Below are positions 1 to 64,000 of a stretch of 64,000 nt of DNA, one piece after another. This DNA is from Bacteroidota bacterium. GTDB taxonomy: Bacteria; Bacteroidota; Bacteroidia; Palsa-965. The DNA lies in NCBI GenBank assembly GCA_006218065.1, contig VBWE01000013.1:83586-147585 (forward strand). The letters are read 5' to 3'. How positions within the stretch are numbered: position 1 is the first letter of the stretch; every line of letters begins with the position of its first letter. Made by a program: the position numbers and the translations under genes. The notes below the pieces were generated by a model. The model searched no databases, was not told the DNA's origin, and saw nothing but the letters and a program-made list of their open reading frames with translations.

Positions 1-1
1 A

Positions 2-169
2 AACGGGCAGCTTTACGTGGAAAATAACATCCATAAAAAACAAAGCGTGGAAACATCGAGCGGTTACGGGCTGAAGAATATTATCAACCGGTATAAGCTG
101 CTCGGCCGTAACGATGTTGTCATTGTAAATGACCTGTCGAATTTCAGCGTTGCATTACCTTTGATCTGA
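2..169 (+). CDS. LytS/YehU-type sensor histidine kinase, C-terminal fragment
   Basis: Only the last 55 codons are in the window; the gene enters from the left edge in frame 2 and stops with TGA at 167-169. The visible part contains GYGLKNIINRYKLL, which matches the G-box (GxGLxNxxxRL) of the HATPase domain found in LytS/YehU-family kinases. These are membrane sensors that phosphorylate a LytTR response regulator, and such a regulator lies 251 bp downstream on the same strand, so the two probably form one signalling pair. Upstream sensor and His-kinase regions cannot be seen. Family assignment rests on this one motif plus the neighbour. Confidence 0.75.
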   Translation, partial: NGQLYVENNIHKKQSVETSSGYGLKNIINRYKLLGRNDVVIVNDLSNFSVALPLI

Positions 170-230
170 CGGATCGTATAAAATCGGGTTCTTTTAAACG
201 GAAGCCTGTTATACGATAAGTCTATAATTT

Positions 231-381
231 GATTTTCGATTGCCGATTTCGGATTTGCGATTTTAATACCCGTTAGCGTCTTCGTGCCTTTGCGGTAAAA
301 AATGGAATACAAACCTCACCGCGAAGACGCTAAGGTTTATGCAGAGATAAATCGCAAATCCGAAATCGGCAATCGAAAATC
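231..381. repeat. Perfect 31-bp inverted repeat between kinase and regulator
   Basis: The arms are 231-261 and 351-381 and are exact reverse complements over 31 bp (core GCCGATTTCGGATTTGCG). Between them are two shorter imperfectly complementary pieces built on TTAGCGTCTTCG (about 274-285 and 312-323). The whole 150-bp stretch can fold into a long hairpin. A related CTTCGTG-rich string occurs at 12584-12612. The element separates the kinase gene from its response regulator and could attenuate transcription between them (inference). Confidence 0.8.
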
Positions 382-420
382 GTAAAAGGATTTATTCCGC
401 AGGAATTTTAAACAGATCAC

Positions 421-1182
421 ATGAACATCCTGATCGTAGAAGACGAAGCGCCTGCTGCCCGCCGCCTCCAGAAAATGGTTTCGGAACTGGAACCTGCGGC
501 GGTTTTTGCCGGGCATACAGACGGAATCCGCAGTACGGTATGCTGGCTCGAAACCAATGTCGCGCCCGACCTGGTGCTGATGGATATCCAGCTCAGCGAC
601 GGGATCAGTTTTGAAATTTTCAACCGCACGACTATTTCTTCGCCGGTTATTTTTACCACAGCGTATGACGAATACGCGGTGCGCGCATTCAAAGTAAACA
701 GCATCGATTACCTGCTGAAACCGGTTGACAAAACCGAACTGCGCCGCAGCTTCGACCGTTTCCGCGAGCGGCGCGCGCCTGTTCCCGGCAGCCAGGACCT
801 GTTCCGGAAACTGGTGAACGAAATGCAAACCGGGAAACCTGTTTTTAAAACCCGCTTCCTCGTGAGCAAAGGCCCCGATCTTTTCCCGGTAGAATCTTCG
901 CAGGCTGCTTTTTTTCATACCGAAGAACGCGTCGTTTTTATGCACACGCACGATGGAAAACGGTACATCATCGAACATACGCTGGATGAACTGGAATCCC
1001 TGCTCGATCCCGCCGTTTTCTGCCGCGCAAACCGCCAGTTTATTCTTTCCGCTTCCTGTGTCCGTTCCATGCAGGCGGGTTTCAACGGGAAAATCAAAGC
1101 ATTTGTCCATCCCCAGCCGCCGGAAGAAATCATCGTGAGCCGGGAAAGGGCGGTTGCGTTTAAAGAGTGGCTGAACAGGTGA
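421..1182 (+). CDS. LytTR-family response regulator
   Basis: A 253-residue two-domain regulator. The N-terminal receiver domain (about 1-120) starts MNILIVEDE with the acidic pair at E7/D8, has the phospho-acceptor D55 in LMDIQ, and the conserved K at LLKPVDK near residue 100. The C-terminal part (about 145-250) has the LytTR DNA-binding layout, including the R-x-N-R-Q-F-I-L stretch (CRANRQFILS). LytTR proteins bind direct repeats in promoters as dimers. Its partner is most likely the kinase whose end lies at 2-169. ATG at 421 is the only start that gives a complete receiver domain. The target genes cannot be inferred. Confidence 0.93.
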   Translation: MNILIVEDEAPAARRLQKMVSELEPAAVFAGHTDGIRSTVCWLETNVAPDLVLMDIQLSDGISFEIFNRTTISSPVIFTTAYDEYAVRAFKVNSIDYLLKPVDKTELRRSFDRFRERRAPVPGSQDLFRKLVNEMQTGKPVFKTRFLVSKGPDLFPVESSQAAFFHTEERVVFMHTHDGKRYIIEHTLDELESLLDPAVFCRANRQFILSASCVRSMQAGFNGKIKAFVHPQPPEEIIVSRERAVAFKEWLNR

Positions 1183-1185
1183 TCC

Positions 1186-1319
1186 GGACCTCTCCTCTTT
1201 CCTCCCCGAAGGGGGAGGATGCTGGAATACTTAAGTGACGTTCCTTTCGTTTTGACGAAAGGAACGTCACTTAATTTGTAATGCCATCCTCCCCTTCGGG
1301 GAGGAAAGAGGAGAGGTCC
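1186..1319. repeat. Composite nested hairpin element (type 2), copy 1
   Basis: Outer arms 1186-1220 and 1286-1319 pair almost perfectly (GGACCTCTCCTCTTTCC against its complement). Inside them, 1231-1250 and 1255-1274 are a perfect 20-bp inverted repeat with a TTTG loop. The left outer arm also holds its own small hairpin (CCTCCCCGAAGGGGGAGG). The same architecture, with a different sequence, recurs at 29778-29990. It begins 4 bp after the stop codon of the response regulator, so it may also act as a transcription terminator. Confidence 0.85.
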
Positions 1320-1385
1320 CTTATACCGCCTGTTTAGGAATACAACCGAACCTGTAGAAATATTCAGCCGGGATGCCGGTTTTTC

Positions 1386-1393
1386 TAACTTTG
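1386..1393 (+). promoter_or_regulatory. Bacteroidota -7 box (TAACTTTG) of the M16 protease gene
   Basis: TAACTTTG fits the TAnnTTTG consensus and lies 26 bp before the ATG at 1419. No convincing -33 TTG is seen at the usual distance, so this is tentative. Confidence 0.45.
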
Positions 1394-1418
1394 TCCGGTT
1401 CACGTACCTACTACATTC

Positions 1419-4376
1419 ATGAAAAACAAAGCATTATCCATTGCGGCGTTCCTGGTGTGCGCTGCTCCTGTTTTCGGCCAGGCGCCGAAACTGGTTCAGA
1501 AAGTAACGACCAACGGATCCGGGAAACTGGTTATTCCGTATGAAAAATATGTCCTGCCCAACGGACTGCAGATCGTGGTTCACGAAGATCATTCGGACCC
1601 GGTCGTGTACGTTGATGTGACGTACCATGTCGGTTCGGCGCGTGAGCAGCAGGGACGTTCGGGCTTTGCGCATTTCTTCGAACATATGATGTTCCAGGGT
1701 TCGGAGCACGTGGCCGACGAAGAACATTTCAAGCGCGTGAACGAAGCCGGCGGAACGCTGAACGGTTCGACCAACCTCGACCGGACGAATTATTTCGAAA
1801 CGCTCCCGGCCAATAACCTGGAACTCGCCCTCTGGCTCGAAGCCGACCGTATGGGCTTTTTGCTCGATTCGGTAACGCAGCGCAAATTCGAAGTGCAGCG
1901 CGCCACGGTGAAAAACGAACGTGGCCAGCGTTACGATAACGCGCCTTACGGATTGGTCTTCGAAAAAATCAGTGAAGCGATTTATCCCCCGGGACATCCG
2001 TATTCCTGGTCCACCATTGGGTATCTCGAAGACCTGAACCGCGTGGATGTGACCGACCTGAAAAACTTTTTCATGCGCTGGTACGGCCCGAACAATGCCA
2101 CGCTGACGGTTGCCGGTGATGTTAAAACAGCCGATGTCATCAAACTCGCGGAAAAATATTTCGGCCCGATCCCGCGCGGACCGGAAGTAAAGAACAAAGC
2201 CGCGATGCCGGCCGTGCTCGATGGGAACCGGTACACTTCGTATGAAGACAACGTCCGTTTTCCGCAGCTGGTGGTGAACTGGCCCACAGTGCCCGCCCGC
2301 ACGCCCGACGAGCCCGCGCTCGATGCCCTGGCTGATATTCTTTCCGACGGCAAAAGTTCGATCTTCTACAAAAATTTCGTAGAAAACCGGATGGCCCAGT
2401 TTGCCAATATGGGCAACGGCACCGCCGAACTTTCGGGCACGATGCGCGTTACCGTTCGTGCATTCCCCGGCAAAAACCTGGCGCAGATGGACAGTATCAT
2501 GCAATCCTGCTTCGCCCAGTTTGAAAGCCGCGGCGTTACGGATGACGATGTAAAACGCTTCAAGCTGAAAGTCGAACAACTGTTTCTCGACCAGATGGAA
2601 AGCGTGCAGTCGAAAGGCTCGCTGCTGGCCAGCTACAATACGTTCATGGGCGATCCGAATTACCTGAAAAAGGAAATGGAAACGTACCAGAAAATCACGA
2701 AAGAAGACGTGATGCGCGTGTACAACAAGTACATTAAAGGCAAACCAGCCGTTTACCTCAGCGTATATCCGAAAGGCAAATCGAACCTGAAGCTGCGCGA
2801 CGATAATTTCAAAATGTACGAGCGCATGATCGAGCAGGAAAGCCCGGAGTACAAAAACCTGTCTTATAAAAAGCCGGTCGATAAGTTCGACCGCAGCAAA
2901 CGCCCGGCCGGCGGACCCACGCCCGTAGTGAAAGCGCCGCAAGTATGGAAGCAGCGCTTTGCCAATGGTTTGCAGGTCATCGGAACACGAAGCGATGAAA
3001 TGCCGCGCGTTTCACTGATGCTTTCCATCAGCGCCGGTCACCGCCAGGAAGAAATATCCAAATCAGGTCTTGCGCAAATGACCGCCCGCATGCTCGATCA
3101 GTCCACGCTGAAGCGTACCGCCGGCGACATGGAACACGAACTGGAAATGCTTGGCAGCAGCATCGCCATCAACACCAGCGGCGAAGAAGTGATCGTCAAT
3201 GTCAATGCGCTGAGCCGTAACCTCGACGCGGTACTCAAGCTGCTCGAAGAAAAATTGTTTCAGCCGAAATTCGACCAGTCGGAATTTGATATGGTGAAAA
3301 AACAGCAGCTCGAAGGTATCGCTAACCGCTCCACGCAGGCCGGCACCATGGCCGATCTCGTGTTCAACAAAAGCATTTACGGCGATCAGCATATCAACAG
3401 CATGCCGGTGAACGGAACCATGGAAACGGTGGGCAAGCTGGCGCTCGATGATGTGAAGAAGTATTACAAAACGATGTATTCGCCCAATATCGCGAATCTC
3501 GTGATCGTAGGCGATAAGAATAAAGAAGAGATTTTACCCAAGCTGAAGTTTCTCGAAACCTGGGCATCCACGAATGTGAAACTGAAGCCCGAAGACCCGA
3601 TTCCCGCGGCGGGCAAAACGAAAATTTTCCTGTTCAATAAAGAAAAAGCCGCCCAGTCGGAAATCCGTATTGCCCGTACCACCGGCCTGACTTATGATGC
3701 AACAGGCGAATACTACCGCGCACAGGTGATGAACTTCGTGCTCGGCGGAAACTTCAACAGCCGCATCAACATGAACCTGCGCGAAAACAAAGGCTGGACG
3801 TACGGTTCGAACAACCAGTTCACCGCCACGCAATATTCCGGTCACGTAGTGGCCACCGCGGGTGTTAAATGGGAAGCGTCGGACAGCGCGGTTGTCGAGT
3901 TTATCAAAGAGATCCGTAACTACCACGATAACGGTATTACGCCTGCCGAGCTGGAATACACCAAGCAGTCGCTGATCCAGCGCGAAGCGCTCGCATACGA
4001 ATCGCCCGATCAGAAACTGCTTTTCCTGAAGCGGATGCAGACGTACAACCTGCCGGAAGATTTTACCGTGAAACAAAATGAAATCCTCCGCGGGATCACC
4101 AAAGAAGAAATCGATGCGCTGGCCAAAAAACACCTGCAGGTGGATAAGTTGAGTATCACCGTGGTAGGCGATAAAGAGAAGATCGGGTCTTCGCTGGCGA
4201 AACTCGGCTACGAAGTAGTGGAAGTGGATGCCGAAGGAAAAGCGATCCCGGTAGTAGTGAAAGAAGAACCGAAAAAAGAAACGCCTCCCCCGGTACTTCC
4301 GAAAGAAGAACCGAAAAAAGGAAAGAAGAAAAACAAGAGACCCAAAGGAGCGAAGTACGGGGAGATTACGAAGTAG
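1419..4376 (+). CDS. Secreted M16-family zinc metallopeptidase (two-domain, pitrilysin-like)
   Basis: 985 residues with a signal peptide (about 1-20, ending VFGQ). The inverted zinc motif HFFEH is at 85-89 and the third zinc ligand is probably E167 in NERGQ, so the N-terminal M16 domain (about 40-470) should be catalytic. A second M16 domain (about 515-925) lacks HxxEH and is probably the structural half that closes the chamber, as is usual for single-chain M16 enzymes. The C-terminus is an unusual Lys/Glu/Pro-rich tail (about 940-985, repeated EEPKKE units). It is likely periplasmic and degrades short peptides. It appears monocistronic: a strong terminator follows at 4393-4437. Confidence 0.93.
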   Translation: MKNKALSIAAFLVCAAPVFGQAPKLVQKVTTNGSGKLVIPYEKYVLPNGLQIVVHEDHSDPVVYVDVTYHVGSAREQQGRSGFAHFFEHMMFQGSEHVADEEHFKRVNEAGGTLNGSTNLDRTNYFETLPANNLELALWLEADRMGFLLDSVTQRKFEVQRATVKNERGQRYDNAPYGLVFEKISEAIYPPGHPYSWSTIGYLEDLNRVDVTDLKNFFMRWYGPNNATLTVAGDVKTADVIKLAEKYFGPIPRGPEVKNKAAMPAVLDGNRYTSYEDNVRFPQLVVNWPTVPARTPDEPALDALADILSDGKSSIFYKNFVENRMAQFANMGNGTAELSGTMRVTVRAFPGKNLAQMDSIMQSCFAQFESRGVTDDDVKRFKLKVEQLFLDQMESVQSKGSLLASYNTFMGDPNYLKKEMETYQKITKEDVMRVYNKYIKGKPAVYLSVYPKGKSNLKLRDDNFKMYERMIEQESPEYKNLSYKKPVDKFDRSKRPAGGPTPVVKAPQVWKQRFANGLQVIGTRSDEMPRVSLMLSISAGHRQEEISKSGLAQMTARMLDQSTLKRTAGDMEHELEMLGSSIAINTSGEEVIVNVNALSRNLDAVLKLLEEKLFQPKFDQSEFDMVKKQQLEGIANRSTQAGTMADLVFNKSIYGDQHINSMPVNGTMETVGKLALDDVKKYYKTMYSPNIANLVIVGDKNKEEILPKLKFLETWASTNVKLKPEDPIPAAGKTKIFLFNKEKAAQSEIRIARTTGLTYDATGEYYRAQVMNFVLGGNFNSRINMNLRENKGWTYGSNNQFTATQYSGHVVATAGVKWEASDSAVVEFIKEIRNYHDNGITPAELEYTKQSLIQREALAYESPDQKLLFLKRMQTYNLPEDFTVKQNEILRGITKEEIDALAKKHLQVDKLSITVVGDKEKIGSSLAKLGYEVVEVDAEGKAIPVVVKEEPKKETPPPVLPKEEPKKGKKKNKRPKGAKYGEITK

Positions 4377-4392
4377 TTTCGGACACTCCGAT

Positions 4393-4437
4393 AAAACAAA
4401 CGGGCGATTCACCTCTGGCGGATCGCCCGTTTGTTTT
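4393..4437. terminator. Rho-independent terminator after the M16 gene
   Basis: A 16-bp perfect inverted repeat (4393-4408 and 4422-4437) has a GGGCGAT/ATCGCCC core and flanking A-run and T-run, so it could work on both strands. Here it closes the M16 transcript. Confidence 0.85.
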
Positions 4438-4441
4438 GGAT

Positions 4442-4730
4442 CATAGTATGAATCCCGGGGTTTGTTCCTGAATTTATTGGCAGGGTCGAGTTGTTTTTTT
4501 AATTCAAAAAATTTGCCGGCATCCGGATGTGTATAGCGAATGAAAAACTGCTCGTTGTTATATTCATAATAAAGAATCCCTCTTGAAGTAGTTTTCCATT
4601 CACCTGCATTCTCATTTTCTACAAGCTCATTGAAAGTATTGGAGGTAGCGGAGCCGCATGTAATAAGTATGTCAGAACAGGTTGCCAGGTCTTCAAAATA
4701 GATTTGAACCTGTTTTAACGGGGCGCACCC
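4442..4730 (-). pseudogene. Decayed C-terminal fragment, possibly of an FAD-linked oxidase
   Basis: The 410 bp between the M16 gene and the next gene hold no intact gene. On the minus strand one frame reads a plausible protein end: an YNNEQFFIRYTHPDAGKFF stretch followed by ELKKQLDPANKFRNK and RDSYYD. This resembles the extreme C-terminus of FAD-linked oxidases (phenylalanine-rich segment, then a LKxxxDPxxxFxN motif). The frame does not stop where such a protein should end but reads on antisense into the M16 gene, and there is no FAD-binding region upstream. I read it as a remnant. The family assignment is from memory of the motif and is uncertain. Confidence 0.4.
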
Positions 4731-4737
4731 GGACAAA

Positions 4738-4772
4738 ATAAAAACGGCCCTTCTTCCGAAGAGCCGTTTTCG
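4738..4772 (-). terminator. Terminator after the ASPIC/UnbV protein gene
   Basis: AAAACGGC (4741-4748) pairs with GCCGTTTT (4763-4770), with partly paired bases between. It lies just beyond the stop codon of the minus-strand gene at 4788. Confidence 0.7.
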
Positions 4773-4787
4773 CATGAAAGAATAATT

Positions 4788-6581
4788 TTATTTTTCTGTG
4801 ATGAACTTGCCCGAAGCCAGTCGCTCTGCACCGTTACGGAGTTCATAGAAATACATACCGCTCTGCAGCGATGCGCCCGAAAGCGGAATGATGCTGCGGC
4901 TCAGGTTGTTTTCTGTATAAACGAGTTTGCCGTTCATGTCGAAGATCGAGAGGGAAAGATCGTCTGCTGCGTAAGCGGCAAAGTTGCCGATCTGGATCAC
5001 GCCGTTTCCGTTCGACGGGTTGGGCATTACGGTTACGGTCAGGTTTTGTGCGGCATTGATATGCGTGGAAGTCGGGAAACCGCCTTCGGTTACCGTGTAG
5101 CCTGCATCAGCCGGGAGAACCATCATCTGGTCAACAACTCCCGAAGGCCATGAAACGATCACGCTGTCAATTTGTGTAGCTGATCCGAGACCGAAGTGTG
5201 CGGTAAACGAATTCTGGATACCGTACGCTTCACCCGAGCGGATTTCGCGAACCTGTACGCCCCAGGGGCCGTAAATTTTCACGATAGCGCCGACGCCGTT
5301 CTTGTTGCTCATGCCGGCAACGGGTGCGCCGCCAACGAGATCGAACTTGATCCAGTGATTGGTATTGCCCTGGTTCGGGCTGTCGTTCATCCACAGGTGG
5401 TCGTTCCGGGTGGACGGTGAGTTGTAAACGTCGCAGTAGCTGCCATAAAGATCGAGGAAGCCGTCGCCGTTCAGATCACCTACCGCATGCGAAGTGATGG
5501 TGTAAGTGTTGTAGTTGAACGGGTTCGGCGAAACCTGTACGAAAGTGCCGTCGCCGTTGCCTTTGTAGAGGTAGTGATTGTCGCCGGTGAGCATCAGGTC
5601 CAGGTAAGTATCGTTATCGAAATCCTGGAAAGTAGCGTTCATACCGAAGAACGAAGTGGTGTTGCTGATGCCCGAACCGCTGATCGAGTTGGTGAATACA
5701 CCCGATCCGTTGTTGATCATCAGTGTGCTGTTTACGTCGTAATTCAATACGAAACCGTCCATGTCGCCGTCGTTGTCGATGTCGCCCCAGGCTGTGCTCC
5801 AGCCCTGTGCGCCGTCAAGCAGGCCGGTCCAGTTGGTTGTGTCCTGCGTGTATGTGCCGTTTCCGTTGTTGATGAATACCTGGTCGATGCGGCGCGGGTC
5901 GGATGAATTGCTCACACCCTGACGGCAATGCGTGATCATGAGATCGCAAAAACCGTCGTTGTTGATGTCGCTCCATACGGATGCGTAGTTCCCGCTGTTG
6001 TCCGATGATACCGGCGCAGTGGCCAGCGGCATCAGGCTCTGGTCGAAGGTCCAGCCGAGGTTACCGTCGCCGACGTAAATATGGCTCATGGCCACGTCGT
6101 TGCACACAAAGGCGTCGATGTTACCGTCATTATTGATATCGAAATAATTGCAGCCCTGTACAAAAATAGAGCCCGAGCTGGTCACGGTGCTCACATTCTG
6201 GCCGGTGTATCCGCTGCCGTTCCAGTACATCATGCGGGTAGCCCCGTTATCGCCCCAGAGCGCATCGTTGTAGCTGTCGTTATTCACGTCGGCCACGCAC
6301 ATACCCCAGGGTGAGCTGAGGTTATAAGTATGGGTTGCTTCCGTAAAATTGGCGTTGGGTGCGTTCTGCGTGCAGATCGACATGGTTGTGTTGTTCGAAC
6401 GGACAATGTCGTCTTTCTTGTCGTTGTTCATGTCTACCACACCGATAGCATTACCGCTCCGGTATGTTGTGGAGGGCAGCAGGCTGGTCTGGTTGGTAAA
6501 GGGGATTTGCTGTGCAAAAGTAAACGCCGCCGGAAGGAGGGCTACAAATGCCAGCACTTTTTTGGTAGAGCTTGTTTTCAT
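4788..6581 (-). CDS. FG-GAP/VCBS and ASPIC/UnbV-domain surface protein with T9SS tail
   Basis: 597 residues. There is a signal peptide (ending TFAQQ near residue 25) and a run of FG-GAP/VCBS repeats carrying calcium-type DxNxDG/DxDxD loops (for example DMNNDKKDD, DINNDGNID, DIDNDGDMDG, DLNGDGFLD), predicted to form a beta-propeller over about 30-400. An ASPIC/UnbV domain follows (about 410-505, with SGEAYGIQ...FGLG and VSWPSG). The end is a type A T9SS sorting domain (about 520-597, with VMPNPSNG and ending GKFITEK). It should cross the outer membrane through T9SS and be anchored or released. The substrate is unknown. It is transcribed divergently from the cytochrome gene at 6788. Confidence 0.9.
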   Translation of the reverse strand: MKTSSTKKVLAFVALLPAAFTFAQQIPFTNQTSLLPSTTYRSGNAIGVVDMNNDKKDDIVRSNNTTMSICTQNAPNANFTEATHTYNLSSPWGMCVADVNNDSYNDALWGDNGATRMMYWNGSGYTGQNVSTVTSSGSIFVQGCNYFDINNDGNIDAFVCNDVAMSHIYVGDGNLGWTFDQSLMPLATAPVSSDNSGNYASVWSDINNDGFCDLMITHCRQGVSNSSDPRRIDQVFINNGNGTYTQDTTNWTGLLDGAQGWSTAWGDIDNDGDMDGFVLNYDVNSTLMINNGSGVFTNSISGSGISNTTSFFGMNATFQDFDNDTYLDLMLTGDNHYLYKGNGDGTFVQVSPNPFNYNTYTITSHAVGDLNGDGFLDLYGSYCDVYNSPSTRNDHLWMNDSPNQGNTNHWIKFDLVGGAPVAGMSNKNGVGAIVKIYGPWGVQVREIRSGEAYGIQNSFTAHFGLGSATQIDSVIVSWPSGVVDQMMVLPADAGYTVTEGGFPTSTHINAAQNLTVTVMPNPSNGNGVIQIGNFAAYAADDLSLSIFDMNGKLVYTENNLSRSIIPLSGASLQSGMYFYELRNGAERLASGKFITEK

Positions 6582-6756
6582 GCTTTTGGTTTTTTTAGAG
6601 CAATTGTAAATGTAACGATATCAACCTAATAAGAGCAAACTTTTTACTCTAAATCGGTAAAACGACTAATTCCGTCGTTGAAACAAATTATTGCATCGCC
6701 CAATTAAAAAATGCCGGATTCATGCAAAAAATCATGTTTTTCGCCCGGATTGCGCG

Positions 6757-6764
6757 TATTTTTG
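6757..6764 (+). promoter_or_regulatory. -7 box (TATTTTTG) of the cytochrome gene
   Basis: TATTTTTG fits TAnnTTTG and lies 23 bp before the ATG at 6788. It lies downstream of the ATG at 6722, so the longer reading frame from 6722 is unlikely to be translated. The rest of 6582-6756 is the divergent promoter region; nothing else stands out in it. Confidence 0.6.
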
Positions 6765-6787
6765 AAGATCAAAGACCTGACAGCTGT

Positions 6788-8746
6788 ATGAAGAAGTTTT
6801 TACACAAAAACCGCCGTCTCCCGTTTCTTATTTCCCTGCTTGCCGTGATTGCCCTGATGGCCGGACTTCCGGACTGGACAGCCCGTGCGCGAACCTTTCA
6901 TTCCGAAGTGGAGCTGAAACGTTTTGAACATCTCCGTATGACCCTGCCGGTGGATACGAATATATACTTTGCGGCTTCCGGTAAATGCGCCGGCTGCCAC
7001 GGGCACGATCCTGCTTTTGTTGCTTTCTATACTTCTTCGGGCGAAGATGTGAACATTGCCGACGATTGGGCTGGCACGATGATGGCCAATGCCGCGCGCG
7101 ACCCGCTGTGGAGAGCCAAAGTCAGCCACGAGATCCTGATCAATCCCGGCGCGCAGCAGGACGTTGAAAATACCTGCACCCGCTGCCACGCACCCACAGG
7201 CCGTTTCGAAGCCGAATATACCGGGCAGATGCCGTATTCCATGGCCGCGCTCATGGGCGATTCGATCGCGGAAGACGGGGTGAACTGCAGCGCCTGCCAC
7301 CAGTTGAAGGATACGCTGGCCGGCCGGAATTTCACCGGCGACCTGTATTATACCAGGAAAATATTCTATGGCCCATACACCAATCCTTTCGCCGGACCGA
7401 TGTTCGATTTCAACGGTTTTATGCCGGTGTACAGTACGCATATCAATCGCGCCACGCTTTGCGGAGGTTGTCATACACTTATTACCGAAACGCGCGACAT
7501 CGCCGGAAACGCTACCGGTAATTATTTCGTGGAACAGGCTACGTACCACGAATGGCTCAATTCCGTTTACAGCGATACCATGAGTCCGCTCGAGCGCACC
7601 TGCCAGAGCTGCCATATCCCGCGCATCGCCGACCCGGTGGATATCGCTACAAACTATCCTTTCCTGCAAAGCCGCACGCCTTTCGGCAAGCATCACCTCA
7701 TCGGCGGAAATGCATTTATGCTGAAAATACTGCGCAACAATATGACTACCGTGGGCGCTACATGTAATCCGTCCAATTACGATACGACCATCGCCCGCAC
7801 GATACGCAACCTGCGCGACAGTACGCTCGATGCACAACTCACCGAAACCGCACGCACGGTGGATACCGTTTTTTACAAACTCGCGCTTACAAATAAAGCC
7901 GGGCATAAATTTCCTTCGGGTTACCCGGCCCGCCGTGCCTACGTGGAGTTTGTGGTGATGGACGATATCGCCGATACGATTTTCAGATCGGGACTGATTG
8001 ATGCGAACGGAAATATCATGAATGAGGACGTGACTTACGAGCCGCATTATGATATGATCAACGACGAGCAGCAGGTGCAGATTTACCAGATGGTGATGGG
8101 CGACGTAAACAATAACGTGAACACCGTCCTCCTGCGCGCCGATACCACGCTGAAGGATAACCGACTTGCACCGAAAGGTTTTACCACGAGCCATTTTGCG
8201 TATGATACCTGCCGCATCTACGGAAACGTACTCACGGATCCCGATTTCAACCTGAGCGGCGGTGTAACGGAAGGAACCGGTGCAGATACACTGCACTATC
8301 ATATTCCGCTGAACGGGTACACCGGCAACCTGAACGTTACGGCGCGCGTGTATTACCAGAGTGTGCCGGCCAAATTCGTCGCGGATATGTTTACGCTCAA
8401 TTCTGCGCCGATCGATACGTTCAAAAACTTATTCAACAACGCAGATCATACGCCGATGCTCGTTGCCGAATGCCTGATGGGTTCCATCGTTACCGGTACA
8501 AACACCTATGATCTGCCCAAGCTCGTGATATCGCCCAACCCGACCAGCAACGGCCAGGTCCGCGTGATGCATTACCAGGATTACGATATCCGGGCGATCC
8601 GCGTGTATGATCTTTCCGGGAAACTGGTTTCCGAATTGCGGGCCGGGAATTTTAACGGCGTGCTGCAACTTCCGCACCGGGGCGTGTTTATGGTTAGCAT
8701 AGAGACCGCTAAAAAACGCTACGCTCAAAAAGTTATTTATTATTGA
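6788..8746 (+). CDS. Five-heme c-type cytochrome with T9SS sorting domain
   Basis: 652 residues from the ATG at 6788. An N-terminal signal/anchor (about 11-30) is followed by five CxxCH heme-binding motifs at 67-71, 130-134, 167-171, 225-229 and 272-276. The layout resembles multiheme proteins of the cytochrome c554 type, but no precise subfamily is assigned. The region about 290-570 is beta-rich and heme-free. The last 80 residues look like a T9SS type A domain (VISPNPTSNG, then IRVYDLSGKLV, ending KVIYY). A heme protein exported by T9SS would sit on the cell surface and could move electrons outside the cell (inference). The gene at 8768 follows after 21 bp and is probably co-transcribed. 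Confidence 0.88.
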   Translation: MKKFLHKNRRLPFLISLLAVIALMAGLPDWTARARTFHSEVELKRFEHLRMTLPVDTNIYFAASGKCAGCHGHDPAFVAFYTSSGEDVNIADDWAGTMMANAARDPLWRAKVSHEILINPGAQQDVENTCTRCHAPTGRFEAEYTGQMPYSMAALMGDSIAEDGVNCSACHQLKDTLAGRNFTGDLYYTRKIFYGPYTNPFAGPMFDFNGFMPVYSTHINRATLCGGCHTLITETRDIAGNATGNYFVEQATYHEWLNSVYSDTMSPLERTCQSCHIPRIADPVDIATNYPFLQSRTPFGKHHLIGGNAFMLKILRNNMTTVGATCNPSNYDTTIARTIRNLRDSTLDAQLTETARTVDTVFYKLALTNKAGHKFPSGYPARRAYVEFVVMDDIADTIFRSGLIDANGNIMNEDVTYEPHYDMINDEQQVQIYQMVMGDVNNNVNTVLLRADTTLKDNRLAPKGFTTSHFAYDTCRIYGNVLTDPDFNLSGGVTEGTGADTLHYHIPLNGYTGNLNVTARVYYQSVPAKFVADMFTLNSAPIDTFKNLFNNADHTPMLVAECLMGSIVTGTNTYDLPKLVISPNPTSNGQVRVMHYQDYDIRAIRVYDLSGKLVSELRAGNFNGVLQLPHRGVFMVSIETAKKRYAQKVIYY

Positions 8747-8767
8747 CCGGTATAAAATCATTCCCCG

Positions 8768-9322
8768 ATGAAAAAATTCCTGGCATGCACATTTCTCCTG
8801 GTATCCGGCCTGTTTCTTTCGGCCTTCGCACCCGGGTACATGCAGGCTCCGAAGTTTACCAAATACGACATCAAAGATTCCGGCTGCAGGATTTACCTGC
8901 CGGGAAAACCCGACCCGGTTGACATGTCGTATTCGCCCGACAGTTCCAAAGTGTACACCATCGAATCGCTTGATTCTACTTACGGAACGTATTTTCATTT
9001 CGGTACAATCGTGGTTCGCCTGAAGGAAGGCGACCTGGTCGGTACCGAAGAAGACATGCTGACCGGCTACATGGATTACCTGAAAGATGCATTCAAGATC
9101 AAAAAAGCGGTCGGTTACGGCAAAGGACATGCGCTGAGCACGCATCCCACGGCCAAAGGCGTAATCGATTTCTGGGAAGATGAAGACGGCGACCAGTGGT
9201 CGGTTGCAGGCTGGGCGGCCGAGAGTACGATCTTCGTAATGTTTATTTACGGCAACAAAGAATTTCCCAACCAAAGCGTCAAGGAAGTATTCTTTAAAGG
9301 CGCGCGTTTCCCGGGGGACTAG
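8768..9322 (+). CDS. Conserved hypothetical secreted protein
   Basis: 184 residues with a signal peptide (about 1-20, LFLSAFAPG). The mature part is about 160 residues, polar, of mixed alpha/beta character, with no cysteine pair or metal motif I recognise and no T9SS tail. It follows the cytochrome gene by 21 bp and probably belongs to the same transcript. Function unknown; a helper of the surface cytochrome is possible from position alone. Confidence 0.75.
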   Translation: MKKFLACTFLLVSGLFLSAFAPGYMQAPKFTKYDIKDSGCRIYLPGKPDPVDMSYSPDSSKVYTIESLDSTYGTYFHFGTIVVRLKEGDLVGTEEDMLTGYMDYLKDAFKIKKAVGYGKGHALSTHPTAKGVIDFWEDEDGDQWSVAGWAAESTIFVMFIYGNKEFPNQSVKEVFFKGARFPGD

Positions 9323-9440
9323 CGACTGTTTAAACGGCAAAAGCAAAAATAGTTTTGCAACAGACCGTTTTATACAGACCGTGGAAACCAGACTTCGCTA
9401 GTCGACGACAGAGTCGTCGACTAGCAACGACCCCTGTACC
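9323..9440. repeat. Degenerate copy of the long palindromic repeat
   Basis: The left end shows GACTGTTTAAA (9325-9335), the signature terminus of the family. The centre holds a perfect 11-bp hairpin (9398-9408 and 9414-9424, CTAGTCGACGA) equivalent to the CTAGTCGAAG module of the copies at 19266 and 26030. The GCAGTCGGCAG arms and the right end are not recognisable, so it is an eroded or deleted copy. It fills the whole gap between the secreted protein and tadA. Confidence 0.55.
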
Positions 9441-9450
9441 AGGGACTTCG

Positions 9451-9900
9451 TTACATTCTCTTTTCCTGGAAAAACTTCCGGATAATCTCCCCACATTCTT
9501 TTTCCAATATTCCGCCAACCACTTCCGTTTTCGGGTGAAGCACTTTATCCTGCAGGCGGGCATATCCGCGTTTCGGATCGGAAGCGCCGAAGACGATTTT
9601 CCCGACCTGCGCCCATTGAAGCGCGCCGGCGCACATCACGCAGGGTTCCAGCGTAACGTAAAGCGTACATTCGTCCAGGTATTTTCCGCCCAGGTGGCTG
9701 GCGGCTGCGGTGATCGCCTGCATTTCGGCATGCGCGGCAACGTCGGTGAGGCGCTCGGTATAATTATGCGCCCGGGCGATCACCTGGTTTTTGCATACGA
9801 TGACCGCGCCCACCGGCACTTCATCGGCATCAAAGGCGCGCTGCGCTTCTTTCAAAGCTTCGCGCATAAAATGATCGTCGCTGAAAACGGTTAAAGTCAT
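9451..9900 (-). CDS. tadA: tRNA-specific adenosine deaminase
   Basis: 149 residues, normal length for TadA. The zinc/catalytic signature of the cytidine deaminase fold is complete: H57-A-E59 (AAHAEMQAI) and P-C87-V-M-C90 (EPCVMCAGAL). TadA deaminates A34 to inosine in the anticodon of tRNA-Arg(ACG), an essential decoding step. The gene stands alone on the minus strand. Confidence 0.93.
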   Translation of the reverse strand: MTLTVFSDDHFMREALKEAQRAFDADEVPVGAVIVCKNQVIARAHNYTERLTDVAAHAEMQAITAAASHLGGKYLDECTLYVTLEPCVMCAGALQWAQVGKIVFGASDPKRGYARLQDKVLHPKTEVVGGILEKECGEIIRKFFQEKRM

Positions 9901-10078
9901 CGGTGCATTTGTCGGCTGTAAATCTACGTGTTTTAAAGAGCATTGCCGATCGGGATAACCCGCTTACGGAGAACCGGCTGCATAAAAATTTCGTTTATGA
10001 CAATGTACCCGGCCGGTAACCTTGATTTTAGACAGCTGCTTTGGTAAAATGTTATATTTTTACTCCACTTTTCCTCCC

Positions 10079-12562
10079 ATGAAAAAACACGTACTCCTAT
10101 TTATTGCTGTTTTCTTTACGGGTATTTTATTCGCGCAGTCAGCCAAGAAGTTGTATAAGCAGGGGAAGAAAGAAGCCGCCGCCGGAAATTATGCCGCCGC
10201 AATTGAAACGTACAGCAAAGCCATCCAGCTCAAGCCCGGAAATTTCGGATACCTGCTCGCTCGTGCACAAGCCTACGAACGATCGAATCAAATCGAAAAA
10301 GCCATTGCCGATTACAACGAAACGGTAAAGCTGAAACCGGGCGAACTGCCCCTGTATCATAAAATCGCAGATCTCGATATGCGGATCGGCAAATACGGCG
10401 ACGGTGTTGTTATCCTGCGCAAGCTGGCAGAGCGCGAAGAATACGATATCGCCGGTTTGCAGAAACTGGCCTGGTGCCAGGTGATGATCGGGAAATACAA
10501 CGATGCGATCGCTTCCTGTGATAAGGCGTTGAGTAAAAACCAGTACAATCATACAACGGTTTATTACCGCGGCCTTGCCCTCGACAGCCTGAAAAATTAT
10601 GCGGAAGCGGTTGCCTTTTACGGTAAGGCGGTCATCCTGGTGAAACAGATCAAGCCGAATGACGTGAAACCGCTGCCGCGTTTCAAACCCTATTTTGCCA
10701 ACCTGGCGCGTGTACAGGTGCAAACAGGTGCGTTTGACGATGCGTTGAAAAATTACAGCATAGCCGTTACGATAGACGAAACGGATACCATGCTTCCGAA
10801 AAATTACAAAGTATATTACCAGCGCAGTTTTGCATATCTCGGTAAAAACGATTTCGTAAATGCCGTCGGCGATCTTAATAAAGCGCTCGTGATCAATCCG
10901 CAGGATGTAAGTTCCTTCCTGCAGCGCGCGATCATCAACCAGAAAACAAGCCAGTACGAAAACGCGATCAGCGATTATACCAAGGTGGTTGCACTGAACG
11001 ATAAAATCGCGGCGGCCTGGTGCGGGCGCGGAGAGTGCAGGATGGAACTGGGCAGGTATCTCGATGCCATCACCGACCTGAAACGCTGTACGACGCTTGA
11101 ACCGGGAAACCAGCGGGCGAGAACACAATACGAAGAAGCCAAAACAAAAAACTACGAAGCTAACCGCGAATCCGATCCGCCCACGGTAAAAACAGAATAT
11201 CCCGTGGTGGACAATGCCGGCTTTGTCAATGTGTACACTAACCAGCTCAGCCTGGTGATCGAAGGCGAAGTCCGCGATAAAAGTCCGCTGGAATATATCC
11301 GCATCAACGGCAAGGATGCAACAGTGAAAACCGATGACCGTATTCACAGCTACACGTGCAATGTGCCGCTGCAGGCCGATATACGCAAAGTGGACATCGT
11401 TACGCGCGATATTTATAATAACGTCTCCACCAAAACGATAAAACTCGGGCGCATTGTGGACGAGTCGCGTTCACAGGTGACTTTCTCAGGCAAAATGCTT
11501 GCCGACGACGGATCGGGAACGCCGTATGCCAATAAGCTGGTTTCGCTGACGAATGATAAAGGAGAAATTCTGTATCAAACACAAACAGACAATACCGGGC
11601 GTTTCACATTCACCAAACTTCCTTACGACAGAACCTACCTGGTTACGCTGGAAACAACCGATATGCCGTTGAATGCACAGCCCAAAAGATTCCTGATGAC
11701 TTCGGACAAAGGAACGCCTGTAGCTTACGCCGATCCCGACGGCAGCGGAAAATTCACCTACCGCCTGCTGCCTTTCGAACCTACCGTGATGCAGGAAATG
11801 ATGATGCTCGATGATATTCCGCTGCGCGTGGATATCGGCGGACGGCTGCTCTCCGGTTCGGATAACGCTACGCCGATCGGCGAGGTGAACGTACAGCTTG
11901 TCAACGACAAAATGGAAGCGGTAGCCGTTCAGAAAACTGACGCTTCAGGAACATTCCGTTTTACAAATCTCGCACCCGGCGATAATTACACGATCCGGAT
12001 TGCGGAAGCCGATGCGCAGAAAGTTTCGTTCAACAAAATTGTCGTTACCGACGAACGCGGACGCGTGGTGAAAGAAATCATGCGCGACGGAAAAGGAGAA
12101 TTCACATACCGCCTGCTCAGTTCCGAGCGGACCATGCTTTCCGCTATTTCGATGACCGATCCCTGGCTGCGTGCCGGGTTGATGGCGAAAGAGAAAAAGG
12201 AAATGTTCATCATCGAGAATGTGTACTACGAATCGGGCGCATGGGCTATTTTACCTGAAGCGGAAAAAATTCTCCAGAAAGCCGTCGATGCGATGAAAAC
12301 CAACCTCAACATTGTGATCGAAGTTCAGTCGCATACCGATGCTGTTGCAGGCGATGATTTCAATATGGAACTTTCGCAGAAACGCGCCAAAGCCGTCGTG
12401 GATTACCTTGTTTTAAAAGGCATCGATAAAAAACGGCTCACGGCAAAAGGTTTCGGTGAATCGCAGCTGGTGAACTACTGCACCAACGGCGTGGATTGTT
12501 CCGATGCCGAACACCGGCAAAACCGCCGCACGATCTTCAAGATCGATTACGCAGGAAAGTAA
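10079..12562 (+). CDS. TPR and OmpA-domain outer-membrane/peptidoglycan protein
   Basis: 827 residues from the ATG at 10079, which gives a clean signal peptide (KKHVLLFIAVFFTGILFAQ); a longer frame from 10022 adds 19 residues that fit no signal. Residues about 20-370 are TPR units (several ALxxxPxx-type repeats such as AIETYSKAIQLKPGN). A linker with two carboxypeptidase-regulatory/Cna-B-like beta domains follows (about 480-700, with GxFxFxxLxP-type strands). The C-terminal OmpA domain (about 715-827) has the peptidoglycan-binding pattern HTD...N..LS..RA..V..YL and ends with RQNRRTIFKI. Such proteins tie the outer membrane to the wall; Bacteroidota homologues occur next to T9SS genes, though no functional role is shown here. 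Confidence 0.85.
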   Translation: MKKHVLLFIAVFFTGILFAQSAKKLYKQGKKEAAAGNYAAAIETYSKAIQLKPGNFGYLLARAQAYERSNQIEKAIADYNETVKLKPGELPLYHKIADLDMRIGKYGDGVVILRKLAEREEYDIAGLQKLAWCQVMIGKYNDAIASCDKALSKNQYNHTTVYYRGLALDSLKNYAEAVAFYGKAVILVKQIKPNDVKPLPRFKPYFANLARVQVQTGAFDDALKNYSIAVTIDETDTMLPKNYKVYYQRSFAYLGKNDFVNAVGDLNKALVINPQDVSSFLQRAIINQKTSQYENAISDYTKVVALNDKIAAAWCGRGECRMELGRYLDAITDLKRCTTLEPGNQRARTQYEEAKTKNYEANRESDPPTVKTEYPVVDNAGFVNVYTNQLSLVIEGEVRDKSPLEYIRINGKDATVKTDDRIHSYTCNVPLQADIRKVDIVTRDIYNNVSTKTIKLGRIVDESRSQVTFSGKMLADDGSGTPYANKLVSLTNDKGEILYQTQTDNTGRFTFTKLPYDRTYLVTLETTDMPLNAQPKRFLMTSDKGTPVAYADPDGSGKFTYRLLPFEPTVMQEMMMLDDIPLRVDIGGRLLSGSDNATPIGEVNVQLVNDKMEAVAVQKTDASGTFRFTNLAPGDNYTIRIAEADAQKVSFNKIVVTDERGRVVKEIMRDGKGEFTYRLLSSERTMLSAISMTDPWLRAGLMAKEKKEMFIIENVYYESGAWAILPEAEKILQKAVDAMKTNLNIVIEVQSHTDAVAGDDFNMELSQKRAKAVVDYLVLKGIDKKRLTAKGFGESQLVNYCTNGVDCSDAEHRQNRRTIFKIDYAGK

Positions 12563-12680
12563 TTTTCATTTACTCCTCGTGATTCTTCGTGCCCTGGTGT
12601 CTTCGTGGCAGGAGACCCAAAAGGTCGCCAGTAGAGGAAGACAGAAAGAACCACATACTCAAAAACTCACCGCCCGGTTT
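12563..12680. other. Intergenic CTTCGTG-rich stretch
   Basis: 118 bp between convergent genes. It contains CTTCGTG direct repeats (about 12588-12612), related to the strings inside the 231-381 inverted repeat. No clear terminator or ORF is seen. Confidence 0.4.
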
Positions 12681-13535
12681 TTAGAAATGGAAAAGATCGT
12701 GTTCCATTTTGAAAATATCTTCTTTCACGCGGTCGGCTTCCAGTAAAGCATCTTCGCCGGCAGCATAGGAATTGATCCAGCGATCGTACACGTTGCTTTC
12801 CTTGTGGATGAAACTGCTGAACATGCGTTTCTGGAAAATATCGTCAAAGGTTCTGCGTTCCGCATCGTTCCTGGGATTGAATGCTTCTTTCTGCGCAAGC
12901 AGCGGCCGCGCTTCCGGGAAATAGATCCAGAAAAGCGGCATATACCCTACGGCTTCACCCGCTTCGTTCGTTTTTTCCACCAGCGGGCAGATGCCGATGA
13001 TGCGGTACTCTTCAATACCGCGCTGCCGGTCGATAAAGACTTCTTCTTTCAGCCAGTATTGTTTCACTTCGGCAGGTTCCCAGCATTTCCGGATCGTATC
13101 GGTGAGCATAGCATCCGGGTTATTCGGGTCTGGCGTCTGGACGATTTCCTCGCGGCAGAGTTTTTTCTGCACCTGGTCCGGCGTCATCCCGACCTGGAAT
13201 TCGTCGTTCAGCGCCGGGTTGTCGAAAGCGGTCAGCCGGCCCTCGAGCAGCCCGTCCTTGATCACGTCGAAAAGCGCGGCGCGGTCGGAGAGTTTTTGCT
13301 CCGGGTAATACAAAGGGTGATTCAGTTTTTCGCGCAGGTCGATGGTGCGCCAGACGCGTTTCGACCACATCACATCGGATTCACGGATGGGGGCGGGGGG
13401 AACGACTTTGCGTGTGCGTGAATTCTCACGCAGGTAAACGCCGTTGGGATAGGCGGGAGGTGTAACCACCTGTGAAATGGCGGGCTGCGCGAGGAATACG
13501 AGCAGCATGGCCGCGGGGAAAATGCGGTGCATCAT
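12681..13535 (-). CDS. gldN: Gliding motility / T9SS ring protein GldN (PorN)
   Basis: 284 residues from the first of two adjacent ATGs at 13535/13532; the frame opens 12 codons further up but that extension precedes the signal peptide (MHRIFPAAMLLVFLAQPAISQ). The body has the GldN hallmarks: YPNGVYLRENSRTRKVVPPAPIRESDVMWSKRVWRTIDLREKLNHPLYYP-like order, a DxxxxGLxxGxLTAFD segment, and a conserved WxKEExxFDRQRG-type stretch (here WLKEEVFIDRQRG). GldN partners with GldK to form the periplasmic ring of the T9SS. It normally sits at the end of gldKLMN; here gldK, gldL and gldM are not adjacent, so this is either a displaced gene or an extra paralogue. Confidence 0.9.
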   Translation of the reverse strand: MMHRIFPAAMLLVFLAQPAISQVVTPPAYPNGVYLRENSRTRKVVPPAPIRESDVMWSKRVWRTIDLREKLNHPLYYPEQKLSDRAALFDVIKDGLLEGRLTAFDNPALNDEFQVGMTPDQVQKKLCREEIVQTPDPNNPDAMLTDTIRKCWEPAEVKQYWLKEEVFIDRQRGIEEYRIIGICPLVEKTNEAGEAVGYMPLFWIYFPEARPLLAQKEAFNPRNDAERRTFDDIFQKRMFSSFIHKESNVYDRWINSYAAGEDALLEADRVKEDIFKMEHDLFHF

Positions 13536-13606
13536 GGGATAGCTTTTACAGATTAATCCCCTGCGATGCAAAAAGTAACCTGGTAATATTTTTTTTACGG
13601 ATAATT

Positions 13607-14005
13607 TCAGCCGGCCGGCAAAATTACTCTCCCGGTTTTCCCGTTCGCGCGGATCGTATGATCGCTGCTGCTGCTTTTCAGGTTGTAGCTTTTACGTATT
13701 ACCGTTCCCGTTCCTTCGTGGCGGAATCCGATTTCCAGCCCCACATGCCCGTCCCATTCCCAGCCGGCCACATCGGCTACAGGAACAGCTTCACCGGGCT
13801 GAAGTACGGCGTTTACAGGTTGTGAACCGTGCCGTACGGCATCGCCGGTATTTTCATCAACCGTAGTAAACGAACCGGAAGAAACGGAAACAATAAATAC
13901 GTACGCAGTTGTGTTCTCGCAATACACTTCCGTATCCACCGCGCCGGGATTGAATACCGTTTGCGGAACGGCAACACGAATGATAAGCGGAAGTGTTTGC
14001 GGCAT
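13607..14005 (-). CDS. Hypothetical protein, 132 residues
   Basis: No family recognised. The sequence is beta-rich with a possible Ig-like pattern (strands around VAVPQTVFNPGAVDTEVYCEN, then GEAVPVADVAGWEWDGHVGLEIGFRHEG). There is no signal peptide from this start and there are no catalytic motifs. It is flanked by gldN downstream (35 bp beyond its stop) and a terminator upstream, so it may head a small minus-strand transcript with gldN. Codon use matches its neighbours and the frame is not a shadow of a better one, which is the main reason to accept it. Confidence 0.5.
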   Translation of the reverse strand: MPQTLPLIIRVAVPQTVFNPGAVDTEVYCENTTAYVFIVSVSSGSFTTVDENTGDAVRHGSQPVNAVLQPGEAVPVADVAGWEWDGHVGLEIGFRHEGTGTVIRKSYNLKSSSSDHTIRANGKTGRVILPAG

Positions 14006-14025
14006 TTCTTAAAACATAGAATATC

Positions 14026-14062
14026 AAAAACCAACTCACTCCTTTGGAGCGAGTTGGTTTTT
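14026..14062 (-). terminator. Terminator after the gene at 14072
   Basis: AAAAACCAACTC pairs with GAGTTGGTTTTT around an ACTCCTTTGGAGC core, with a T-run on both sides. It separates the 14072-14680 gene from the hypothetical gene at 13607. Confidence 0.85.
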
Positions 14063-14071
14063 GCCGGTTGT

Positions 14072-14680
14072 TTATCCCTGCCTGCGTTTCCCGGCAGTTT
14101 TCAGGTTCCAGCCCAGGCCGAACGAAAAACGGATTTCACTCAGCGAAACAGGCGCCGCATAATCCGGGAAATGTGTTCCGCCTACATAACGCGCTTCGAC
14201 GAAAAGATGAAAAATTTTCTGCGCGTAAAAATTGAACCCGAGGTAAGGCGAAAAAAGCGGGTTGAATTTCGTGGACTGGAATTCGCCCGGAAGAATCTGC
14301 ACACCCTGCACGCTTTTGGTGATCGACAGTCCCGGCGCAAAGCCGATGTAAGGATCGAAATGATCCGCCATCCCCGACGATTCGGTACTTGTTTTGCCGA
14401 AATGCCAGGCCGCCCCGGAAAACCAGGAGTGATGAAACTCAAAAGGTTTCTGATCCGAAGAAGAGCCGATGAAGAAAAATCCGTCGCCGCGAATGGAAAT
14501 ATGCCTGTCGATATAATATTCCAGGTCGCCGTGGATGTAGAAGTTGGTGGCTTTCTGATTCAGCATGACGCCGGGAGCAAACCAGCCCTCTGCACGCAAA
14601 AGCCCGCGTTCCATGAATGTCTGGCTCTTTGCTTCTGAAAAAAGAACCAGGCTGAAAAGGATGATCAGTATGTTTTTCAT
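14072..14680 (-). CDS. Predicted outer-membrane beta-barrel protein
   Basis: 202 residues with a signal peptide (MKNILIILFSLVLFSEAKSQ). The mature part alternates polar and hydrophobic residues with many aromatics and glycines (FYIHGDLEYYIDRHISIRGDG, SPYLGFNFYAQKIFHLFVEARY), as expected for an 8-stranded barrel of the OmpA/porin-like type. It lies 12 bp downstream of a second barrel gene (14693-15379) on the same strand, so the two are probably one operon. Function unknown. Confidence 0.7.
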   Translation of the reverse strand: MKNILIILFSLVLFSEAKSQTFMERGLLRAEGWFAPGVMLNQKATNFYIHGDLEYYIDRHISIRGDGFFFIGSSSDQKPFEFHHSWFSGAAWHFGKTSTESSGMADHFDPYIGFAPGLSITKSVQGVQILPGEFQSTKFNPLFSPYLGFNFYAQKIFHLFVEARYVGGTHFPDYAAPVSLSEIRFSFGLGWNLKTAGKRRQG

Positions 14681-14692
14681 CTCGTTCTGTTT

Positions 14693-15379
14693 TTATCGGC
14701 TCCACAAATCAGCCATACGTACATTCAGGCTTAGTGTCATCAGCAGGTGTCCTTCGAGGCTCAGCTCGTCCTGCTTTTCAATAAAAAGGACATCGGTTCC
14801 GTTCGGACCGGGAGCGACGTGCGCGTGCACATCTCCGCCCAGGTGCATCATGTACTGCGAGGTGAGCGAAAGATCGAAGCTTCTCGAAAGCATCCAGTGT
14901 GTGCCGAGTCCTGCCTGGATAGCCGAACTCCAGCGCTCTTCCGTGTGCGGGAAAAGCGGGTCGCGGTTGCTCACGCGCGTATAATCGAAACAATGGCCCG
15001 CAAGTACGTACGGCACGAGTTTCCGGTCCTTCGGCCGTACGATGGTTGAAACACGTGTCTGTTTCGGACTTTCCGGCACGAAGGGGTAAAACAACACAGA
15101 CCAGCCGATATGGTAATCCGTGCGTTTGCCGAGCCCGCCGATATCCGAAGTAATGTAATCGGCAAACCAATCGGAATTCACGCGATCGAAGAAACGCAGG
15201 CGGAACTGCCCGCCGATACCCATGCCGGGAACCCCGGCTTCGCTGAATAAACTGGTGGTGGTACGCATGCCGAGCATGAGCGTGCCGCCCGCCGCCTTAC
15301 CGCGGACTTTGGTACTGTCGCCGGCTGCCATTGCCGGAAGGGCACAGGACAGCAGGAAGAAGAAAATGATCTTTTTCAT
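14693..15379 (-). CDS. Predicted outer-membrane beta-barrel protein
   Basis: 228 residues, signal peptide (MKKIIFFFLLSCALPAMAAG). The body is amphipathic beta (FRLRFFDRVNSDWFADYITSDIG, DYHIGWSVLFYPFVP, LVPYVLAGHCFDYTRV) and ends with a strand-like segment GHLLMTLSLNVRMADLW. It precedes 14072-14680 in the same transcript. It is probably a small porin-like barrel; no specific family is assigned. Confidence 0.7.
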   Translation of the reverse strand: MKKIIFFFLLSCALPAMAAGDSTKVRGKAAGGTLMLGMRTTTSLFSEAGVPGMGIGGQFRLRFFDRVNSDWFADYITSDIGGLGKRTDYHIGWSVLFYPFVPESPKQTRVSTIVRPKDRKLVPYVLAGHCFDYTRVSNRDPLFPHTEERWSSAIQAGLGTHWMLSRSFDLSLTSQYMMHLGGDVHAHVAPGPNGTDVLFIEKQDELSLEGHLLMTLSLNVRMADLWSR

Positions 15380-15449
15380 GTATTAAGTTGCTAAAGTAAA
15401 TAATGTTGGTAAGGTGTTCAATGATACAAACTATTCCCATGCGATTTTA

Positions 15450-15479
15450 TTGCAGCAGGCAACCTTCTTGCTAATTTTG
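15450..15479 (+). promoter_or_regulatory. Canonical Bacteroidota promoter of ctaA
   Basis: TTG (15450-15452), 19-bp spacer, TAATTTTG (15472-15479). Transcription should start 5-7 bp downstream, which is at or next to the GTG start at 15484, so the mRNA may be leaderless. Confidence 0.75.
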
Positions 15480-15483
15480 CGAC

Positions 15484-16542
15484 GTGAACGACACCCGCCG
15501 CGCAAGACAGTTTATTTCCTGGGCCATCGCAACCATTGTATTGCTTTATCTTGTGATTCTCGCAGGATCGGTTGTCCGTGCATCCGGTTCGGGCATGGGT
15601 TGTCCCGACTGGCCCAAATGTTTCGGTTACTATATCCCGCCGACAGATCCGTCGCAGGTGGAATTTCATGCGAACCAGGCGTATAAAAAGAATATGATGA
15701 TCATCGTGAGCGATACGCTCTGGCGCGCGAAAGCCGATTTCACATCCGCAGGCTCGTTCGATAAAGTAAACTGGGAGAAATACCCGGTGCACAATTATGC
15801 GAAGTTTTATGTTTACCAGACCTGGACGGAATATATCAACCGGCTGGTCGGCGCTTTGAGCGGGCTCAGCATGTTCATCATGGGTATTTTTTCGCTCTTC
15901 ACCTGGAAGAAAGACAGGCGGATCGTTATGCTGATGCTGCTGGCTGCATTCCTGCTGGGCTTTGTGGCCTGGATGGGTAAGGTGGTAGTGGACCAGAACC
16001 TGAAACCGCTGACGATTACCGTGCACATGGGAAGCGCATTCGCGCTCGTCGCCATTTCGATTTACACGTTATTCCGCGTGCGCAACCTGTACAGCTTTGG
16101 AAAACAGCAGGAAGTTCCCGGTGGTGTTTACTGGCTGCTGGCCGGTGTTTTCCTGCTTACGCTGATCCAGGTTTTTGTCGGCACGCAAGTCCGCCAGGAT
16201 GTGGATGCGGTGAACAAAGTGATGGATAACCTGCACCGCGAAACATGGATCAGGCAGCTGAGCGGAATTTTTTCCCTGCACTGGTTGCTTTCTCTCCCGG
16301 TAATTATCCTGAACGGATTTCTTTTTGTCCGCCTGCGGCGTCTGCCGCTGGATGCGCTGAGCAAAAAAATTGCCTGGTGGATGATCGTGCTGCTCGTGTC
16401 GGAATACGCGGTGGGTTTGATACTCTCGCAGTTCGGTATTCCCGCATTTGCGCAACCGGTTCATTTGCTTTTCGCAGCGATCGTTTTCGGTCTGCAGTTT
16501 TCGCTGGTGACGAATTTATACGCCGGGAAGAAAACTGTTTAA
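15484..16542 (+). CDS. ctaA: Heme A synthase (COX15/CtaA family)
   Basis: 352 residues starting at a GTG. The N-terminus carries the family pattern: a first membrane helix, then GSVVRASGSGMGCPDWPKC, with the glycine- and cysteine-containing loop typical of COX15. About eight transmembrane helices follow, and the heme-ligand histidines fall in VHMGSA, DNLHRE, SLHWLL and QPVHLL. It oxidises heme O to heme A for aa3-type cytochrome oxidase. A hydrophilic insert of about 70 residues (YIPPTDPSQVEF to NYAKFYVYQTW) after the first loop is longer than in proteobacterial CtaA. The TAA stop lies inside the end of a truncated palindromic repeat. Confidence 0.92.
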   Translation: MNDTRRARQFISWAIATIVLLYLVILAGSVVRASGSGMGCPDWPKCFGYYIPPTDPSQVEFHANQAYKKNMMIIVSDTLWRAKADFTSAGSFDKVNWEKYPVHNYAKFYVYQTWTEYINRLVGALSGLSMFIMGIFSLFTWKKDRRIVMLMLLAAFLLGFVAWMGKVVVDQNLKPLTITVHMGSAFALVAISIYTLFRVRNLYSFGKQQEVPGGVYWLLAGVFLLTLIQVFVGTQVRQDVDAVNKVMDNLHRETWIRQLSGIFSLHWLLSLPVIILNGFLFVRLRRLPLDALSKKIAWWMIVLLVSEYAVGLILSQFGIPAFAQPVHLLFAAIVFGLQFSLVTNLYAGKKTV

Positions 16543-16612
16543 TCCCGATAGCTATCGGGATCCTCCGCAGAGCCGTTTTACAGCAAGTATGCTACTGCTG
16601 CCGCCTGCTGTT
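16533..16612. repeat. Truncated copy of the long palindromic repeat with nested hairpin
   Basis: AACTGTTTAA (family end) is followed by a nested perfect palindrome TCCCGATAGCTATCGGGA (16543-16560), then TCCTCCGCAGAGCCGTTTTACAG, which is the normal continuation of the repeat end. The remainder is cut short (CTGCTGCCGCCTGCTGTTTA). The ctaA stop codon (16540-16542) is inside it. Confidence 0.75.
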
Positions 16613-17943
16613 TATAAACCCAGTAACAGCTTCGCCAGTTTTTCCGCCTGCACACGGATATCCGGGACAGAAGTAATTTCCCAGAGCGTCCCGCGTAATA
16701 GACTGCCCATCGCGAAAAGATCCGCATGCAAACCGCCTTTCGGATTGATGAGTTGCCCGGTGGAGTCTGCATCCAGTCCGAGGCGCAGCGGGTCGCGGCA
16801 GACCAGGCCTTCTTCAAGCATCGTCCGCAGGAAAACGGGTGCATCTTTTTCGTAATGGAGCGAAGGACCGGTGCAGTTAATGATATGATGCGCTTTGACG
16901 GAAGTGGTTGTTGCGTATGATCGCGGAACGTAAAAAATTTCGAACCTGCCGGCGCTTTTCCCGATCACTTTTATTCTTCCGCCGATAAAACGGAGTTGTC
17001 CCGGCTGCATTTTTTCGAGTACGGAAAAACATTGTTCGGGTACGCGGTGCCGCGCAGTTCCCCAGAAATGGCGAAGGTGCTCGATGAACTGCCTCCGTTC
17101 GGGGATTGAAATTTTCAGCCAGAGTTCCTGCACAAAAGGCCGTATGCTGGCCGCCAGCGATTCGGCGCCGATGCCCGAGGCCGCATATTTTTTCCAGGTA
17201 CGCAGGTAACCGGACAATGTTTCGCAGGCGCGCATCTCATCCCGGAAAGTTTCGTTGGGGCTTATATGTGTTCCATGCACTTCCGGCGCGAAACCGTGAA
17301 TGCTGAGCGAGGTTATTTCGCCGGTATGCCCGCGGTGGTGGAGGAAAAGCGCCACGTCGGTCATGGTCAGGCCCGAACCGATGATCAGCACATCTTCCGC
17401 GGGACCGATATTTTCAAGATCAGTGTAGTTCCACGGATCGGGATGGTAATTTTTATCCTGCGCAATTTCGTCCCGCACGGCCGCCGGTTTTGTCGGGAGA
17501 AAATTTCCCGCGGCGATCACGATAAAATCCCCGCGCAGCGTTTCGCCGGAAGCAAGATGTACGAGTCTTTTTTCCACGCGCAGCGCTTCGTCGCGGATGA
17601 AACGAACCTGTTCTTTTTTCCCGGCAGGCAATTCGGCGAGTTCGCAGAGATAGTCGCCGTAAATTTTCCGGGGAACAAAACCGGCGCCGGAATACGGCAG
17701 TTTTTTTTCTTTCAGCCAGTTTACAAAATCATCCGGCTTGCCGGGAAACGCGCTCATATTGGCCGCGCGCACGTTCAGCACATGAAAATCGTAAGGCGTA
17801 TTATAAGCGACACCGGCTCCCCAGGGATTTTTCTTTTCCACGATACTGATGTGCGCGGAAGGATGGAAATGCAGCAGTTGCCGCACGAGGATAATCCCGG
17901 AAGCGCCGCCGCCGATGATGATGATATGAGGATTGGAAGGCAT
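16612..17943 (-). CDS. FAD/NAD(P)-binding protein (hydroxyacylglutathione-independent oxidoreductase-like, NAD_binding_9 type)
   Basis: 443 residues. A Rossmann dinucleotide-binding loop at the very start, IIIGGGASGIILVRQLL (about 7-24), is followed by a second nucleotide-binding motif VLIIGSGLTMTDVAL near 190. Between them is the conserved NPWGAGVAYNT segment seen in the FAD-NAD(P)-binding family (Pfam NAD_binding_9). The C-terminus has the INCTGP motif (about 365). These proteins are probably flavin-dependent oxidoreductases or N-hydroxylases; the substrate is unknown. gldD begins 16 bp upstream on the same strand with a short gap, so the two may be co-transcribed from the gldD side. Confidence 0.82.
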   Translation of the reverse strand: MPSNPHIIIIGGGASGIILVRQLLHFHPSAHISIVEKKNPWGAGVAYNTPYDFHVLNVRAANMSAFPGKPDDFVNWLKEKKLPYSGAGFVPRKIYGDYLCELAELPAGKKEQVRFIRDEALRVEKRLVHLASGETLRGDFIVIAAGNFLPTKPAAVRDEIAQDKNYHPDPWNYTDLENIGPAEDVLIIGSGLTMTDVALFLHHRGHTGEITSLSIHGFAPEVHGTHISPNETFRDEMRACETLSGYLRTWKKYAASGIGAESLAASIRPFVQELWLKISIPERRQFIEHLRHFWGTARHRVPEQCFSVLEKMQPGQLRFIGGRIKVIGKSAGRFEIFYVPRSYATTTSVKAHHIINCTGPSLHYEKDAPVFLRTMLEEGLVCRDPLRLGLDADSTGQLINPKGGLHADLFAMGSLLRGTLWEITSVPDIRVQAEKLAKLLLGL

Positions 17944-17958
17944 ACCGCGCTCGGGTGG

Positions 17959-18561
17959 TTATTGCGCAGCAGGTTTGTCTTTCCAGCGGAACGTGCTGAT
18001 CAGGTGATACACATCCTCACGGATGAAATCGTAAACCGGTGCAATCGAATCTTTATTCGGCTCGGCAAAAAAGTAAAGCGCCCCGCGCAGAAAGTGATCC
18101 GTACTGTCCGTCAGGTAAAACTGCATTTGCGACGCGGCATTCCCGGCGAGTTCGAAAACCATTCCGTACACTTTATCGTTGCTGTTCCTGATCGTGGAAT
18201 CGCGAAGGCCCGCAGCTACCGACGAATGTTTTTCGGTGAGTTCCCATACGTTATCGAGCAAAGTATCCAGGTTATTGTGAACCTGCTTGTAGCTGATGTG
18301 GATGGTCGCCTTGAACCCGGGAAATTCCAGGTTTTTCCAGCAGGATTCGGCGGGCCCTTCTTTCGGCGTGATCATCACGCTGTACCAGGGATGCTCGAAC
18401 GTGTACGGGCAGGTGGTATCGTAACGTTTGTAGGTTTTCTCCGGCATATCGATGCGGAAATAACCGCGCGGTTTCGGAGCGGCAATTTCTTCATCTTCGC
18501 CGATGCAGGAAAACAGGACGACGGGAACCAGCAGCAGGAATACAAACGGGGATATGCGCAT
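17959..18561 (-). CDS. gldD: Gliding motility lipoprotein GldD
   Basis: 200 residues. A lipoprotein signal peptide ends with LFSC (C19), so the protein is lipid-anchored. The hallmark PKPRGYFRIDMPEKTYKRYD follows at about 29-48, and the rest matches GldD in length and order (CPYTFEHPWYS near 52, ATIHISYK near 85). GldD is needed for gliding in Flavobacterium, where it lies in mutY-ssb-gldE-gldD. Here ssb is directly upstream and gldE is missing from between them. A terminator separates it from ssb, so it needs its own promoter or read-through. Confidence 0.92.
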   Translation of the reverse strand: MRISPFVFLLLVPVVLFSCIGEDEEIAAPKPRGYFRIDMPEKTYKRYDTTCPYTFEHPWYSVMITPKEGPAESCWKNLEFPGFKATIHISYKQVHNNLDTLLDNVWELTEKHSSVAAGLRDSTIRNSNDKVYGMVFELAGNAASQMQFYLTDSTDHFLRGALYFFAEPNKDSIAPVYDFIREDVYHLISTFRWKDKPAAQ

Positions 18562-18585
18562 AAGTTTCTATTAACGTAAAAAGAG

Positions 18586-18612
18586 AAGGGCTTCGTGTGC
18601 TGCGAAGCCCTT
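18586..18612 (-). terminator. Terminator after ssb
   Basis: AAGGGCTTCG (18586-18595) and CGAAGCCCTT (18603-18612) form a 10-bp stem with a 7-base loop, followed on the minus strand by a TTCT/T-rich tail. It sits between ssb and gldD. Confidence 0.8.
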
Positions 18613-18630
18613 TTCATACATGCTTTCGGA

Positions 18631-19164
18631 TCAGAACGGAAGATCGTTCGGGTCGTGTTCGATGGCGGCGGTATTCATATCGTTGCCGGTGTTCCCGGTA
18701 TTCCCGGTGTTGCCGCTGCCGTATTCGTTTCCGCCGCTGGTATTGTTGTAGCCTGCATTCCCGGTGTTCCCGGTATTGCCCTGCTGCTGGTTGAACTGGT
18801 TGTGCGGGCGGACAAAACTGCTGTTCTGGTCATCGCGTCGCGAAAGGATAGTAAGCGAGTCGCCGAAAATTTCAGTCGTGTAACGTTTGTTCCCTTCTTT
18901 GTCTTCCCAGTTCCGGCTGCGGATTTTTCCTTCGATGTAAACCATCATGCCTTTTTTGAGGAATTTCTCGGCCACTTCGGCCAGTTTGCGCCAAAGCACA
19001 ATCTGGTGCCATTCCGTCTGTTCGTTCTTGTTTCCATTTTTGTCGCGGAATGTTTCCGTAGTTGCAATCGGAAAATTCGCAACGGCAATGCCACCCTCTA
19101 AATAACGTACTTCAGGGTCTTTCCCAAGATTACCGATCAGGATCACTTTGTTGACTCCTGCCAT
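18631..19164 (-). CDS. ssb: Single-stranded DNA-binding protein
   Basis: 177 residues. The N-terminal OB fold (about 1-110) begins [21 protein letters not shown] and includes the typical [23 protein letters not shown] segment. A glycine/asparagine-rich linker with GNTGN repeats follows (about 125-165), then the acidic tip DPNDLPF that binds partner proteins. It acts as a tetramer in replication, recombination and repair. Neighbours mutY and gldD match the arrangement known from Flavobacterium. Confidence 0.96.
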
Positions 19165-19233
19165 AGTGTGGTTTGTTTGGTTAAATCCGATAGCGATCGG
19201 ATGTGTTCAACATGTATAAAACATACAGGATAA

Positions 19234-19241
19234 CAAAGTTA
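19234..19241 (-). promoter_or_regulatory. -7 box (TAACTTTG) upstream of ssb
   Basis: TAACTTTG on the minus strand, about 70 bp before the ssb start. The resulting leader contains a 7-bp hairpin (ATCCGAT/ATCGGAT, 19186-19203). The -33 element is not clear. Confidence 0.45.
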
Positions 19242-19265
19242 ACAATTCGCGCACACTTCTCCGAG

Positions 19266-19512
19266 GGTGTTTAAAATTCCTCCTCGTGCGGGTTACATAA
19301 AAGTCTTTTAAAAATCGGAATAGATCAAGCGGCAGTCGGCAGTGGCAGTAAACAGTCTTTGTAAATCAGACGCAGCTAGTCGAAGTCTCAGACGTCGACT
19401 AACGAAGATCTCGTTTTACTCAAAGCCACTGCCTCCTGCCGCTTGAAACAGTATCTATTCCGACATTGATCATACTTCGTTTGTAAAAGGTACGTGGAGG
19501 AATTTTAAATAA
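19266..19512. repeat. Long palindromic repeat, copy 1 (CTAGTCGAAG module)
   Basis: About 245 bp. The ends are TGTTTAAAATTCCTCC and GGAGGAATTTTAAAT. The inner arms are CGGAATAGATCAAGCGGCAG and the reverse complement of this around 19428-19462. The centre carries the CTAGTCGAAGTCT hairpin module. The right end overlaps mutY: the TAA stop of mutY (19505-19507, minus strand) is within it. Together with the ssb leader it fills the 340-bp gap between ssb and mutY. Confidence 0.9.
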
Positions 19513-20563
19513 ACTTCCGTGCCAGCAGGTAGTTATGGATCACAACAGGCACAGCCAGTTTATGAATTTCTGTCGTGCGGATTTTTGCCAGTCCTTTTGC
19601 CTGTGAAAGAGGCAGCGGTTTGTTCAGCCGCATCTCGATAAAGCGGATATGCAGTTTCTGGTGACTGAGCAGGTGCCTGATTTCGGCGGAGATGTGTTTT
19701 ATGCTGTATGTTGTTTTTCCCAGCACCGGGGCGAATACTTTTCCGTTAACCAGTTTTTTCTCGGGCAAAGCGGCTTTTGTTTCCACCAGGGGAAAATCGT
19801 ACAGGTTCTGCCAGATGTCTTTGCCGCTGCGTTTCCGGGCGTAAATAAAATCGCCGGAAAACAGGAGCAGGTAATAAAAGTGCCGGTTGTTCTGTTTTGT
19901 TTTTTGCGCTTTTACCGGGAGTTTGTCCACCAGTTTTTCCCGGCGGGCTTCGCAGTACGTGGCGAAAGGGCAGGAGAGGCATCCCGGTTTTTTCGGTGTG
20001 CAGTGCAGCGCGCCGAATTCCATGATGGCCTGGTTGAAACCGGCTGGGTCTTTTTTATTCAGCAGTTCAGAAGCCAGCTGCCGGAAGTCTTTTTTCCCTT
20101 TCACGGAATCGATCGGCGTATCTATCCCGAAAACCCGCGAAAGAACGCGGTACACGTTACCATCGACTACGGGCTGCGCTTCGCCGAAACAAAAAGAAGC
20201 GATGGCGCCGGCGGTGTAATCACCAACACCTTTCAGCCGGAGCAGTTCCGCATACGTTCCCGGGAATTTTCCGCCGTATTCCTGGGTTACCTGCTTCGCA
20301 GCGGCATGCAGGTTCCTGGCCCGCGAATAGTAGCCGAGTCCCTGCCACAGTTTAAGTACGTCCTCTTCTTTGGCTGCAGCCAGTTTCTGCACCGTAGGAT
20401 ACTTTGCCGCAAAAGCCTTATAATAAGGTAAGCCCTGTTCGACCCGGGTTTGCTGCAGTATGATTTCGGAAAGCCACACTTTATAAGGATCGCGGGTATC
20501 ACGCCAGGGGAGGTCGCGGCGGTGGTTTTTGTACCATTTATCCAAAATTATTGCAAAATTCAT
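19505..20563 (-). CDS. mutY: A/G-specific adenine DNA glycosylase
   Basis: 352 residues. The helix-hairpin-helix glycosylase domain (1-200) has the catalytic glutamate E33 in LSEIILQQTRV, the HhH hairpin LKGVGDYTAGAI, and the catalytic aspartate in VDGNVYRVL. The iron-sulfur cluster ligands C-x6-C-x2-C-x5-C are complete (CTPKKPGCLSCPFATYC). The C-terminal NUDIX-like domain recognises 8-oxoG. It removes adenine mispaired with 8-oxoguanine. The final residues and stop codon are shared with the end of a palindromic repeat, so the native C-terminus may have been altered by an insertion. Confidence 0.95.
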   Translation of the reverse strand: MNFAIILDKWYKNHRRDLPWRDTRDPYKVWLSEIILQQTRVEQGLPYYKAFAAKYPTVQKLAAAKEEDVLKLWQGLGYYSRARNLHAAAKQVTQEYGGKFPGTYAELLRLKGVGDYTAGAIASFCFGEAQPVVDGNVYRVLSRVFGIDTPIDSVKGKKDFRQLASELLNKKDPAGFNQAIMEFGALHCTPKKPGCLSCPFATYCEARREKLVDKLPVKAQKTKQNNRHFYYLLLFSGDFIYARKRSGKDIWQNLYDFPLVETKAALPEKKLVNGKVFAPVLGKTTYSIKHISAEIRHLLSHQKLHIRFIEMRLNKPLPLSQAKGLAKIRTTEIHKLAVPVVIHNYLLARKFI

Positions 20564-20588
20564 CGTTTGTTCCCAGGCCTGGAAGGCC

Positions 20589-20596
20589 CAAAAATA
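20589..20596 (-). promoter_or_regulatory. -7 box (TATTTTTG) upstream of mutY
   Basis: On the minus strand, 26 bp before the mutY ATG. A TTTTG lies 23 bp further upstream, slightly long for a -33 element. It is back-to-back with the HU promoter. Confidence 0.5.
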
Positions 20597-20662
20597 CGGT
20601 CAATTGCTGGTTTAACTGACAAAATGGCCTGAAAAAAGAAGGGGTATAAAATTTCTCTAAGT

Positions 20663-20692
20663 TTTGGTCTATTCAGAAAATTGTTATCTTTG
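20663..20692 (+). promoter_or_regulatory. Canonical Bacteroidota promoter of the HU gene
   Basis: TTTG (20663-20666), 18-bp spacer, TATCTTTG (20685-20692), giving a leader of about 50 bases before the ATG at 20750. Confidence 0.8.
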
Positions 20693-20749
20693 CACCCCTG
20701 TAAAATAATGCAAATCAAGCGAATAACCGTTTGAAAACCAGATAGAAAA

Positions 20750-21040
20750 ATGACCAAAGCAGACATTGTTAACGAAATTGCTGAAAAGACCGGTATTGAA
20801 AAAGTAGCCGTCCAGGCCTCGGTTGAAGCTTTTATGAAATCCGTAAAGAACTCGCTTGCCAAAGGGGATAACGTTTACCTCCGCGGATTCGGCAGTTTTA
20901 TCGTTAAGCGCCGTGCCGAAAAAACCGGCCGTAACATATCCAAGAATACTACGGTGATTATTCCCGCCCACAATGTGCCCGCATTCAAACCGGCAAAAAC
21001 CTTTGTGGACAAAGTGAAGAAAAACGTTAAAGCAGTTTGA
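20750..21040 (+). CDS. HU/IHF-family nucleoid DNA-binding protein
   Basis: 96 residues, typical HU length. Two N-terminal helices (MTKADIVNEIAEKTGIEK) are followed by the DNA-binding arm region, with GFGSFIVKRRAEKTGRNISKN and the later PAHNVPAFKPAKTF, which matches the HU pattern GFGxFxVxxRaaRxGRNPxtg...aFkpgk. It bends and compacts DNA. It is divergent from mutY and starts a + strand run that leads to RNase E/G. Confidence 0.95.
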   Translation: MTKADIVNEIAEKTGIEKVAVQASVEAFMKSVKNSLAKGDNVYLRGFGSFIVKRRAEKTGRNISKNTTVIIPAHNVPAFKPAKTFVDKVKKNVKAV

Positions 21041-21047
21041 TTTTCTC

Positions 21048-21902
21048 ATGATGCGCCTGCTGACACCACAACGGATTATGATTGCAGCGGGCGTGTTGTG
21101 TATCGTTCTTTTAAGTTTTGCGAAAACCACTCCGAATGCCGCCGCTGTAAAACCGGGCATGAAAGGCAAAACCGCCCAGCAGGGCCACGTGCATCATATC
21201 GATGAACAAGTGGCCGCTTCGCGGAAGCACCTGAAACCCGAAATGGCCAAAACAGTCGCTTTTTACGAAGCGCTGATCGCATCGGAACGCGATGCGGTGA
21301 AACGCAGCCAGGCCTACGATTCGCTCAGCATTTTGCTGGGCAGGAACAACGAGCCTGTACTGGGCGCCTGGTATGCCGAGCAGAAAGCGGAAAAGAACAA
21401 CGGTTCCGGGACCGACTGGCAAAAGGCGGGTGAACGCTGGTACGCGGCGACGCATTTTGTGACTTCCGAAGAAGACCAGCCGGTTTTGTTCGAAGCAGCC
21501 GTAAAATGTTTTTCCAAAGCGCTCGAACTGGAACCGAAAAACCTGGATGCAAAAACCGGTCTCGGCGTATGTTTTGTCGAAGCCACTTCGGAACCGATGA
21601 AAGGCATTACTTTGCTGAAAGAAGTGCTCGAAGCGGACCCGGAAAATGTGGATGCACTGCTCAACCTCGGTCTTTTTGCCGAACGTTCGCAGCAGTACGA
21701 TAAAGCCATCGACCGGTATGAAACGATTCTCCGGCTGCATCCGGAGTATATTATGATGTGGCTCAAAATGGCTGAAGTTTACCAGGCCATGGGTGATAAA
21801 GCCGGTACGATCAGGTGCCTCGAAAGCTACCTGAAAGTTGAAACAGACCCGGTGATGCGAAACAGCATTGAAAACGATCTGAACAAGTTGAAAAAACAGT
21901 AA
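21048..21902 (+). CDS. TPR-repeat protein, signal-anchored
   Basis: 284 residues. A hydrophobic N-terminal segment (MIAAGVLCIVLLSFA, about 10-24) suggests a signal peptide or membrane anchor. Tetratricopeptide repeats occupy about 140-270 (AVKCFSKALELEPKNLDAKTG, TLLKEVLEADPENVDALLNLG, AIDRYETILRLHPEYIMMWLK). It begins 7 bp after HU and is likely co-transcribed. TPR proteins of this size commonly serve as periplasmic scaffolds; no partner is evident. Confidence 0.85.
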   Translation: MMRLLTPQRIMIAAGVLCIVLLSFAKTTPNAAAVKPGMKGKTAQQGHVHHIDEQVAASRKHLKPEMAKTVAFYEALIASERDAVKRSQAYDSLSILLGRNNEPVLGAWYAEQKAEKNNGSGTDWQKAGERWYAATHFVTSEEDQPVLFEAAVKCFSKALELEPKNLDAKTGLGVCFVEATSEPMKGITLLKEVLEADPENVDALLNLGLFAERSQQYDKAIDRYETILRLHPEYIMMWLKMAEVYQAMGDKAGTIRCLESYLKVETDPVMRNSIENDLNKLKKQ

Positions 21903-21924
21903 TTAACTTAAAACATTACCGACT

Positions 21925-22020
21925 ATGCCAAGCGGAAAAAAGAGAAAACGCCATAAGATGGCAACACACAAGCGTAAGAAACGTCTTCGCAAGAACAGGC
22001 ACAAGAAAAAGAACAGGTAG
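21925..22020 (+). CDS. 31-residue highly basic protein, AURKAIP1/COX24 (bS22)-like
   Basis: ATG at 21925, TAG at 22018. The product begins MPSGKKRKRHKMATHKRKK and ends RHKKKNR; nearly two thirds of its residues are Lys, Arg or His. The KRxxMxxHKRKKxxRKxR pattern resembles the small AURKAIP1/COX24 ribosomal-type proteins (bS22 in actinobacteria). Homologues of this tiny gene between HU and RNase G are, to my knowledge, conserved in Bacteroidota, which supports it being real. It is shorter than usual gene-calling limits. A ribosome-bound role is inference from composition and motif. Confidence 0.7.
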   Translation: MPSGKKRKRHKMATHKRKKRLRKNRHKKKNR

Positions 22021-22271
22021 ACTTACCTTCTTCTTTTCCGATGTACCCGGTTGTTTGCTTCTATCGTGAACCCGGCAGACGCGCCCTGTTTCAAGTATCT
22101 TCCCTTTCATCAGGTTCGTATCTCATGCCAAAAACTGGTTATGGGATTGTTGTGCTTTGATATAGCAGGCGCGTAAAATGAAAACTGCCTCGTTCGGATA
22201 GCCGCATCCGGTGCCCACCAACCAAGCGTTGTAGCCGGTACCCGGAAAGTGTTGAACATAGACCTCGTAAA
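22021..22271 (+). other. 250-bp leader region of the RNase E/G gene
   Basis: No ORF with coding character, no palindromic repeat and no strong hairpin are apparent. By analogy with the autoregulated rne leader of Escherichia coli it could be a regulatory 5' UTR, but the sequence itself shows nothing decisive. Confidence 0.3.
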
Positions 22272-23822
22272 GTGACAAATGAACTGATCATCGATGTTAC
22301 TTCCCAGGAAGTAGTTATTGCCCTGATGAGCGATAAACGGCTCGTGGAATTGAACCGCGAACGTAACGGCTCCCAGTTTTCAGTAGGCGATATCTACCTG
22401 GGACGTGTGCGTAAGGTGATGCCCGGGCTGAACGCAGCTTTCGTGGATGTAGGGTACGAGAAAGATGCATTCCTGCATTATTTCGATCTCGGCCCGAATG
22501 TACTGTCGCTGAATAAATTCGTGAAAATGTCGATCACCGGCAAGCAGAAACATGCCGCCCTGACGTATTTCAAGAACGAACCCGAAATTCACAAAGACGG
22601 GAAAATCACACAGGTAGTACAGTCGGATCAGCATGTGCTTATCCAGATCGCCAAAGAACCGATCAGCACAAAAGGTCCGCGCATCACATCTGAGCTGAGT
22701 ATTGCCGGACGTTATATCGTGCTCATTCCTTTCAGCGAAAAAATTTCCGTTTCGCAGAAAATCAAGAGCGGCGAAGAACGCGACCGGCTGAAAAGACTCA
22801 TCCAGAGCATCCGCCCCAAAAATTTCGGGGTAATTATCCGCACCGTGGCCGAAGGGAAAGGCGTAGCCGACCTGGATGCCGATATGAACGACCTGGTGAA
22901 TAAATGGAACACCTGCTTCCAGGAACTCACCAAGGCCAAGCCGCCCCTGCGCGTGCTCGGCGAACTGAACCGCACGTCCGCTATCCTGCGCGATATGCTG
23001 AACAGCTCTTTTAATGCGATCCACGTCAACGACCAGCGCATGTTCGAAGAGATGAAAATGTATCTCCAGAGCATTGCGCCCGACAAGGAAAAAATTCTCA
23101 AACTCCACAAAGGCGGTGTTCCCATTTTCGAATTCCACGGCATCGAGCGGCAGATGAAAGCGCTGTTCGGTAAAACCGTGACGATGAAAAGCGGCGCCTA
23201 CCTGATCGTGGAGCATACTGAAGCCCTGCACGTGGTGGATGTGAACAGCGGGAACCGCTCGAAACTGCACAGCGACCAGGAAAGCAACGCGCTCGACGTA
23301 AATATGGAAGCGGCCGGCGAAGTAGCCCGCCAGCTGCGCCTGCGCGATATGGGCGGCATCATCGTAATTGACTTCATCGATATGCACTCGCCGCAAAACA
23401 GGCGTGCGCTGTACCAGAAGTTGCGCGATGAAATGAAAACAGACCGGGCCAAGCATACCATTCTGCCGCCCAGTAAATTCGGTCTCGTGCAGATTACCCG
23501 CGAACGCGTACGCCCGGAAACCAGCGTCAATACGATGGAAAAATGCCCGAGCTGCAACGGCACGGGTGAAATCCAGGCGAGCGTACTCATCATCGACCAG
23601 ATCGAAAACAACCTGCGGTATATCCTGAAAGAACAGAACGAACCGCAGGTGACGTTATGCGTGCATCCTTACCTGGAAGCCTATCTCACCAAAGGTTTTA
23701 TCTCCAGGCGGATGAAATGGCGCTGGAAGTACAAAAAAGGCATCAAAGTGAAAGCGGTGAATTCCTATCACATGATGGAATATCACTTCTACAACAAAGC
23801 GGAAGACGAAATCAAAGTCTGA
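22272..23822 (+). CDS. rng: Ribonuclease E/G family endoribonuclease
   Basis: 516 residues from a GTG start (the ATG at 22279 is out of frame and stops at once). An S1-type RNA-binding region occupies about 35-130 (GDIYLGRVRKVMPGLNAAFVDVGYEKDAFLH). The catalytic DNase I-like part contains the magnesium-binding aspartate D323 in VVDVNSGN and the second acidic site in IIVIDFIDM. The zinc-link C425-P-S-C428 (MEKCPSCNGTG) supports a dimer/tetramer. The length fits RNase G rather than full RNase E. It processes rRNA and degrades mRNA. Confidence 0.94.
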   Translation: MTNELIIDVTSQEVVIALMSDKRLVELNRERNGSQFSVGDIYLGRVRKVMPGLNAAFVDVGYEKDAFLHYFDLGPNVLSLNKFVKMSITGKQKHAALTYFKNEPEIHKDGKITQVVQSDQHVLIQIAKEPISTKGPRITSELSIAGRYIVLIPFSEKISVSQKIKSGEERDRLKRLIQSIRPKNFGVIIRTVAEGKGVADLDADMNDLVNKWNTCFQELTKAKPPLRVLGELNRTSAILRDMLNSSFNAIHVNDQRMFEEMKMYLQSIAPDKEKILKLHKGGVPIFEFHGIERQMKALFGKTVTMKSGAYLIVEHTEALHVVDVNSGNRSKLHSDQESNALDVNMEAAGEVARQLRLRDMGGIIVIDFIDMHSPQNRRALYQKLRDEMKTDRAKHTILPPSKFGLVQITRERVRPETSVNTMEKCPSCNGTGEIQASVLIIDQIENNLRYILKEQNEPQVTLCVHPYLEAYLTKGFISRRMKWRWKYKKGIKVKAVNSYHMMEYHFYNKAEDEIKV

Positions 23823-23842
23823 CCGGCCCGGAAAAAATCACG

Positions 23843-23878
23843 ATCCCGTTTCAACAGTTCCTGAAACGGGATTTTTTT
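23843..23878 (+). terminator. Terminator after rng
   Basis: ATCCCGTTTCA (23843-23853) pairs with TGAAACGGGAT (23862-23872) and is followed by seven T. Confidence 0.92.
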
Positions 23879-23922
23879 ATGCGGACCGTTCAGAGAAGAT
23901 CGAATTGCGCATACGATACGGT

Positions 23923-25986
23923 TTATAATTCGCTGATCTGTCCCCGGATTTTTTCCGCCCATTTGTCAAGCTGCCGCCGGCTGATCTTTCTTTTCTTTGA
24001 ATAGCTTTCATGCAGCACCAGGCGCCCGGTATGCAGATCGTACAGCATGGCGTAGCAGGTGACTTTCGGGTGTGCCAGCATTTTTTCGCGGGCATCGGAG
24101 GTGATGATATCGTCGGTGGTAAAAACGGTGCGGTAAATGATCCCGGTAAGCAGCAGGTAGTCCGGCGATCCGGTGCTGTTCCCGTTTTTGAACCTGTACT
24201 GCATGCCGTTGCTGCTCCAGGCCGGCGGAAAAAAAGTAGCGGCGATCGACTGGCGTTCCATCAGCCAGTAGGTGGAAAGCGTTTTTTCGCCGAGATGCCT
24301 GTTGATGTCTTTTTTGTCCGGGAAAAAATCATGCAGGAAAAAATGCATGTCCGCGCTGCTGTCTTTGGCCAGCGAAGCGTACCAGGCCTGCTTCCAGCGT
24401 TCTTCGGCGGCAAAATATTCTCTGCCTTTATCGCCGTAAATACGAATGACCGGCGACAAAACCAAAACATTGTTCACCGGCCTGTGCTGCAAAAGCAGGT
24501 CGACGAAAGAATTATCGTTGTTTCTTTTTTCGTAGTAACGGAACCGCTGCACGAAAGCGCTGTCGCGAAGCAAACCGCCGAGCGCATACTTGTGAAAATC
24601 GTATGCAGATTTCGGAGATTGTACTTCACCGCGTACGTCGCCTGCAACTTCTGCCGGGTATTTGTCCGGCGGCGGAAGTTCAGTACTGAAATCGGAAATG
24701 CGCATCCGGTGCAGGCCCGTGAGCAGGGAGAACAAACTGTCGCAGCGCGCGCGCGATTCACCGGAAGGGTCGGCGCCCGCTTTCCAGTTCCAGTGAAGCG
24801 CCAGCACGGTTGATTCTATGGCGGTCATTTTGCCGAAGAAATAATACACCTGCTGCATTTCACCCTGCACGCGTTCATAGCTGCTGAAAGAACTGCCGCC
24901 CGAAAACGAAGCGCGGATCTGTGCAATGCCGTACAAGGCCGTGCCGATATATTTTTCGGGAAGTTTATCACCCGGGTAATTTTTCAGCAGCGTGTACGCG
25001 TTGTAAAATGCTTCCAGGTAACTGCCTTCGGCAAGGTATTGTTCACAAAGCGACAGCCGGGCTGTGCGGCTCATGGTTTTAAAATACCCGTGATCTCCGC
25101 CGGGCAGCAGTTCCGTTTTAGCTCCGCCCGTATCGGAAGCCAGCTGCAGGCGAAGCATCAGCCGGCGTTTGGCCATACTCGGGTGTGTTCCGGAAGTATC
25201 GTGGCTGTCGTCTCTTCGTACGATCGGGTTCAGGATGCCCAGTGCGTACTGTCGCGGGATAACGAGATGCCCGTCCTCGAAAAAAGATTTACTGAATTTT
25301 TTTTCTTCCAGCGGAAGATAGTCGTACTGCAGAAAATCGAATACGGAAGGAATGACGTTCAGGCTGTAATTTCTTTTTTTCAGCAGTCCGAATGCTTCAT
25401 GATCGGCAAACAGTTCGTTTTCGCGGCTGTAGCCGTTCACCTTGCTGAATTTTACCGGGGCTGTGCAGCCGGCAAGATCGTCGCAGTTCTGGAAAATGTA
25501 CGTGCTGAGCGCATGTTTTTCCCTGTAGTGCGCTATTTCATGCGCGAGGATAAAGGCAAGTTCCGCTTCGTTGTTCAGCCGCGCATACAATCCGCTCGTG
25601 ATCAGAATAATGCCGCGGTCAAAAGTCCAGGCATTGGCCTGCGAGGAAAGCAGCGTGTAAATGCGGATCTTATTCCGCAAAGCCGTATCCGGCGCCAGCA
25701 GCGAATCGGCCACTATGGAAGCATACGCGCTCAATTCATCGCCGCAAAGCACCAGCCCGCTTTTCAGCAGGCGGTCGAGCTGGTATTCCGTACGAATGAT
25801 GAAATCGCGTTCCTGCTTCGTTCCGGCGAATTTTTCCAGCCGCTCCGAGATCCATTCTTCAACCGGTTTGGTAAAATCAGCGGTAAATTCCGGACCTGAA
25901 AAAACAGCGGTTACCTGCCAGGGAAATTTTTGCGCAGGAGCCTGCAGCGCAGAGACGAAAAAAATAAAAATGAAAAGATGGCGCAA
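23923..25986 (-). CDS. Secreted M48-like zinc metallopeptidase
   Basis: 687 residues with a signal peptide (about 1-19, ALQAPAQ). The zinc motif HEIAH is at 149-153 (LAFILAHEIAHYREKH), preceded by WTFDRGIILITSGLYARLNNEAELA, the arrangement of the M48 (Ste24/HtpX/BepA-like) peptidase domain. A downstream ExxD-type third ligand is plausible at RENELFADHEA (about 183-193). The remaining 450 residues are helical and unassigned, larger than in simple BepA-like proteases. It probably acts in the periplasm on envelope proteins. Confidence 0.85.
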   Translation of the reverse strand: MRHLFIFIFFVSALQAPAQKFPWQVTAVFSGPEFTADFTKPVEEWISERLEKFAGTKQERDFIIRTEYQLDRLLKSGLVLCGDELSAYASIVADSLLAPDTALRNKIRIYTLLSSQANAWTFDRGIILITSGLYARLNNEAELAFILAHEIAHYREKHALSTYIFQNCDDLAGCTAPVKFSKVNGYSRENELFADHEAFGLLKKRNYSLNVIPSVFDFLQYDYLPLEEKKFSKSFFEDGHLVIPRQYALGILNPIVRRDDSHDTSGTHPSMAKRRLMLRLQLASDTGGAKTELLPGGDHGYFKTMSRTARLSLCEQYLAEGSYLEAFYNAYTLLKNYPGDKLPEKYIGTALYGIAQIRASFSGGSSFSSYERVQGEMQQVYYFFGKMTAIESTVLALHWNWKAGADPSGESRARCDSLFSLLTGLHRMRISDFSTELPPPDKYPAEVAGDVRGEVQSPKSAYDFHKYALGGLLRDSAFVQRFRYYEKRNNDNSFVDLLLQHRPVNNVLVLSPVIRIYGDKGREYFAAEERWKQAWYASLAKDSSADMHFFLHDFFPDKKDINRHLGEKTLSTYWLMERQSIAATFFPPAWSSNGMQYRFKNGNSTGSPDYLLLTGIIYRTVFTTDDIITSDAREKMLAHPKVTCYAMLYDLHTGRLVLHESYSKKRKISRRQLDKWAEKIRGQISEL

Positions 25987-26029
25987 AACAGTTGGCGGTT
26001 TCAGTCTATACGAAGCTACGAATTAGAAA

Positions 26030-26290
26030 TTGTTTAAAACTCCTTCGCAGAAGCGTTTTACAGGAAAACTGTTGCCAGACGTCGGAATAGATCCAGCAGG
26101 CAGTCGGCAGGAGGCAGCAAACAGTCTTCGTAAATCAGACGCAGCTAGTCGAAGTCTCAGACTTCGACTAACAACGATCTCATTTCTAAAGACTATCTAC
26201 TCCTGCCGCTGCCGACTGCCTGCTGGATCTATTCCGACATCAACAATTCTTTGTTTGGTAAGAGGTACGCGGAGGAATTTTAAACAGTCT
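26030..26290. repeat. Long palindromic repeat, copy 2 (CTAGTCGAAG module)
   Basis: The ends are TTGTTTAAAACTCC (left) and GGAGGAATTTTAAACAGTCT (right). The arms GTCGGAATAGATCCAGCAGG and CCTGCTGGATCTATTCCGAC pair over about 20 bp. The central perfect hairpin 26146-26170 (TAGTCGAAGTCT) matches copy 1. It occupies most of the 400-bp divergent gap between the M48 gene and the SBBP gene, so one or both promoters must lie next to it. Confidence 0.92.
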
Positions 26291-26388
26291 TCAAACCGGT
26301 TAACCCAAAACACTTTTCCAGCACGAAATTTTTGGCTACATTGGGTTACAGGAGAACACGGGGAAGAAATACAAAAAACAACAAACCG

Positions 26389-28743
26389 ATGAAAACAAAA
26401 TACTGCTTCAGCATCCCGGCGCTGGGATTCGCTTTAATTTTTGGTTTTTCTGCGATGGCCGGAAACACAGAACAAGCTTCCGCCGGCAAAACCGGGTTCA
26501 CGGAAAATAAAGGACAGGTCAGCGACCAGTACGGCAATCCCGCGCCGCAGGTGCTTTTCCGGCTCACCGGTAACGGCAAGGAATTATTTGTGACGAATGA
26601 AGGTCTGACCTATGTTTTCCCGGAGAAAAAAATCGCCGCAGGAGAATCTACCCGCTGGTCGAAACTGGAAATGCAGCTGGCCGGCGCGGAAATCCGTCCC
26701 GGGAATATCGAATGCAGTTCGCCGCTTCCCGGGTACTCGAATTATTATTACCCGCATTGCGCGCAGGGCGTTCTCGGTGTAAAAACCTGGCAGCAGGTGC
26801 TTATCCGTTCGGTTTATCCCGGCATCGACTGGATGCTGAAAGCCGAAGGAGAAAATATCCAGTATGATTTTATCGTGCATCCCGGCGCCGATCCTGCGGA
26901 TATCCGCCTCGTTTATAAAGGAGCGGAGAAAATGCTGCCGATAGATAACGACAGTAAACTGAAAATCGACCTGGCCTTCGGATGTCTTTTCGAAGGCGTG
27001 CTGAAATCGTGGATGGAAGAAAGCGGGAAAAATGTGCATTCCCGTTTCCGCGTAAAAAACAACGAAGTAAGTTTTGCACTTGCGCAGTATGATAAAAACG
27101 AAACGCTGATCATCGATCCGCCGCTGCAGTGGACTTCCACGCAGGTCAGTTCCGGCATGGATTATATTTTTTCCGTCGCCGCGGTGAACGACGGAAGCGG
27201 CGATGTATGCACAACCGGTTCTACCGACGGCGGGGATTTCCCGGTACTTAATCCTTACCAGGCGATGCTCGGCGGAAACGAAGACATGATCGTGCAGCGC
27301 CTTGACGGAAGTAACGGTAACCGCATCTGGTCCACGTATTACGGTGGCGGAAATTACGAAGCGGGCAAAGGCGTTGCGACCGACGCTGCAGGAAATTGTT
27401 ACGTGACCGGTTATACCGGTTCGACTAATTTCCCGGTGCAGAATCCTTTCCAGGCGAATTACGGCGGCGGAACATTCGATGCGGTTTTCCTGAAATTCAA
27501 TGCGGCCGGTGTGCGCCAGTGGGCGAGCTGGTACGGCGGAAGTTCAAGCGAACAGGGTCTTGCGATTGCAGCCGACGCTGCGGGGAACAGCTACTCGACG
27601 GGTTATACCGCATCCAGTAATTTCATCGCGCTCAATGGTGTGCAGATGACGAAAAACGCGGGCAACGACGCGTTCGTCGTTAAACTCGACAATGCGGCCG
27701 CACCCCAGTTTATCACGTTTTACGGCGGTGATGATGACGATAAAGGAAGAGCGATTACGCTGCACGGCAATTCAGTTTATTTTACCGGTTCCACCTTGTC
27801 GGGAGTTTTTCCAAATACTTCCGGAGGATTCCAGTCGTCGAATGCGAACGCCTATAATTTCGAAGACGCTTTTATCACAAGCATGAACACGGCGGGAAGT
27901 TCCGTTGCTTTCTCTTCGTACTGGGGAGGAACCGATGCGGATTTCGCGCAGGGCATTGCGGTTGATACGGCGGGCGGAGTCTATATCACCGGTTATACTT
28001 TATCCGCCGATATTCCTTTAATGGATCCGGGGCAGGGCGCATACATGGACAGCACGCTGGGTAATATCGGCATGCACGACGCTTTCGTGGCCAAATGCAA
28101 TTCCGCAGGAAACAGCCTGAACTGGTCCACGTATTTCGGCGGCGGGAATGTCGATCTCGGGATGGCTATTGCCGCCGATCCGCAGCAGGGTGTATTTGTG
28201 ACCGGCCGCAGCGGATCGACGGATTTTCCCCTGCAAATACCTTCGGATAACCTGTATTACCAGTCGACACAAGGCGACGGCGGAAATTTCAACGACTTTT
28301 TCATCAGCTGGTTTTACAATACCGGCGAGCTGAAATGGTCCACGTATTATGGTGCGGCGAATGGTGAAGAAGGTTATGGAATTTCCATCGATGCTTCGCG
28401 GAATATTTTTGCCGGAGGACTGGAGAACAACGAAGGCGTGGTCCTGAAATTCGGTCCCGGCGTGATCACCGCAGCCGGTGCTGTGCAGAACGAGCCGCAG
28501 GTGCATGTTTATCCCGACCCGGTTTCTGAATTCCTGGCTGCGGAATTTTCACTGCCGGCTGCGCAGGATGTACAGTTGCGTATACTGAATATGCGCGGCC
28601 AACTGGTTGATGCGTGGACAGTGAAAGCTTCGGCGGGGAAAAATACGCAGCAAACGAATGTGCAGAAATTGCCCGCCGGTATTTACCTGCTGGAAATCCA
28701 AACCGATGGCGGCATCCTGAAGAAGAAGTTTGTGAAAAACTGA
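26389..28743 (+). CDS. SBBP beta-propeller repeat surface protein with T9SS tail
   Basis: 784 residues from ATG 26389 (signal peptide MKTKYCFSIPALGFALIFGFSAMAG); the upstream ATG at 26332 adds 19 non-signal residues. Residues about 30-250 form the domain that usually precedes SBBP repeats (FTENKGQVSDQYGN, then YPGIDWMLKAEGENIQYDFIVHPGADP). Six or so SBBP repeats follow (about 260-690), each with a W-x-T/S-Y-Y/F-G-G core and VATDAAGNCYVTGYTGSTNFP-type segment. The C-terminal T9SS type A domain is about 710-784 (VYPDPVSEF, MRGQLVDAW, ending KKKFVKN). Predicted secreted or surface-attached; possible adhesion role. Confidence 0.9.
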   Translation: MKTKYCFSIPALGFALIFGFSAMAGNTEQASAGKTGFTENKGQVSDQYGNPAPQVLFRLTGNGKELFVTNEGLTYVFPEKKIAAGESTRWSKLEMQLAGAEIRPGNIECSSPLPGYSNYYYPHCAQGVLGVKTWQQVLIRSVYPGIDWMLKAEGENIQYDFIVHPGADPADIRLVYKGAEKMLPIDNDSKLKIDLAFGCLFEGVLKSWMEESGKNVHSRFRVKNNEVSFALAQYDKNETLIIDPPLQWTSTQVSSGMDYIFSVAAVNDGSGDVCTTGSTDGGDFPVLNPYQAMLGGNEDMIVQRLDGSNGNRIWSTYYGGGNYEAGKGVATDAAGNCYVTGYTGSTNFPVQNPFQANYGGGTFDAVFLKFNAAGVRQWASWYGGSSSEQGLAIAADAAGNSYSTGYTASSNFIALNGVQMTKNAGNDAFVVKLDNAAAPQFITFYGGDDDDKGRAITLHGNSVYFTGSTLSGVFPNTSGGFQSSNANAYNFEDAFITSMNTAGSSVAFSSYWGGTDADFAQGIAVDTAGGVYITGYTLSADIPLMDPGQGAYMDSTLGNIGMHDAFVAKCNSAGNSLNWSTYFGGGNVDLGMAIAADPQQGVFVTGRSGSTDFPLQIPSDNLYYQSTQGDGGNFNDFFISWFYNTGELKWSTYYGAANGEEGYGISIDASRNIFAGGLENNEGVVLKFGPGVITAAGAVQNEPQVHVYPDPVSEFLAAEFSLPAAQDVQLRILNMRGQLVDAWTVKASAGKNTQQTNVQKLPAGIYLLEIQTDGGILKKKFVKN

Positions 28744-28746
28744 GAA

Positions 28747-29015
28747 CCTGTTTAAAACTCCTCCGGTGAGCCGTTTTACACGAAAACTGTTGCTATACGT
28801 CGGAGTAGATCCAGTGGCAGTCGGCAGCAGGCAGCGGCAGTCTTTGTATTACAACAATGTTCCTGGAAAATCCAGGCGACATGCGAAGCGCATTGCGTTA
28901 ACTGCCTCCTGCCGCTGCCAACTGCCGCTTAGTAAACACTATTCCGACCTCAACAGTTCTGAGTTTTGTAAAAGGTACGCGGAGGATCCAGATAGCTATC
29001 GGGATTAAACAGTCT
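28747..29015. repeat. Long palindromic repeat, copy 3 (CCTGGAAAATCCAGG module)
   Basis: The left end CCTGTTTAAAACTCCTCC and right end TTAAACAGTCT are present, and the arms are CGGAGTAGATCCAGTGGCAGT and its weaker partner. The centre contains TTGTATTACA, CCTGGAAAATCCAGG and GCGAAGCGCA, the second module type. In the right end a TAGCTATCGGGA palindrome interrupts GGAGGA and TTTAAAC. It sits between the convergent SBBP and RDD genes (283-bp gap). Confidence 0.92.
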
Positions 29016-29026
29016 CCAGGAAATTC

Positions 29027-29746
29027 TCAGCGGTTGCTCTCGAAATTATAGTGCGTATAATCGTTGAGCACGATGTGCAGGAACTGCATGGACGGCATCA
29101 TGGGATTAATGCCGAGTACTTCTTTAACGCGTGCCGAGAGTCTTTCGATGGCCGGGTAGTTTTGCGAATTCATCGCCTGCTTCAGCACTTCGCGGATCAG
29201 CCCGACATCACGGTCGCTCAGCATGGATACCTGCGGAAACTGGATCACGTAATTCGGATTGTACTGCATCATGATCGTGTCGCGCAGTTGTACTTTCTGC
29301 TTGGTGCTGATCACCGTTGTCCCGGCCACGATATCACCGAAACGTTGTCCGCGGCCGTTGACCAGCACAACCAGCAGGCAAAGTCCCGGTGAAATCGCAA
29401 CCAGTCCTTCCAGCAAACGGAACATCCAGCGGATGATATAATCACCGATTCCCGGCTGCGTTCCGTCTATTTTGATCACGCGCAGTTTCAGCACCATTTT
29501 TCCGAAGGAACGTCCCTGGAAAAGCGGTTCGCAGATCAGGTCGTAACAAATAATGGGCGAAATGAGCAGGATATAAAGTCCGCTGGTAATCGACAATTGC
29601 AGGGATGCATTCACAATACTCAGCGCGATAATCAGCACTACGAAAATACCCCAGTCGATAAGCCGGGCCAGCAGGCGGTCGCCGATATTCGCTACTTCGT
29701 AGTTGATATCGACGTTCTGTGTTGTTTGTATGTTGAGGCTTTGCAT
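29027..29746 (-). CDS. RDD-family membrane protein
   Basis: 239 residues from ATG 29746; the frame stays open 41 codons further, but that part lies in the adjacent hairpin element and reads as low-complexity. The domain starts ANIGDRLLARLIDWGIFVVLIIA, with the R-D-x-D-like signature (here R..ARLIDW), then a second helix (LYILLISPIICYDLICEPLFQGRSFGKMVLKLRVI) carrying the F-x-G-x-S-x-G-K motif of RDD proteins, and a third helix near 135. RDD proteins are thought to be small transporters or envelope factors. It is divergent from the SpoIIM-like gene, and in many Bacteroidota this pair belongs to the MoxR/DUF58 cluster that follows. Confidence 0.87.
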   Translation of the reverse strand: MQSLNIQTTQNVDINYEVANIGDRLLARLIDWGIFVVLIIALSIVNASLQLSITSGLYILLISPIICYDLICEPLFQGRSFGKMVLKLRVIKIDGTQPGIGDYIIRWMFRLLEGLVAISPGLCLLVVLVNGRGQRFGDIVAGTTVISTKQKVQLRDTIMMQYNPNYVIQFPQVSMLSDRDVGLIREVLKQAMNSQNYPAIERLSARVKEVLGINPMMPSMQFLHIVLNDYTHYNFESNR

Positions 29747-29777
29747 ACGGGGGTAAATATAAGAATTTGTAGTCCGG

Positions 29778-29990
29778 GACTCACCCCCCGGCCCCCTCTC
29801 TCCGCCTTCGACGTGTTCGTAAAAGCAGGGAGATCGTTTTGCGTCGAAGACGCAAAGAGGGGGAGCCACAATTTAAGTTACTGGAACTACTTTAACACTT
29901 GCGTCTTTGACGCAAGTGTTAAAGTAGTACGGACAGTATTTTGGAAAAGAGACGAAACTCACCCGGAGAGAGGGGGCCGGGGGGTGAGTC
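29778..29990. repeat. Composite nested hairpin element (type 2), copy 2
   Basis: Outer arms 29778-29803 and 29965-29990 are perfect 26-bp reverse complements (GACTCACCCCCCGGCCCCCT start). Inside is a perfect 20-bp inverted repeat (29886-29905 and 29909-29928, ACTACTTTAACACTTGCGTC) with a TTT loop, and a further small hairpin TTGCGTC-GAA-GACGCAA near 29838-29854. It fills the divergent gap between the RDD and SpoIIM-like genes, leaving only -7-like boxes on each side (minus-strand TATATTTA at 29754-29761; plus-strand TATCTTTA at 30002-30009). Confidence 0.92.
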
Positions 29991-30020
29991 ATCGGATTAC
30001 GTATCTTTAACCTCACTGGT

Positions 30021-31229
30021 ATGAAAGAAATCAGTTTTCTGAAGCAGAACCATGAAAAATGGCAGCGCTTCGAAGAGCTTTTGAATACGCACAGGGGAAA
30101 TGACCCGGATGCGCTCGCCGACCTGTTTATCCAGATTACGGACGATCTTTCGTATGCCAAAACGTTTTATCCCGGCACCAATACCGAGAAATACCTGAAT
30201 GCGCTGGCCGCACGGGTTCACCAGGAAATTTACAGGAACAAAAAAGAACGACGCAGCAGGCTCATTACTTTTTGGAAAGAAGAAGTACCTGAACTGATGC
30301 GGTCCAACGGGCGAAACCTGTTCGTTTCGATGGCCGTTTTCGTTATCGCCGTTGTCATCGGCGTGTTTTCTTCGCGGATGGATCCGGATTTTGTACGTAC
30401 CATCCTCGGCGACGGCTACGTGAACATGACGATACACAACATTGAAAAAGGCGACCCGATGGCCGTTTACAAGGACCACGACCAGTTTTCCATGTTCATG
30501 CAAATCGGGCTGAACAACGTGAAGGTCGCTTTGATCATGCTCATCGCCGGATTTTTTTCACAGCTGGGCCCGGTTTTTATTTTGTTTTCCAACGGCATCA
30601 TGGTGGGCGCTTTCCAGTATTTTTTTTACAAAGAGGGCGTGATGCAGGAATCAGCGCTGACCATCTGGATGCACGGTACCATTGAAATGCTCTCTTTCGT
30701 GATCGAAGGAGCTGCCGGCCTGGCCCTGGCCAATTGCATTTATTTCCCCGGAACGTATTCGCGCGGCGAATCGCTGAAAAAACACGGACGCACCGCGGTT
30801 AAAATCGCTTTTGCAGCCATCCCGCTCATCATGACCGCCGCCTTTATCGAAAGTTTTCTCACGCGCTACACGGAAATGAACGACGGACTGCGGCTGGGAC
30901 TTATCATTTTAATGGCTTCATTCATGGTCTGGTATTACGCGGTGTATCCGTTCTATTCACGCAGGCGCCGCGGCAGCCATACCGGGGTGAAACTGGTACT
31001 GGCTTCCCTGCTCATCCTGCTGCCCGCGCTGTCCGTCACCATGAGCGTAATCACCCGGAAAGTTCCCGATCCTGTTTCGCTGGTGTTTTTCAGTATCCTG
31101 ATCACCGCCGGTTTTATATTGTCGTGGTGGACATGGAAAACCCGGCATACCGTGGAAGAAGAGCAGGCCGTGATCGAGCGCAGGCAAACAGACAAAGAAG
31201 CAACTTATGCGAAAAACCAATCATATTAA
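30021..31229 (+). CDS. Stage II sporulation protein M (SpoIIM/DUF95)-like membrane protein
   Basis: 402 residues. A cytoplasmic helical start (1-95) is followed by a first membrane helix (LFVSMAVFVIAVVIGVFSS, about 100-118), a long periplasmic segment, and a group of helices containing the family motif IWMHGTIEMLSFVIEGAAGL (about 214-233, conserved H, G and E). About seven helices in total. Despite the name, such genes occur widely in non-sporulating bacteria near MoxR/DUF58 genes. It heads the operon to 37007; its end overlaps the next gene by 23 bp. Confidence 0.87.
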   Translation: MKEISFLKQNHEKWQRFEELLNTHRGNDPDALADLFIQITDDLSYAKTFYPGTNTEKYLNALAARVHQEIYRNKKERRSRLITFWKEEVPELMRSNGRNLFVSMAVFVIAVVIGVFSSRMDPDFVRTILGDGYVNMTIHNIEKGDPMAVYKDHDQFSMFMQIGLNNVKVALIMLIAGFFSQLGPVFILFSNGIMVGAFQYFFYKEGVMQESALTIWMHGTIEMLSFVIEGAAGLALANCIYFPGTYSRGESLKKHGRTAVKIAFAAIPLIMTAAFIESFLTRYTEMNDGLRLGLIILMASFMVWYYAVYPFYSRRRRGSHTGVKLVLASLLILLPALSVTMSVITRKVPDPVSLVFFSILITAGFILSWWTWKTRHTVEEEQAVIERRQTDKEATYAKNQSY

Positions 31230-32172
31230 ATTAGATCGTGTCCGCGGATTCGGGGAAGTATTCAACGATACGATCCTGTTTATCCGTCACAATTTCAGCG
31301 TACTCGGCAAAGGTGTTTTGTTCATAGCCGGTCCCTTTTATGTGGTGGTGGCCATCGTAACCACCTTCATCGCTTTTGACCCGGGCGGAATACGGAACAA
31401 TTATTTATTCGAAAGCGACAACAGCCAGCTGAACCTGCTCTGGTCATACGTGGTCATCATCATTACTTCGGTCGTGGCAAACATGATGGTGGTTGGTGTG
31501 GTCAGTTATTATTTCAGGTTATACAGGGAAAAAGGTCCGGGCAATTTTACGGTCGGCGATCTGGCAAAACTGGTTTTCAGCCGGCTTCCGGCTTTGCTGG
31601 GGACAACGGCGCTCATGCTGCTCCTGGTTTTGGTCGTGGCTTTATTGCTGGGCCTGATCATCGGCGGCATGGCGAGCCTCGGTGCGGGCGCGGCTTTCTT
31701 TTTCGTACTCATTTTCTTTATCGGCTTCCTGCTGATTTGTTTCCCGATGTGGTTTTATTTCTACTCCATCTACATCGTAAGAGCGACGGAGCGTGTCGGA
31801 ATTTTTGAAGCGATGTCGCGCGTACGCTGGGCGATGTCGGGCAACTACTGGTCAACCTGGCTGGTCATGTTCGTTTTTTACCTGTGTCTCGGCCTTATCG
31901 GTTTCTCCGTGGCTATGCCGCAGCAGATCGTTTTCTGGATACTGAGCGCCAGTTCCGCCGACAGCCTGATGGATTACGATACGATCCTGCTGATCGGCAG
32001 CATCCTGACTTTTATCGCGCAGTTTATAAACAGTTATATCAGCGGAAGCACGTACGTGACAGTCGGTCTGCATTATTTCAGCCTGCGCGAAAAAATCCAG
32101 GGCGAAGGCATGAACGAAATGATCGCACAGATCGGCACGCCGCCCGAACCCGATTTCGAAACAACTTACTGA
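31207..32172 (+). CDS. Polytopic membrane protein of the MoxR/DUF58 cluster
   Basis: 321 residues, six or so hydrophobic segments including a glycine/alanine-rich pair (LLLVLVVALLLGLIIGGMAS and GAGAAFFFVLIFFIGFLLICFP). No family motif recognised; the place between SpoIIM-like and DUF4129 genes is often held by such a protein in Bacteroidota. It overlaps its predecessor by 23 bp and is followed by the DUF4129 gene after 8 bp, so translation is probably coupled. Confidence 0.8.
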   Translation: MRKTNHIKLDRVRGFGEVFNDTILFIRHNFSVLGKGVLFIAGPFYVVVAIVTTFIAFDPGGIRNNYLFESDNSQLNLLWSYVVIIITSVVANMMVVGVVSYYFRLYREKGPGNFTVGDLAKLVFSRLPALLGTTALMLLLVLVVALLLGLIIGGMASLGAGAAFFFVLIFFIGFLLICFPMWFYFYSIYIVRATERVGIFEAMSRVRWAMSGNYWSTWLVMFVFYLCLGLIGFSVAMPQQIVFWILSASSADSLMDYDTILLIGSILTFIAQFINSYISGSTYVTVGLHYFSLREKIQGEGMNEMIAQIGTPPEPDFETTY

Positions 32173-32180
32173 TTCCCCGG

Positions 32181-32878
32181 ATGAAATTTTTGCGTCCCGC
32201 TTTTTACCTGCTGTTTACTTTTTTTGCGTTGATGCTTTCGACGCAGCAGGCCGTGGCTGCAAAAAAAGAAAAATTAAAAATAAAGCAGGACAGTTCCGCT
32301 ATCCAGCAGCGCCAGACGATTACCAATACGATAAAAGTGCGGGACCCGAAGAACCCACCTGGTGGGATCGTTTCCTGAGTTGGCTCCTGGATTCGCTTTT
32401 CGGTTCGGAAGAGGGTTCCTCGTTCTGGAAAATTTTCATCATCATCCTTGCCGCGCTGGCCATGGTCGGTATTGTTTTCCTGCTGACGAAAACGAATATC
32501 CGGAAAATATTCTTCTCCAAAGCCGCAGAAAGCGAAGTGAGCGACGGTTCAACTTTTGATATCAATATCCACGAGCTGGATTTCCGGGAACAGATTTCCG
32601 CCGCGCTGAAAAAAGGAGATTATCGCCTGGCCGTCCGCCTGCAGTACCTGTTCATCCTGAAGAAACTTTCCGACAAAGGATTGATCCAGTGGCGCATGGA
32701 TCGCACCAATTACGATTATTACCTGCACCTGGCCGGAAACCGCCACCAGGAAGAGTTCCGGCAGGTAAGCCTGATTTACGATTACTGCTGGTACGGTGAT
32801 TTCCAGGTAGCGGAAACCGATTACCGGCGGGCCGAAGATATGTTCAACCAGTTCAGTTCAACAGTAGCCGGCGCATGA
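32181..32878 (+). pseudogene. DUF4129-domain protein with a frameshift
   Basis: The gene begins with a good signal peptide (MKFLRPAFYLLFTFFALMLS, ATG 32181) but this frame ends with TGA at 32377-32379 after NPPGGIVS. The continuing protein is in the -1 frame: from about 32345 it reads PEEPTWWDRFLSWLLD, then a transmembrane helix (FWKIFIIILAALAMVGIVFLL) and the DUF4129 domain (about 32530-32860, ELDFREQISAALKKGDYRLA and RTNYDYYLHLAG). WWDRF before a membrane helix is what DUF4129 proteins normally show, so the two pieces are one gene broken near 32331-32350. Cause may be mutation, sequence error or recoding. The stop overlaps the next start (ATGA at 32875). Confidence 0.85.
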
Positions 32879-34101
32879 GAAAAAGAATCAGCCCGGGTGC
32901 AATTGTCCTCGCCGTACTTTTTGTATTGCTGGTCCTGCTCATGGCCAACCAGCCCAAAGAGATTGACTGGAACCGCGACTACACTTCGCAAAAAAATATT
33001 CCTTACGGCGGAGAAGTCACGTATCGTTTTTTCGAGTCGATGAACGCGGAAAAAATACAGACGGTGACTGTGCCCGTCTTCACACAACTCAATAACGAAT
33101 ACTTTTCCGGGCGAAACTATTTGTTTTTCAATTCCGTTTTCGATGCCGACGAATACGACGTGGAAGAGCTGCTCCGTTTTACCGCGCAGGGAAATGTCGT
33201 TTTTATTTCCGCATACCAGTTTTCATCGTTCATCCAGGATACACTGGATTTCGGTGTGGAAGACATTGCCAACGTACTGATCACCAAGGACACGACCGGG
33301 AAAAATATCGGCGAGATCGAAGACCTGGCGGAAAACCCGGCCATAAATTTCGTGAACCCGAACCTGCGCGCGAAGCAGGATTACGTTTTCCGCAAATGCG
33401 CCCTGAATTACTGTTTCACCAGTTTTGATACGGCCAAAGCGACGGTGCTCGGGAAAAACGACGCGGGCAAAGTGAATTTCATCCGGATGCCTTTCGGTAA
33501 AGGAGAATTTTTCCTGCACACCGTTCCGGATGTATTCATCAATTACCACGCTGCCGACAAATCGACCGCGCCGTATATTTTCAAAACCTTTTCCTACCTG
33601 CCGCTGCGCGAAACGTTCTGGGACGATTATTATAAAGACGGTTTCAAACTGGAAGGTGAAATGCGGAGCGTTTTGTTTTCCTACGAATCGCTGCGGGTGG
33701 CATACGCGATACTGGCTGCCGTAACGCTGCTGGGTTTCTTCTTCTCGATCAAACGCCGGCAGCGCATCATCCCGGTCATCAAACCGGTGAGCAACACCAC
33801 GCTCGAATTCGTGGAAGTGGTGGGTACGTTATACTATCACCAGCGTAACACGCGCGACATTACACACAAAAAGATTACCTACTTCCTGGAGACGATCCGC
33901 ACCCGTTTTCATGTAAAAACGACCATCTTCGACGAGGAGTTTATCCGGAAAATAGCAGCGCTTTCGGGTGTTGACGAGATGAAGGTGAAAAATTTATTTT
34001 ACGAAATAGCCCGCCTGCAGGCAGAAGGATCGCGTTCGGAAACCGATCTGAAACTGATCGAAGACCTGATGTGGGAATTTAATTCAGGCAGCAAACGATA
34101 A
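32875..34101 (+). CDS. DUF4350-domain membrane protein
   Basis: 408 residues. An N-terminal helix (AIVLAVLFVLLVLLMANQPK) leads to the DUF4350 region (about 30-150), where NIPYGGEVTYRFFESM and a DxxxxEELLRFTAQGNVVFISA stretch resemble the glutamine-amidotransferase-like fold common to this family. A second helix near 270 (YAILAAVTLLGFFFSI) precedes a cytoplasmic helical tail. It is translationally coupled to the DUF4129 gene by ATGA overlap and followed by moxR after 27 bp. Known only as a member of MoxR/DUF58 clusters; biochemical role not established. Confidence 0.85.
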   Translation: MRKRISPGAIVLAVLFVLLVLLMANQPKEIDWNRDYTSQKNIPYGGEVTYRFFESMNAEKIQTVTVPVFTQLNNEYFSGRNYLFFNSVFDADEYDVEELLRFTAQGNVVFISAYQFSSFIQDTLDFGVEDIANVLITKDTTGKNIGEIEDLAENPAINFVNPNLRAKQDYVFRKCALNYCFTSFDTAKATVLGKNDAGKVNFIRMPFGKGEFFLHTVPDVFINYHAADKSTAPYIFKTFSYLPLRETFWDDYYKDGFKLEGEMRSVLFSYESLRVAYAILAAVTLLGFFFSIKRRQRIIPVIKPVSNTTLEFVEVVGTLYYHQRNTRDITHKKITYFLETIRTRFHVKTTIFDEEFIRKIAALSGVDEMKVKNLFYEIARLQAEGSRSETDLKLIEDLMWEFNSGSKR

Positions 34102-34128
34102 ATAAAACAAAATCAATACAAGCAACAG

Positions 34129-35112
34129 ATGGATAACCAGAACCCGTTTTTTCCCGGCCGCACCGATCTTTCCGATCTCCAGCGTTCAATCGGCGAAGTG
34201 CGAAGCGAAATCGGACGCATCATCGTAGGCCAGGACCGCGTGGTGGATTTATTGCTCACAGCCATGCTCTCCGACGGCCATGTGCTGATCGAAGGCGTAC
34301 CCGGCGTGGCCAAAACACTCACGGCAAAACTGCTGGCTAAAACCGTCGCGGTCGGTTTTTCACGCATCCAGTTCACGCCCGACCTGATGCCGAGCGACGT
34401 GATCGGGACAAGCGTGTTTAACCAGAAAACATCCGATTTCGAATTCCGGCCGGGCCCCATCTTTTCGAATATCGTACTCATCGACGAAATCAACCGGGCC
34501 CCGGCGAAAACACAGTCGGCACTTTTCGAGTCGATGGAAGAACGGCAGGTAACATCCGACGGGAAAACATACAAACTCAACCCGCCTTTCATGGTGGTCG
34601 CTACACAGAATCCCGTGGAACAGGAGGGAACATACCGTCTCCCGGAAGCGCAGCTCGACCGTTTCCTGTTCAAGATCGATATTACATACCCGTCGTATGA
34701 AAACGAAGTGAGAATCATTTCCGAATTCCACCAGCGCCGCAACGTGATCGACCTGAACAGCATCCGCGCCGTGCTCAGTGCGGAACAGATCACTGCTTTC
34801 CGTGAAAAAGTGTATGGCCTGCACGTCGATGCGAACCTGATCAGTTATATCGCACAGATCGTAAACCAGACGCGCAACAACAGCGCGCTTTATCTCGGCG
34901 CATCACCGCGCGCGTCGCTGGCCATGCTCACGGCTTCCAAAGCCTTTGCAGCCATCCGCGGCCGTGATTTTGTAACGCCGGAAGACATCAAGTTTATCGC
35001 CGAGCCTGTTTTGCATCACCGCGTGATGCTTACGCCGGAAAAAGAAATGGAAGGCGTTTCTCCCGCGGAAGTAATCCGCCAGATTATTGAGCGTGTTGAA
35101 ATACCGAGATAA
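34129..35112 (+). CDS. MoxR-family AAA+ ATPase
   Basis: 327 residues. Walker A is G56-V-P-G-V-A-K-T63, Walker B is VLIDE with D119/E120 followed by INRAPAKTQS, and the MoxR signature EGTYRLPEAQLDRF is near 180-193, with sensor residues in ATQNP. The lid domain (about 230-327) includes LGASPRASLAML. MoxR ATPases act as chaperones that assemble or activate VWA/DUF58 proteins. The DUF58 gene follows, but about 560 bp away because an S23-type gene is inserted between. Confidence 0.94.
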   Translation: MDNQNPFFPGRTDLSDLQRSIGEVRSEIGRIIVGQDRVVDLLLTAMLSDGHVLIEGVPGVAKTLTAKLLAKTVAVGFSRIQFTPDLMPSDVIGTSVFNQKTSDFEFRPGPIFSNIVLIDEINRAPAKTQSALFESMEERQVTSDGKTYKLNPPFMVVATQNPVEQEGTYRLPEAQLDRFLFKIDITYPSYENEVRIISEFHQRRNVIDLNSIRAVLSAEQITAFREKVYGLHVDANLISYIAQIVNQTRNNSALYLGASPRASLAMLTASKAFAAIRGRDFVTPEDIKFIAEPVLHHRVMLTPEKEMEGVSPAEVIRQIIERVEIPR

Positions 35113-35141
35113 CTGAAGACTGTTTTACAGAAAAAGGTTGG

Positions 35142-35181
35142 TAATTAAAAAGGCAAAAGCAAAAGGCAAAAGCAAAAAATA
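35142..35181. repeat. Left inverted repeat of the S23 cassette
   Basis: TAATTAAAAAGGCAAAAGC followed by two more GGCAAAAGC-type units. It is the reverse complement of 35608-35650 apart from small gaps. Confidence 0.85.
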
Positions 35182-35202
35182 ACAACAAAAAAATCAAACA
35201 GT

Positions 35203-35607
35203 ATGGAAGTCTCGAAATTCGATTTTAAGCAAATGACCGTTTATAAAAAGGCGTTCGAAGTGTCAATGGAAATATTCCGGATCACGAAAAAATTTCCGGA
35301 TGATGAAAAGTATGGTTTGACGACGCAAATCAGGAGGAGTTCCCGTTCTGTTTGTGCAAATCTTGCAGAAGCTTATCGGAAGCGCATCTATAAAGCGCAT
35401 TTTATCAGCAAGGTTTCAGATTGTGATATGGAAAACAGCGAAATACAGGTTTGGCTTGATTTTGCATACGCATGCGAATATATTTCACAAAAGCAGTATC
35501 ATGATCTGATGCGCAAATCAGAGGAAACAGGCCGTTTGCTAAATCACATGATCGAGAACCCTGAAAAATATAAGCGCAGCATAAATTCAAATGACAAAAC
35601 AAAATAA
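35203..35607 (+). CDS. Four-helix-bundle protein of the S23 / rRNA intervening-sequence family
   Basis: 134 residues. Typical S23 features: MTVYKKAFEVSMEIFRIT near the start, FPDDEKYGLTTQIRRSSRSV around 35-54, and the ANLAEAYRKR motif at about 56-65 (usual form NIAEG). All-helical. Members of this family lie in intervening sequences of 23S rRNA genes and, as Avd, in diversity-generating retroelements; most free-standing copies have no known function. The gene is AT-rich compared with its neighbours and is flanked by inverted repeats (35142-35181 and 35608-35650), so the whole unit looks like an insertion into the moxR-DUF58 operon. Confidence 0.9.
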   Translation: MEVSKFDFKQMTVYKKAFEVSMEIFRITKKFPDDEKYGLTTQIRRSSRSVCANLAEAYRKRIYKAHFISKVSDCDMENSEIQVWLDFAYACEYISQKQYHDLMRKSEETGRLLNHMIENPEKYKRSINSNDKTK

Positions 35608-35650
35608 TTGCTTTTTTGCTTTTGCCCTTTGCTTTTTGCCTTTTTAATTA
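35608..35650. repeat. Right inverted repeat of the S23 cassette
   Basis: Starts immediately after the TAA of the S23 gene and ends GCCTTTTTAATTA. It is complementary to 35142-35181, so the gene could be enclosed in a hairpin about 510 nt long. Confidence 0.85.
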
Positions 35651-35672
35651 GAGCGACATTGATTGGACAACG

Positions 35673-37007
35673 ATGAAAACATTTTTTAAATCACTGTACT
35701 TAAGTCCCTGGTTTTTCCTGGCGTCCGGGTGCGTGATCGTGTTCTTTATCGTTACTTATTTTTTTCCACAGCTTCTTTCCGTTGCCTACGTTGTTCTGCT
35801 GGGACTTTCCGCGCTCCTGCTGGCCGATATCCTGATCCTGTACAGTCACCGGAAAGGAATTTTCGCACGCCGGGAAATGATGGATAAACTTTCGAACGGC
35901 GATTTCAACGACATCCGGATTTACATTGAAAATAATTACACGTTCCCGGTGCGGCTTCGCGTGCTGGATGAACTTCCCGAGCAGTTCCAGTCGCGCAACC
36001 TGTCTTTCACCATGCTGCTGGGCTTCGGAGCAAAAAAAATACTGCAGTATTCCGTCAGGCCGGTGAAACGCGGCGAATATAAATTCGGCGCGATCAATAT
36101 TTACGCGATGAGCCCGCTGCACCTGGTTCAGCGCCGCTATAAATATTCCGACGAGATGAACGTGCCGGTTTATCCTTCGTTTATCCAGATGCGGAAATTC
36201 GAACTGCTCGCTATTTCACATCGCCTCACCGAAGTCGGAATTAAAAAGATCAGGCGGATCGGTCACAATATGGAATTCGACCAGATCAAGGAATATGTTC
36301 CCGGCGACGATTACCGGACGGTGAACTGGAAAGCGACCGCGCGCCGCAATCGCCTGATGGTAAACAGCTACCAGGATGAAAAGTCGCAGCAGGTATATTC
36401 GCTCATCGATATGGGACGCGTGATGAAAATGCCCTTCGAAGGCATGAGCCTGCTCGATTATTCCATCAATGCGTCGCTCGTGATCTCGAATATCGCAATG
36501 CTCAAGTACGACAAAGCAGGAATAATCACCTTCGGTCACAAAGTGCAGAGCATATTGCCGGCCGACCGGAAAGGCATGCAGCTGAACAAAATCATGGAAC
36601 TGCTGTACAACCAGAAAACCGGTTACCTCGAAACCGATTATGAAAAACTGTACGGCGCCATCCGCATGCGCATCACGCAGCGCAGCCTGCTCCTGCTGTT
36701 TACCAACTTCGAAAGTTTTTCGGGCATGCAGCGGCAGCTTAAGTTTTTACGCCGCATCGCGCGCGATCATTTGCTGGTGGTGATCTTTTTCGAGAACACG
36801 GAATTGCGCTCGTTCCTCGATAAACGGCCTGCGAATACACAGGAAATTTATTACAAAACGATTGCCGAGAAATTCGCGTACGAGAAAAAACTGATCGTGA
36901 AGGAGCTGGAAAAATACGGCATCCATTCCATCTATACCGCTCCGCAGAATCTTTCGGTGAGTACGATCAACAAATACCTCGAGCTGAAAGCGCGCGGGCT
37001 GATCTGA
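35673..37007 (+). CDS. DUF58-domain (VWA-like) membrane protein
   Basis: 444 residues. Two N-terminal helices (about 10-30 and 33-53) are followed by a beta-rich ectodomain. The DUF58 core is at about 200-245: RRIGHNMEFDQIKEYVPGDD followed by YRTVNWKATARRNRLMVN. A VWA-like part follows (YSLIDMGRVMKMP, about 250). DUF58 proteins are clients of the MoxR ATPase and are associated with envelope stress and cell-shape processes in some species. It is the last gene of the cluster that starts at 30021. Confidence 0.9.
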   Translation: MKTFFKSLYLSPWFFLASGCVIVFFIVTYFFPQLLSVAYVVLLGLSALLLADILILYSHRKGIFARREMMDKLSNGDFNDIRIYIENNYTFPVRLRVLDELPEQFQSRNLSFTMLLGFGAKKILQYSVRPVKRGEYKFGAINIYAMSPLHLVQRRYKYSDEMNVPVYPSFIQMRKFELLAISHRLTEVGIKKIRRIGHNMEFDQIKEYVPGDDYRTVNWKATARRNRLMVNSYQDEKSQQVYSLIDMGRVMKMPFEGMSLLDYSINASLVISNIAMLKYDKAGIITFGHKVQSILPADRKGMQLNKIMELLYNQKTGYLETDYEKLYGAIRMRITQRSLLLLFTNFESFSGMQRQLKFLRRIARDHLLVVIFFENTELRSFLDKRPANTQEIYYKTIAEKFAYEKKLIVKELEKYGIHSIYTAPQNLSVSTINKYLELKARGLI

Positions 37008-37092
37008 TTTTTATATAAGCGGTTCCTGCGCCTTCCGGGCGGGTTGCAGGCCGGACCGAAACGTATTATCTTGCCTGCAAATAAAAAGAAAA

Positions 37093-39153
37093 ATGAGAGC
37101 GACCCTTTTCCTCGTATTGCCGTTTGCTGTCCTGGCATCCTGCTCCAGTGAATCACCGTCCGATCTGCAGGCGGATACCACCAAAGCCAAAGGTCCCGAT
37201 TTCCTCGCTGCGAATATCGATTCGAGCGTGAACCCGGCGGTTGATTTTTTTGAATTCGCGAACGGGCGCTGGCTGAAGAACAACCCGATTCCTTCTACGG
37301 AAGGCGGATGGGGAATCGGCAATATGGTGTACGAAGATATTTATGTGAAGAAACGGAAAGTGAACGAAGATGCTGCGAAAGCTAACGTGGCCGAAGGAAC
37401 CGAAACGCAGAAGATCGGCGATTTCTGGGTTGCCGGGATGGATTCCGTGAAAGCCGATAAAGAAGGGGTGAAGCCGCTCGAGGCCCAGCTCAAAATGATC
37501 GACGGCATTACCGGCGCGGCGGATGCCGTGAAAGTAATCGCGGAACTCAACAAACTCGGTACAGACGCGTGCTGGAGCCTGTACGTGGACCAGGATGCCA
37601 AGAACAGTTCCAAAATCGCCGTGATCCTTTACCAGGGCGGACTCGGTTTGCCCGACCGCGATTTTTATTTCAACAAAGATTCCGGCGTTACAACTGTCCG
37701 CGATGCGTACCCGGGTCATGTGTCGCGTATGCTGCAACTGCTCGGGCAGGATGACAAAACTGCGGAAGCGGGCGGAAAAGGCGTAATGAAAATGGAGATG
37801 GAACTTGCGAAAGCATCCCGGACACTGGAAAAACTCCGTGACGACAACGCGAACTACAATAAAATGACTGTTGCCGATTTCACAAAAAAATATTGCCCGT
37901 CGATCGATTGGAAAAGCCTGCTGACCGGTTACGGGCTCGGCGCGGCGGATACGCTCATCGTGGGTCAGCCGGAATTTTTTGCAGCGCTGGACCGCGTGCT
38001 GAAACAAACGCCGGTGAATGACATTAAAAATTACCTCCGTTATCATTTTGTTTCCACCTATGCGGAGTACCTGGGCAAAACGATCGACGACGAAAACTTT
38101 GCTTTCTACGGAACTTTACTCGAAGGGCAGCAGAAACAGCGTCCGCGGTGGAAACGGGTGCTGGATGCGGAAGAGGAAGCCATGGGCATGGTGCTCGGTA
38201 AAATTTTCGTGAAAGATTATTTCCCCGAGAAAACGAAGAAACGCTACAGCGACATGGTGGAAGCGATCCGTTCCGTTTACCGCGACCGTATCAAATCACT
38301 CGACTGGATGACGGAACCGACGAAGCAGAAAGCGCTGGAGAAACTGGAAAAGATGACGAAAAAAGTAGGGTACCCGGATACCTGGAAAGATTATTCCGCC
38401 CTGAAAATTACGCGCCAGTCGTATGCGCAGAACATGATGAACGCCGCCACCTGGTCCTTCAACGACCGTGTTGCCCGCTTCGGAAAACCGGTTGACCGCA
38501 CGGAATGGACGATGACGCCGCAGACTTATAACGCATATTACAACCCGTCGAACAACGAGATCGTGCTGCCGGCGGGAATTTTCCTGATTGCCGGCGTGAA
38601 GGATGAAGATGCCGACGATGCGATGGTGTACGGCTACGCAGCCGCCTCTACGATCGGTCACGAGATCACGCACGGTTTCGACGACCAGGGAAGAAAATTC
38701 GATGCGGCCGGTAACCTGTCCGAATGGTGGACCAAGGAAGACGCCGACCAGTTTATGAAACGCGCGGATGTCATGGTAAAACAATTCGACCAGTTCGAAC
38801 CGCTCCCGGGTATGCATATCAACGGCGGGACGACACTCGGTGAAAACCTGGCGGATTATGGCGGTGTGCTGCTCGGCCTGGAAGCGTTCAAAAAAACGGA
38901 CCAGTATAAGAAAGGACAAAAGATCGCGGGACTCACGCCGGTACAGCGTTATTTCCTCGGCTACGCGCTCGGCTGGCTGTACCAGCAGAAAGAAGAACGT
39001 TTGCGCCAGCGCCTGCTCTCCGACGTACATTCGCCCGCCAAGTGGCGTGTTAACGGACCTTTCGCCAACGTGCCCGAATTCTACGAAGCATTCAAAGTGA
39101 AAGAAGGCGACCCGATGTGGCGGCCGGATAGTTTGCGGGTGAAGGTTTGGTAA
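37093..39153 (+). CDS. M13-family (neprilysin-like) zinc endopeptidase, lipoprotein
   Basis: 686 residues. Lipoprotein signal with lipobox LASC (C17), so it is probably membrane-anchored outside the cytoplasm. The N-terminal M13 domain spans about 50-430. The catalytic domain has H523-E-I-T-H527 followed by GFDDQGR, the second zinc-ligand motif ENLADYGG (about 580), and NAYYNPSNNEIVLPAGI (about 475). These features are complete, so it should be active on oligopeptides. It starts 85 bp after the DUF58 gene and ends at a strong terminator, so it may be separately transcribed. Confidence 0.94.
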   Translation: MRATLFLVLPFAVLASCSSESPSDLQADTTKAKGPDFLAANIDSSVNPAVDFFEFANGRWLKNNPIPSTEGGWGIGNMVYEDIYVKKRKVNEDAAKANVAEGTETQKIGDFWVAGMDSVKADKEGVKPLEAQLKMIDGITGAADAVKVIAELNKLGTDACWSLYVDQDAKNSSKIAVILYQGGLGLPDRDFYFNKDSGVTTVRDAYPGHVSRMLQLLGQDDKTAEAGGKGVMKMEMELAKASRTLEKLRDDNANYNKMTVADFTKKYCPSIDWKSLLTGYGLGAADTLIVGQPEFFAALDRVLKQTPVNDIKNYLRYHFVSTYAEYLGKTIDDENFAFYGTLLEGQQKQRPRWKRVLDAEEEAMGMVLGKIFVKDYFPEKTKKRYSDMVEAIRSVYRDRIKSLDWMTEPTKQKALEKLEKMTKKVGYPDTWKDYSALKITRQSYAQNMMNAATWSFNDRVARFGKPVDRTEWTMTPQTYNAYYNPSNNEIVLPAGIFLIAGVKDEDADDAMVYGYAAASTIGHEITHGFDDQGRKFDAAGNLSEWWTKEDADQFMKRADVMVKQFDQFEPLPGMHINGGTTLGENLADYGGVLLGLEAFKKTDQYKKGQKIAGLTPVQRYFLGYALGWLYQQKEERLRQRLLSDVHSPAKWRVNGPFANVPEFYEAFKVKEGDPMWRPDSLRVKVW

Positions 39154-39171
39154 AAGCGAATAAAAATTTTC

Positions 39172-39203
39172 AGCCCGTTGAAATTTTCAACGGGCTTTTT
39201 TAT
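39172..39203 (+). terminator. Terminator after the M13 peptidase gene
   Basis: AGCCCGTTGAAA (39172-39183) pairs with TTTCAACGGGCT (39185-39196), followed by a T-run. Confidence 0.92.
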
Positions 39204-39287
39204 TTCTTCAATTCCTTCCGTTTCAAAATCAGCGGCGCTGTAATTTTTCATTGCTGATTTGTGATTAATTTCGCAAGGCTACAGCTT

Positions 39288-39773
39288 ATGGAAGAGCAGA
39301 AGAAAAAAATGAAAATCACCGATCCTGCGCTGGCCCTGGTCAAAGCAGAAGCCTGGTGCGCGTTACAGGAACGCTGCCAGCAGGAAGTCCGTGATAAACT
39401 GTACGGCTGGGGCTTGTGGCCTGATGCGGTGGAGAATATCATCGCCGAACTTATCTCGCGTAATTTTCTGGATGAAGAACGTTTTGCGAAAGCTTATGCC
39501 GGCGGAAAGTTCCGGCAGAAACACTGGGGCCGCGTTAAAATAAAGCTGGAGCTGAAGAAAAGAAAAGTCAGCGATTACTGCATCCGGAAAGGGCTGGCGG
39601 AAATTGACGGGAAAGATTACCTCGCGACCCTGCGAAAATTAGCCGCAGAAAAAAGCAGGACGATAAAAGAAAAGCATTACTTGAAGAAGAAGTATAAAAT
39701 AATGACCTACCTCGCCGGCAAAGGATATGAGCAGGATCTTGTGCGGGAAATTATGTGCGGAGACGAGGACTGA
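39288..39773 (+). CDS. recX: Regulatory protein RecX
   Basis: 161 residues from the ATG at 39288; the GTG at 39261 coincides with a TAATTTCG box and would add nine residues that RecX lacks. The three-helix repeats of RecX are visible: ALVKAEAWCALQERCQQEVRDKL, then ENIIAELISRNFLDEERFAKAYAGGKF with the WGRVKIKLELKKR segment, and a third repeat near the end. RecX inhibits RecA filament growth. recA is not in the window. Confidence 0.9.
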   Translation: MEEQKKKMKITDPALALVKAEAWCALQERCQQEVRDKLYGWGLWPDAVENIIAELISRNFLDEERFAKAYAGGKFRQKHWGRVKIKLELKKRKVSDYCIRKGLAEIDGKDYLATLRKLAAEKSRTIKEKHYLKKKYKIMTYLAGKGYEQDLVREIMCGDED

Positions 39774-39777
39774 AAAA

Positions 39778-40296
39778 CTATTTCGTCGCAGCCGAACCGG
39801 CGGAAAGTTCTTCCGGCTTCAACAAACCTTCGCTGATCATCAGGTTGACCGCTTTGGCCGCGATCTCATCCGAATCGTAAATGCTGATCCTGCGCAGGTA
39901 TTCTTTCTGGTTTTTCCCGCGGTAGCGTACTTCAAAATAATCGAAACCGAAATTCACCCTGCGGTATTTCATATCCACGATCGAATCGCGCATGATGCAG
40001 TTGGTGGCTGAATATTTGTTCCCGCGCATAAAGGCGACGGTAGCGGCCATGCTGGTCAGCAAAGTCATCGCGGCGAGCGGGTAAAATCCCACGATGAAAA
40101 AAACCACCGTCATCGCGCCGGGAATTACGGAAAGCGATCCGTACAGAATCTGCAGCGCTACATTGGCCCCGTCGCGCGGCTGCGGCATTTCCAGGATCTG
40201 CATTTTGGGATAAATCACCAGCCGGTCGGGAAGAACATGGCAGAACTGCCCGTCATTCAGGTTGAACATCTGGTTTTTCGGCTCTTCGGCTGACAT
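39778..40296 (-). CDS. Hypothetical two-helix membrane protein
   Basis: 172 residues, no family recognised. Two hydrophobic helices lie at about 52-72 and 72-90 (LSVIPGAMTVVFFIVGFYPL and AAMTLLTSMAATVAFM), with soluble ends; the C-terminal part (about 95-155) is beta-rich. It converges with recX (4-bp gap), and its minus-strand start region has TACCTTTG 9 bp before the ATG, so its mRNA may be almost leaderless. Confidence 0.65.
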   Translation of the reverse strand: MSAEEPKNQMFNLNDGQFCHVLPDRLVIYPKMQILEMPQPRDGANVALQILYGSLSVIPGAMTVVFFIVGFYPLAAMTLLTSMAATVAFMRGNKYSATNCIMRDSIVDMKYRRVNFGFDYFEVRYRGKNQKEYLRRISIYDSDEIAAKAVNLMISEGLLKPEELSAGSAATK

Positions 40297-40330
40297 GAGT
40301 ACAAAGGTAACAATTCGTTTTCGGGTGCGG

Positions 40331-40573
40331 GAGACTGTTTAAAATTCCTCTGCATACCTGTTACAAAACAAAGACCTCTTGAAATCGGAATAGTTTTCTA
40401 CTGAGCGGCAGTCGGCAGGAGGCAGCAGCAGTATTTGTATTACAGCAATGCTTCTGGAAAACCCAGGCAACCAGCGAAGCGCACTACGTTGACTGCTGCT
40501 GCCGACCGCTACAGGATCTATTCCGAAGTACAAAAAGACTTTCCTGTAAAGCAGTCTCCCGAGGAATTTTATG
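40331..40573. repeat. Long palindromic repeat, copy 4 (CCTGGAAAA module)
   Basis: The ends are GAGACTGTTTAAAATTCCTC and CCCGAGGAATTTTA. Arms CGGAATAG/CTATTCCG and GCGGCAGTCGGCAG/CTGCTGCCGACCGC are visible. The centre has TTGTATTACAGCAATGCTTC, CTGGAAAACCCAGG and GCGAAGCGCA, as in copies 3 and 7. It fills the 284-bp gap between two minus-strand genes. Confidence 0.9.
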
Positions 40574-40580
40574 CAACCCG

Positions 40581-41984
40581 TCATTTTTTCATGCGGAAAA
40601 CGCCGGTAATTTTTTCCCGGACATTCCGGTCGCTCATCCATACGGCCAGCAGCATCGGGAAAAGCCAGGCCAGGCGGGCCGAAAAACGATCATCTGTCAC
40701 GGCGAAGGTGACGCAGGTGAACGCATTAAAAAGATACGCAGCGAGGATCAGCCAGCCTGCACCCAGCTGTACAGCGCTCAGGCATTGCCGGAAAACGGGA
40801 ACAAGAAGAATCAGCAGGATGATCAAAGCCGAACCGGCGAAAACGAAAATCTGCATGCCGCTGACGATGGACAAATCCAGCCGGCCTTTTTGCTGGCGCG
40901 CATCCAGGTAAGCCGCTTCTTCTTTTTTATAATGCCATTTTATTTCCCCGTGCGGTGCCGAGCCTTCACCCATCGCATCAAGTCCGCTGATATTAAAATG
41001 GAAAAGCTGCTTCCAGGTATCGCGCATGCTGCAGTATGCAAAACGTTTGATGTATTGCGGTTCGCGGAATACTTCCGAAATGATGCGGTCGTATTCTTCC
41101 TTGTGGTCCATCCAGTTCTTCCCGTTTTTATAAACAGGACTGTTCTTACTGTCCCAGAGAAAATCAATGGCCTGGATATAGGATCGGGATTCGCAAAGCG
41201 CCGGCGGGGCATCCGGGCATTTTTTTTCGAGATAATCGCTGATAATTCCGCAGTGAATAAGCCGCTGCATGGTAAAAACGTGACTGCCTTGCGGACGGAA
41301 AGAAAAATTTTCGTCAACGGAAAAATTCACCCCGACCAGGAAAACGGCCGATCCGCAGATCGCGGTAAAACCCAGGCCGATTTCTTTCAGGCCGAAGGCA
41401 GGATCGTTTTTCTTTCTCAGCCGGAAGAACCAGTAAACAAAAGCGACGAAAAAAAGCATGCCGAGAAGCGGGAAATTGGAAAAGTGCATCGGCAGGAAAA
41501 TGACCAGCAGCACGAAACGAAAAACCCGCCTGCTCCGCGTCAGTCCGCGCGAAAAAAGCAGCATGATAAAGGAAAGCACGGCCAGCGGGGTGAAAATATC
41601 GGCGATCAGTTGCCCGGTATTTACTGCGATCGCAGTTGTAAAAACGAGTACGGCAATCGTCGCCAGGTAAATAATTCCCTGTCTTGCCGCAGGTAAAAAC
41701 TGCTGGAAAAAACAGCGGATCGTAATCGCCGCCAGCAGCGACTGGGCAAAAACGGTCAGCCACAGCGAACTGTCGAAACTCATGCGGCGCAGGAACATGG
41801 AATAGACCACCGAACGGTCGATGGGTACATAATGCCGGAATGCACTCGAAATGTATGTACCGGTATCCGGGTACACCAGCGGGTAACCGTTGACGATGGC
41901 CCAGGTACACAGCAGCAAAGCGGCCAGCCCTGTAAGGACAATGGCGGGGACTGTTTTTCGCGCTTTTTCAGCCAGGGTGCTCAT
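40581..41984 (-). CDS. Polytopic membrane protein, possibly GT-C-like
   Basis: 467 residues with roughly ten membrane helices. The first large loop after helix 1 contains YPDTGTYISSAFRHYVPIDR, whose acidic position could be comparable with GT-C glycosyltransferases and other lipid-linked sugar enzymes, but no family-defining motif is seen. A soluble segment at about 225-330 (SRSYIQAIDFLWDSKNS..., KEEYDRIISEVFREPQYIKRF) divides the helices. Alternatively it is a membrane protein of unknown transport role. The start at 41984 gives a short cytoplasmic N-terminus and fits. Confidence 0.7.
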   Translation of the reverse strand: MSTLAEKARKTVPAIVLTGLAALLLCTWAIVNGYPLVYPDTGTYISSAFRHYVPIDRSVVYSMFLRRMSFDSSLWLTVFAQSLLAAITIRCFFQQFLPAARQGIIYLATIAVLVFTTAIAVNTGQLIADIFTPLAVLSFIMLLFSRGLTRSRRVFRFVLLVIFLPMHFSNFPLLGMLFFVAFVYWFFRLRKKNDPAFGLKEIGLGFTAICGSAVFLVGVNFSVDENFSFRPQGSHVFTMQRLIHCGIISDYLEKKCPDAPPALCESRSYIQAIDFLWDSKNSPVYKNGKNWMDHKEEYDRIISEVFREPQYIKRFAYCSMRDTWKQLFHFNISGLDAMGEGSAPHGEIKWHYKKEEAAYLDARQQKGRLDLSIVSGMQIFVFAGSALIILLILLVPVFRQCLSAVQLGAGWLILAAYLFNAFTCVTFAVTDDRFSARLAWLFPMLLAVWMSDRNVREKITGVFRMKK

Positions 41985-42080
41985 GCCGTGTATATGCTGC
42001 GAAGGTATTTATTATGCGGTATGCGGCTTGTCCCGGTCGATTAATTCCGCCCGGGACGCCTGAAAAATCCCCGCAATTCG

Positions 42081-42088
42081 TATTTTTG
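42081..42088 (+). promoter_or_regulatory. -7 box (TATTTTTG) of prfB
   Basis: TATTTTTG ends 6 bp before the ATG at 42095, so the prfB mRNA is expected to be leaderless or nearly so. No clear -33 element. Confidence 0.6.
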
Positions 42089-42094
42089 CACGCT

Positions 42095-43214
42095 ATGATT
42101 ACTATTGAACAAATTAAAGGCCTTGCAGAGCGCAAAGATGCGCTTAGGAGGCATCTTTGACGTCGACAGGAAACTCGCGCAGATTGCCGAAGAAGAAGCG
42201 CTGACCCAGCAACCCGGTTTTTGGGATGATCCGAAAAAAGCGGAAGCGCTGCTCAAAGAAATCAAACAGAAAAAGAACTGGACTACCGCATTCGACGAGC
42301 TTTGCAAAAGCCTGGACGATCTGCAGGTCATGTTCGATTTTTACAAAGCCGGCGACGCGACTGAAAAGGATGCGGACCAGCAGTACGCCGAATCGGTGAA
42401 GAAACTCGAAGATCTCGAGTTCAAGAACATGCTCGGCGGCAAGGAAGACAATATGAACGCCGTGCTCACCATCAATTCGGGCGCGGGCGGAACCGAGAGC
42501 CAGGACTGGGCTTCGATGCTCATGCGCATGTACATCATGTGGGGCGAGAAAAACGGTTTCAAGGTGAAAGAAGCCGATCTGCAGGAAGGTGAAGCGGCCG
42601 GCATCAAATCGTGCACACTCGAATTCGAAGGCGATTACGCTTTCGGTTACCTGAAAGGCGAGAACGGCGTGCACCGGCTGGTGCGCATTTCCCCGTTCGA
42701 TTCCAACGCGCGCAGGCATACGTCGTTCGCATCCGTTTACGCATACCCGCTCATCGACGATACGATCCAGATTGAAGTGAATCCTTCCGAATGCGAATGG
42801 GAAACCTTCCGTTCGGGCGGTGCGGGCGGACAGAACGTGAACAAGGTGGAAACCGCGGTACGCCTGTATCACAAGCCTACGGGCATCGTGATCAAGAACC
42901 AGGAATCGCGCTCGCAGATGAACAACCGCGAAAACGCCATGCGCCTGCTCAAATCGCAGCTGTATGAAATTGAAATGCGCAAACGCATGGAAAGCACGGC
43001 GGCGATCGAAAGCTCGAAGAAAAAAATCGAATGGGGTTCACAGATCCGCAACTATGTGCTGCATCCGTACAAACTGGTGAAAGACCTGCGCACGGATTAC
43101 GAAACGTCGGATGCGCAGGGTGTGCTCGACGGCGATCTGAATGAATTTATCAAGCATTACCTGATGGAATACGGTGCGGTCTGGAATGCCACGAATAAAC
43201 CGGCACAAAAATAA
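42095..43214 (+). CDS. prfB: Peptide chain release factor 2, with +1 programmed frameshift
   Basis: Translation starts at ATG 42095 and reads 21 codons ([21 protein letters not shown]) to an in-frame TGA at 42158-42160. A +1 shift at CTT-TGA-C continues as [13 protein letters not shown] to 43214, giving 372 residues. This is the classical RF2 autoregulation: when RF2 is low, TGA is read slowly and the ribosome shifts. The SD-like AGGAGG (42146-42151) upstream of CTTTGA has the Escherichia coli spacing. Stop recognition motif SPF is at about 199-201 and the catalytic GGQ at about 244-246. A start at 42105 would be an artefact of reading only the second frame. Confidence 0.95.
42146..42161 (+). 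promoter_or_regulatory. prfB +1 frameshift site (AGGAGG-CAT-CTT-TGA-C)
   Basis: Internal SD-like AGGAGG, one CAT codon, slippery CTT and stop TGA followed by C. This equals the conserved bacterial RF2 recoding signal. Frame before: 42095; frame after: 42159. Confidence 0.95.
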
Positions 43215-43583
43215 ATGGCGAAGAAAAAACAGGATATCACGATCTGGCATAAAAGCAACTGTGCAAAAAGCTGCGAGGTGATGAGCGTACTTAAAAAAGA
43301 GAAAGTAAAGCCGGAAGTATTCCTGTACCTTGAAACGCCGCCGACGGAAGAGGAACTGAAAGACATCCTGAAAAAACTGGGCATCAAAGCAGAGGAACTG
43401 GTGCGGAAGAAAGAGCCGATCTATAAGGAGAAATACGAAGGCAAGAAAATGACCGAAGCCCAATGGATCAAGGCGATGATCAAAAACCCGATCCTGATCG
43501 AGCGGCCGATTTTAATCATGGGAGATAAGGCTTTGATCGGGCGGCCGACGGAACGGGTGTGGGAATTAATAGAGAAGTATTAA
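43215..43583 (+). CDS. ArsC/Spx-family thioredoxin-fold protein
   Basis: 122 residues. ArsC-like layout: the start ITIWHKSNCAKSCEVM has C16 at the thioredoxin-fold catalytic position and a second cysteine C20; later PTEEELKDILKKLGI and ERPILIMGDKALIGRP, the conserved ArsC-family Arg-Pro and IGRP motif. It may be a glutaredoxin-dependent arsenate reductase or an uncharacterised ArsC-like oxidoreductase; no ars operon is present. It starts directly after the prfB stop codon, so the two are probably co-transcribed. Confidence 0.88.
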   Translation: MAKKKQDITIWHKSNCAKSCEVMSVLKKEKVKPEVFLYLETPPTEEELKDILKKLGIKAEELVRKKEPIYKEKYEGKKMTEAQWIKAMIKNPILIERPILIMGDKALIGRPTERVWELIEKY

Positions 43584-43600
43584 CTTTCTGAAAAAACAGT

Positions 43601-44809
43601 ATGGCATTTTATTTAAAAAAAGCAGTACTTGATCGGGGCAAATCTATTCGGCATGCTGAAATTGATTTGTTGTCGGGATTAAATGTTGTAATTGGTAAGA
43701 ATGGATCGGGAAAAACAAATTTTCTAAATTTTCTTACTACAGCTATAAGTTCAAATTTTCATGTGCTGGAAGGAGAGTTTTCAGAATTGATATTCGCGAA
43801 TAATGGTGTTGATTTTTCGATGAGAGTAACGAAAGAAATAGCTATTCATTCCAGTGGAGTTGCTTCATTTCCCTCTCCAATTGTCAATAAAGAACTTATT
43901 ATTAATGGCAAATCATTCAACCCGCAAAGAAATTCCGAGTATTTGGATGTGTTGGAACAAAACAAGTCTGTTTTCTTTGATAACTATATTCAATATGGAG
44001 TACCTGAGAAGTTTTTATTGTTTAAAGATCCATACTCGTTTTCCATAGATTATCAAGAAAAACAATCCACCAATCTCAGTAATTTATACTCATCAATCCC
44101 AAATCAGCTTAGCTCGGCCACAATTATTTTAAACTCTCTTTTTATAAGTCTTACAAAACTAACTGAACGACCGAAGGAAAAAAATATTAGTGAAATTCTG
44201 AATAAGATTCAGTCAAAGTTCATAACACCAATTGAAAGTAATCTGAGGTTAATAACCAATATAGAAGAAGTTAGAATTAGCCCTAATTTGAATTTTTACT
44301 ACGAGCATAACGCAAAACTCATAATAAACAATTTGTTTTTCGAATATAAAATCGATGACAATTGGCTTCCTTATTCGTCCCTTTCCGATGGCACACGACG
44401 AGTTTTGTATTTGGTATTTGAGACTCAAATCATGAGTTTTGTCAAAGCGGGTGTGCAGGAAATGATGATCGATGAAATTCCAAACAAAGATATTTTCAAA
44501 CCGGAGGGCATTTTAATTTTCATCGAAGAACCCGAACTCGGTCTACACCCGCATCAGCTTCATAAACTGATGGAATTTCTCAAAGAACAATCGGAAAGCA
44601 AGCAAATCATTCTTACTACGCATTCCCCACAAGTTCTTGATATTCTTGGCCCGGATGAACTGGAACGCATCATTATCTGCGAATATGATCATGAAAAAGG
44701 CACGCAGCTTCGGCACATGACTGAAGAAGAAATGGAGCGGGCAAGAAACTATATGAAAAAAATGTACCTGAGCGATTTTTGGAGATTTACTGATTTTAAT
44801 GAGAAATAG
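43601..44809 (+). CDS. ABC-type AAA ATPase of the OLD/RecF-like group, candidate defence ATPase
   Basis: 402 residues. Walker A is G32-K-N-G-S-G-K-T39, the signature-like motif is YSSLSDGTRR (S262/D263/G264), Walker B is FIEEPELGLHP (E309/E310) and a switch histidine is at H341 in TTHSPQ. This order and the long helical middle part (about 60-250) match SMC/RecF/OLD-type ATPases rather than transporters. There is no C-terminal TOPRIM domain; a TOPRIM-like protein is encoded by the next gene (3-bp gap). The first 900 bp are much more AT-rich than the flanking genes, which suggests recent transfer. The pair is probably an anti-phage module (inference). Confidence 0.88.
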   Translation: MAFYLKKAVLDRGKSIRHAEIDLLSGLNVVIGKNGSGKTNFLNFLTTAISSNFHVLEGEFSELIFANNGVDFSMRVTKEIAIHSSGVASFPSPIVNKELIINGKSFNPQRNSEYLDVLEQNKSVFFDNYIQYGVPEKFLLFKDPYSFSIDYQEKQSTNLSNLYSSIPNQLSSATIILNSLFISLTKLTERPKEKNISEILNKIQSKFITPIESNLRLITNIEEVRISPNLNFYYEHNAKLIINNLFFEYKIDDNWLPYSSLSDGTRRVLYLVFETQIMSFVKAGVQEMMIDEIPNKDIFKPEGILIFIEEPELGLHPHQLHKLMEFLKEQSESKQIILTTHSPQVLDILGPDELERIIICEYDHEKGTQLRHMTEEEMERARNYMKKMYLSDFWRFTDFNEK

Positions 44810-44812
44810 TGC

Positions 44813-45379
44813 ATGAAACGAATTGGACTGATCGGTGAGTCGGAAAATGACAGAGACTCATTGAAAAAACTGCTTGAGAAAAAATACGGAGATCGCGTGC
44901 AATTTATCCCGATGCTTAAAAGAATAGAAGGGTACCAACTGGATACCGAAAAAACACTGTTTATACTCGAAGAAGAATATTTGAAAAGAAAACCTGATGC
45001 AATCGTTTTTCAGCGTGATCTTGATGCGCATGAAGGCAATTTGGCAAAACTGAAGGAACGTAACGAATACTTTGACCAATCAAACAAACATGTTTCGGGA
45101 AGTGGGCTTTTTCTTCTGCACATTCATGAAATAGAAGCGTTAATCTTGGCAGATCTTGACGGATTCAATAAGCGTTATGCTGTATCCGTTTCATTTACAG
45201 GGAATCCAATGTATCAGGATAACCCCAAAGAATGGCTGAAGAGCAAAAGCGGTAGAAATGGGTACGAACCTAAACATTGTGCCGTTTTGTTTGAAAACCT
45301 GGACTTTGATCGTTTGCGGCAACGTGTCCGCTATTTCGATACTTTCATAAACCAATTCGATCAATTACTCACAGCATAA
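44813..45379 (+). CDS. DUF4276/TOPRIM-like protein, partner of the upstream ATPase
   Basis: 188 residues. The start [20 protein letters not shown] places an acidic residue at E9, and a DxD pair lies at D69-L-D71 ([11 protein letters not shown]), the arrangement of TOPRIM nuclease sites (E then DxD). The [16 protein letters not shown] stretch (about 103-118) matches the H-E-x-E-A-L-x-x-(S/A)-D pattern I associate with DUF4276. It starts 3 bp after the ATPase gene stops, so the two proteins are made together. Its codon use is AT-rich but less so than the front of the ATPase gene. Probable nuclease component; not verified. Confidence 0.75.
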
Positions 45380-45384
45380 ATAAT

Positions 45385-46803
45385 ATGTCACTCACAACTG
45401 CATCCATGAACTACCGCATCGAAAAAGACACGATGGGCGAGGTGAAAGTGCCCGCCGACAAATACTGGGGCGCACAAACCGAGCGTTCACGCAATAATTT
45501 CCGCATCGGTCCCGAAGCCAGCATGCCGAAAGAGATTATCTATGCTTTCGCGTACCTGAAAAAAGCCGCCGCACATGCCAATCACGATCTCGGCGTGCTG
45601 CCTGCCGACAAACGCGACCTGATCAGCCAGGTATGCGATGAAATCCTGGCAGGCAAGCTCGACGACCAGTTCCCGCTGGTGATCTGGCAAACGGGTTCGG
45701 GAACGCAGAGCAACATGAACGCGAATGAAGTGATCGCCTATCGCGGCCACGTGATCAGCGGCGGGCAACTCGGCGACGAGAAAAAAGCGCTGAACCCGAA
45801 CGACGACGTAAATAAATCGCAGTCGTCGAATGATACGTACCCGACGGCCATGCACATTGCGGCATACAAGCAGGCGACGGAGGTCACGCTGCCCGGTTTG
45901 AAGAAACTCCGCGATTCGCTGGCGAAAAAATCAAAAGCGTTTAATGAAATCGTGAAAACCGGCCGCACGCATTTCATGGACGCCACACCGCTCACGCTCG
46001 GGCAGGAATTCGGCGGTTACGTGCAGCAGATCGACAACAGTATACGCGCGATCAATAATGCACTTGGGATGGTGAGCGAACTGGCGCTCGGCGGAACAGC
46101 CGTCGGTACGGGACTGAATACGCCGAAAGGGTACGACGTGCTCGTGGCGAAAAAGATCGCGGAATTCACCGGCCTTCCTTTTGTAACGGCTCCGAATAAA
46201 TTCGAGGCGCTGGCTGCGCATGATGCGATGGTGGAACTTTCCGGCGCGCAGAAACGTGCGGCGGTAGCCCTGATGAAAATCGCGAACGATATCCGTATGC
46301 TCAGCTCCGGACCGCGCTGCGGGATCGGGGAGATCATTATCCCGGACAACGAACCGGGTTCGTCCATTATGCCCGGTAAAGTAAACCCGACGCAGCCGGA
46401 AGCGCTGACGATGGTTTGCGCGCAGGTGATGGGCAACGACGTGGCTGTTTCCATCGGCGGTTCGAACGGCCATTTCGAACTGAACGTTTTTAAACCGCTG
46501 ATCGCCGCCAACGTACTGCAGAGCGGCCGCCTGCTGGGCGATGCCTGCGTTTCATTCACGGAGAAATGCGCCGACGGCATTGAGCCGAATTTGCCGGTAT
46601 TGAAAAAGCACCTGGAAAATTCACTGATGCTCGTAACCGCGCTCAATACGCATATCGGTTATTACAAAGCCGCCGAAATCGCCAAGAAAGCGCACAAGGA
46701 AAACAAAACGCTGAAAGAAGCCGCCATCGAACTCGGTCACGTTACCGCCGAACAATTCGACCAATGGGTACGCCCGGAGGATATGGTGGGATCACTGAAA
46801 TAA
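45385..46803 (+). CDS. fumC: Fumarate hydratase, class II
   Basis: 472 residues. The lyase-superfamily signature [15 protein letters not shown] is at about 329-343, the catalytic [17 protein letters not shown] is at about 192-208, and the first active-site region [12 protein letters not shown] at about 109-120. It interconverts fumarate and malate in the citric acid cycle. A start at 45406 ([13 protein letters not shown]) would fit the family length equally well. It follows the AT-rich island by 5 bp. The TAA is directly followed by the left end of a palindromic repeat. Confidence 0.96.
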
Positions 46804-47088
46804 GTTCTGTTTAAAGCTCTTCCGGAGCATACAGTACATCAAAGTCTCTTTTATCGTCGGAGCAGATTGTAATTAAGCGGCAGTCGGCAGCGGCAGCAGC
46901 AGTTGACGTAGTTCGCTTCGCATGTCGCCTGGATTTCCCGGGAACATGGCTGTAATACAAATGCTGCCACTGCCGATTGCCGCTGCCGACTGGATCTACT
47001 CCGACGTACAGCAACAGTTTTCCTGTAAAACGGCTCTGCGGACCTCGCTTCGCCGAAGCTACGCGAAGGCAGGGGAGTTTTAAACAAT
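46804..47088. repeat. Long palindromic repeat, copy 5 (inverted orientation, with nested element)
   Basis: The left end is GTTCTGTTTAAAGCTCTTCCGG and the right end GGAGTTTTAAACAA. The central module is the same as in copies 3, 4 and 7 but in reverse orientation (TTCGCTTCGCATGTCGCC, CCTGGATTTCCCGGG, TGTAATACAAA). A nested palindromic string GCTTCGCCGAAGCTACGCGA sits in the right end (47047-47078) and is shared exactly with copy 6. The repeat fills the 342-bp gap between fumC and the next gene. Confidence 0.92.
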
Positions 47089-47111
47089 ATTTAATACTAC
47101 CCGGGAGTTTG

Positions 47112-47119
47112 TATATTTG
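47112..47119 (+). promoter_or_regulatory. -7 box (TATATTTG) of the gene at 47152
   Basis: TATATTTG fits TAnnTTTG and lies just beyond the palindromic repeat, 33 bp before the first possible ATG. No -33 TTG at the usual distance. Confidence 0.45.
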
Positions 47120-47151
47120 ATAGACATCCCGGGCTTTTTATTTTAATGTAT

Positions 47152-47751
47152 ATGAGACCCTTTTTTCTTTTGCTGTCGCTGATGATCTGTTTCACCGCGA
47201 TGGCGCAGCGGCCCGGAGATACGACCAACTACCGCCGCGAGATTATTTACAAGGATAAACGTTTCCGCGTCTGGAACAACTGGATGACAGGCGGCGCGGG
47301 CGTCGGTTATAACACGAAGAATCCGCATATGCAGGCGGTTATCGGGCTGAATTTCAATTTCCATATCCGTGCGCGGTATTTCCGGTTGGGCGGTGCGCTG
47401 GCTGGCGATGACCTCGGTATCCGGAACGATTACCAGTTCCACGGCGCGTGGATTTTCCGGCGCAGCGATAACGAACGGTACCACTGGGCGCACATGGCCG
47501 GGCTTTCGTATTCCACGATGTACGATTTTCTTTTTCCTTCGCCCATCGGCCCGGTTTATACCAATGATCCCGTGCAACGGGTGGGCCTTTACCTCGAATC
47601 GCAGCTGATACGGAAAATTCTCTACGATGTGGGAATCGGGCTTTCGGCGTATGCGGATATCAATGCACACCGGCAGCTTTTCGGGCTGCGCGCCGATTTG
47701 TATTTCTCCGGAGCGTATCGCGGGATGGCGAAGGGCGGGAAGAGGAAGTGA
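47152..47751 (+). CDS. Small secreted/outer-membrane protein
   Basis: 199 residues from ATG 47152 (a start at 47146 adds two residues). Signal peptide MRPFFLLLSLMICFTAMAQ. The mature part is beta-rich with aromatic girdle-like strands (MQAVIGLNFNFHIRARYFRLGG, YQFHGAWIFRRSDN, LYLESQLIRKILYDVGIGLSAYADIN), suggesting an outer-membrane barrel of about eight strands. No family recognised; single-gene unit. Confidence 0.65.
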   Translation: MRPFFLLLSLMICFTAMAQRPGDTTNYRREIIYKDKRFRVWNNWMTGGAGVGYNTKNPHMQAVIGLNFNFHIRARYFRLGGALAGDDLGIRNDYQFHGAWIFRRSDNERYHWAHMAGLSYSTMYDFLFPSPIGPVYTNDPVQRVGLYLESQLIRKILYDVGIGLSAYADINAHRQLFGLRADLYFSGAYRGMAKGGKRK

Positions 47752-47800
47752 GTAGATAAACCCAAATCAAGCGGTAGAAAATATTCAGGCAGCAGTTTTT

Positions 47801-48892
47801 TTAAACGTACTTCTCTCCCTTACTGATCTTCACATCATTCACAAAATTGCGGATCATCTGTTCATCCTGTTTTTTGCAGATGAGCAGGATATTGTCTGAT
47901 TCTACGACGATATACCCGTCGAGTCCTTCGATCACTACCAGTTTGTCTTTCGGCACGTGCACGATGCAATTGGACGAATTGTACAGCATCACGTTTTTCC
48001 CTACGGTGGCATTCTGGTGATCGTCCTTTTTGATGTGCGTGTAAAGCGATCCCCAGGTGCCGAGGTCCGACCAGCCGATCAGGGACGAACGGACATAGAC
48101 GTTGGTGGCTTTTTCCATGACCGCGTAATCGATCGAAATATTTTTCACGCGGGAATAAGCGTCGCGGATAAATTCCGCTTCCCCGGATGTATTATACAGG
48201 TCTTTCCCTTCTTCAAAAATAGCGGCCATTTCAGGCTGGTGCAGCTCGAATGCCTTCAGCAGGCTTTGTGTGCTCCACACGAAGATGCCGGCGTTCCAGA
48301 GAAAATCGCCGCTCTGCAGGAAAAATTTCGCCTGGTCCAGCTCCGGTTTTTCAGCGAAGGTTTTCACTTTTTTGATTCGCTTGTCTTTTTCGGTTTTCTG
48401 CGGTTCGATGAACTGGATGTACCCGTAACCCGTATCCGGGCGGGTCGGTTTGATACCGATGGTCAGCAGGCAGTCCTCGCCCGAAGCTTTCGTAAAGCAG
48501 GAACGGATCGCTTTATGGTACGTATCTTCTTTGGAGATCAGGTGATCGGAAGGCGCCACAAGCATCACCGCAGCCGGGTTCTTCCTGTGTATTTTCCACG
48601 CCGCATACGCGATACAGGGAGCCGTGTTTTTCCGCGCCGGCTCACTCACGATGTTGGCCACCGGCAGTTCCGGCAATTGCTCGCGTACAAGTGAAACGTA
48701 CGTGTCGTTGGTAACGACGTAAATATTTCCCGGAGGGCACAAACGAAGCGCACGATCGTAGGTTTGCTGCAGCAGCGTTCGCCCGGTTCCGAGCACATCG
48801 ATGAATTGTTTCGGGTGCGCCGTGCGGCTCATCGGCCAGAAACGGCTGCCTACGCCGCCGGCCATAATTACGCAATAACGATTCTTATTCAT
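47801..48892 (-). CDS. Mannose-1-phosphate guanylyltransferase
   Basis: 363 residues. The nucleotidyltransferase signature MAGGVGSRFWPMSRTAHPKQF is at about 10-30, with VAPSDHLI near 115 (metal/substrate Asp), GYGYIQF near 155 and the family end with a beta-helix region. It makes GDP-mannose from mannose-1-phosphate and GTP for surface polysaccharides. It lacks the fused phosphomannose isomerase domain of type II enzymes, so it is the single-function form. The aminotransferase gene lies 30 bp upstream on the same strand, but no functional link is evident. Confidence 0.92.
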   Translation of the reverse strand: MNKNRYCVIMAGGVGSRFWPMSRTAHPKQFIDVLGTGRTLLQQTYDRALRLCPPGNIYVVTNDTYVSLVREQLPELPVANIVSEPARKNTAPCIAYAAWKIHRKNPAAVMLVAPSDHLISKEDTYHKAIRSCFTKASGEDCLLTIGIKPTRPDTGYGYIQFIEPQKTEKDKRIKKVKTFAEKPELDQAKFFLQSGDFLWNAGIFVWSTQSLLKAFELHQPEMAAIFEEGKDLYNTSGEAEFIRDAYSRVKNISIDYAVMEKATNVYVRSSLIGWSDLGTWGSLYTHIKKDDHQNATVGKNVMLYNSSNCIVHVPKDKLVVIEGLDGYIVVESDNILLICKKQDEQMIRNFVNDVKISKGEKYV

Positions 48893-48922
48893 CGGTAGCC
48901 TTGTGCTGAACCGTTTTACAAA

Positions 48923-50221
48923 TCAGGATAATTTTTTCAGTGCAGTTTCAAGGCTGCTCATGATGGTGTCGATCTCTTCTACACGGCAGGTACCCACGGA
49001 GAGCCGGTACCAGGAAGAATCGTGCGATGAACCGAATGCGTAAAAAGGTACGATGGCGATTTTCGCTTCGTCGAGAATATAGCGCGTAACGTCTTTGGTG
49101 GTTTCGAGTACCCGGCCATCTGCCGTTTTCATCCCGTGCAGGTTGAATTGCACGGTGAGGTAAATCGCGGCCTGCGGTGCGATGGAATCCACGCGAAATC
49201 CCTGCGCTTTCAGCGACTGGAACCCGTTGTGAATGGCTTCGAGCCGGCAGCTCACTTCTTTTTTCATGTGCGCGATGAACGCATCGTATTCGTCCAGGTC
49301 GGAAAGATACTGCGCTGTGGCCACCTGTTCCGCTTTCGGAGCCCAGGCGCCTACGTGCGAAAGGATGGATTTCATTTTGTCGATGATGTCTTTCGGACCC
49401 ATGGACCAGCCCACGCGCACGCCGGTTGCCGCCAGCGATTTGGAAATGCCGTCCACAAACACGGTGTAGGGACGCATCGCCGGACGCAGCGAAACAGGAT
49501 CGTAATGTTTTGTTTCACCGAACGTGAGGGCCCAGTAAATCTGGTCGTACAGCAGGTAAAGCGGTTTCTGCCCGGAAATGCTGCGGCGTTCGTTTTCGGC
49601 AAGAATCAGGTCGCAGATCGCTTCGAGATCGTTTTTGGTAAAGGTGGTGCCTGTGGGATTCAGCGGCGAGCAGAGCGAAACCATGGCCACTTCCGAAAGA
49701 TGCGGCTTCAGTTCGTCGGCCGTCGGCATAAATTTATTTTCCGGGCGGGTTTCAATAAAAACCTGGTTCGAATAATCGCCGGTGGTCAGGTGCGTATAGT
49801 GGTTGTTGTTCCAGGACGGAACCGGGAACATTACTTTTTCGCCCGGATCGACCAGTGTGCGGTAAATGGAATAGATGACGGGACGTGCACCGCCGGCGAT
49901 GAGAATTTCCTCCGGTTTATAATCGAGTCCCTGGCGTTCGCGGATCAGCGTGCTGACGGCTTTGCGCAGGTCGGCCATACCGTCGGCTGCGGGATAGTTC
50001 GTTTCATCGTTGGCGTATGCATCCACGATGGCCTGTTTCAGCTTCGCCGGGATCGGGAATATCTTCGGGTTAAAATCGCCGATAGTGAAATTGTAAATTT
50101 TCTCTCCGTTCCGGATCTTCTCATTCACTTCGCCAGCCAGCTTGATGATTTCCGAACCGATGAGCGATTCGGCCATCCGGGCTGCTGTCAGTGCGCGGGC
50201 CTGGGCCATAGTAGTGGACAT
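48923..50221 (-). CDS. Pyridoxal-phosphate aminotransferase, class I/II
   Basis: 432 residues. Fold-type I motifs: NFTIGDFNPKIFPIP (about 44-58), NYPAADGMADLRKAV, the cofactor-binding SLCSPLNPTGT (about 182-192), YDQIYW, and the PLP lysine in FVDGISKSLAATGVRVGW (about 258-275). The arrangement is that of aspartate/aromatic aminotransferases. The exact amino donor is not determined. A start at the M in position 5 is also possible. Confidence 0.9.
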   Translation of the reverse strand: MSTTMAQARALTAARMAESLIGSEIIKLAGEVNEKIRNGEKIYNFTIGDFNPKIFPIPAKLKQAIVDAYANDETNYPAADGMADLRKAVSTLIRERQGLDYKPEEILIAGGARPVIYSIYRTLVDPGEKVMFPVPSWNNNHYTHLTTGDYSNQVFIETRPENKFMPTADELKPHLSEVAMVSLCSPLNPTGTTFTKNDLEAICDLILAENERRSISGQKPLYLLYDQIYWALTFGETKHYDPVSLRPAMRPYTVFVDGISKSLAATGVRVGWSMGPKDIIDKMKSILSHVGAWAPKAEQVATAQYLSDLDEYDAFIAHMKKEVSCRLEAIHNGFQSLKAQGFRVDSIAPQAAIYLTVQFNLHGMKTADGRVLETTKDVTRYILDEAKIAIVPFYAFGSSHDSSWYRLSVGTCRVEEIDTIMSSLETALKKLS

Positions 50222-50289
50222 ACTAAGTGTGTTGTGCTGTTTTTGCAGTGAAAAATTGTGTGCTTAAAGATACTAAAAACAGGTACAGC

Positions 50290-50518
50290 ATGGTAGTTTT
50301 AATCCAAATCAAACCGGGGCCGGGGATTCAGCAGCAGCAGCAGTTTTGTTTAAGCAAGGAGCAGGAGGATATTGACGACATTCGTGTAATTTCAAAACTG
50401 CTGCTGCCGACTGCCGCTGAAGTACAATTCACTCCGAAGATGAAAAGTCTTTGATATAATACGTTCTCCGAACCTTGCTTCGCCGAAGCTACGCGAAGGC
50501 AGGGGAGTTTTAAACGGA
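50290..50518. repeat. Long palindromic repeat, copy 6 (eroded left half)
   Basis: The right half is clear: CTGCTGCCGACTGCCGCTGA, CACTCCGAAGA, then GAACCTTGCTTCGCCGAAGC and GGGGAGTTTTAAAC. From 50477 to 50515 it is identical to the right end of copy 5, including the nested palindrome. The left half has only GGTAGTTTTAATCC and a GCAGCAGCAGCAG run. The SprT-like gene's stop codon (50510-50512) is inside it. With the start region of the aminotransferase it accounts for the 288-bp gap. Confidence 0.75.
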
Positions 50519-51157
50519 CTCCCGGGCGACTACCGGCTGCATTTCTGCCGGTATAACTTCACTCAGCGGGCTGAACAGGTAATCGCGGCCGGTTTCCAGT
50601 TCCTTGCACGCGATCCGGCTGCGGCGTTTCGCACCTTTCACGAAACGGCGGTTTTTACCGAAAATAAAAACGGCATGCACCGGCAGTATTTCCAGCAAAA
50701 CCACGCCTGTTTTTTCATCGTAGCGGCGCAGCACGCGCGTGAGCTGCTCGTCGGAACAACTCGATGCTCCCGGGTCCTGCATGTATCCTATAATGGCCGT
50801 GCGCACATCGTCGGGAAAAATCTGCAGGCGCATCATCGGGCGCATCAGCTCTTTGAACGATTCTTTCCATTCGGGACCGTGCGGTTTTACATTGTTCCGG
50901 TGCCTTTCCCAGCAAAGCAGGTGTGCGATCTCGTGCACGAGCGTGATCAGGAACGCGTATTTGTTCAGGTCGTTGTTGATCGTGATCTGGTGGTTGGTTC
51001 CCGGCAGGGGCGGACGGTAATCGCCGTATTTGGTGCTGCGCGATTTTTTGATCTTCAGCTTGAAATTGAAATGATAAATCCATTCCGAAATAACGGGCAC
51101 GGCCGGTTCGGGAATGTATTTGCTGAGAATGGATTGATTGCGCGTGACCTGGTTCAC
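50510..51157 (-). CDS. SprT-like zinc metalloprotease-fold protein
   Basis: 215 residues. The HEIAH zinc motif is in LVHEIAHLLCWERHRNN (about 91-95), inside a domain (about 35-130) typical of SprT/Spartan-like proteins (YGDYRPPLPGTNHQITINNDLN, then NVKPHGPEWKESFKELM). A basic C-terminal region with RCxxR-like residues (KRRSRIACKELETGR) may bind DNA or zinc. Bacterial SprT function is poorly known; related Spartan enzymes degrade DNA-protein crosslinks. The stop codon is contributed by a palindromic repeat end, so the last residues may have been altered. Confidence 0.85.
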   Translation of the reverse strand: MNQVTRNQSILSKYIPEPAVPVISEWIYHFNFKLKIKKSRSTKYGDYRPPLPGTNHQITINNDLNKYAFLITLVHEIAHLLCWERHRNNVKPHGPEWKESFKELMRPMMRLQIFPDDVRTAIIGYMQDPGASSCSDEQLTRVLRRYDEKTGVVLLEILPVHAVFIFGKNRRFVKGAKRRSRIACKELETGRDYLFSPLSEVIPAEMQPVVARESV

Positions 51158-51218
51158 GGAGCCAAATTTCGGAAAAGGAAGTTTCGGGAAATACTGCCGG
51201 GAAGAATAAGTATCAACG

Positions 51219-53330
51219 CTATTTCAACAACTGGTAGGTTACAAAACTCGCGAAATAGGCCAGGCCGCCCATGTAAAGAAATTGTATGACGGGCCATTTC
51301 CAGCCCTTGGTTTCGCGGCGCACCACGGCGATCGTGCTCATGCACTGCAGGGCGAAAGCGTAAAAGATCAGCAGGGAAAAACCGGTTGCCGCAGTATATA
51401 CTTTCTGCCCGGTTCGCGGATCGGTCTGGCTCCGCATGCGTTCGCGGATCGGGCGCATATCGTTTTCGCTGCCCGCGCCGTAAATCGTAGCCATCGTTCC
51501 CACGAAAACTTCGCGCGCGGCAAACGAAGTGATCAGCGAGATCCCGATTTTCCAGTCGTAGCCCAGCGGGCGGATCACCGGCTCGATGGTTTTTCCCAAA
51601 CGGCCCGCGTACGAAGTTTCCAGTTTTTCGGATGCGATGTGCGCCTGTTTTTCTTCCTCCGGCAATGATGATGTCGCATACTTCCGTTCCACCTGCCGGA
51701 AACTGTCGCCGGGCGCATGCGATACGAGCACCCAGAGCACGATGGAAATGGCGATGATGACTTTGCCCGCATCAAAAAGAAACACTTTTACTTTTTCGTA
51801 GATGGTGAGGAAAACCGTTTTCCACTGTGGCATGCGGTACACCGGGAGCTCCATGATGAAAAAACTTTTTTCCCGCGCTTTGACGAGCCATTTCAGCACC
51901 AGCGCGGAAATCAACGCCGTGAAAAATCCGAGTACGTAAAGCGCCATCATCGCCAGCCCCTGGTACGTGAAAATGCCGAGGAAAGGTTTGTCGGGAATGG
52001 TGAGCGCAACCAGCAGCGTATAAACCGGCAGGCGCGCCGAACAGCTCATGAGCGGCGTAATGAAAATGGTGATCAGTCTTTCTTTCCAGCTCGTGATCGT
52101 ACGTGTACTCATGATGGCCGGAACCGCGCAGGCCATGCCGCCAATCAGCGGGATCACCGATCGCCCGTTCAGCCCGAAACGCCGCATCAGTTTATCCATG
52201 ATGAAACTCACGCGCGCCATGTACCCGGTATCTTCGAGTATGGCGATGAACATGAAAAGCAAAGCGATCTGAGGAATAAAAACAAGCACGCCGCTCAGCC
52301 CCGCCAGCAGACCGTTTACGAGCAGATCGGTCAGTTCGCCTTGTGGCAAAGTCTGTACGCACCAGGTTCCGAGCGCTGAAAATCCCTGCTCGATCCAGTC
52401 CATCGGGTACGTGGCCAGCGAAAAAATCGATTGGAAAATGAGCAACAAGATGACGATGAAAAAAATATATCCCCAGAATTTATGCGTGAGCACCCGGTCG
52501 ATTTTCCGGGTCATTTCCGAAGAGCCCGGGCTGATGCCGCTGCATGCGCGGACCAGTTCGCCGATAAACGCGTAGCGGAGCATGCTCTCTTCCGACTGCG
52601 CGCGTATGCTGTTGAATTTCTGTGCGGCAAGAATTTTTTTCGCTTCCTCGTCGCCGCCTTTTCGCATCACCCGCTGCGCATAATGCAGGAGCCGGTAAAG
52701 CGGAAAGTTTTTACCCGATGCCCGCAGCGCGTTGATGGCGTCGGATTCGATTTCGCTGAGGCCGATGGTATGAACGGAAGACGGTTCGAGGTCCTTTACG
52801 ATCAACTGTTCCAGGGCTTCTATGCCGGTTCCTTCGCGGGCGCTTACTTCGACTACGGGAATGCCGAGCCGTTCCGATAATTTCTGCGTATCGATCTGCT
52901 GGCCGCTTTTTTTCAGCTCGTCGATCATGTTCAGCGCCAGGATGGAAGGCATCCCGAGATCGATGATCTGCGTAGCGATAAAAAGACAGCGTTTCAGGTT
53001 GGTCGCATCGGCCACGATAATCACCAGGTCGGGATGATCCGGGTTGTCCGGGTCGCTGAGCACTTCGCAGGCCACTTCCTCGTCGATCGATTTCGGGTAA
53101 AGGCTGTACGTTCCGGGAAGATCGATGTATTCGGCTTCGATAGTTTTCCCGTTTTTTTTCAGGCGTGCCGAGCCGGTTTTTTTGTCGACTGTAACGCCGG
53201 GGAAATTGCCGGTTTTCTGGTTCAGCCCGGTCAGCGCGTTGAATAAAGTGGATTTTCCGCAGTTCGGTTTTCCGGCAAGAGCTACTTTGAGATGCCTGGT
53301 GGAAGAATTTGTTTCAGCAACAGTGGACAT
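51219..53330 (-). CDS. feoB: Ferrous iron transport protein B
   Basis: 703 residues from ATG 53330 (the frame is open 54 codons further upstream, but that part overlaps feoA in another frame). The N-terminal G domain has G1 at GKPNCGKS (20-27), the Fe-specific G2 region NFPGVTV, G3 DLPGTYSL and G4 NMID. The membrane part (about 270-700) has the paired Gate motifs, for example FIPQIALLFMFIAILEDTGYMAR and GMACAVPAIMSTRTI. It imports Fe2+. The 24-bp gap to feoA and shared strand make a feoAB operon. Confidence 0.95.
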   Translation of the reverse strand: MSTVAETNSSTRHLKVALAGKPNCGKSTLFNALTGLNQKTGNFPGVTVDKKTGSARLKKNGKTIEAEYIDLPGTYSLYPKSIDEEVACEVLSDPDNPDHPDLVIIVADATNLKRCLFIATQIIDLGMPSILALNMIDELKKSGQQIDTQKLSERLGIPVVEVSAREGTGIEALEQLIVKDLEPSSVHTIGLSEIESDAINALRASGKNFPLYRLLHYAQRVMRKGGDEEAKKILAAQKFNSIRAQSEESMLRYAFIGELVRACSGISPGSSEMTRKIDRVLTHKFWGYIFFIVILLLIFQSIFSLATYPMDWIEQGFSALGTWCVQTLPQGELTDLLVNGLLAGLSGVLVFIPQIALLFMFIAILEDTGYMARVSFIMDKLMRRFGLNGRSVIPLIGGMACAVPAIMSTRTITSWKERLITIFITPLMSCSARLPVYTLLVALTIPDKPFLGIFTYQGLAMMALYVLGFFTALISALVLKWLVKAREKSFFIMELPVYRMPQWKTVFLTIYEKVKVFLFDAGKVIIAISIVLWVLVSHAPGDSFRQVERKYATSSLPEEEKQAHIASEKLETSYAGRLGKTIEPVIRPLGYDWKIGISLITSFAAREVFVGTMATIYGAGSENDMRPIRERMRSQTDPRTGQKVYTAATGFSLLIFYAFALQCMSTIAVVRRETKGWKWPVIQFLYMGGLAYFASFVTYQLLK

Positions 53331-53353
53331 AGGCAGGTGCGGAAAAATGCACC

Positions 53354-53596
53354 TTAGTTCAGGGTGCGACGGATGCGGACGGTTGAAGCTTCGGCCAAAC
53401 GCATGCTGAGCAGGGAACCGGAAACCTGGATGGCGATCGGATCGCCCAGCGGCGCGATCTTCTCCAGTATCACCGCTTCGCCGGGAACACAACCCATATC
53501 GAGCAGCCGGAGCGACATGTCATCGTTGCCAACCGATTCAATCACAGCAGTTTCGCCGAATTGGAGGTTGTCAAGTGTATCGTAAACTGGCGCCAT
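53354..53596 (-). CDS. feoA: Ferrous iron transport protein A
   Basis: 80 residues forming an SH3-like FeoA domain: ESVGNDDMSLRLLDMGCVPGEAVILEKIAPLGDPIAIQVSGSLLSMR, with the conserved RLLDMGxxPG motif and final LAEASTVRI. It regulates FeoB in the cytoplasm. It is the first gene of the feoAB unit; upstream 53597-53728 holds the likely promoter, with no obvious regulatory palindrome. Confidence 0.93.
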   Translation of the reverse strand: MAPVYDTLDNLQFGETAVIESVGNDDMSLRLLDMGCVPGEAVILEKIAPLGDPIAIQVSGSLLSMRLAEASTVRIRRTLN

Positions 53597-53728
53597 ATAG
53601 GGATGTGATACTGTAATACCGTTTGGTTAGGACAAAGTTAAGGTATTCCTACTGGCGCGGGTGGGAAAGGAGATACCCAAAAGAGGGTATTTTGAAAAGT
53701 AACGGGAGCAGCGATTTTTAGAAATTCT

Positions 53729-53866
53729 CTACTTCTTGGGCTTGCTGCGGAAAGCGGGGCAATCACCGCAATGGTTTTTCTTCTTGAAGAGAAAACAGCC
53801 GGTGGCACTTGTCGATACGACAACAGCGAGGAGAAAAACGGCGAGAAAACTGCGGAAATTTTTCAT
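53729..53866 (-). CDS. 45-residue Cys-rich lipoprotein near feoAB
   Basis: ATG at 53866, TAG at 53729-53731. MKNFRSFLAVFLLAVVVS is a signal peptide with a lipobox-like SATGC (C24). The mature part is only about 22 residues and ends KKKNHCGDCPAFRSKPKK, with a CxxCPxF motif. A second tiny lipoprotein with the same ending motif lies next to it (53941-54093). Both stand upstream of feoA on the same strand. They may be metal-binding accessory lipoproteins (inference). Too short to assign further. Confidence 0.7.
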   Translation of the reverse strand: MKNFRSFLAVFLLAVVVSTSATGCFLFKKKNHCGDCPAFRSKPKK

Positions 53867-53940
53867 GTTTTGTTCTTCTGTCTTTCAAAGATAGTGCCGG
53901 AAATCCGTTTTTCCAAGCATGCGTCCGGTTGCCGGACCCT

Positions 53941-54093
53941 TTAATGAAACTCGGGGCAGGTAGTGCATTTGTTGATATGCCTCTTTTTGTTTTGTTTCTT
54001 CCCCGTTCCATGCTTGCAGGATTCACAACCGGGCAGGATAAAAACCAGTGCCAGTATGGTCAGCCAAAGCGATATGTTTTTTCTGCGGATCAT
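53941..54093 (-). CDS. 50-residue Cys-rich lipoprotein near feoAB
   Basis: From ATG 54093: MIRRKNISLWLTILALVFILPGC is a lipoprotein signal (LPGC, C23). The short mature part is rich in Lys and Cys and ends NKCTTCPEFH, sharing the CxxCPxF end with the 45-residue protein at 53729. The frame opens 12 codons further but without a better start. A promoter for the row of minus-strand genes may lie just above, between 54094 and the divergent mlaE gene. Confidence 0.7.
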   Translation of the reverse strand: MIRRKNISLWLTILALVFILPGCESCKHGTGKKQNKKRHINKCTTCPEFH

Positions 54094-54174
54094 TACGGAA
54101 GCGGGATTTATTACTACTAAAGATAGCAAAAGCAGCGGAAACCCTGAAAAAGAGTAATTTTAGCTCCTCAATAA

Positions 54175-54915
54175 ATGAAGCTCCTCTTCCATATCGGGCG
54201 TTATTTTATGCTCATGCACCGTACGCTCCGCCGTCCGGAGAAATGGTCGATTTACCGGCGGCAGATTTTCCGGGAGATCGATGTGATCGGCATAGGTTCT
54301 CTCGGCATTGTTGCGATCATTTCCGTTTTTATGGGAGCGGTTATCACCATCCAGTCGGCTTTCGGTTTCGAGAGCCCGTGGATCCCGCTGTATGCGGTCG
54401 GTGTAGCTACCCGCGATTCGATCATCCTCGAATTTTCGCCCACGATCGTCAGTCTGATCCTCGCCGGGAAAGTAGGTTCGAGCATCGCTTCCGAAATCGG
54501 CAATATGCGCGTTTCAGAACAGATCGATGCGCTGGAGGTGATGGGAATCAACTCTGCGGGATATCTCATCCTGCCGAAAATTATCGCATCGGTTTTCATC
54601 CTGCCGTTCCTGGTTATCATCAGCATGTTTCTCGGCCATTTCGGGGGATATGTTTTCGGCGTGGTTACCGGTGTGGTCACGTCATACGAATTCGTATACG
54701 GCATACAATATGAATTCCACCCGTTCAACGTGTATTATGCGCTGGTGAAAATCGCCTGCTTCGCGTTCATCATTCCTTCCGTTTCGGCCTACCAGGGATA
54801 TTACACCAAAGGCGGCTCGCTCGAAGTGGGCGCGGCCAGTATCCGTGCAGTGGTTTACAGCATTATCGTGGTACTCCTGTTCAACTTTATCGTAACTCAA
54901 TTGCTGCTGGCATGA
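54175..54915 (+). CDS. MlaE-family ABC transporter permease
   Basis: 246 residues, five or six membrane helices. The MlaE family pattern is visible: IGSLGIVAIISVFMGAVITIQSAFGFE (about 40-65), RDSIILEFSPTIVSLILAGKVGSSIASEIG (about 81-110), then MRVSEQIDALEVMGINSAGYL, where the E-Q-I-D-A-L-E-V-M-G-I-N motif is diagnostic. It should move phospholipids between membranes, with an MCE-domain protein encoded elsewhere. The stop overlaps the next start (ATGA), so it is coupled to the ATPase. Confidence 0.93.
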   Translation: MKLLFHIGRYFMLMHRTLRRPEKWSIYRRQIFREIDVIGIGSLGIVAIISVFMGAVITIQSAFGFESPWIPLYAVGVATRDSIILEFSPTIVSLILAGKVGSSIASEIGNMRVSEQIDALEVMGINSAGYLILPKIIASVFILPFLVIISMFLGHFGGYVFGVVTGVVTSYEFVYGIQYEFHPFNVYYALVKIACFAFIIPSVSAYQGYYTKGGSLEVGAASIRAVVYSIIVVLLFNFIVTQLLLA

Positions 54916-55670
54916 TCGAAGTAAAAAACGTCAGTAAATCATTTGGCGACCGCCCGATTGTGAAAGATTTCTCTTTCGTTTTCGAGCGCGGCAAAGCCAA
55001 CCTGATTATCGGCGAAAGCGGTACCGGCAAATCCGTGCTCACCAAATGTATGGTCGGCCTGGTGGAAGTGGACAGGGGAGAAGTATTGTACGACGGGCAG
55101 GATTTCGTAAAAATGAACTACGAGCAGCGCAAACTGATCCGCAAGGAAATCGGTATGCTTTTCCAGGGCGGTGCGCTTTTCGATTCGATGACGGTGGAAG
55201 AAAACGTGATGTTCCCGCTTTCCATGTTCACCGAAATGCCCGAAAGCGAGAAAAGGGACCGCGCACATTTTTGTCTTAAACGCGTCAACCTGCCGAACGC
55301 CGCCAAACTGTATCCCGCGGAAATCAGCGGGGGCATGAAGAAACGCGTGGCCATCGCGCGGGCCATTTCCCTGCAGCCGAAATACCTTTTCTGCGACGAA
55401 CCGAATTCCGGCCTCGACCCGCGCACCTCGATCCTGATCGACGAACTGATCATGGAAATCACGCTGGAATACCAGATCACGACCGTCGTAATTACCCACG
55501 ATATGAATTCCGTACTGGAAATCGGCGATAAAATCGCTTTCCTGCACAACGGAGAAAAATGGTGGGAAGGCAACCGTAAGGAAATCCTGACATCCGACAA
55601 TAAAGAACTTTCGGACTTTGTTTATGCAACCAAGTTCCTGCGTGAATTCCGCGACCGGCTGAGAACCTGA
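54912..55670 (+). CDS. MlaF-family ABC transporter ATPase
   Basis: 252 residues. Walker A GESGTGKS (about 36-43), Q-loop MLFQGGALFDSMTV, signature ISGGMKKR (about 137), Walker B YLFCDEPNSGLDP (about 158), H-switch VITHDM. The signature variant SGGMxKR is typical of MlaF. It forms the ABC core with the permease above. The MCE lipid-carrier gene (mlaD) is not adjacent. A terminator follows. Confidence 0.93.
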   Translation: MIEVKNVSKSFGDRPIVKDFSFVFERGKANLIIGESGTGKSVLTKCMVGLVEVDRGEVLYDGQDFVKMNYEQRKLIRKEIGMLFQGGALFDSMTVEENVMFPLSMFTEMPESEKRDRAHFCLKRVNLPNAAKLYPAEISGGMKKRVAIARAISLQPKYLFCDEPNSGLDPRTSILIDELIMEITLEYQITTVVITHDMNSVLEIGDKIAFLHNGEKWWEGNRKEILTSDNKELSDFVYATKFLREFRDRLRT

Positions 55671-55684
55671 AAAATTTTTTGCAT

Positions 55685-55720
55685 AAAAAAAGCCCCCGGT
55701 TTTCACCGGGGGCTTTTTTT
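55685..55720. terminator. Bidirectional terminator between mlaF and the T9SS protein gene
   Basis: AAAAAAAGCCCCCGGT pairs with ACCGGGGGCTTTTTTT. It ends transcripts from both convergent genes. Confidence 0.95.
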
Positions 55721-55736
55721 ATATCGGAACGACTGA

Positions 55737-56975
55737 TTACTTGGTAACAGTCATTTTCTTGGTAACGCTTACACCGTCAACATTTACTGTGTAGAAGTAA
55801 ACACCGGCGTTGTAGTCGTTTGTGTTCAGCTCAATGGTGTGAACACCGGCAGCCTGGTTTCCTTCGTTGTTCGAATAAACGAGTTTGCCTGCGATGTCAT
55901 AAACACTGAAGGTCACTTTTCCGTTGTTTTTCAGTGCGTAGTCGATTTTGGTGATTCCGTTGGTCGGGTTCGGTACGTTCTGGTTTACTTTAACCTCTTC
56001 GCCGGCAAGTTCGTTAAAACCAACGCCGTTAACGGTCATTTTTACCCAGATACCCCAGTTCTGCAGGTAGTTCTCGCTGTCGCCTGTCGCCGTGCCGTCA
56101 ATCTGTGCGTTCGATGTTCCGTTGCACTCGTAGTACGTGTCGATGTTCGTCGAAGTCGGGAAGATACCGTACATGGTCATCGTCGGAACGTACGGGTTGA
56201 AGCGCATGTCATAGCGATAGCTATTGTTGGCGTAGTGCGAAGTAAGGGCGAAGTACGGCAGGCTGGAATTCTGCGGGCAGGTAGTCTGCAGATCGCCGAA
56301 ACCGGCAAGGATACCGAAAGAATCCGCTGTCGCACCGTAGTACTCAATCTGAACACCGAATTTGCTGGTGTTGTTGTTTACTGTATAATTCGGCGCGAAA
56401 CCGAAAATAGCCGAGTTCAGCCAGTCGGGTGTCGAGAGGCTCGTGTTGGTTACAATTTCAGTGGTGTTCAGCACCGTTGTCTGCGGATAACCGGCAGAAT
56501 TCAACGCGATGATTTTGCACTGGATCGTGTCGTTGTTGCCTGAGTTGTTCTCATGGCCGCCAAGTACGTACACGGAGTCAATCGTGTAGCTGCTGAAGCT
56601 CGTCCAGGGAACCGGGTTGAACGAAGACTGGTTGTAGGAATCATACAGGGCGCTGAAATCGACGATCGCATACTGCAGCGAGGTATCACCAGCAGCCAGG
56701 TCGTAGTTCATGTTCATATCCCAGATGAAACGCTGGTAAGCATAACCGATCGTATCCAGGTTGTAGCTCTCATCCATGTAATCGTAATCCACGAAGAAGG
56801 TTTGTGAGCTTTGTGTGCTGTTTCCGCCGTTGTTGTGGGCTGCACGCTGGGGTACATTCTTGGGAACGCGTGTTGTTTTAAACAGCGGACCATTATTGTG
56901 GGTGGTCAGGGGACCCTGCGCGATGGCCACAGAAGCTGTCATCGCCAAAATCAGTGAAGCGTAAATTTTTTTCAT
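55737..56975 (-). CDS. T9SS-exported protein of unknown function
   Basis: 412 residues from ATG 56975 (MKKIYASLILAMTASVAIAQ signal peptide; the frame is open 22 codons further but with no promoter beyond it). The body (about 45-330) is polar, rich in Asn, Tyr and Ser, with no known domain recognised. The last 75 residues are a type A T9SS domain (NQNVPNPTNGITKIDYALKN, VYDIAGKLVYSN, GVYFYTVNVDGVSVTKKMTV). It resembles the protein at 57222 in this end only. It has its own canonical promoter at 57012-57041. Confidence 0.88.
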   Translation of the reverse strand: MKKIYASLILAMTASVAIAQGPLTTHNNGPLFKTTRVPKNVPQRAAHNNGGNSTQSSQTFFVDYDYMDESYNLDTIGYAYQRFIWDMNMNYDLAAGDTSLQYAIVDFSALYDSYNQSSFNPVPWTSFSSYTIDSVYVLGGHENNSGNNDTIQCKIIALNSAGYPQTTVLNTTEIVTNTSLSTPDWLNSAIFGFAPNYTVNNNTSKFGVQIEYYGATADSFGILAGFGDLQTTCPQNSSLPYFALTSHYANNSYRYDMRFNPYVPTMTMYGIFPTSTNIDTYYECNGTSNAQIDGTATGDSENYLQNWGIWVKMTVNGVGFNELAGEEVKVNQNVPNPTNGITKIDYALKNNGKVTFSVYDIAGKLVYSNNEGNQAAGVHTIELNTNDYNAGVYFYTVNVDGVSVTKKMTVTK

Positions 56976-57011
56976 GGCTGGTAGATTAGTTTTTGAATGG
57001 TTGTCGAAATA

Positions 57012-57041
57012 CAAATATAAGAAACTGTGTCCAAAGTTCAA
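57012..57041 (-). promoter_or_regulatory. Canonical promoter of the gene at 55737
   Basis: On the minus strand: TTG (57039-57041), 19-bp spacer, TATATTTG (57012-57019), leader about 30 bases. Confidence 0.8.
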
Positions 57042-57171
57042 TCCCGGTTTCCTTATTTTACAGGACTTTGATGCAAAGATTTCGGGAAGATTTTAAGCCG
57101 GTCAGTTCTTTTATATACATAAGATGTTTATGAAAGGAAAAAGTTACGGATGAACGGCAAATGCCTGGAAA

Positions 57172-57204
57172 CAAAAAAACCACCCCGGTCGGGATGGTTT
57201 TTTT
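57172..57204 (-). terminator. Terminator after the gene at 57222
   Basis: CAAAAAAACCACCCCG pairs with CGGGATGGTTTTTTTG (one mismatch) around GT, with T-run. Confidence 0.88.
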
Positions 57205-57221
57205 GTTGAAAAAAGGAAAGC

Positions 57222-58259
57222 TTAGTGGGTAACCACCATTTTCTTGCTTACGCTGTTTCCGCCTGCTGTCAGGGTGTAGTAGTACATACCTGCGGGCATT
57301 TCAGAAGCGTTGAATTTGATAGCGTGTGTACCTGCACCAACGTTGTTCTGGGAAACCGAGCTAACGAGTTTACCGCTTACTTCGTAGATGTTGAGGGTAA
57401 CGTTGTCAACTGCGTTGATCAGCGAGAAGTCGATTTCCGTAATGCCGTTAGCCGGGTTCGGGAAGTTCTGCTTCACGCTCACGTTGCCTGCTGTTTCAGA
57501 AACACCTACAGTACCTTCGATCATCATGATATCGGTAAGATACAGGATGAACATGTCGTTTGCATCGTGGTGGTAAGCGATGTACACGTCAGTACCGTTG
57601 TAAGAAGCCGGGATATCAACCTGGCGCTGGTTGAACACAGTGTAAGGTGTGTTTACCGTATCACCCGAAGTCGAAGCAGCCATATCAGCTACGGTGTAGA
57701 TAGCCGGATCAATGAAGTCAGTATAGTTGTTCGGACCTGTAGAAGAGAGCTTCACTTTGTAGCCATCGCGGTAAGCACCGTCAGGCATGTTGTGACGCCA
57801 CTGCAGGTGAGCACCACCGGCAGGAACTGGGATCGGGCCCATTTCCAGCCAGTTGTCAGCCTGTGCAAGGGGAGAGAACCAGGAGCAGGCTCCGGCAAAG
57901 AATACCGAGTCAGGATGTCCGTAAAGAAGCGGGCTGGTCGGGTCAATGTCGTAGAAGAAATTAAAACCGCTGGCCGTTCCGAAACCGCCCTGGATAGCCG
58001 GGTCAGGTGTCAGACCGTCAACGTCTTCCTGCTGGATAACGAATGTTACGGGAAGGTTGCCGGCGATGTCATAAACATAGAAACCGTCAAAAAGGAAAGT
58101 GGTATCTCCAACAGCCTGCGTAGTCGGTGTGATGATCTGCGGCGACTGGTTCGGAAGTACGTTGGCATTGCCCGGGGACATGCCGAATTTGTTCGTGCTC
58201 TGTGCATTGGCGGCAACTGCCACAACCAGCACCGATGCGAGTGTGTAAATTTTCTTCAT
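57222..58259 (-). CDS. T9SS-exported protein of unknown function
   Basis: 345 residues, signal peptide MKKIYTLASVLVVAVAANAQ. The mature part (about 25-260) is beta-rich; a possible choice-of-anchor-type beta-sandwich (GTDVYIAYHHDANDMFILYLTDIMMIEG near 215-243, a segment typical of such domains) precedes the type A T9SS domain (about 268-345, KQNFPNPANGITEIDFSL, YEVSGKLVSSV, MYYYTLTAGGNSVSKKMVV). It is an extracellular product. Confidence 0.88.
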   Translation of the reverse strand: MKKIYTLASVLVVAVAANAQSTNKFGMSPGNANVLPNQSPQIITPTTQAVGDTTFLFDGFYVYDIAGNLPVTFVIQQEDVDGLTPDPAIQGGFGTASGFNFFYDIDPTSPLLYGHPDSVFFAGACSWFSPLAQADNWLEMGPIPVPAGGAHLQWRHNMPDGAYRDGYKVKLSSTGPNNYTDFIDPAIYTVADMAASTSGDTVNTPYTVFNQRQVDIPASYNGTDVYIAYHHDANDMFILYLTDIMMIEGTVGVSETAGNVSVKQNFPNPANGITEIDFSLINAVDNVTLNIYEVSGKLVSSVSQNNVGAGTHAIKFNASEMPAGMYYYTLTAGGNSVSKKMVVTH

Positions 58260-58286
58260 TTGGATGTTTTTTTAGTTAGCGAATGG

Positions 58287-58316
58287 CAAATATAGTCAAT
58301 TGTGTTAAAATATCAA
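58287..58316 (-). promoter_or_regulatory. Canonical promoter of the gene at 57222
   Basis: On the minus strand: TTG (58314-58316), 19-bp spacer, TATATTTG (58287-58294), leader about 27 bases. Confidence 0.85.
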
Positions 58317-58349
58317 TTGGCTATCCAGGCATAAAAGATTGGACAATCG

Positions 58350-61205
58350 TTACAGCGCGGCCTCTGTTTCGTATGCTTCGATGGGCGGACAGGAGCAAAC
58401 CAGGTTCCGGTCGCCGTAAGCATTGTCCACGCGGCCCACGCTGGGCCAGAACTTGGCGTCGCGGACCCAGGCCAGCGGGAATACCGCTTTTTCACGGCTG
58501 TACGTGTGGTTCCAGCTCTCGCTGAGGGCCGAAACAGCCGTATGCGGGGCGTTTTTCAGGACATTGTCGGTTACATCGGACTTTCCTTCGGCGATCTCGG
58601 CGATTTCCTTACGGATCCGGATCATGGCCTGGCAGAAACGGTCGAGCTCGGCTTTGGATTCACTTTCGGTGGGCTCTATCATCAGCGTATCGTGTACCGG
58701 GAAGGACACGGTGGGTGCATGGTAGCCGAAATCCATCAGGCGCTTGGCCATATCGCCCACTTCCACTTTGGCGGTACGCTTGAATTCCGCGCAGTCGAGG
58801 ATCATTTCATGGGCTACCCGGCCGTTGCGGTTGGTGTATAACGTATTGTAGTACGGTTTGAGCACTTCCTTCATGTAGTTCGCATTCAGGATGGCATATT
58901 TGGTAGCGTCCGTAACACCGCTTCCGCCGAGCATTTTAACATAGCCGTAGGAAATGAGCAGGATGAGTGCGCTTCCCCAGGGTGCCGCCGAAACGGCGGG
59001 AATGCCTTGCTGTCCGCCGGTTTTCACTACCGGGTGCGAAGGCAGGAAGGGAGCCAGGTGCGCCGCCACGCCGATGGGACCCATGCCGGGACCGCCGCCG
59101 CCGTGCGGGATAGCGAATGTTTTGTGCAGGTTGAGGTGACAAACATCGGCCCCGATATTGCCCGGGCTGGTGAGGCCGACCTGCGCGTTCATGTTGGCGC
59201 CGTCCATGTACACCTGCCCGCCGTTATCGTGGATGATCTTCGTGATTTCGATGATGCTTTCCTCGAAAACCCCGTGCGTGGAAGGATACGTAACCATCAG
59301 GCACGACAGGTTGTCTTTGTGCTGTTCCGCTTTTGCGCGAAGATCGTTCACATCGATATTCCCCTGGTCGTCGCATTTCACGATAACGATATTCATGCCT
59401 GCGAGTGCGGCGCTGGCGGGATTGGTGCCGTGCGCGCTGGAAGGAATCAGGGCCAGGTTGCGGTGCGTGTCCCCGCGTGAAATATGGTACGCGCGGATCA
59501 CCATCAGGCCGGCATATTCGCCCTGTGCGCCGGAATTCGGCTGGAACGACATGGCGGCAAAACCGGTGATCCCGCAAAGCGCTTTCTCGAGGTTTTCAAA
59601 AACTTCGTGGTAGCCTTTGGCCTGTTCGGCGGGAACGAACGGGTGCATGCCGGCGAATTCGGGCCAGCTTATGGGATACAGTTCCGCCGCGGCGTTCAGT
59701 TTCATGGTGCATGATCCCAGCGAAATCATGGAATGCACCAGGGAAAGGTCTTTATTCTCGAGGCGCTTGATATAACGCATCATTTCGGTTTCGGAATGGT
59801 AGCTGCTGAAAACCGGGTGGGTGAGGTACTTCCTGTTTTCAGCGGGCTTGAGCACGGCCGCACCGTTGCCGGCAGCGTTTATATCTGCGCCGAGCGCCTG
59901 TACGATGTCGCGCAGATCATCCGCACCGACGGTCTGATCGAGGCTGATGTGGACGGTTCCGTTTCCGTAACGGAAATTGATGCCGAGCGCTTCCCCCGCG
60001 GATTTCAGTTGTTCCGTGGTTTTTCCTGCGGGAAGACGGAAGGAAAGCGTATCGAAGAAATTTTTGTTGATGCGCTGGTAGCCGGCTTTTTCTGCGGCTG
60101 CGGAAAGGCGGGCGGTATTTCCGTGAACTTCTTCCGCAATGCTGCGGATACCTTCCGGCCCGTGATATACGGCGTACATAGAAGCCATGATTGCCAGCAG
60201 GGCCTGCGCCGTGCAGATGTTGGACGTCGCTTTTTCACGCTTGATGTGCTGCTCGCGCGTTTGCAGGGCCATGCGCAGCGCGCGGTTGCCGTTGCTGTCG
60301 ATGGACACGCCGATGATCCGGCCGGGCATCAGGCGTTTGAAATCTTCTTTCGCGGCGAAGAACGCGGCATGCGGTCCGCCGAATCCCATCGGTACGCCGA
60401 AACGCTGCGAGTTTCCGAAAACCACGTCGGCGCCCCATTCGCCGGGAGCGGGAAGCATGGCGAGCGCAAGCAGGTCGGTCCCTACGGCCACACCGGCGCC
60501 AGCATCGTGGGCGGCTTTGGCGAAGGCCGTGAAGTCGTGTATTTCACCGTCGATATCCGGGTACTGAACCAGTGCGCCGAAGAACGAATCGTCGAATTTA
60601 AACGTGCCGTGATCGCCGGTTACCAGTTCGATGCCGAGCGGGGCGGAACGTGTGCGCAGCACGTCGAGCGTTTGCGGGAAACATTTTTCGGAAACGAAAA
60701 ATTTATGCGCGTTGCGTTTCACCGCTTCGCGGCTGCGGTTTCCGAAAAGGAGCGTCATCGATTCACCGGCTGCGGTGGCTTCATCCAGCAGCGATGCGTT
60801 GGCCAGCGGAAGGCCGGTGAGGTCGATCACCATGGTCTGGAAATTCAGCAGCGCTTCGAGGCGGCCCTGCGAGATCTCCGCCTGGTAAGGCGTGTAGGCC
60901 GTGTACCAGCCCGGGTTTTCCAGGATATTGCGCTGGATGACGGGCGGAACGATGGTTCCGTAGTAACCCAGGCCGATGTAGGAACGGAATGTTTTATTTT
61001 TTGCGCCCACAGTATGCAGGTGCTTGAGGTATTCGAATTCGGTGAGACCTTCCGGCAGCTGCAGCGGTTTTTTCAGGCGGATCGATGCCGGGATGGTTTG
61101 TTCAATCAGTTCATCAATGGATGAAACGCCGATGATGCGGAGCATGGCTTCCACATCGCTTTCCGAAGGACCGATGTGGCGGCGGGTGAAGACGTCTTTA
61201 CTCAT
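58350..61205 (-). CDS. gcvP: Glycine dehydrogenase (decarboxylating), P-protein of the glycine cleavage system
   Basis: 951 residues from ATG 61205, the start that gives the typical [22 protein letters not shown]. It is the single-chain form: an N-terminal half (about 1-440) and a C-terminal half with the PLP lysine near K695 in [18 protein letters not shown]. Other P-protein landmarks are [11 protein letters not shown] and [10 protein letters not shown]. It decarboxylates glycine and passes the aminomethyl group to lipoylated H-protein. gcvH and gcvT are not adjacent. Confidence 0.96.
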
Positions 61206-61253
61206 GTTTGTATGTTGTGTATGTTGGTGTAACTGCTGAAAAATAAACGCGTG

Positions 61254-61283
61254 CAAAGATAAGGAAATAGGAACTGTTTAAAA
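61254..61283 (-). promoter_or_regulatory. Probable gcvP promoter using a repeat end as -33 region
   Basis: Minus strand: TATCTTTG at 61254-61261; 18 bp upstream lies TTTT of the repeat end (61280-61283, TTTTAAAC). The -7 match is exact; the -33 is a partial match to TTTG. Confidence 0.6.
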
Positions 61284-61526
61284 CTCCTCCGGTGAGCCGT
61301 TTTACAAGAAAACTGTTGCTATACGTCGGAGTAGATCCAGCGGCAGCAGGCAGTGGCAGCAGCAGCAGTCTTTGTATTACAGGGATGTCCCTGGAAAATC
61401 CAGGTGACATGCGAAGCGCACTTCGTCGACTGCTGCTGCCTCCTGCCACTGCCGCTCCGTAAAAACTATTCCGATGCAGTCGTTCCCGGTTTTGTAATGC
61501 GTACGCGGAGGAATTTTAAACAGTCT
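61271..61526. repeat. Long palindromic repeat, copy 7 (CCTGGAAAATCCAGG module)
   Basis: The best-preserved copy. The ends are GAACTGTTTAAAACTCCTCC and GGAGGAATTTTAAACAGTCT. The arms CGGAGTAGATCCAGCGGCAG and CTGCCACTGCCGC/ACTATTCCG pair, and the centre carries TTGTATTACA, CCTGGAAAATCCAGG and GCGAAGCGCACTTCG. Its first 100 bp are almost identical to those of copy 3. It occupies most of the 361-bp divergent gap between gcvP and the gene at 61567. Confidence 0.95.
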
Positions 61527-61544
61527 CTCAAATCACTATCTTTG
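61514..61544 (+). promoter_or_regulatory. Probable promoter of the gene at 61567 using a repeat end as -33 region
   Basis: TTTT of the repeat end (61514-61517), 19-bp spacer, exact -7 box TATCTTTG at 61537-61544, leader about 16 bases. Confidence 0.6.
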
Positions 61545-61566
61545 ATTTCTAACTGAACCCGCAAGT

Positions 61567-62217
61567 ATGCGTTTCATATTTCTGCTCCTGCTTTCTTTTT
61601 TATACGGTATCCCGGTATCCGCACAGGTTATAACGGTTGACACGACACAGGCCTCGCCCGATACGATCCTGCTGATGAGCGGAAAATCGCTGGTGGGTTT
61701 TGTGCGCGGCGAATCGGACGATGAACTGAAAGTCCGCGTTCCGAAAAAAGGCCAGTTCAAACTGGAGTTCGTGGATATCGACCTGGTTTTTTCGGTGAAG
61801 CATCCCAGTGGGAAAGAAGAACTCGTTTATAAGCAGGATACGCTTTTCGGAAATTATTTCACGCCGCAGGAAGTTCGTTATTTCATGCAGGGTGAACGCG
61901 ACGCCCGGAAATCGTATCACTCGCCGGCCATCGTGGCGGGCGGATTTGTGGCGGGGGCGGCCGGCTCGTATGCGCTCGGTCCGTTCTTCGGGCTTCCCGC
62001 CGGCTTCGCGTATGCGGGACTGACGACCATGCTTCGCGTGAAAGTGAAACCGAATACGGTATCCCACCCGGAATCACTGAAGTACGATACCTACCTGCTC
62101 GGCTACGAAAAGGAAGCCCGCAAGCGCCGCATTTTCCGTTCCATGCTCGCCGGTGTGGGCGGTTACGTGGTCGGACTGGCTACCGCTTACACGGTGGAGA
62201 GTATCAAGGAAAAATAG
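61567..62217 (+). CDS. Hypothetical secreted protein with glycine-rich helices
   Basis: 216 residues, signal peptide MRFIFLLLLSFLYGIPVSAQ. Residues about 30-75 may form a small beta domain (LLMSGKSLVGFVRGESDDELKVRVPKK). Two glycine/alanine-rich hydrophobic segments (AIVAGGFVAGAAGSYALG about 118-135 and AGVGGYVVGLATAYTV about 194-209) could be membrane helices. No family recognised. It is followed after 4 bp by a UbiA-like gene, so the two are probably co-transcribed. Confidence 0.7.
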   Translation: MRFIFLLLLSFLYGIPVSAQVITVDTTQASPDTILLMSGKSLVGFVRGESDDELKVRVPKKGQFKLEFVDIDLVFSVKHPSGKEELVYKQDTLFGNYFTPQEVRYFMQGERDARKSYHSPAIVAGGFVAGAAGSYALGPFFGLPAGFAYAGLTTMLRVKVKPNTVSHPESLKYDTYLLGYEKEARKRRIFRSMLAGVGGYVVGLATAYTVESIKEK

Positions 62218-62221
62218 CGTT

Positions 62222-63205
62222 TTGAATTTCACAGTTGTTTTCCGTGAATTCCTGAGATTTTGCGTTTACAGCAACGTGCACATATCGCTTTGTGCGGCTG
62301 CGATGATCTGGGCGACAAAGTATTTGTTGCTGATCGAAATTCCCCCGGAAATTTATTTGTTCGCTTTTGGTTCTACGTTGTTCCTTTATAATGCGCAGCG
62401 CCTGATCGTGGCGTATGATTTTATCCGGATACCGGAAGAGCAATCCGACCGTCATGTATGGATCAGGAAAAACCGGAACCTGCTGGCCGGGCTGGCTTTT
62501 GCGGGCGGGGCGGCGGCTTTGTATGCCGCTGTGATCCTTTACACGAACCCGTTTTTCCTGAAACGGGATGTTTTGCTGAAAGTTGTTTTCTGGATCGGTT
62601 TGCTTTCAGTGACCTATGCCATCCCGTTCATGCGCTGGCAGGGTGAGTGGATCAGGCTGCGCGATCTGCCGGGGATGAAAATTTTCCTGATCGCTTTTGT
62701 GTGGACGGTGGTCGTGGTCGGGATTCCTTTCCAACTGGCTTCATTTCCCGAAACAAGAGATATTCAGCCTTCCTGGTACAAAACGGTTGGAATGATTTTT
62801 TTCCTGGAGGTTTTTTTATTCTGCATCGCAATCACGATTCCCTTTGATGTGCGCGATATGAAAACAGATAAAAAAAACATCCGGACTATTCCGCAATTGA
62901 TGGGAGAAAAAAACGCTTTACGTCTCGGTGCATTGTTGCTGTTTGTTGTGGCAGGAATCCACGGGTTTGTTTATTTGATCTATTTACGCGATGACAGGAA
63001 TGCCTGGATATACCCGGACCATTATGCTTCACTGGGTCCCACGCTGATCATCGTAGCCTGGTCGCTGATTTCGGCATTCATCGTGCGGAAAGCCAGCTCG
63101 GAAAAAAATGAAATGTATTTCTCGCTCCTGCTCGATGGGCTGCTGCTCCTGCTTCCCGCAGGATTATTTGCCGCAAGCTATATCGAGCGCTTCTTCGAAA
63201 GCTGA
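62222..63205 (+). CDS. UbiA-type prenyltransferase-like membrane protein
   Basis: 327 residues if translation begins at TTG 62222; the frame stays open upstream into the preceding gene (GTG 62153) but that would overlap by 65 bp. About nine membrane helices. The second Asp-rich motif of UbiA proteins is recognisable as PFDVRDMKTDKKNIRTIPQL (about 210-229). The first motif, normally NDxxD, is replaced by NAQRLIVAYD (about 58-67), so activity is uncertain. It may act in quinone/lipid prenylation or be a degenerate family member. Its end overlaps hemL by 42 bp on the opposite strand. Confidence 0.75.
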   Translation: MNFTVVFREFLRFCVYSNVHISLCAAAMIWATKYLLLIEIPPEIYLFAFGSTLFLYNAQRLIVAYDFIRIPEEQSDRHVWIRKNRNLLAGLAFAGGAAALYAAVILYTNPFFLKRDVLLKVVFWIGLLSVTYAIPFMRWQGEWIRLRDLPGMKIFLIAFVWTVVVVGIPFQLASFPETRDIQPSWYKTVGMIFFLEVFLFCIAITIPFDVRDMKTDKKNIRTIPQLMGEKNALRLGALLLFVVAGIHGFVYLIYLRDDRNAWIYPDHYASLGPTLIIVAWSLISAFIVRKASSEKNEMYFSLLLDGLLLLLPAGLFAASYIERFFES

Positions 63206-64000
63206 AATCGTGCGGTGAATATCCGCATCGGTATGCGCCGAAGAAACAAAACCGACTTCATATCCCGAAGGGCCGAGGTAAATGCCGCGTTCGAGTAATT
63301 CCGCATGAAGCACTTTGAAGATATTCATGCTTTCACCATCGATATCACCTGCGCTGCGGATATGTTCTTTCGTGGTAAAAGCGATCCACCAGATGGAGCC
63401 GGTGCGGAACATCTTTACCGGGTAATTTTTCCGGCGTGCATGGTTTGAAATACCGTCGCAGAGCAAAACCGTTTTTCGTTCCAGTTCTTCATAAAAGCCC
63501 GGCTTCAGGCATTCGGAAAGCTGCGCAATACCTGCACTCATCGCTACCGGGTTGCCGGAAAGCGTGCCCGCCTGGTACACATTTCCTTCGGGCGAGATAT
63601 GCGCCATGTTTTTCGCGCTCGACGCGTAAGCGCCCACAGGCAATCCGCCGCCGATGATTTTTCCGAAGGTGATGATGTCGGGCTGAATATCGTAAAGTCC
63701 CGCAGCCCCGGTAAAGCCGGCGCGGAAGCCGGAAATCACTTCGTCGAAAATCAGCAGTGTGTTTTGGGTTGTGCAGATTTCGCGCAGGTAGCGCAGAAAT
63801 GTTTCCGACTGCAAAAGCAAACCGTTGTTGGCCGGGATCGGTTCGATGATCACGGCCGCAATTTGTCCTGCGTGTTTTTCAAATGCTTCGTTCAGTGCGG
63901 AAATACTGTCGAGCGGAATCACGATCGTTTCCTGCGCGAACGCTTCCGGCACGCCGGCGGACGAAGACGTTCCGAACGTCACCAGTCCCGACCCGGCTTT
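63164..64000 (-). CDS. hemL: Glutamate-1-semialdehyde 2,1-aminomutase, C-terminal part
   Basis: The gene continues beyond the right edge (minus strand, so its start is missing); 278 codons plus stop are in the window. It reads KAGSGLVTFGTSSSAGVPEAF from the edge, the region after the N-terminal part. The PLP-binding lysine lies in ITFGKIIGGGLPVGAYAS, preceded by LLIFDEVISGFR with the cofactor aspartate. It makes 5-aminolevulinate for heme and porphyrins in the C5 pathway, consistent with the heme proteins and ctaA in this genome. It converges with the UbiA-like gene and overlaps it by 42 bp. Confidence 0.95.
   Translation of the reverse strand, partial: KAGSGLVTFGTSSSAGVPEAFAQETIVIPLDSISALNEAFEKHAGQIAAVIIEPIPANNGLLLQSETFLRYLREICTTQNTLLIFDEVISGFRAGFTGAAGLYDIQPDIITFGKIIGGGLPVGAYASSAKNMAHISPEGNVYQAGTLSGNPVAMSAGIAQLSECLKPGFYEELERKTVLLCDGISNHARRKNYPVKMFRTGSIWWIAFTTKEHIRSAGDIDGESMNIFKVLHAELLERGIYLGPSGYEVGFVSSAHTDADIHRTISAFEEALDIACGK

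Follow-up and report, generated by a model that had tools for sequence, protein, structure and literature searches.

By what route could a multiheme cytochrome of the Bacteroidota reach the cell surface, and what might it do there? The surface cytochromes known so far get outside the cell either as lipoproteins or via porin-cytochrome complexes. The question is raised by a gene within a 64,000-nucleotide stretch (hereafter the window) of contig VBWE01000013.1, from a Bacteroidota genome assigned to the order Palsa-965, whose product combines five CxxCH heme motifs with a T9SS-type C-terminal tail. The first-pass annotation of this DNA proposed that cytochrome maturation in the periplasm is followed by export to the cell surface, possibly for extracellular electron transfer, and that a small secreted protein encoded downstream is a partner. 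Here, we favor, at a probability of roughly 0.58, the reading that the protein is a Bacteroidota version of the pentaheme cytochromes represented by c552 and, more distantly, by Geobacter ExtKL, and that it is loaded with heme, exported through the T9SS, and most likely employed at the surface as an electron carrier or a reductase.

A pentaheme cytochrome gene with a T9SS-type tail

The cytochrome open reading frame spans positions 6788-8746 on the forward strand and encodes 652 amino acids followed by a stop codon. Translation from 6788 yields a Sec-type N-terminus in which a charged n-region, a hydrophobic core, and the residues ARA can be recognized by eye, and the putative signal peptide covers residues 1-34 (6788-6889), with cleavage expected after ARA. 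An upstream ATG at 6722 is a possible alternative start. The five heme motifs are CAGCH (residues 67-71, positions 6986-7000), CTRCH (residues 130-134, positions 7175-7189), CSACH (residues 167-171, positions 7286-7300), CGGCH (residues 225-229, positions 7460-7474), and CQSCH (residues 272-276, positions 7601-7615). Among the 191 segments of at least 100 amino acids obtained by six-frame, stop-to-stop translation of the whole window, this is the only one that bears CxxCH, and shuffling its own residues 20,000 times gave a mean of 0.008 motifs and a maximum of 1. Counts of the pattern over the entire genome were uninformative (232 matches vs 353 for a reversed control pattern). The gene is present as a single copy in its own genome (5.26 Mb in 81 contigs).

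Downstream of the heme motifs, the structure model and its fold matches delimit an Ig-like beta domain at approximately residues 344-566 (7817-8485), which holds the histidine of a GHKxP motif, H373, and the protein ends in a T9SS type A C-terminal domain at residues 578-652 (8519-8743), of which residues 581-650 score 35.4 bits against TIGR04183, above the cut-off of 23. Motif count, profile score, and tail fold therefore confirm that five CxxCH motifs and a T9SS type A tail reside in one protein.

To describe the family, we used an alignment of 79 distinct sequences, among them the one from the window. Rows were selected for exactly five CxxCH motifs, which is why all five are constant in 79/79, and broken or contig-end pieces, such as those at loci L062, L107, and L125, were left out. 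The class search contributed its best-scoring 30 loci and the phylum search the loci of its matches, 30 in all; the class-search sample leans toward members bearing the tail, because the profile was built from such proteins. Beyond the heme motifs, H302 and H373 are invariant (79/79 each), and H420, H218, and H469 are found in 76, 70, and 63 rows, respectively.

The core is of a known pentaheme cytochrome kind

A structure model built from 27 sequences (mean pLDDT 65.6) predicts the Ig-like domain and the tail well and much of the heme domain with low confidence, a frequent outcome for models made without hemes. Among solved structures, Foldseek ranks first the pentaheme cytochrome c552 of Thermochromatium tepidum (5ze8; E 1.1e-10), at modest TM-scores (0.31 by query and 0.48 by target) and an rmsd of 11.7. 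A second aligner placed 306 residues of the model (71-566) on the same structure with a Z-score of 14.2, an rmsd of 5.1, and 20% identity, and the family profile reaches 5ze8 by sequence in two stretches (E 4.5e-4). Given the TM-scores and the low-confidence heme region, the heme part of this structural match is less sure than the Ig-like part. Like the window's protein, T. tepidum c552 has five hemes, as stated in the title of its structure, and a core fold whose match runs on into the Ig-like domain; the GHKxPxGxP stretch of our protein aligns with PHAMPTGAP of c552. The two nevertheless differ in that the c552 chain matches without a T9SS tail, aligning to model residue 566, and their sequence similarity is weak.

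Five hemes and an Ig-like domain are also features of the ExtKL/MccSep and pentaheme cytochrome (PHC) family. The accessible portion of PMC11976967 describes a pentaheme cytochrome family comprising ExtKL, Gsu2801, and cable-bacteria proteins, the small members of which are structurally like c552, and relates a proposal (Baquero et al. 2023) that archaeal extracellular cytochrome nanowires are related to T. tepidum c552. The NCBIfam ExtKL model weakly matches 22 of the 27 members, and the window's protein scores 23.6 bits against the ExtKL equivalog NF040886, far below its cut-off of 250. A weak match to the MtrC/MtrF domain is present in all 27 members, although it falls under the gathering score in the window's protein. 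Unlike ExtKL, the protein lacks the selenocysteine position, has a T9SS tail added, and has no ext-like gene cluster around it in the loci examined. Because of the fold and profile matches and the family description in PMC11976967, core and tail are each of known kinds, and we class the gene product with the pentaheme cytochromes of the c552 kind, here in a T9SS-tagged variant; c552 is itself a structural relative of Geobacter ExtKL.

Relatives of the core also occur outside the Bacteroidota on plasmid records, namely in Sulfurovum mangrovi (31.7% identity, query residues 1-535), Paracoccus seriniphilus, and Shinella (approximately 24% each). These three of the five found match up to residue 531-535, with the tail absent in all of them, and Nitratiruptor provides two weaker matches (query 63-418). 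Persicobacter gave a sixth plasmid match, to the tail only. The Shinella gene lies in the row imelysin - DUF4405 - multiheme cytochrome - FTR1 iron permease.

These relationships bear on the main rival explanation, under which the exported protein would be an enzyme, or a reductase for iron acquisition, acting for example on ferric iron or an oxyanion, rather than a respiratory carrier. In the accessible text of PMC5877670, its fold relative ExtKL is discussed as a possible selenite reductase, and the association of the distant Shinella relative with imelysin and an FTR1 permease points to iron. In addition, the loci compared show no conduit close to tagged members, and the candidate ligand histidines H420, H218, and H469 are not uniform over the family, such that an open site is possible. 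However, the Shinella protein is only distantly identical to ours and has no tail, and the ExtKL/MccSep selenocysteine aligns with Tyr379. We regard an enzymatic or iron-acquiring role as somewhat unlikely.

The tail resembles T9SS cargo domains and is stably inherited

The export side of our preferred reading rests first on the tail itself. Its predicted fold (residues 577/578-652) matches the solved T9SS cargo tails 8glk_D, 8gl8_D, 8qb1_A, 8glj_D, and 8gl6_D with Z-scores of 8.7-10.7, the best being 8glk_D (Z 10.7, rmsd 1.7, 72 aligned residues), followed by 8gl8_D (9.3) and 8qb1_A (8.9), on a scale on which unrelated Ig-like chains reach 7.7 with the same tail. The family profile also finds the NucA tail, 8glk_D, at E 6.7e-5. 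At E 0.001, TIGR04183 recognizes 24 of the 27 sequences of alignment A2 and Pfam PF18962 recognizes 11 of the 27 members; the window's tail scores 24.9 bits against PF18962, slightly below the gathering score of 27. Structure prediction, which the first-pass annotation had named as a check, thus returned the fold of T9SS cargo C-terminal domains, and with the match to TIGR04183 the assignment to this system stands. In its own genome, at least 150 places (the best 150 of 424 candidates scored) lie above the TIGR04183 cut-off, and the cytochrome tail, weaker than the last of them, is absent among them. In its C-terminal beta-sandwich, its TIGR04183 match, its N-terminus of Sec type as judged by eye, and the presence of SprA in the phylum, the protein resembles T9SS type A cargo such as NucA, FspA, and RemA (tails in 8glk, 8glj, and 8gl6). 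In contrast to the T9SS type A cargo known so far in the literature searched, the cargo here is a multiheme cytochrome.

Of the order's 12 genomes, five encode a full-length version of the protein (G000, the window's own, and G001, G002, G003, and G006), and the genomes without the gene include three that are 98-100% complete (G004, G007, and G009). Therefore, the cytochrome gene is accessory in the order. More widely, 77 of 395 genomes drawn from the class have a match of at least 100 bits, by a hand count of the listing, and 25 of 395 drawn from the phylum have one at E 1e-20 or better, with at most three candidates scored per genome in both draws. The printed tally of the class draw, 334 of 395, consists mostly of matches to the T9SS tail only. 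Core peptides, rather than the tail, served as queries to retrieve the 27 named loci; every one of these has 69-83 residues within the tail region (L007-L009 being counted via their identical copies L002, L003, and L005). In the 79-row alignment, 67 rows are tagged and 12 are not, and on a quick core-only tree the tail changes state twice, the untagged rows being one clade of 11 and a single copy, L124, whose direct neighbor in genome G646 is the tagged copy L102. The tree has several long branches, and its deep positions are unsure. Within the family, the tag is stably inherited, and the pairing of cytochrome and tag is an old one, found widely in the phylum.

Machinery that would serve such a protein is encoded as well. 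SprA was found in the window's genome and in 33/33 other genomes tested. In the window's genome it is split, with model positions 2-617 and 645-2318 lying in different frames with overlapping ends and about 27 positions missing between them. Six relatives (G002, G003, G004, G006, G007, and G008) encode SprA whole, in one frame of 2441-2481 amino acids covering the full model; hence, either the host's gene is disrupted or the assembly contains an error here, and export in this very strain is unsure. Contig C57 of the same genome contains two Cytochrom_C_asm open reading frames with a CcmE-domain frame between them, and the larger of the two also matches CcmF_C, just under the cut-off. By sequence, a heme attachment locus of the CcmE/CcmF type is present in the host genome.

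The weaker of these observations could be taken to mean that the cytochrome stays in the periplasm, its tail being too weak for export or otherwise used. The score under the Pfam threshold and the split SprA are in keeping with this possibility, as are the tag-less relatives, which presumably work in the periplasm or at the membrane. Yet the tail exceeds the NCBI cut-off and has a clear fold match, both the tail and a PNP motif are conserved over the family, and SprA is complete in the six relatives above. We consider periplasmic retention quite improbable. Taken together, the T9SS model, the cargo fold, the stable tail, SprA, and the CcmE/CcmF-type locus make the predicted sequence of heme attachment followed by T9SS export the best reading, in line with the original proposal.

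A tag-less clade beside a probable cytochrome-barrel gene

In all 11 loci of the tag-less clade (L108-L118), the product of the gene directly upstream of the pentaheme gene has a single cytochrome c domain and, after it, a barrel-like C-terminal region that mostly ends in DGGxFEGW. The cytochrome domain is full-size (PF13442/PF00034). The outer-membrane family PF13557 is matched above its cut-off in one of three partners scanned (22.4 vs 22), the other two falling under it, and a count of alternating segments in three partners (10, 9, and 11, against shuffled means of 6.0, 7.2, and 6.1 and maxima of 11, 13, and 11) lends the barrel no real support. The partner is probably a monoheme cytochrome fused to an outer-membrane barrel. 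With its N-terminal monoheme cytochrome and C-terminal probable outer-membrane barrel, it is like the Cyc2 fused cytochrome-porin as described in the accessible part of PMC8406198. It differs from Cyc2 in its full-size cytochrome domain, its weak resemblance to PF13557, and its position directly upstream of a pentaheme gene; moreover, the motif AxPxFAR[Q/K][T/Y], given for Cyc2 in that part of PMC8406198, is absent by eye before the CxxCH of nine partners (alignment A3). The occurrence of this cytochrome-barrel gene beside the pentaheme gene of the tag-less clade is new here.

A profile of the partner, run on the phylum draw, gave matches above 500 bits in exactly the 11 genomes of the tag-less clade. 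None was listed at E 1e-10 in the 14 genomes holding only other family members, G646 included, a count that assumes the same 395-genome phylum draw and at most four candidates scored per genome. Fisher's test of 11/11 against 0/14 gives p 2e-7, a value that ignores kinship and overstates the evidence because the 11 genomes form one clade. Among the 43 partner-matching genomes, another 29 matched by the cytochrome domain alone, and three (G397, G450, and G408) have weaker matches that extend beyond it and have no family member in the phylum draw. The pair stands side by side with open frames in 10 of the 11 loci; in G590 (L118/L154), the partner's frame has a stop.

SprA is encoded in all 11 genomes of the tag-less clade. 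We therefore rejected a lack of the T9SS as the cause of the absent tail: the clade could use the T9SS, though its cytochrome bears no tag, and export is evidently not needed for the core to function. The tag and the cytochrome-barrel partner look like alternative ways across the outer membrane.

Gene neighborhoods and the small downstream protein

We compared the neighborhoods of 27 named loci and the window, together with 14 further stretches. In the window's own taxonomic order (the window, L007, L008, and L009), a divergent FG-GAP/ASPIC-UnbV protein with a T9SS tail of its own lies upstream in four of four loci. In one Flavobacteriales group, the cytochrome gene is followed by, and sometimes overlaps at its end with, a gene for a MOSC-domain protein, a cluster seen in at least 11 of 28 loci; cluster counts are lower bounds, as the cytochrome frame was missed in four G+C-rich loci (L018, L027, L029, and L031). 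Nine of the 27 named loci (L018, L020, L021, L022, L027, and L030-L033), all from this Flavobacteriales group, have a gene for a cytochrome with two CxxCH motifs some 0.8-3.5 kb downstream, on the opposite strand. Frames with two CxxCH motifs also occur about 4 kb away in L138 and L139, and the one scanned is a MauG-type peroxidase. No redox neighbor is common to all tagged groups across the 27 named loci, the window, and the 14 further stretches. The MtrB/PioB porin (PF11854) was found in 0 of 32 genomes, a weak negative since controls were detected only below the cut-off.

The second open reading frame of the region (8768-9322) encodes 184 amino acids with a hydrophobic N-terminus. It matches no Pfam or NCBIfam family, and a tblastn search of the loci returned only the window's own genome, the next best match having an E value of 0.81. 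A single-sequence model (mean pLDDT 52) resembles PsbP/DcrB/EagT6-type domains at TM-scores of about 0.5 or less, too weak to use. As tblastn, among the loci searched, found it only in the window's own genome, we rejected this protein as a conserved partner of the cytochrome, and the suggestion to that effect in the first-pass annotation is not supported.

Discussion

We infer heme loading, export, and a redox role for this cytochrome from its motifs and fold matches, the inheritance of its tail, and the machinery genes of its hosts. In the mechanism we propose, the protein would first pass the inner membrane by the Sec route, and five hemes would then be attached in the periplasm, for which the CcmE/CcmF-type locus of the genome is a candidate system. 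After folding, the cytochrome would be transported across the outer membrane by the T9SS via its C-terminal domain, and it would be anchored on the surface or released. At the surface, it would most likely act as an electron carrier or a reductase. In the other clade, the same core, devoid of the tail, would operate beside the cytochrome-barrel fusion, such that export and conduit may represent alternatives.

A role of the exported form in extracellular electron transfer is plausible from its kinship with ExtKL and c552 and from the weak MtrC/MtrF match. The genomes examined did not add to this earlier suggestion: MtrB/PioB was found in none of 32, by a search with a weak control, and no redox neighbor is shared by all tagged groups. 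It is very improbable that the exported cytochrome polymerizes into an extracellular heme filament in the manner of archaeal extracellular cytochrome nanowires: the 5ze8 core fold and the relation between c552 and AvECN given in the accessible portion of PMC11976967 point in that direction, but AvECN has four hemes according to the same text, and a T9SS tail and an Ig-like domain would need to be accommodated. Returning to the exported carrier or reductase, a bolder extension, which we hold tentatively and find somewhat unlikely, is that the T9SS replaces an outer-membrane conduit in most lineages while the other lineage uses its monoheme cytochrome-barrel neighbor, in which case the exported form would be an undescribed class of surface cytochromes spanning the phylum.

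In the open literature searched, to which subscription papers are mostly external, we found no description of a multiheme cytochrome exported by the T9SS, nor any paper that connects this system to multiheme cytochromes or to extracellular electron transfer. The one paper in which both the T9SS and extracellular electron transfer come up is a review on oral vesicles (PMC12594592). Multiheme cytochromes secreted by Bacteroidota are on record with no T9SS route given (PMC11495043), and six multiheme cytochromes encoded in one Bacteroidetes cluster together with a barrel protein have been described from an anode (PMC8258643).

If our reading is correct, the export of a folded, heme-loaded cytochrome by the T9SS would constitute another route by which such proteins reach the cell surface. 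A large and mostly uncultured part of the Bacteroidota would then become candidates for surface redox chemistry, and surveys for Mtr- or Pcc-type clusters would miss them. The tag-less clade, with its cytochrome-barrel neighbor, would offer a direct comparison for what the tag replaces.

The T9SS-tagged pentaheme cytochrome gene of the window is divergent from a gene on the minus strand (4788-6581) for an FG-GAP/ASPIC-UnbV protein that itself carries a T9SS tail, and this neighbour is kept in all four compared loci of the order, with homologues in the three loci L007-L009. The small, probably secreted protein at 8768-9322 gave no family match, and a poor model of it shows a likeness to PsbP/DcrB-type domains. 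Within one Flavobacteriales group, nine loci (L018, L020, L021, L022, L027 and L030-L033) have a two-CxxCH cytochrome gene on the opposite strand, 0.8-3.5 kb 3' of the tagged cytochrome, and a Flavobacteriales group also has a gene for a MOSC-domain protein that overlaps the cytochrome gene at its end (L021:7926-8732 and similar loci).

Elsewhere in the host genome, on contig C9, sprA, the gene for the T9SS translocon SprA, is split (about 94.6-101.6 kb; L127) into two frames, between which about 27 model positions are absent; it is whole in six relatives. A further ORF on the minus strand of this contig, at about 126.8-128.1 kb (L129), contains six CxxCH motifs.

In another Bacteroidota genome (G646, L130), two pentaheme cytochrome genes adjoin on the same strand (7413-9293 and 9393-10994), one encoding a T9SS tail and the other lacking it, a possible periplasm-surface pair.

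A distant pentaheme relative, on a plasmid of Shinella sp. HZN7 (L171, 5146-10617 with its neighbours), is flanked by imelysin/DUF4405 genes on one side and an FTR1 iron permease gene on the other, an arrangement that suggests a role there in ferric reduction and uptake.

Where the pentaheme cytochrome is tag-less, the gene directly 5' of it fuses a monoheme cytochrome to a probable outer-membrane barrel, in each of the 11 loci L108-L118; fusions of this kind were located at L134:9959-11143, L140:6856-8145 and L141:10036-11229. The clade's fusion differs by motif from Cyc2, a known fused cytochrome-porin, and together with the tag-less cytochrome it possibly forms a new trans-outer-membrane pair.

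Follow-up and report, generated by a model that had tools for sequence, protein, structure and literature searches.

In the PARIS system, a hexamer of the ATPase sequesters a Toprim nuclease and frees it on sensing a phage protein, and the effector then cuts tRNA. Other reported pairs of the AAA–TOPRIM_OLD type comprise a toxin that is neutralised by its ATPase; for a related pair neutralised by an AAA protein, no phage hit was obtained in E. coli. Not every protein of this kind serves in defence. Cran1, a class 5 OLD protein, has a cell-cycle role, so that inferring defence from the presence of an OLD-like protein is not automatic. HEC-01 is a candidate system composed of an AAA ATPase and a DUF4276 protein that was found embedded in Hma; such embedding reflects how it was found and is not necessarily required of its members. 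A literature search returned no mention of DUF4276. Here, a pair of genes related to these systems is described, which is most likely (with a probability of roughly 0.6) a two-gene conflict cassette of the ATPase–DUF4276 (HEC-01) type, predicted from sequence and comparative analysis to act in abortive-infection anti-phage defence.

The gene pair and its setting

The window (the whole stretch of 64,000 nucleotides that was analysed) holds the pair between an arsC-like gene and fumC:

43215..43583, + strand: arsC/Spx-like gene (PF03960), the left border of the slot by synteny in relatives
43601..44809, + strand: ABC/RecF-like ATPase of 402 aa (AAA_21/AAA_15, HEC-01A-like), 17 bp 3' of the arsC-like gene
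44813..45379, + strand: candidate DUF4276-like Toprim-type nuclease of 188 aa (HEC-01B-like)
45385..46803, + strand: fumC (PF00206), the right border of the slot

The two open reading frames share the forward strand and are separated by 3 bp (TGC), and the second ends 5 bp before fumC at 45385. These coordinates are exactly those of the first-pass annotation, which had described two tightly spaced genes with a 3-bp gap between the arsC-like gene and fumC, and the Walker A lysine K38, the aspartates D69/D71 and the HEIEAL motif (residues 105-110) are likewise present as it had described. Both frames are genuine genes, each with at least 23 intact homologues and a conserved gene order; because the homologues are intact, stand in the same order and share invariant residues, chance open reading frames are excluded.

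The scanned piece (L001), which begins 98 bases downstream of where the arsC-like gene starts, contains on its + strand no promoter of the Bacteroidota TAnnTTTG type before the ATPase gene that would belong to the pair itself, and the full two-box Bacteroidota promoter pattern is absent near the pair. Expression of the two genes probably relies on read-through from the prfB-arsC-fumC operon. In homologous loci, the gene 5' of the pair is often codirectional and near (11-115 bp), an arrangement that fits this predicted mode of expression. On either side of the slot, prfB starts with the ATG at 42095 and carries the classical RF2 programmed +1 frameshift site (AGGAGG CAT CTT TGA C; window 42095-42162) before its main frame, and a 201-aa protein with no Pfam match adjoins fumC at 47146-47751, where it is also conserved in relatives.

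Relation to known systems

The ATPase matches Pfam AAA_21 (87 bits) and AAA_15 (82 bits) and, among PADLOC families, AriA, HEC-01A and PDC-M07A with similar strength. HEC-01A models reach 93 bits (PDLC04177, E 4e-27) and match 24 of 24 homologous ATPases; AriA models score as high, and the match alone is therefore not specific. For the small protein, the best PADLOC match is HEC-01B PDLC04196 (E 3.8e-5, 21.8 bits), with half of the profile covered, and individual HEC-01B models match up to 17 of the 24 partner homologues. Its sole Pfam match is DUF4276 (PF14103), at 25.3 bits, below the gathering cut-off of 30.2. Profile comparison of the small-protein family with canonical DUF4276 by hhalign gives 96.7% (E 4e-10) over 187 columns and the full length, and the HEFEALLFSD motif of canonical DUF4276 has an aligned counterpart in the small protein, HExEAL being shared. 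Canonical DUF4276 proteins of the phylum are mostly encoded 3' of an ATPase gene and match HEC-01B strongly. Given the HEC-01A and HEC-01B matches and the full-length DUF4276 homology, the pair is classed by its sequence as a divergent ATPase–DUF4276 type, PADLOC HEC-01, itself a candidate system. The subtype, which the first-pass annotation had left unassigned, can thus be named, and the AbiL-like or Gabija-like affinities that it had entertained find no support; its broader reading of a split OLD-type ATPase/Toprim pair and candidate anti-phage system is borne out by the HEC-01A/HEC-01B matches, DUF4276 and the residue layout.

The pair shares with HEC-01 its two genes in the same order and the DUF4276-type HExEAL and P-K motifs. 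It differs in that its small protein has GExxND and DxD instead of VEGxTE and DxY, and in its location, which is not within Hma and among homologues is mostly solitary amid core genes. As an aside on the profiles, PADLOC PDLC04143, although named HEC-01A, matches nuclease-type partners (5 of 13 canonical DUF4276 proteins) and may be a model of a fused form or mislabelled.

Several better known systems resemble the pair in part. PARIS (AriA/AriB; OLD class 4) also places an ATPase and a Toprim protein on adjacent genes, and the ATPases share a fold and a 94-bit AriA-model match; membership is not supported, as the partner has no AriB/DUF4435 match among PADLOC and Pfam profiles. A search for DUF4435 in the phylum gave one match, too few for a comparison profile. 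In AbiL (AbiLi/AbiLii) and other AAA–TOPRIM_OLD pairs, an ATPase is likewise followed by a small Toprim-like effector, and the AbiLi model scores 68 bits; the small protein matches no AbiLii/RloB profile (hhalign to RloB, 9.9%), and AbiL membership is not supported because that effector is missing. Gabija and other OLD class 2 systems combine an ABC ATPase with the Toprim layout of catalytic residues, and membership is not supported, given the separate genes and the lack of an adjoining UvrD-like helicase. PtuA of Septu and retron PtuAB systems is among the best structural matches of the ATPase, and Septu membership is excluded by a partner with no HNH match and by the lack of a reverse transcriptase (retron).

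The small partner as a candidate nuclease

Ten residues of the small protein are invariant among 24 homologues (G8, E9, D13, D69, D71, L101, E108, D114, P138 and K139). The predicted catalytic positions are as follows:

44837..44851, + strand: E9 and D13 (E...D, spacing 4), predicted metal-A and metal-B ligands; invariant; compare TsOLD E377/D381
45017..45025, + strand: D69-L-D71, a DxD following strand 3 and predicted to bind metal A; invariant; compare TsOLD D431/D433
45128..45136, + strand: E106-I-E108, following strand 4 and predicted to bind metal B; E108 invariant; compare TsOLD S478/E480
45224..45229, + strand: P138-K139, candidate transition-state lysine; invariant; compare TsOLD R487 and BpOLD K562

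The nuclease of Thermus scotoductus OLD (TsOLD) uses E377/D381, D431/D433, S478/E480 and R487 (PMC7049728). The order and spacings of these residues agree with those of the small protein (E+4=D, DxD, xE two apart), whose lysine lies further downstream, as in the Class 2 enzyme. The two-metal set E..D, DxD, [ST/E]xE, K/R is present in Toprim order. In the AlphaFold2 model (mean pLDDT 94.7), strands span residues 2-7, 29-33, 63-69 and 98-103, and the invariant acids follow the first, third and fourth of these, which is also their placement in OLD.

Foldseek ranks 6NK8 second (E 0.026, TM 0.41), a value comparable to unrelated Rossmann-like matches; hhalign of the small-protein family against OLD Toprim gives 0.3%, essentially no sequence-profile link; a PDB sequence search with the small-protein profile yields only archease (E 0.036), a chance match; and a viral fold search gave nothing informative. 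The small protein is very probably a Toprim-type nuclease, to judge from its sequence and model. Its Toprim fold, which the first-pass annotation had suggested, is backed mainly by the OLD-like residue layout on a confident model together with a weak fold match, and confidence in the fold itself is modest.

The OLD-type arrangement of catalytic residues, along with the Rad50/OLD-like ATPase, would also suit direct, ATP-regulated DNA restriction as in OLD or Gabija, in which the pair would cleave phage DNA and the cell would not be killed. Such a mode of action is rather improbable, since there is no helicase partner and the division into separate Toprim and ATPase proteins is that of PARIS, whose effector cuts tRNA.

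The ATPase and its AT-rich central domain

The ATPase has 23 invariant residues among 24 homologues, and its principal features are as follows:

43694..43717, + strand: Walker A GKNGSGKT (residues 32-39, with K38); G32, N34, G37 and K38 invariant in 24 homologues
43751..44245, + strand: hypervariable, AT-rich central domain (residues 51-215), a proposed sensor or trigger-recognition module on the basis of conservation, GC3 and module-like exchange
44381..44392, + strand: ABC signature-like LSDG (residues 261-264); L261, S262 and D263 nearly invariant, G264 invariant
44507..44542, + strand: Walker B / EEPELG (E309-G314); in the Hymenobacter locus L160, a recombination breakpoint falls at the corresponding position

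The nearest folds to its AlphaFold2 model (mean pLDDT 84.9) in Foldseek are PtuA, AriA and Rad50. Its least conserved part is residues 61-200, where position-wise conservation is 0.11-0.22.

This variable region is also the most AT-rich. GC content is 0.32-0.33 over window positions 43600-44400 and 0.36-0.40 across the 3' end of the ATPase gene and the second gene, as against 0.47-0.59 in the neighbours. The first-pass annotation had noted an AT-rich front of the ATPase gene and read it as a sign of transfer. The gene is indeed AT-rich relative to its neighbours, but its AT-richest part is the central domain (residues ~51-215) and not simply the front. GC3 is 0.30 in the central domain and 0.42 in the C-terminal part, and the central part is the AT-richer of the two in 18 of 24 loci. 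The suggestion of transfer does not hold in the form in which it was put: the GC3 of the ATPase falls short of the flank mean in 25 of 26 loci (in 20 of the 26, every flank gene has a higher value), and the slot is occupied by the pair in relatives as well, so that a single recent transfer as the sole reading of the AT-richness is rejected. Across loci, ATPase GC3 correlates with host GC3 (r 0.68, slope 0.36). AT-richness of the ATPase thus characterises the family, and does not on its own point to recent import into the genome of the window. More generally, a defence gene that is AT-rich relative to its surroundings should not be taken on that ground alone as recently transferred.

The arsC–fumC slot and homologous loci

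Among the six members of the window's family with a readable prfB–arsC–fumC locus, four carry the pair in the arsC–fumC gap and in the same orientation, all with the ATPase gene preceding that of the small protein, which is present in 4 of 12 genomes of the family. The other two lack both genes together and have intact prfB, arsC and fumC. In one of them (G004) the site is empty (31 bp), and in the other (G002) the gap contains a 23S rRNA intervening-sequence protein, which indicates that it accepts other cargo. This protein, a four-helix bundle, is flanked in G002 (L025 7750-8460) by short repeated GTGATGAAGTAATTGG-like tracts. In the outgroups G016, G017, G019 and G023, prfB, arsC and fumC are adjacent and the pair is missing, and G016 and G017 have small open reading frames between prfB and arsC. 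In the flank-gene tree, G004 and G002 group with G008. This placement calls for several gains, or else for a single gain followed by two losses. Compared with the window's copy, the pairs of other family members show 33-38% identity, and fumC is 85-92% identical among them. Within this family, the pair tree shows no significant conflict with a host-like grouping (AU p 0.129), and its history may be one of descent with losses or of repeated allele replacement. The trees of the ATPase and its partner correlate (r 0.57, 0 of 2000 permutations).

A wider genome scan found 24 loci, including one from G009, a member of this family. All belong to Bacteroidota or to lineages closely related to them, and the pair is present in 10 of 395 genomes of the class. 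The ATPase gene lies 5' of its partner, abutting or overlapping it, wherever both are on the contig. In L043 (6998-7564), the partner frame has no standard start codon at the expected place and may use an alternative start or be degraded. The flanking genes encode core functions that vary by locus, including ileS, methylmalonyl-CoA mutase, biotin synthase, aconitase, recJ and nifU. Among 99 neighbour proteins from 22 loci, six PADLOC families are matched below 1e-20, by one protein each; two of these, SspA and DndA, are cysteine desulfurases that can be housekeeping, and at most a few of the matched neighbours are genuine defence genes. With so few defence-family neighbours, the pair is usually solitary beside core genes. 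No relatives were found in phage, plasmid or viral-contig collections, and carriage by mobile elements is rejected on this basis.

The constant slot in four family members and the precedent of a non-defence OLD protein, the class 5 Cran1, could be taken to indicate a housekeeping or regulatory role tied to the prfB-arsC-fumC operon. This is very unlikely. Two related genomes with the three operon genes intact do without the pair, the pair diverges far more than fumC, and its homologues adjoin unrelated core genes. The first-pass annotation had raised the prospect that homologues might always stand in housekeeping contexts; they do lie mostly among housekeeping genes, but these are different ones each time and the distribution is patchy, which argues against a housekeeping role. 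If the pair is instead an anti-phage cassette, as predicted, then defence pairs that stand alone can go unnoticed within core operons, away from defence islands.

Mosaic alleles in Hymenobacter

In the window's own family, alleles are too divergent for a test of mosaicism, which was demonstrated in relatives from Hymenobacter. Of 120 Hymenobacter species, 10 have the pair, and there are two groups whose members share a site. One genome (G595) has two copies at different sites (L159 4864-6846 and L048 5643-7570), with partners ~44% identical. At the first shared site, the identity between L048 and L051 is 80% for the N-terminal part of the ATPase and 88% for its C-terminal part, as against 18% for the middle; their partners are 83% and their downstream flanks 91% identical. 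The hypervariable middle segment that separates such same-site alleles comprises ~165 central residues of the ATPase; taken alone, it could reflect exchange or, as a possibility that stands beside it, extreme divergence with no exchange. At one Hymenobacter site, dN/dS was saturated for the ATPase.

At the second site, the affinity of L160 changes along its length. In the two flanking genes (26:10 and 72:14 informative residues), and within the ATPase as far as Walker B (70:24), it sides with L157; from that motif onwards, partner gene included, it sides with L156 (14:97). This breakpoint (p 4e-20 by Fisher's test, equalled or exceeded in 0 of 300 shuffles) is clearly the result of recombination. 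The DNA profile agrees with the protein mosaic: identity to L157 is for the most part 0.87-0.97 over the flanks and drops to 0.42-0.47 within the central domain. There are thus two patterns of exchange, one of the central module alone and one of the C-lobe and nuclease together, the latter suggesting that C-lobe and nuclease function as one.

These patterns bear on whether the pair might be a toxin-antitoxin-like or selfish element, in which the ATPase would counter a nuclease that is toxic, and addiction would maintain the genes, with no protection from phage. Tight coupling and joint presence or absence of the two genes, their solitary placement, and the AAA–TOPRIM_OLD precedent with its related pair lacking a phage hit in E. 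coli would all be in keeping with addiction. It is nonetheless unlikely, as sensing in an arms race accounts better for the high variability of the central domain and for module exchange, and the patchy occurrence in 10 of 120 Hymenobacter species also speaks against it.

Proposed function and implications

The anti-phage role of the pair is proposed because of its family, patchiness, divergence and mosaicism; weak Toprim fold similarity, the scarcity of defence neighbours and the lack of phage, plasmid or viral relatives count against it. By analogy with PARIS and AAA–TOPRIM_OLD pairs, the ATPase, assembling through its ABC lobes and C-terminal tail, would keep the small Toprim-like nuclease inactive, and its variable central domain would read a cue of infection. 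Upon this trigger the nuclease would be released or activated, and would cut nucleic acid with two metals held by E9, D69 and D71 and by D13, E106 and E108, with the participation of K139. Relatives diversify by recombination at fixed chromosomal slots, exchanging either the central module or the C-lobe together with the nuclease.

The most interesting feature of the family, and one that lies outside the original finding, is this exchange of modules at fixed slots. It is tentatively suggested that the family is a cassette for swapping modules in place, housed in fixed core-gene slots, where recombination at conserved ABC motifs exchanges the sensor insert or the C-lobe and nuclease as units; the persistent AT-richness of the sensor might then stem from repeated import from a shared pool.

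The ATPase–DUF4276 candidate gains a concrete, albeit predicted, catalytic model, and which part of such ATPases recognises phage becomes directly testable by domain swaps. Same-site Hymenobacter alleles with shared ends and nuclease and unrelated central domains constitute a natural experiment on the part that recognises phage. Type I restriction systems are known to swap their specificity domains. If in-place module swapping holds true for this family, trigger recognition and effector would be separately inheritable in a somewhat similar manner.
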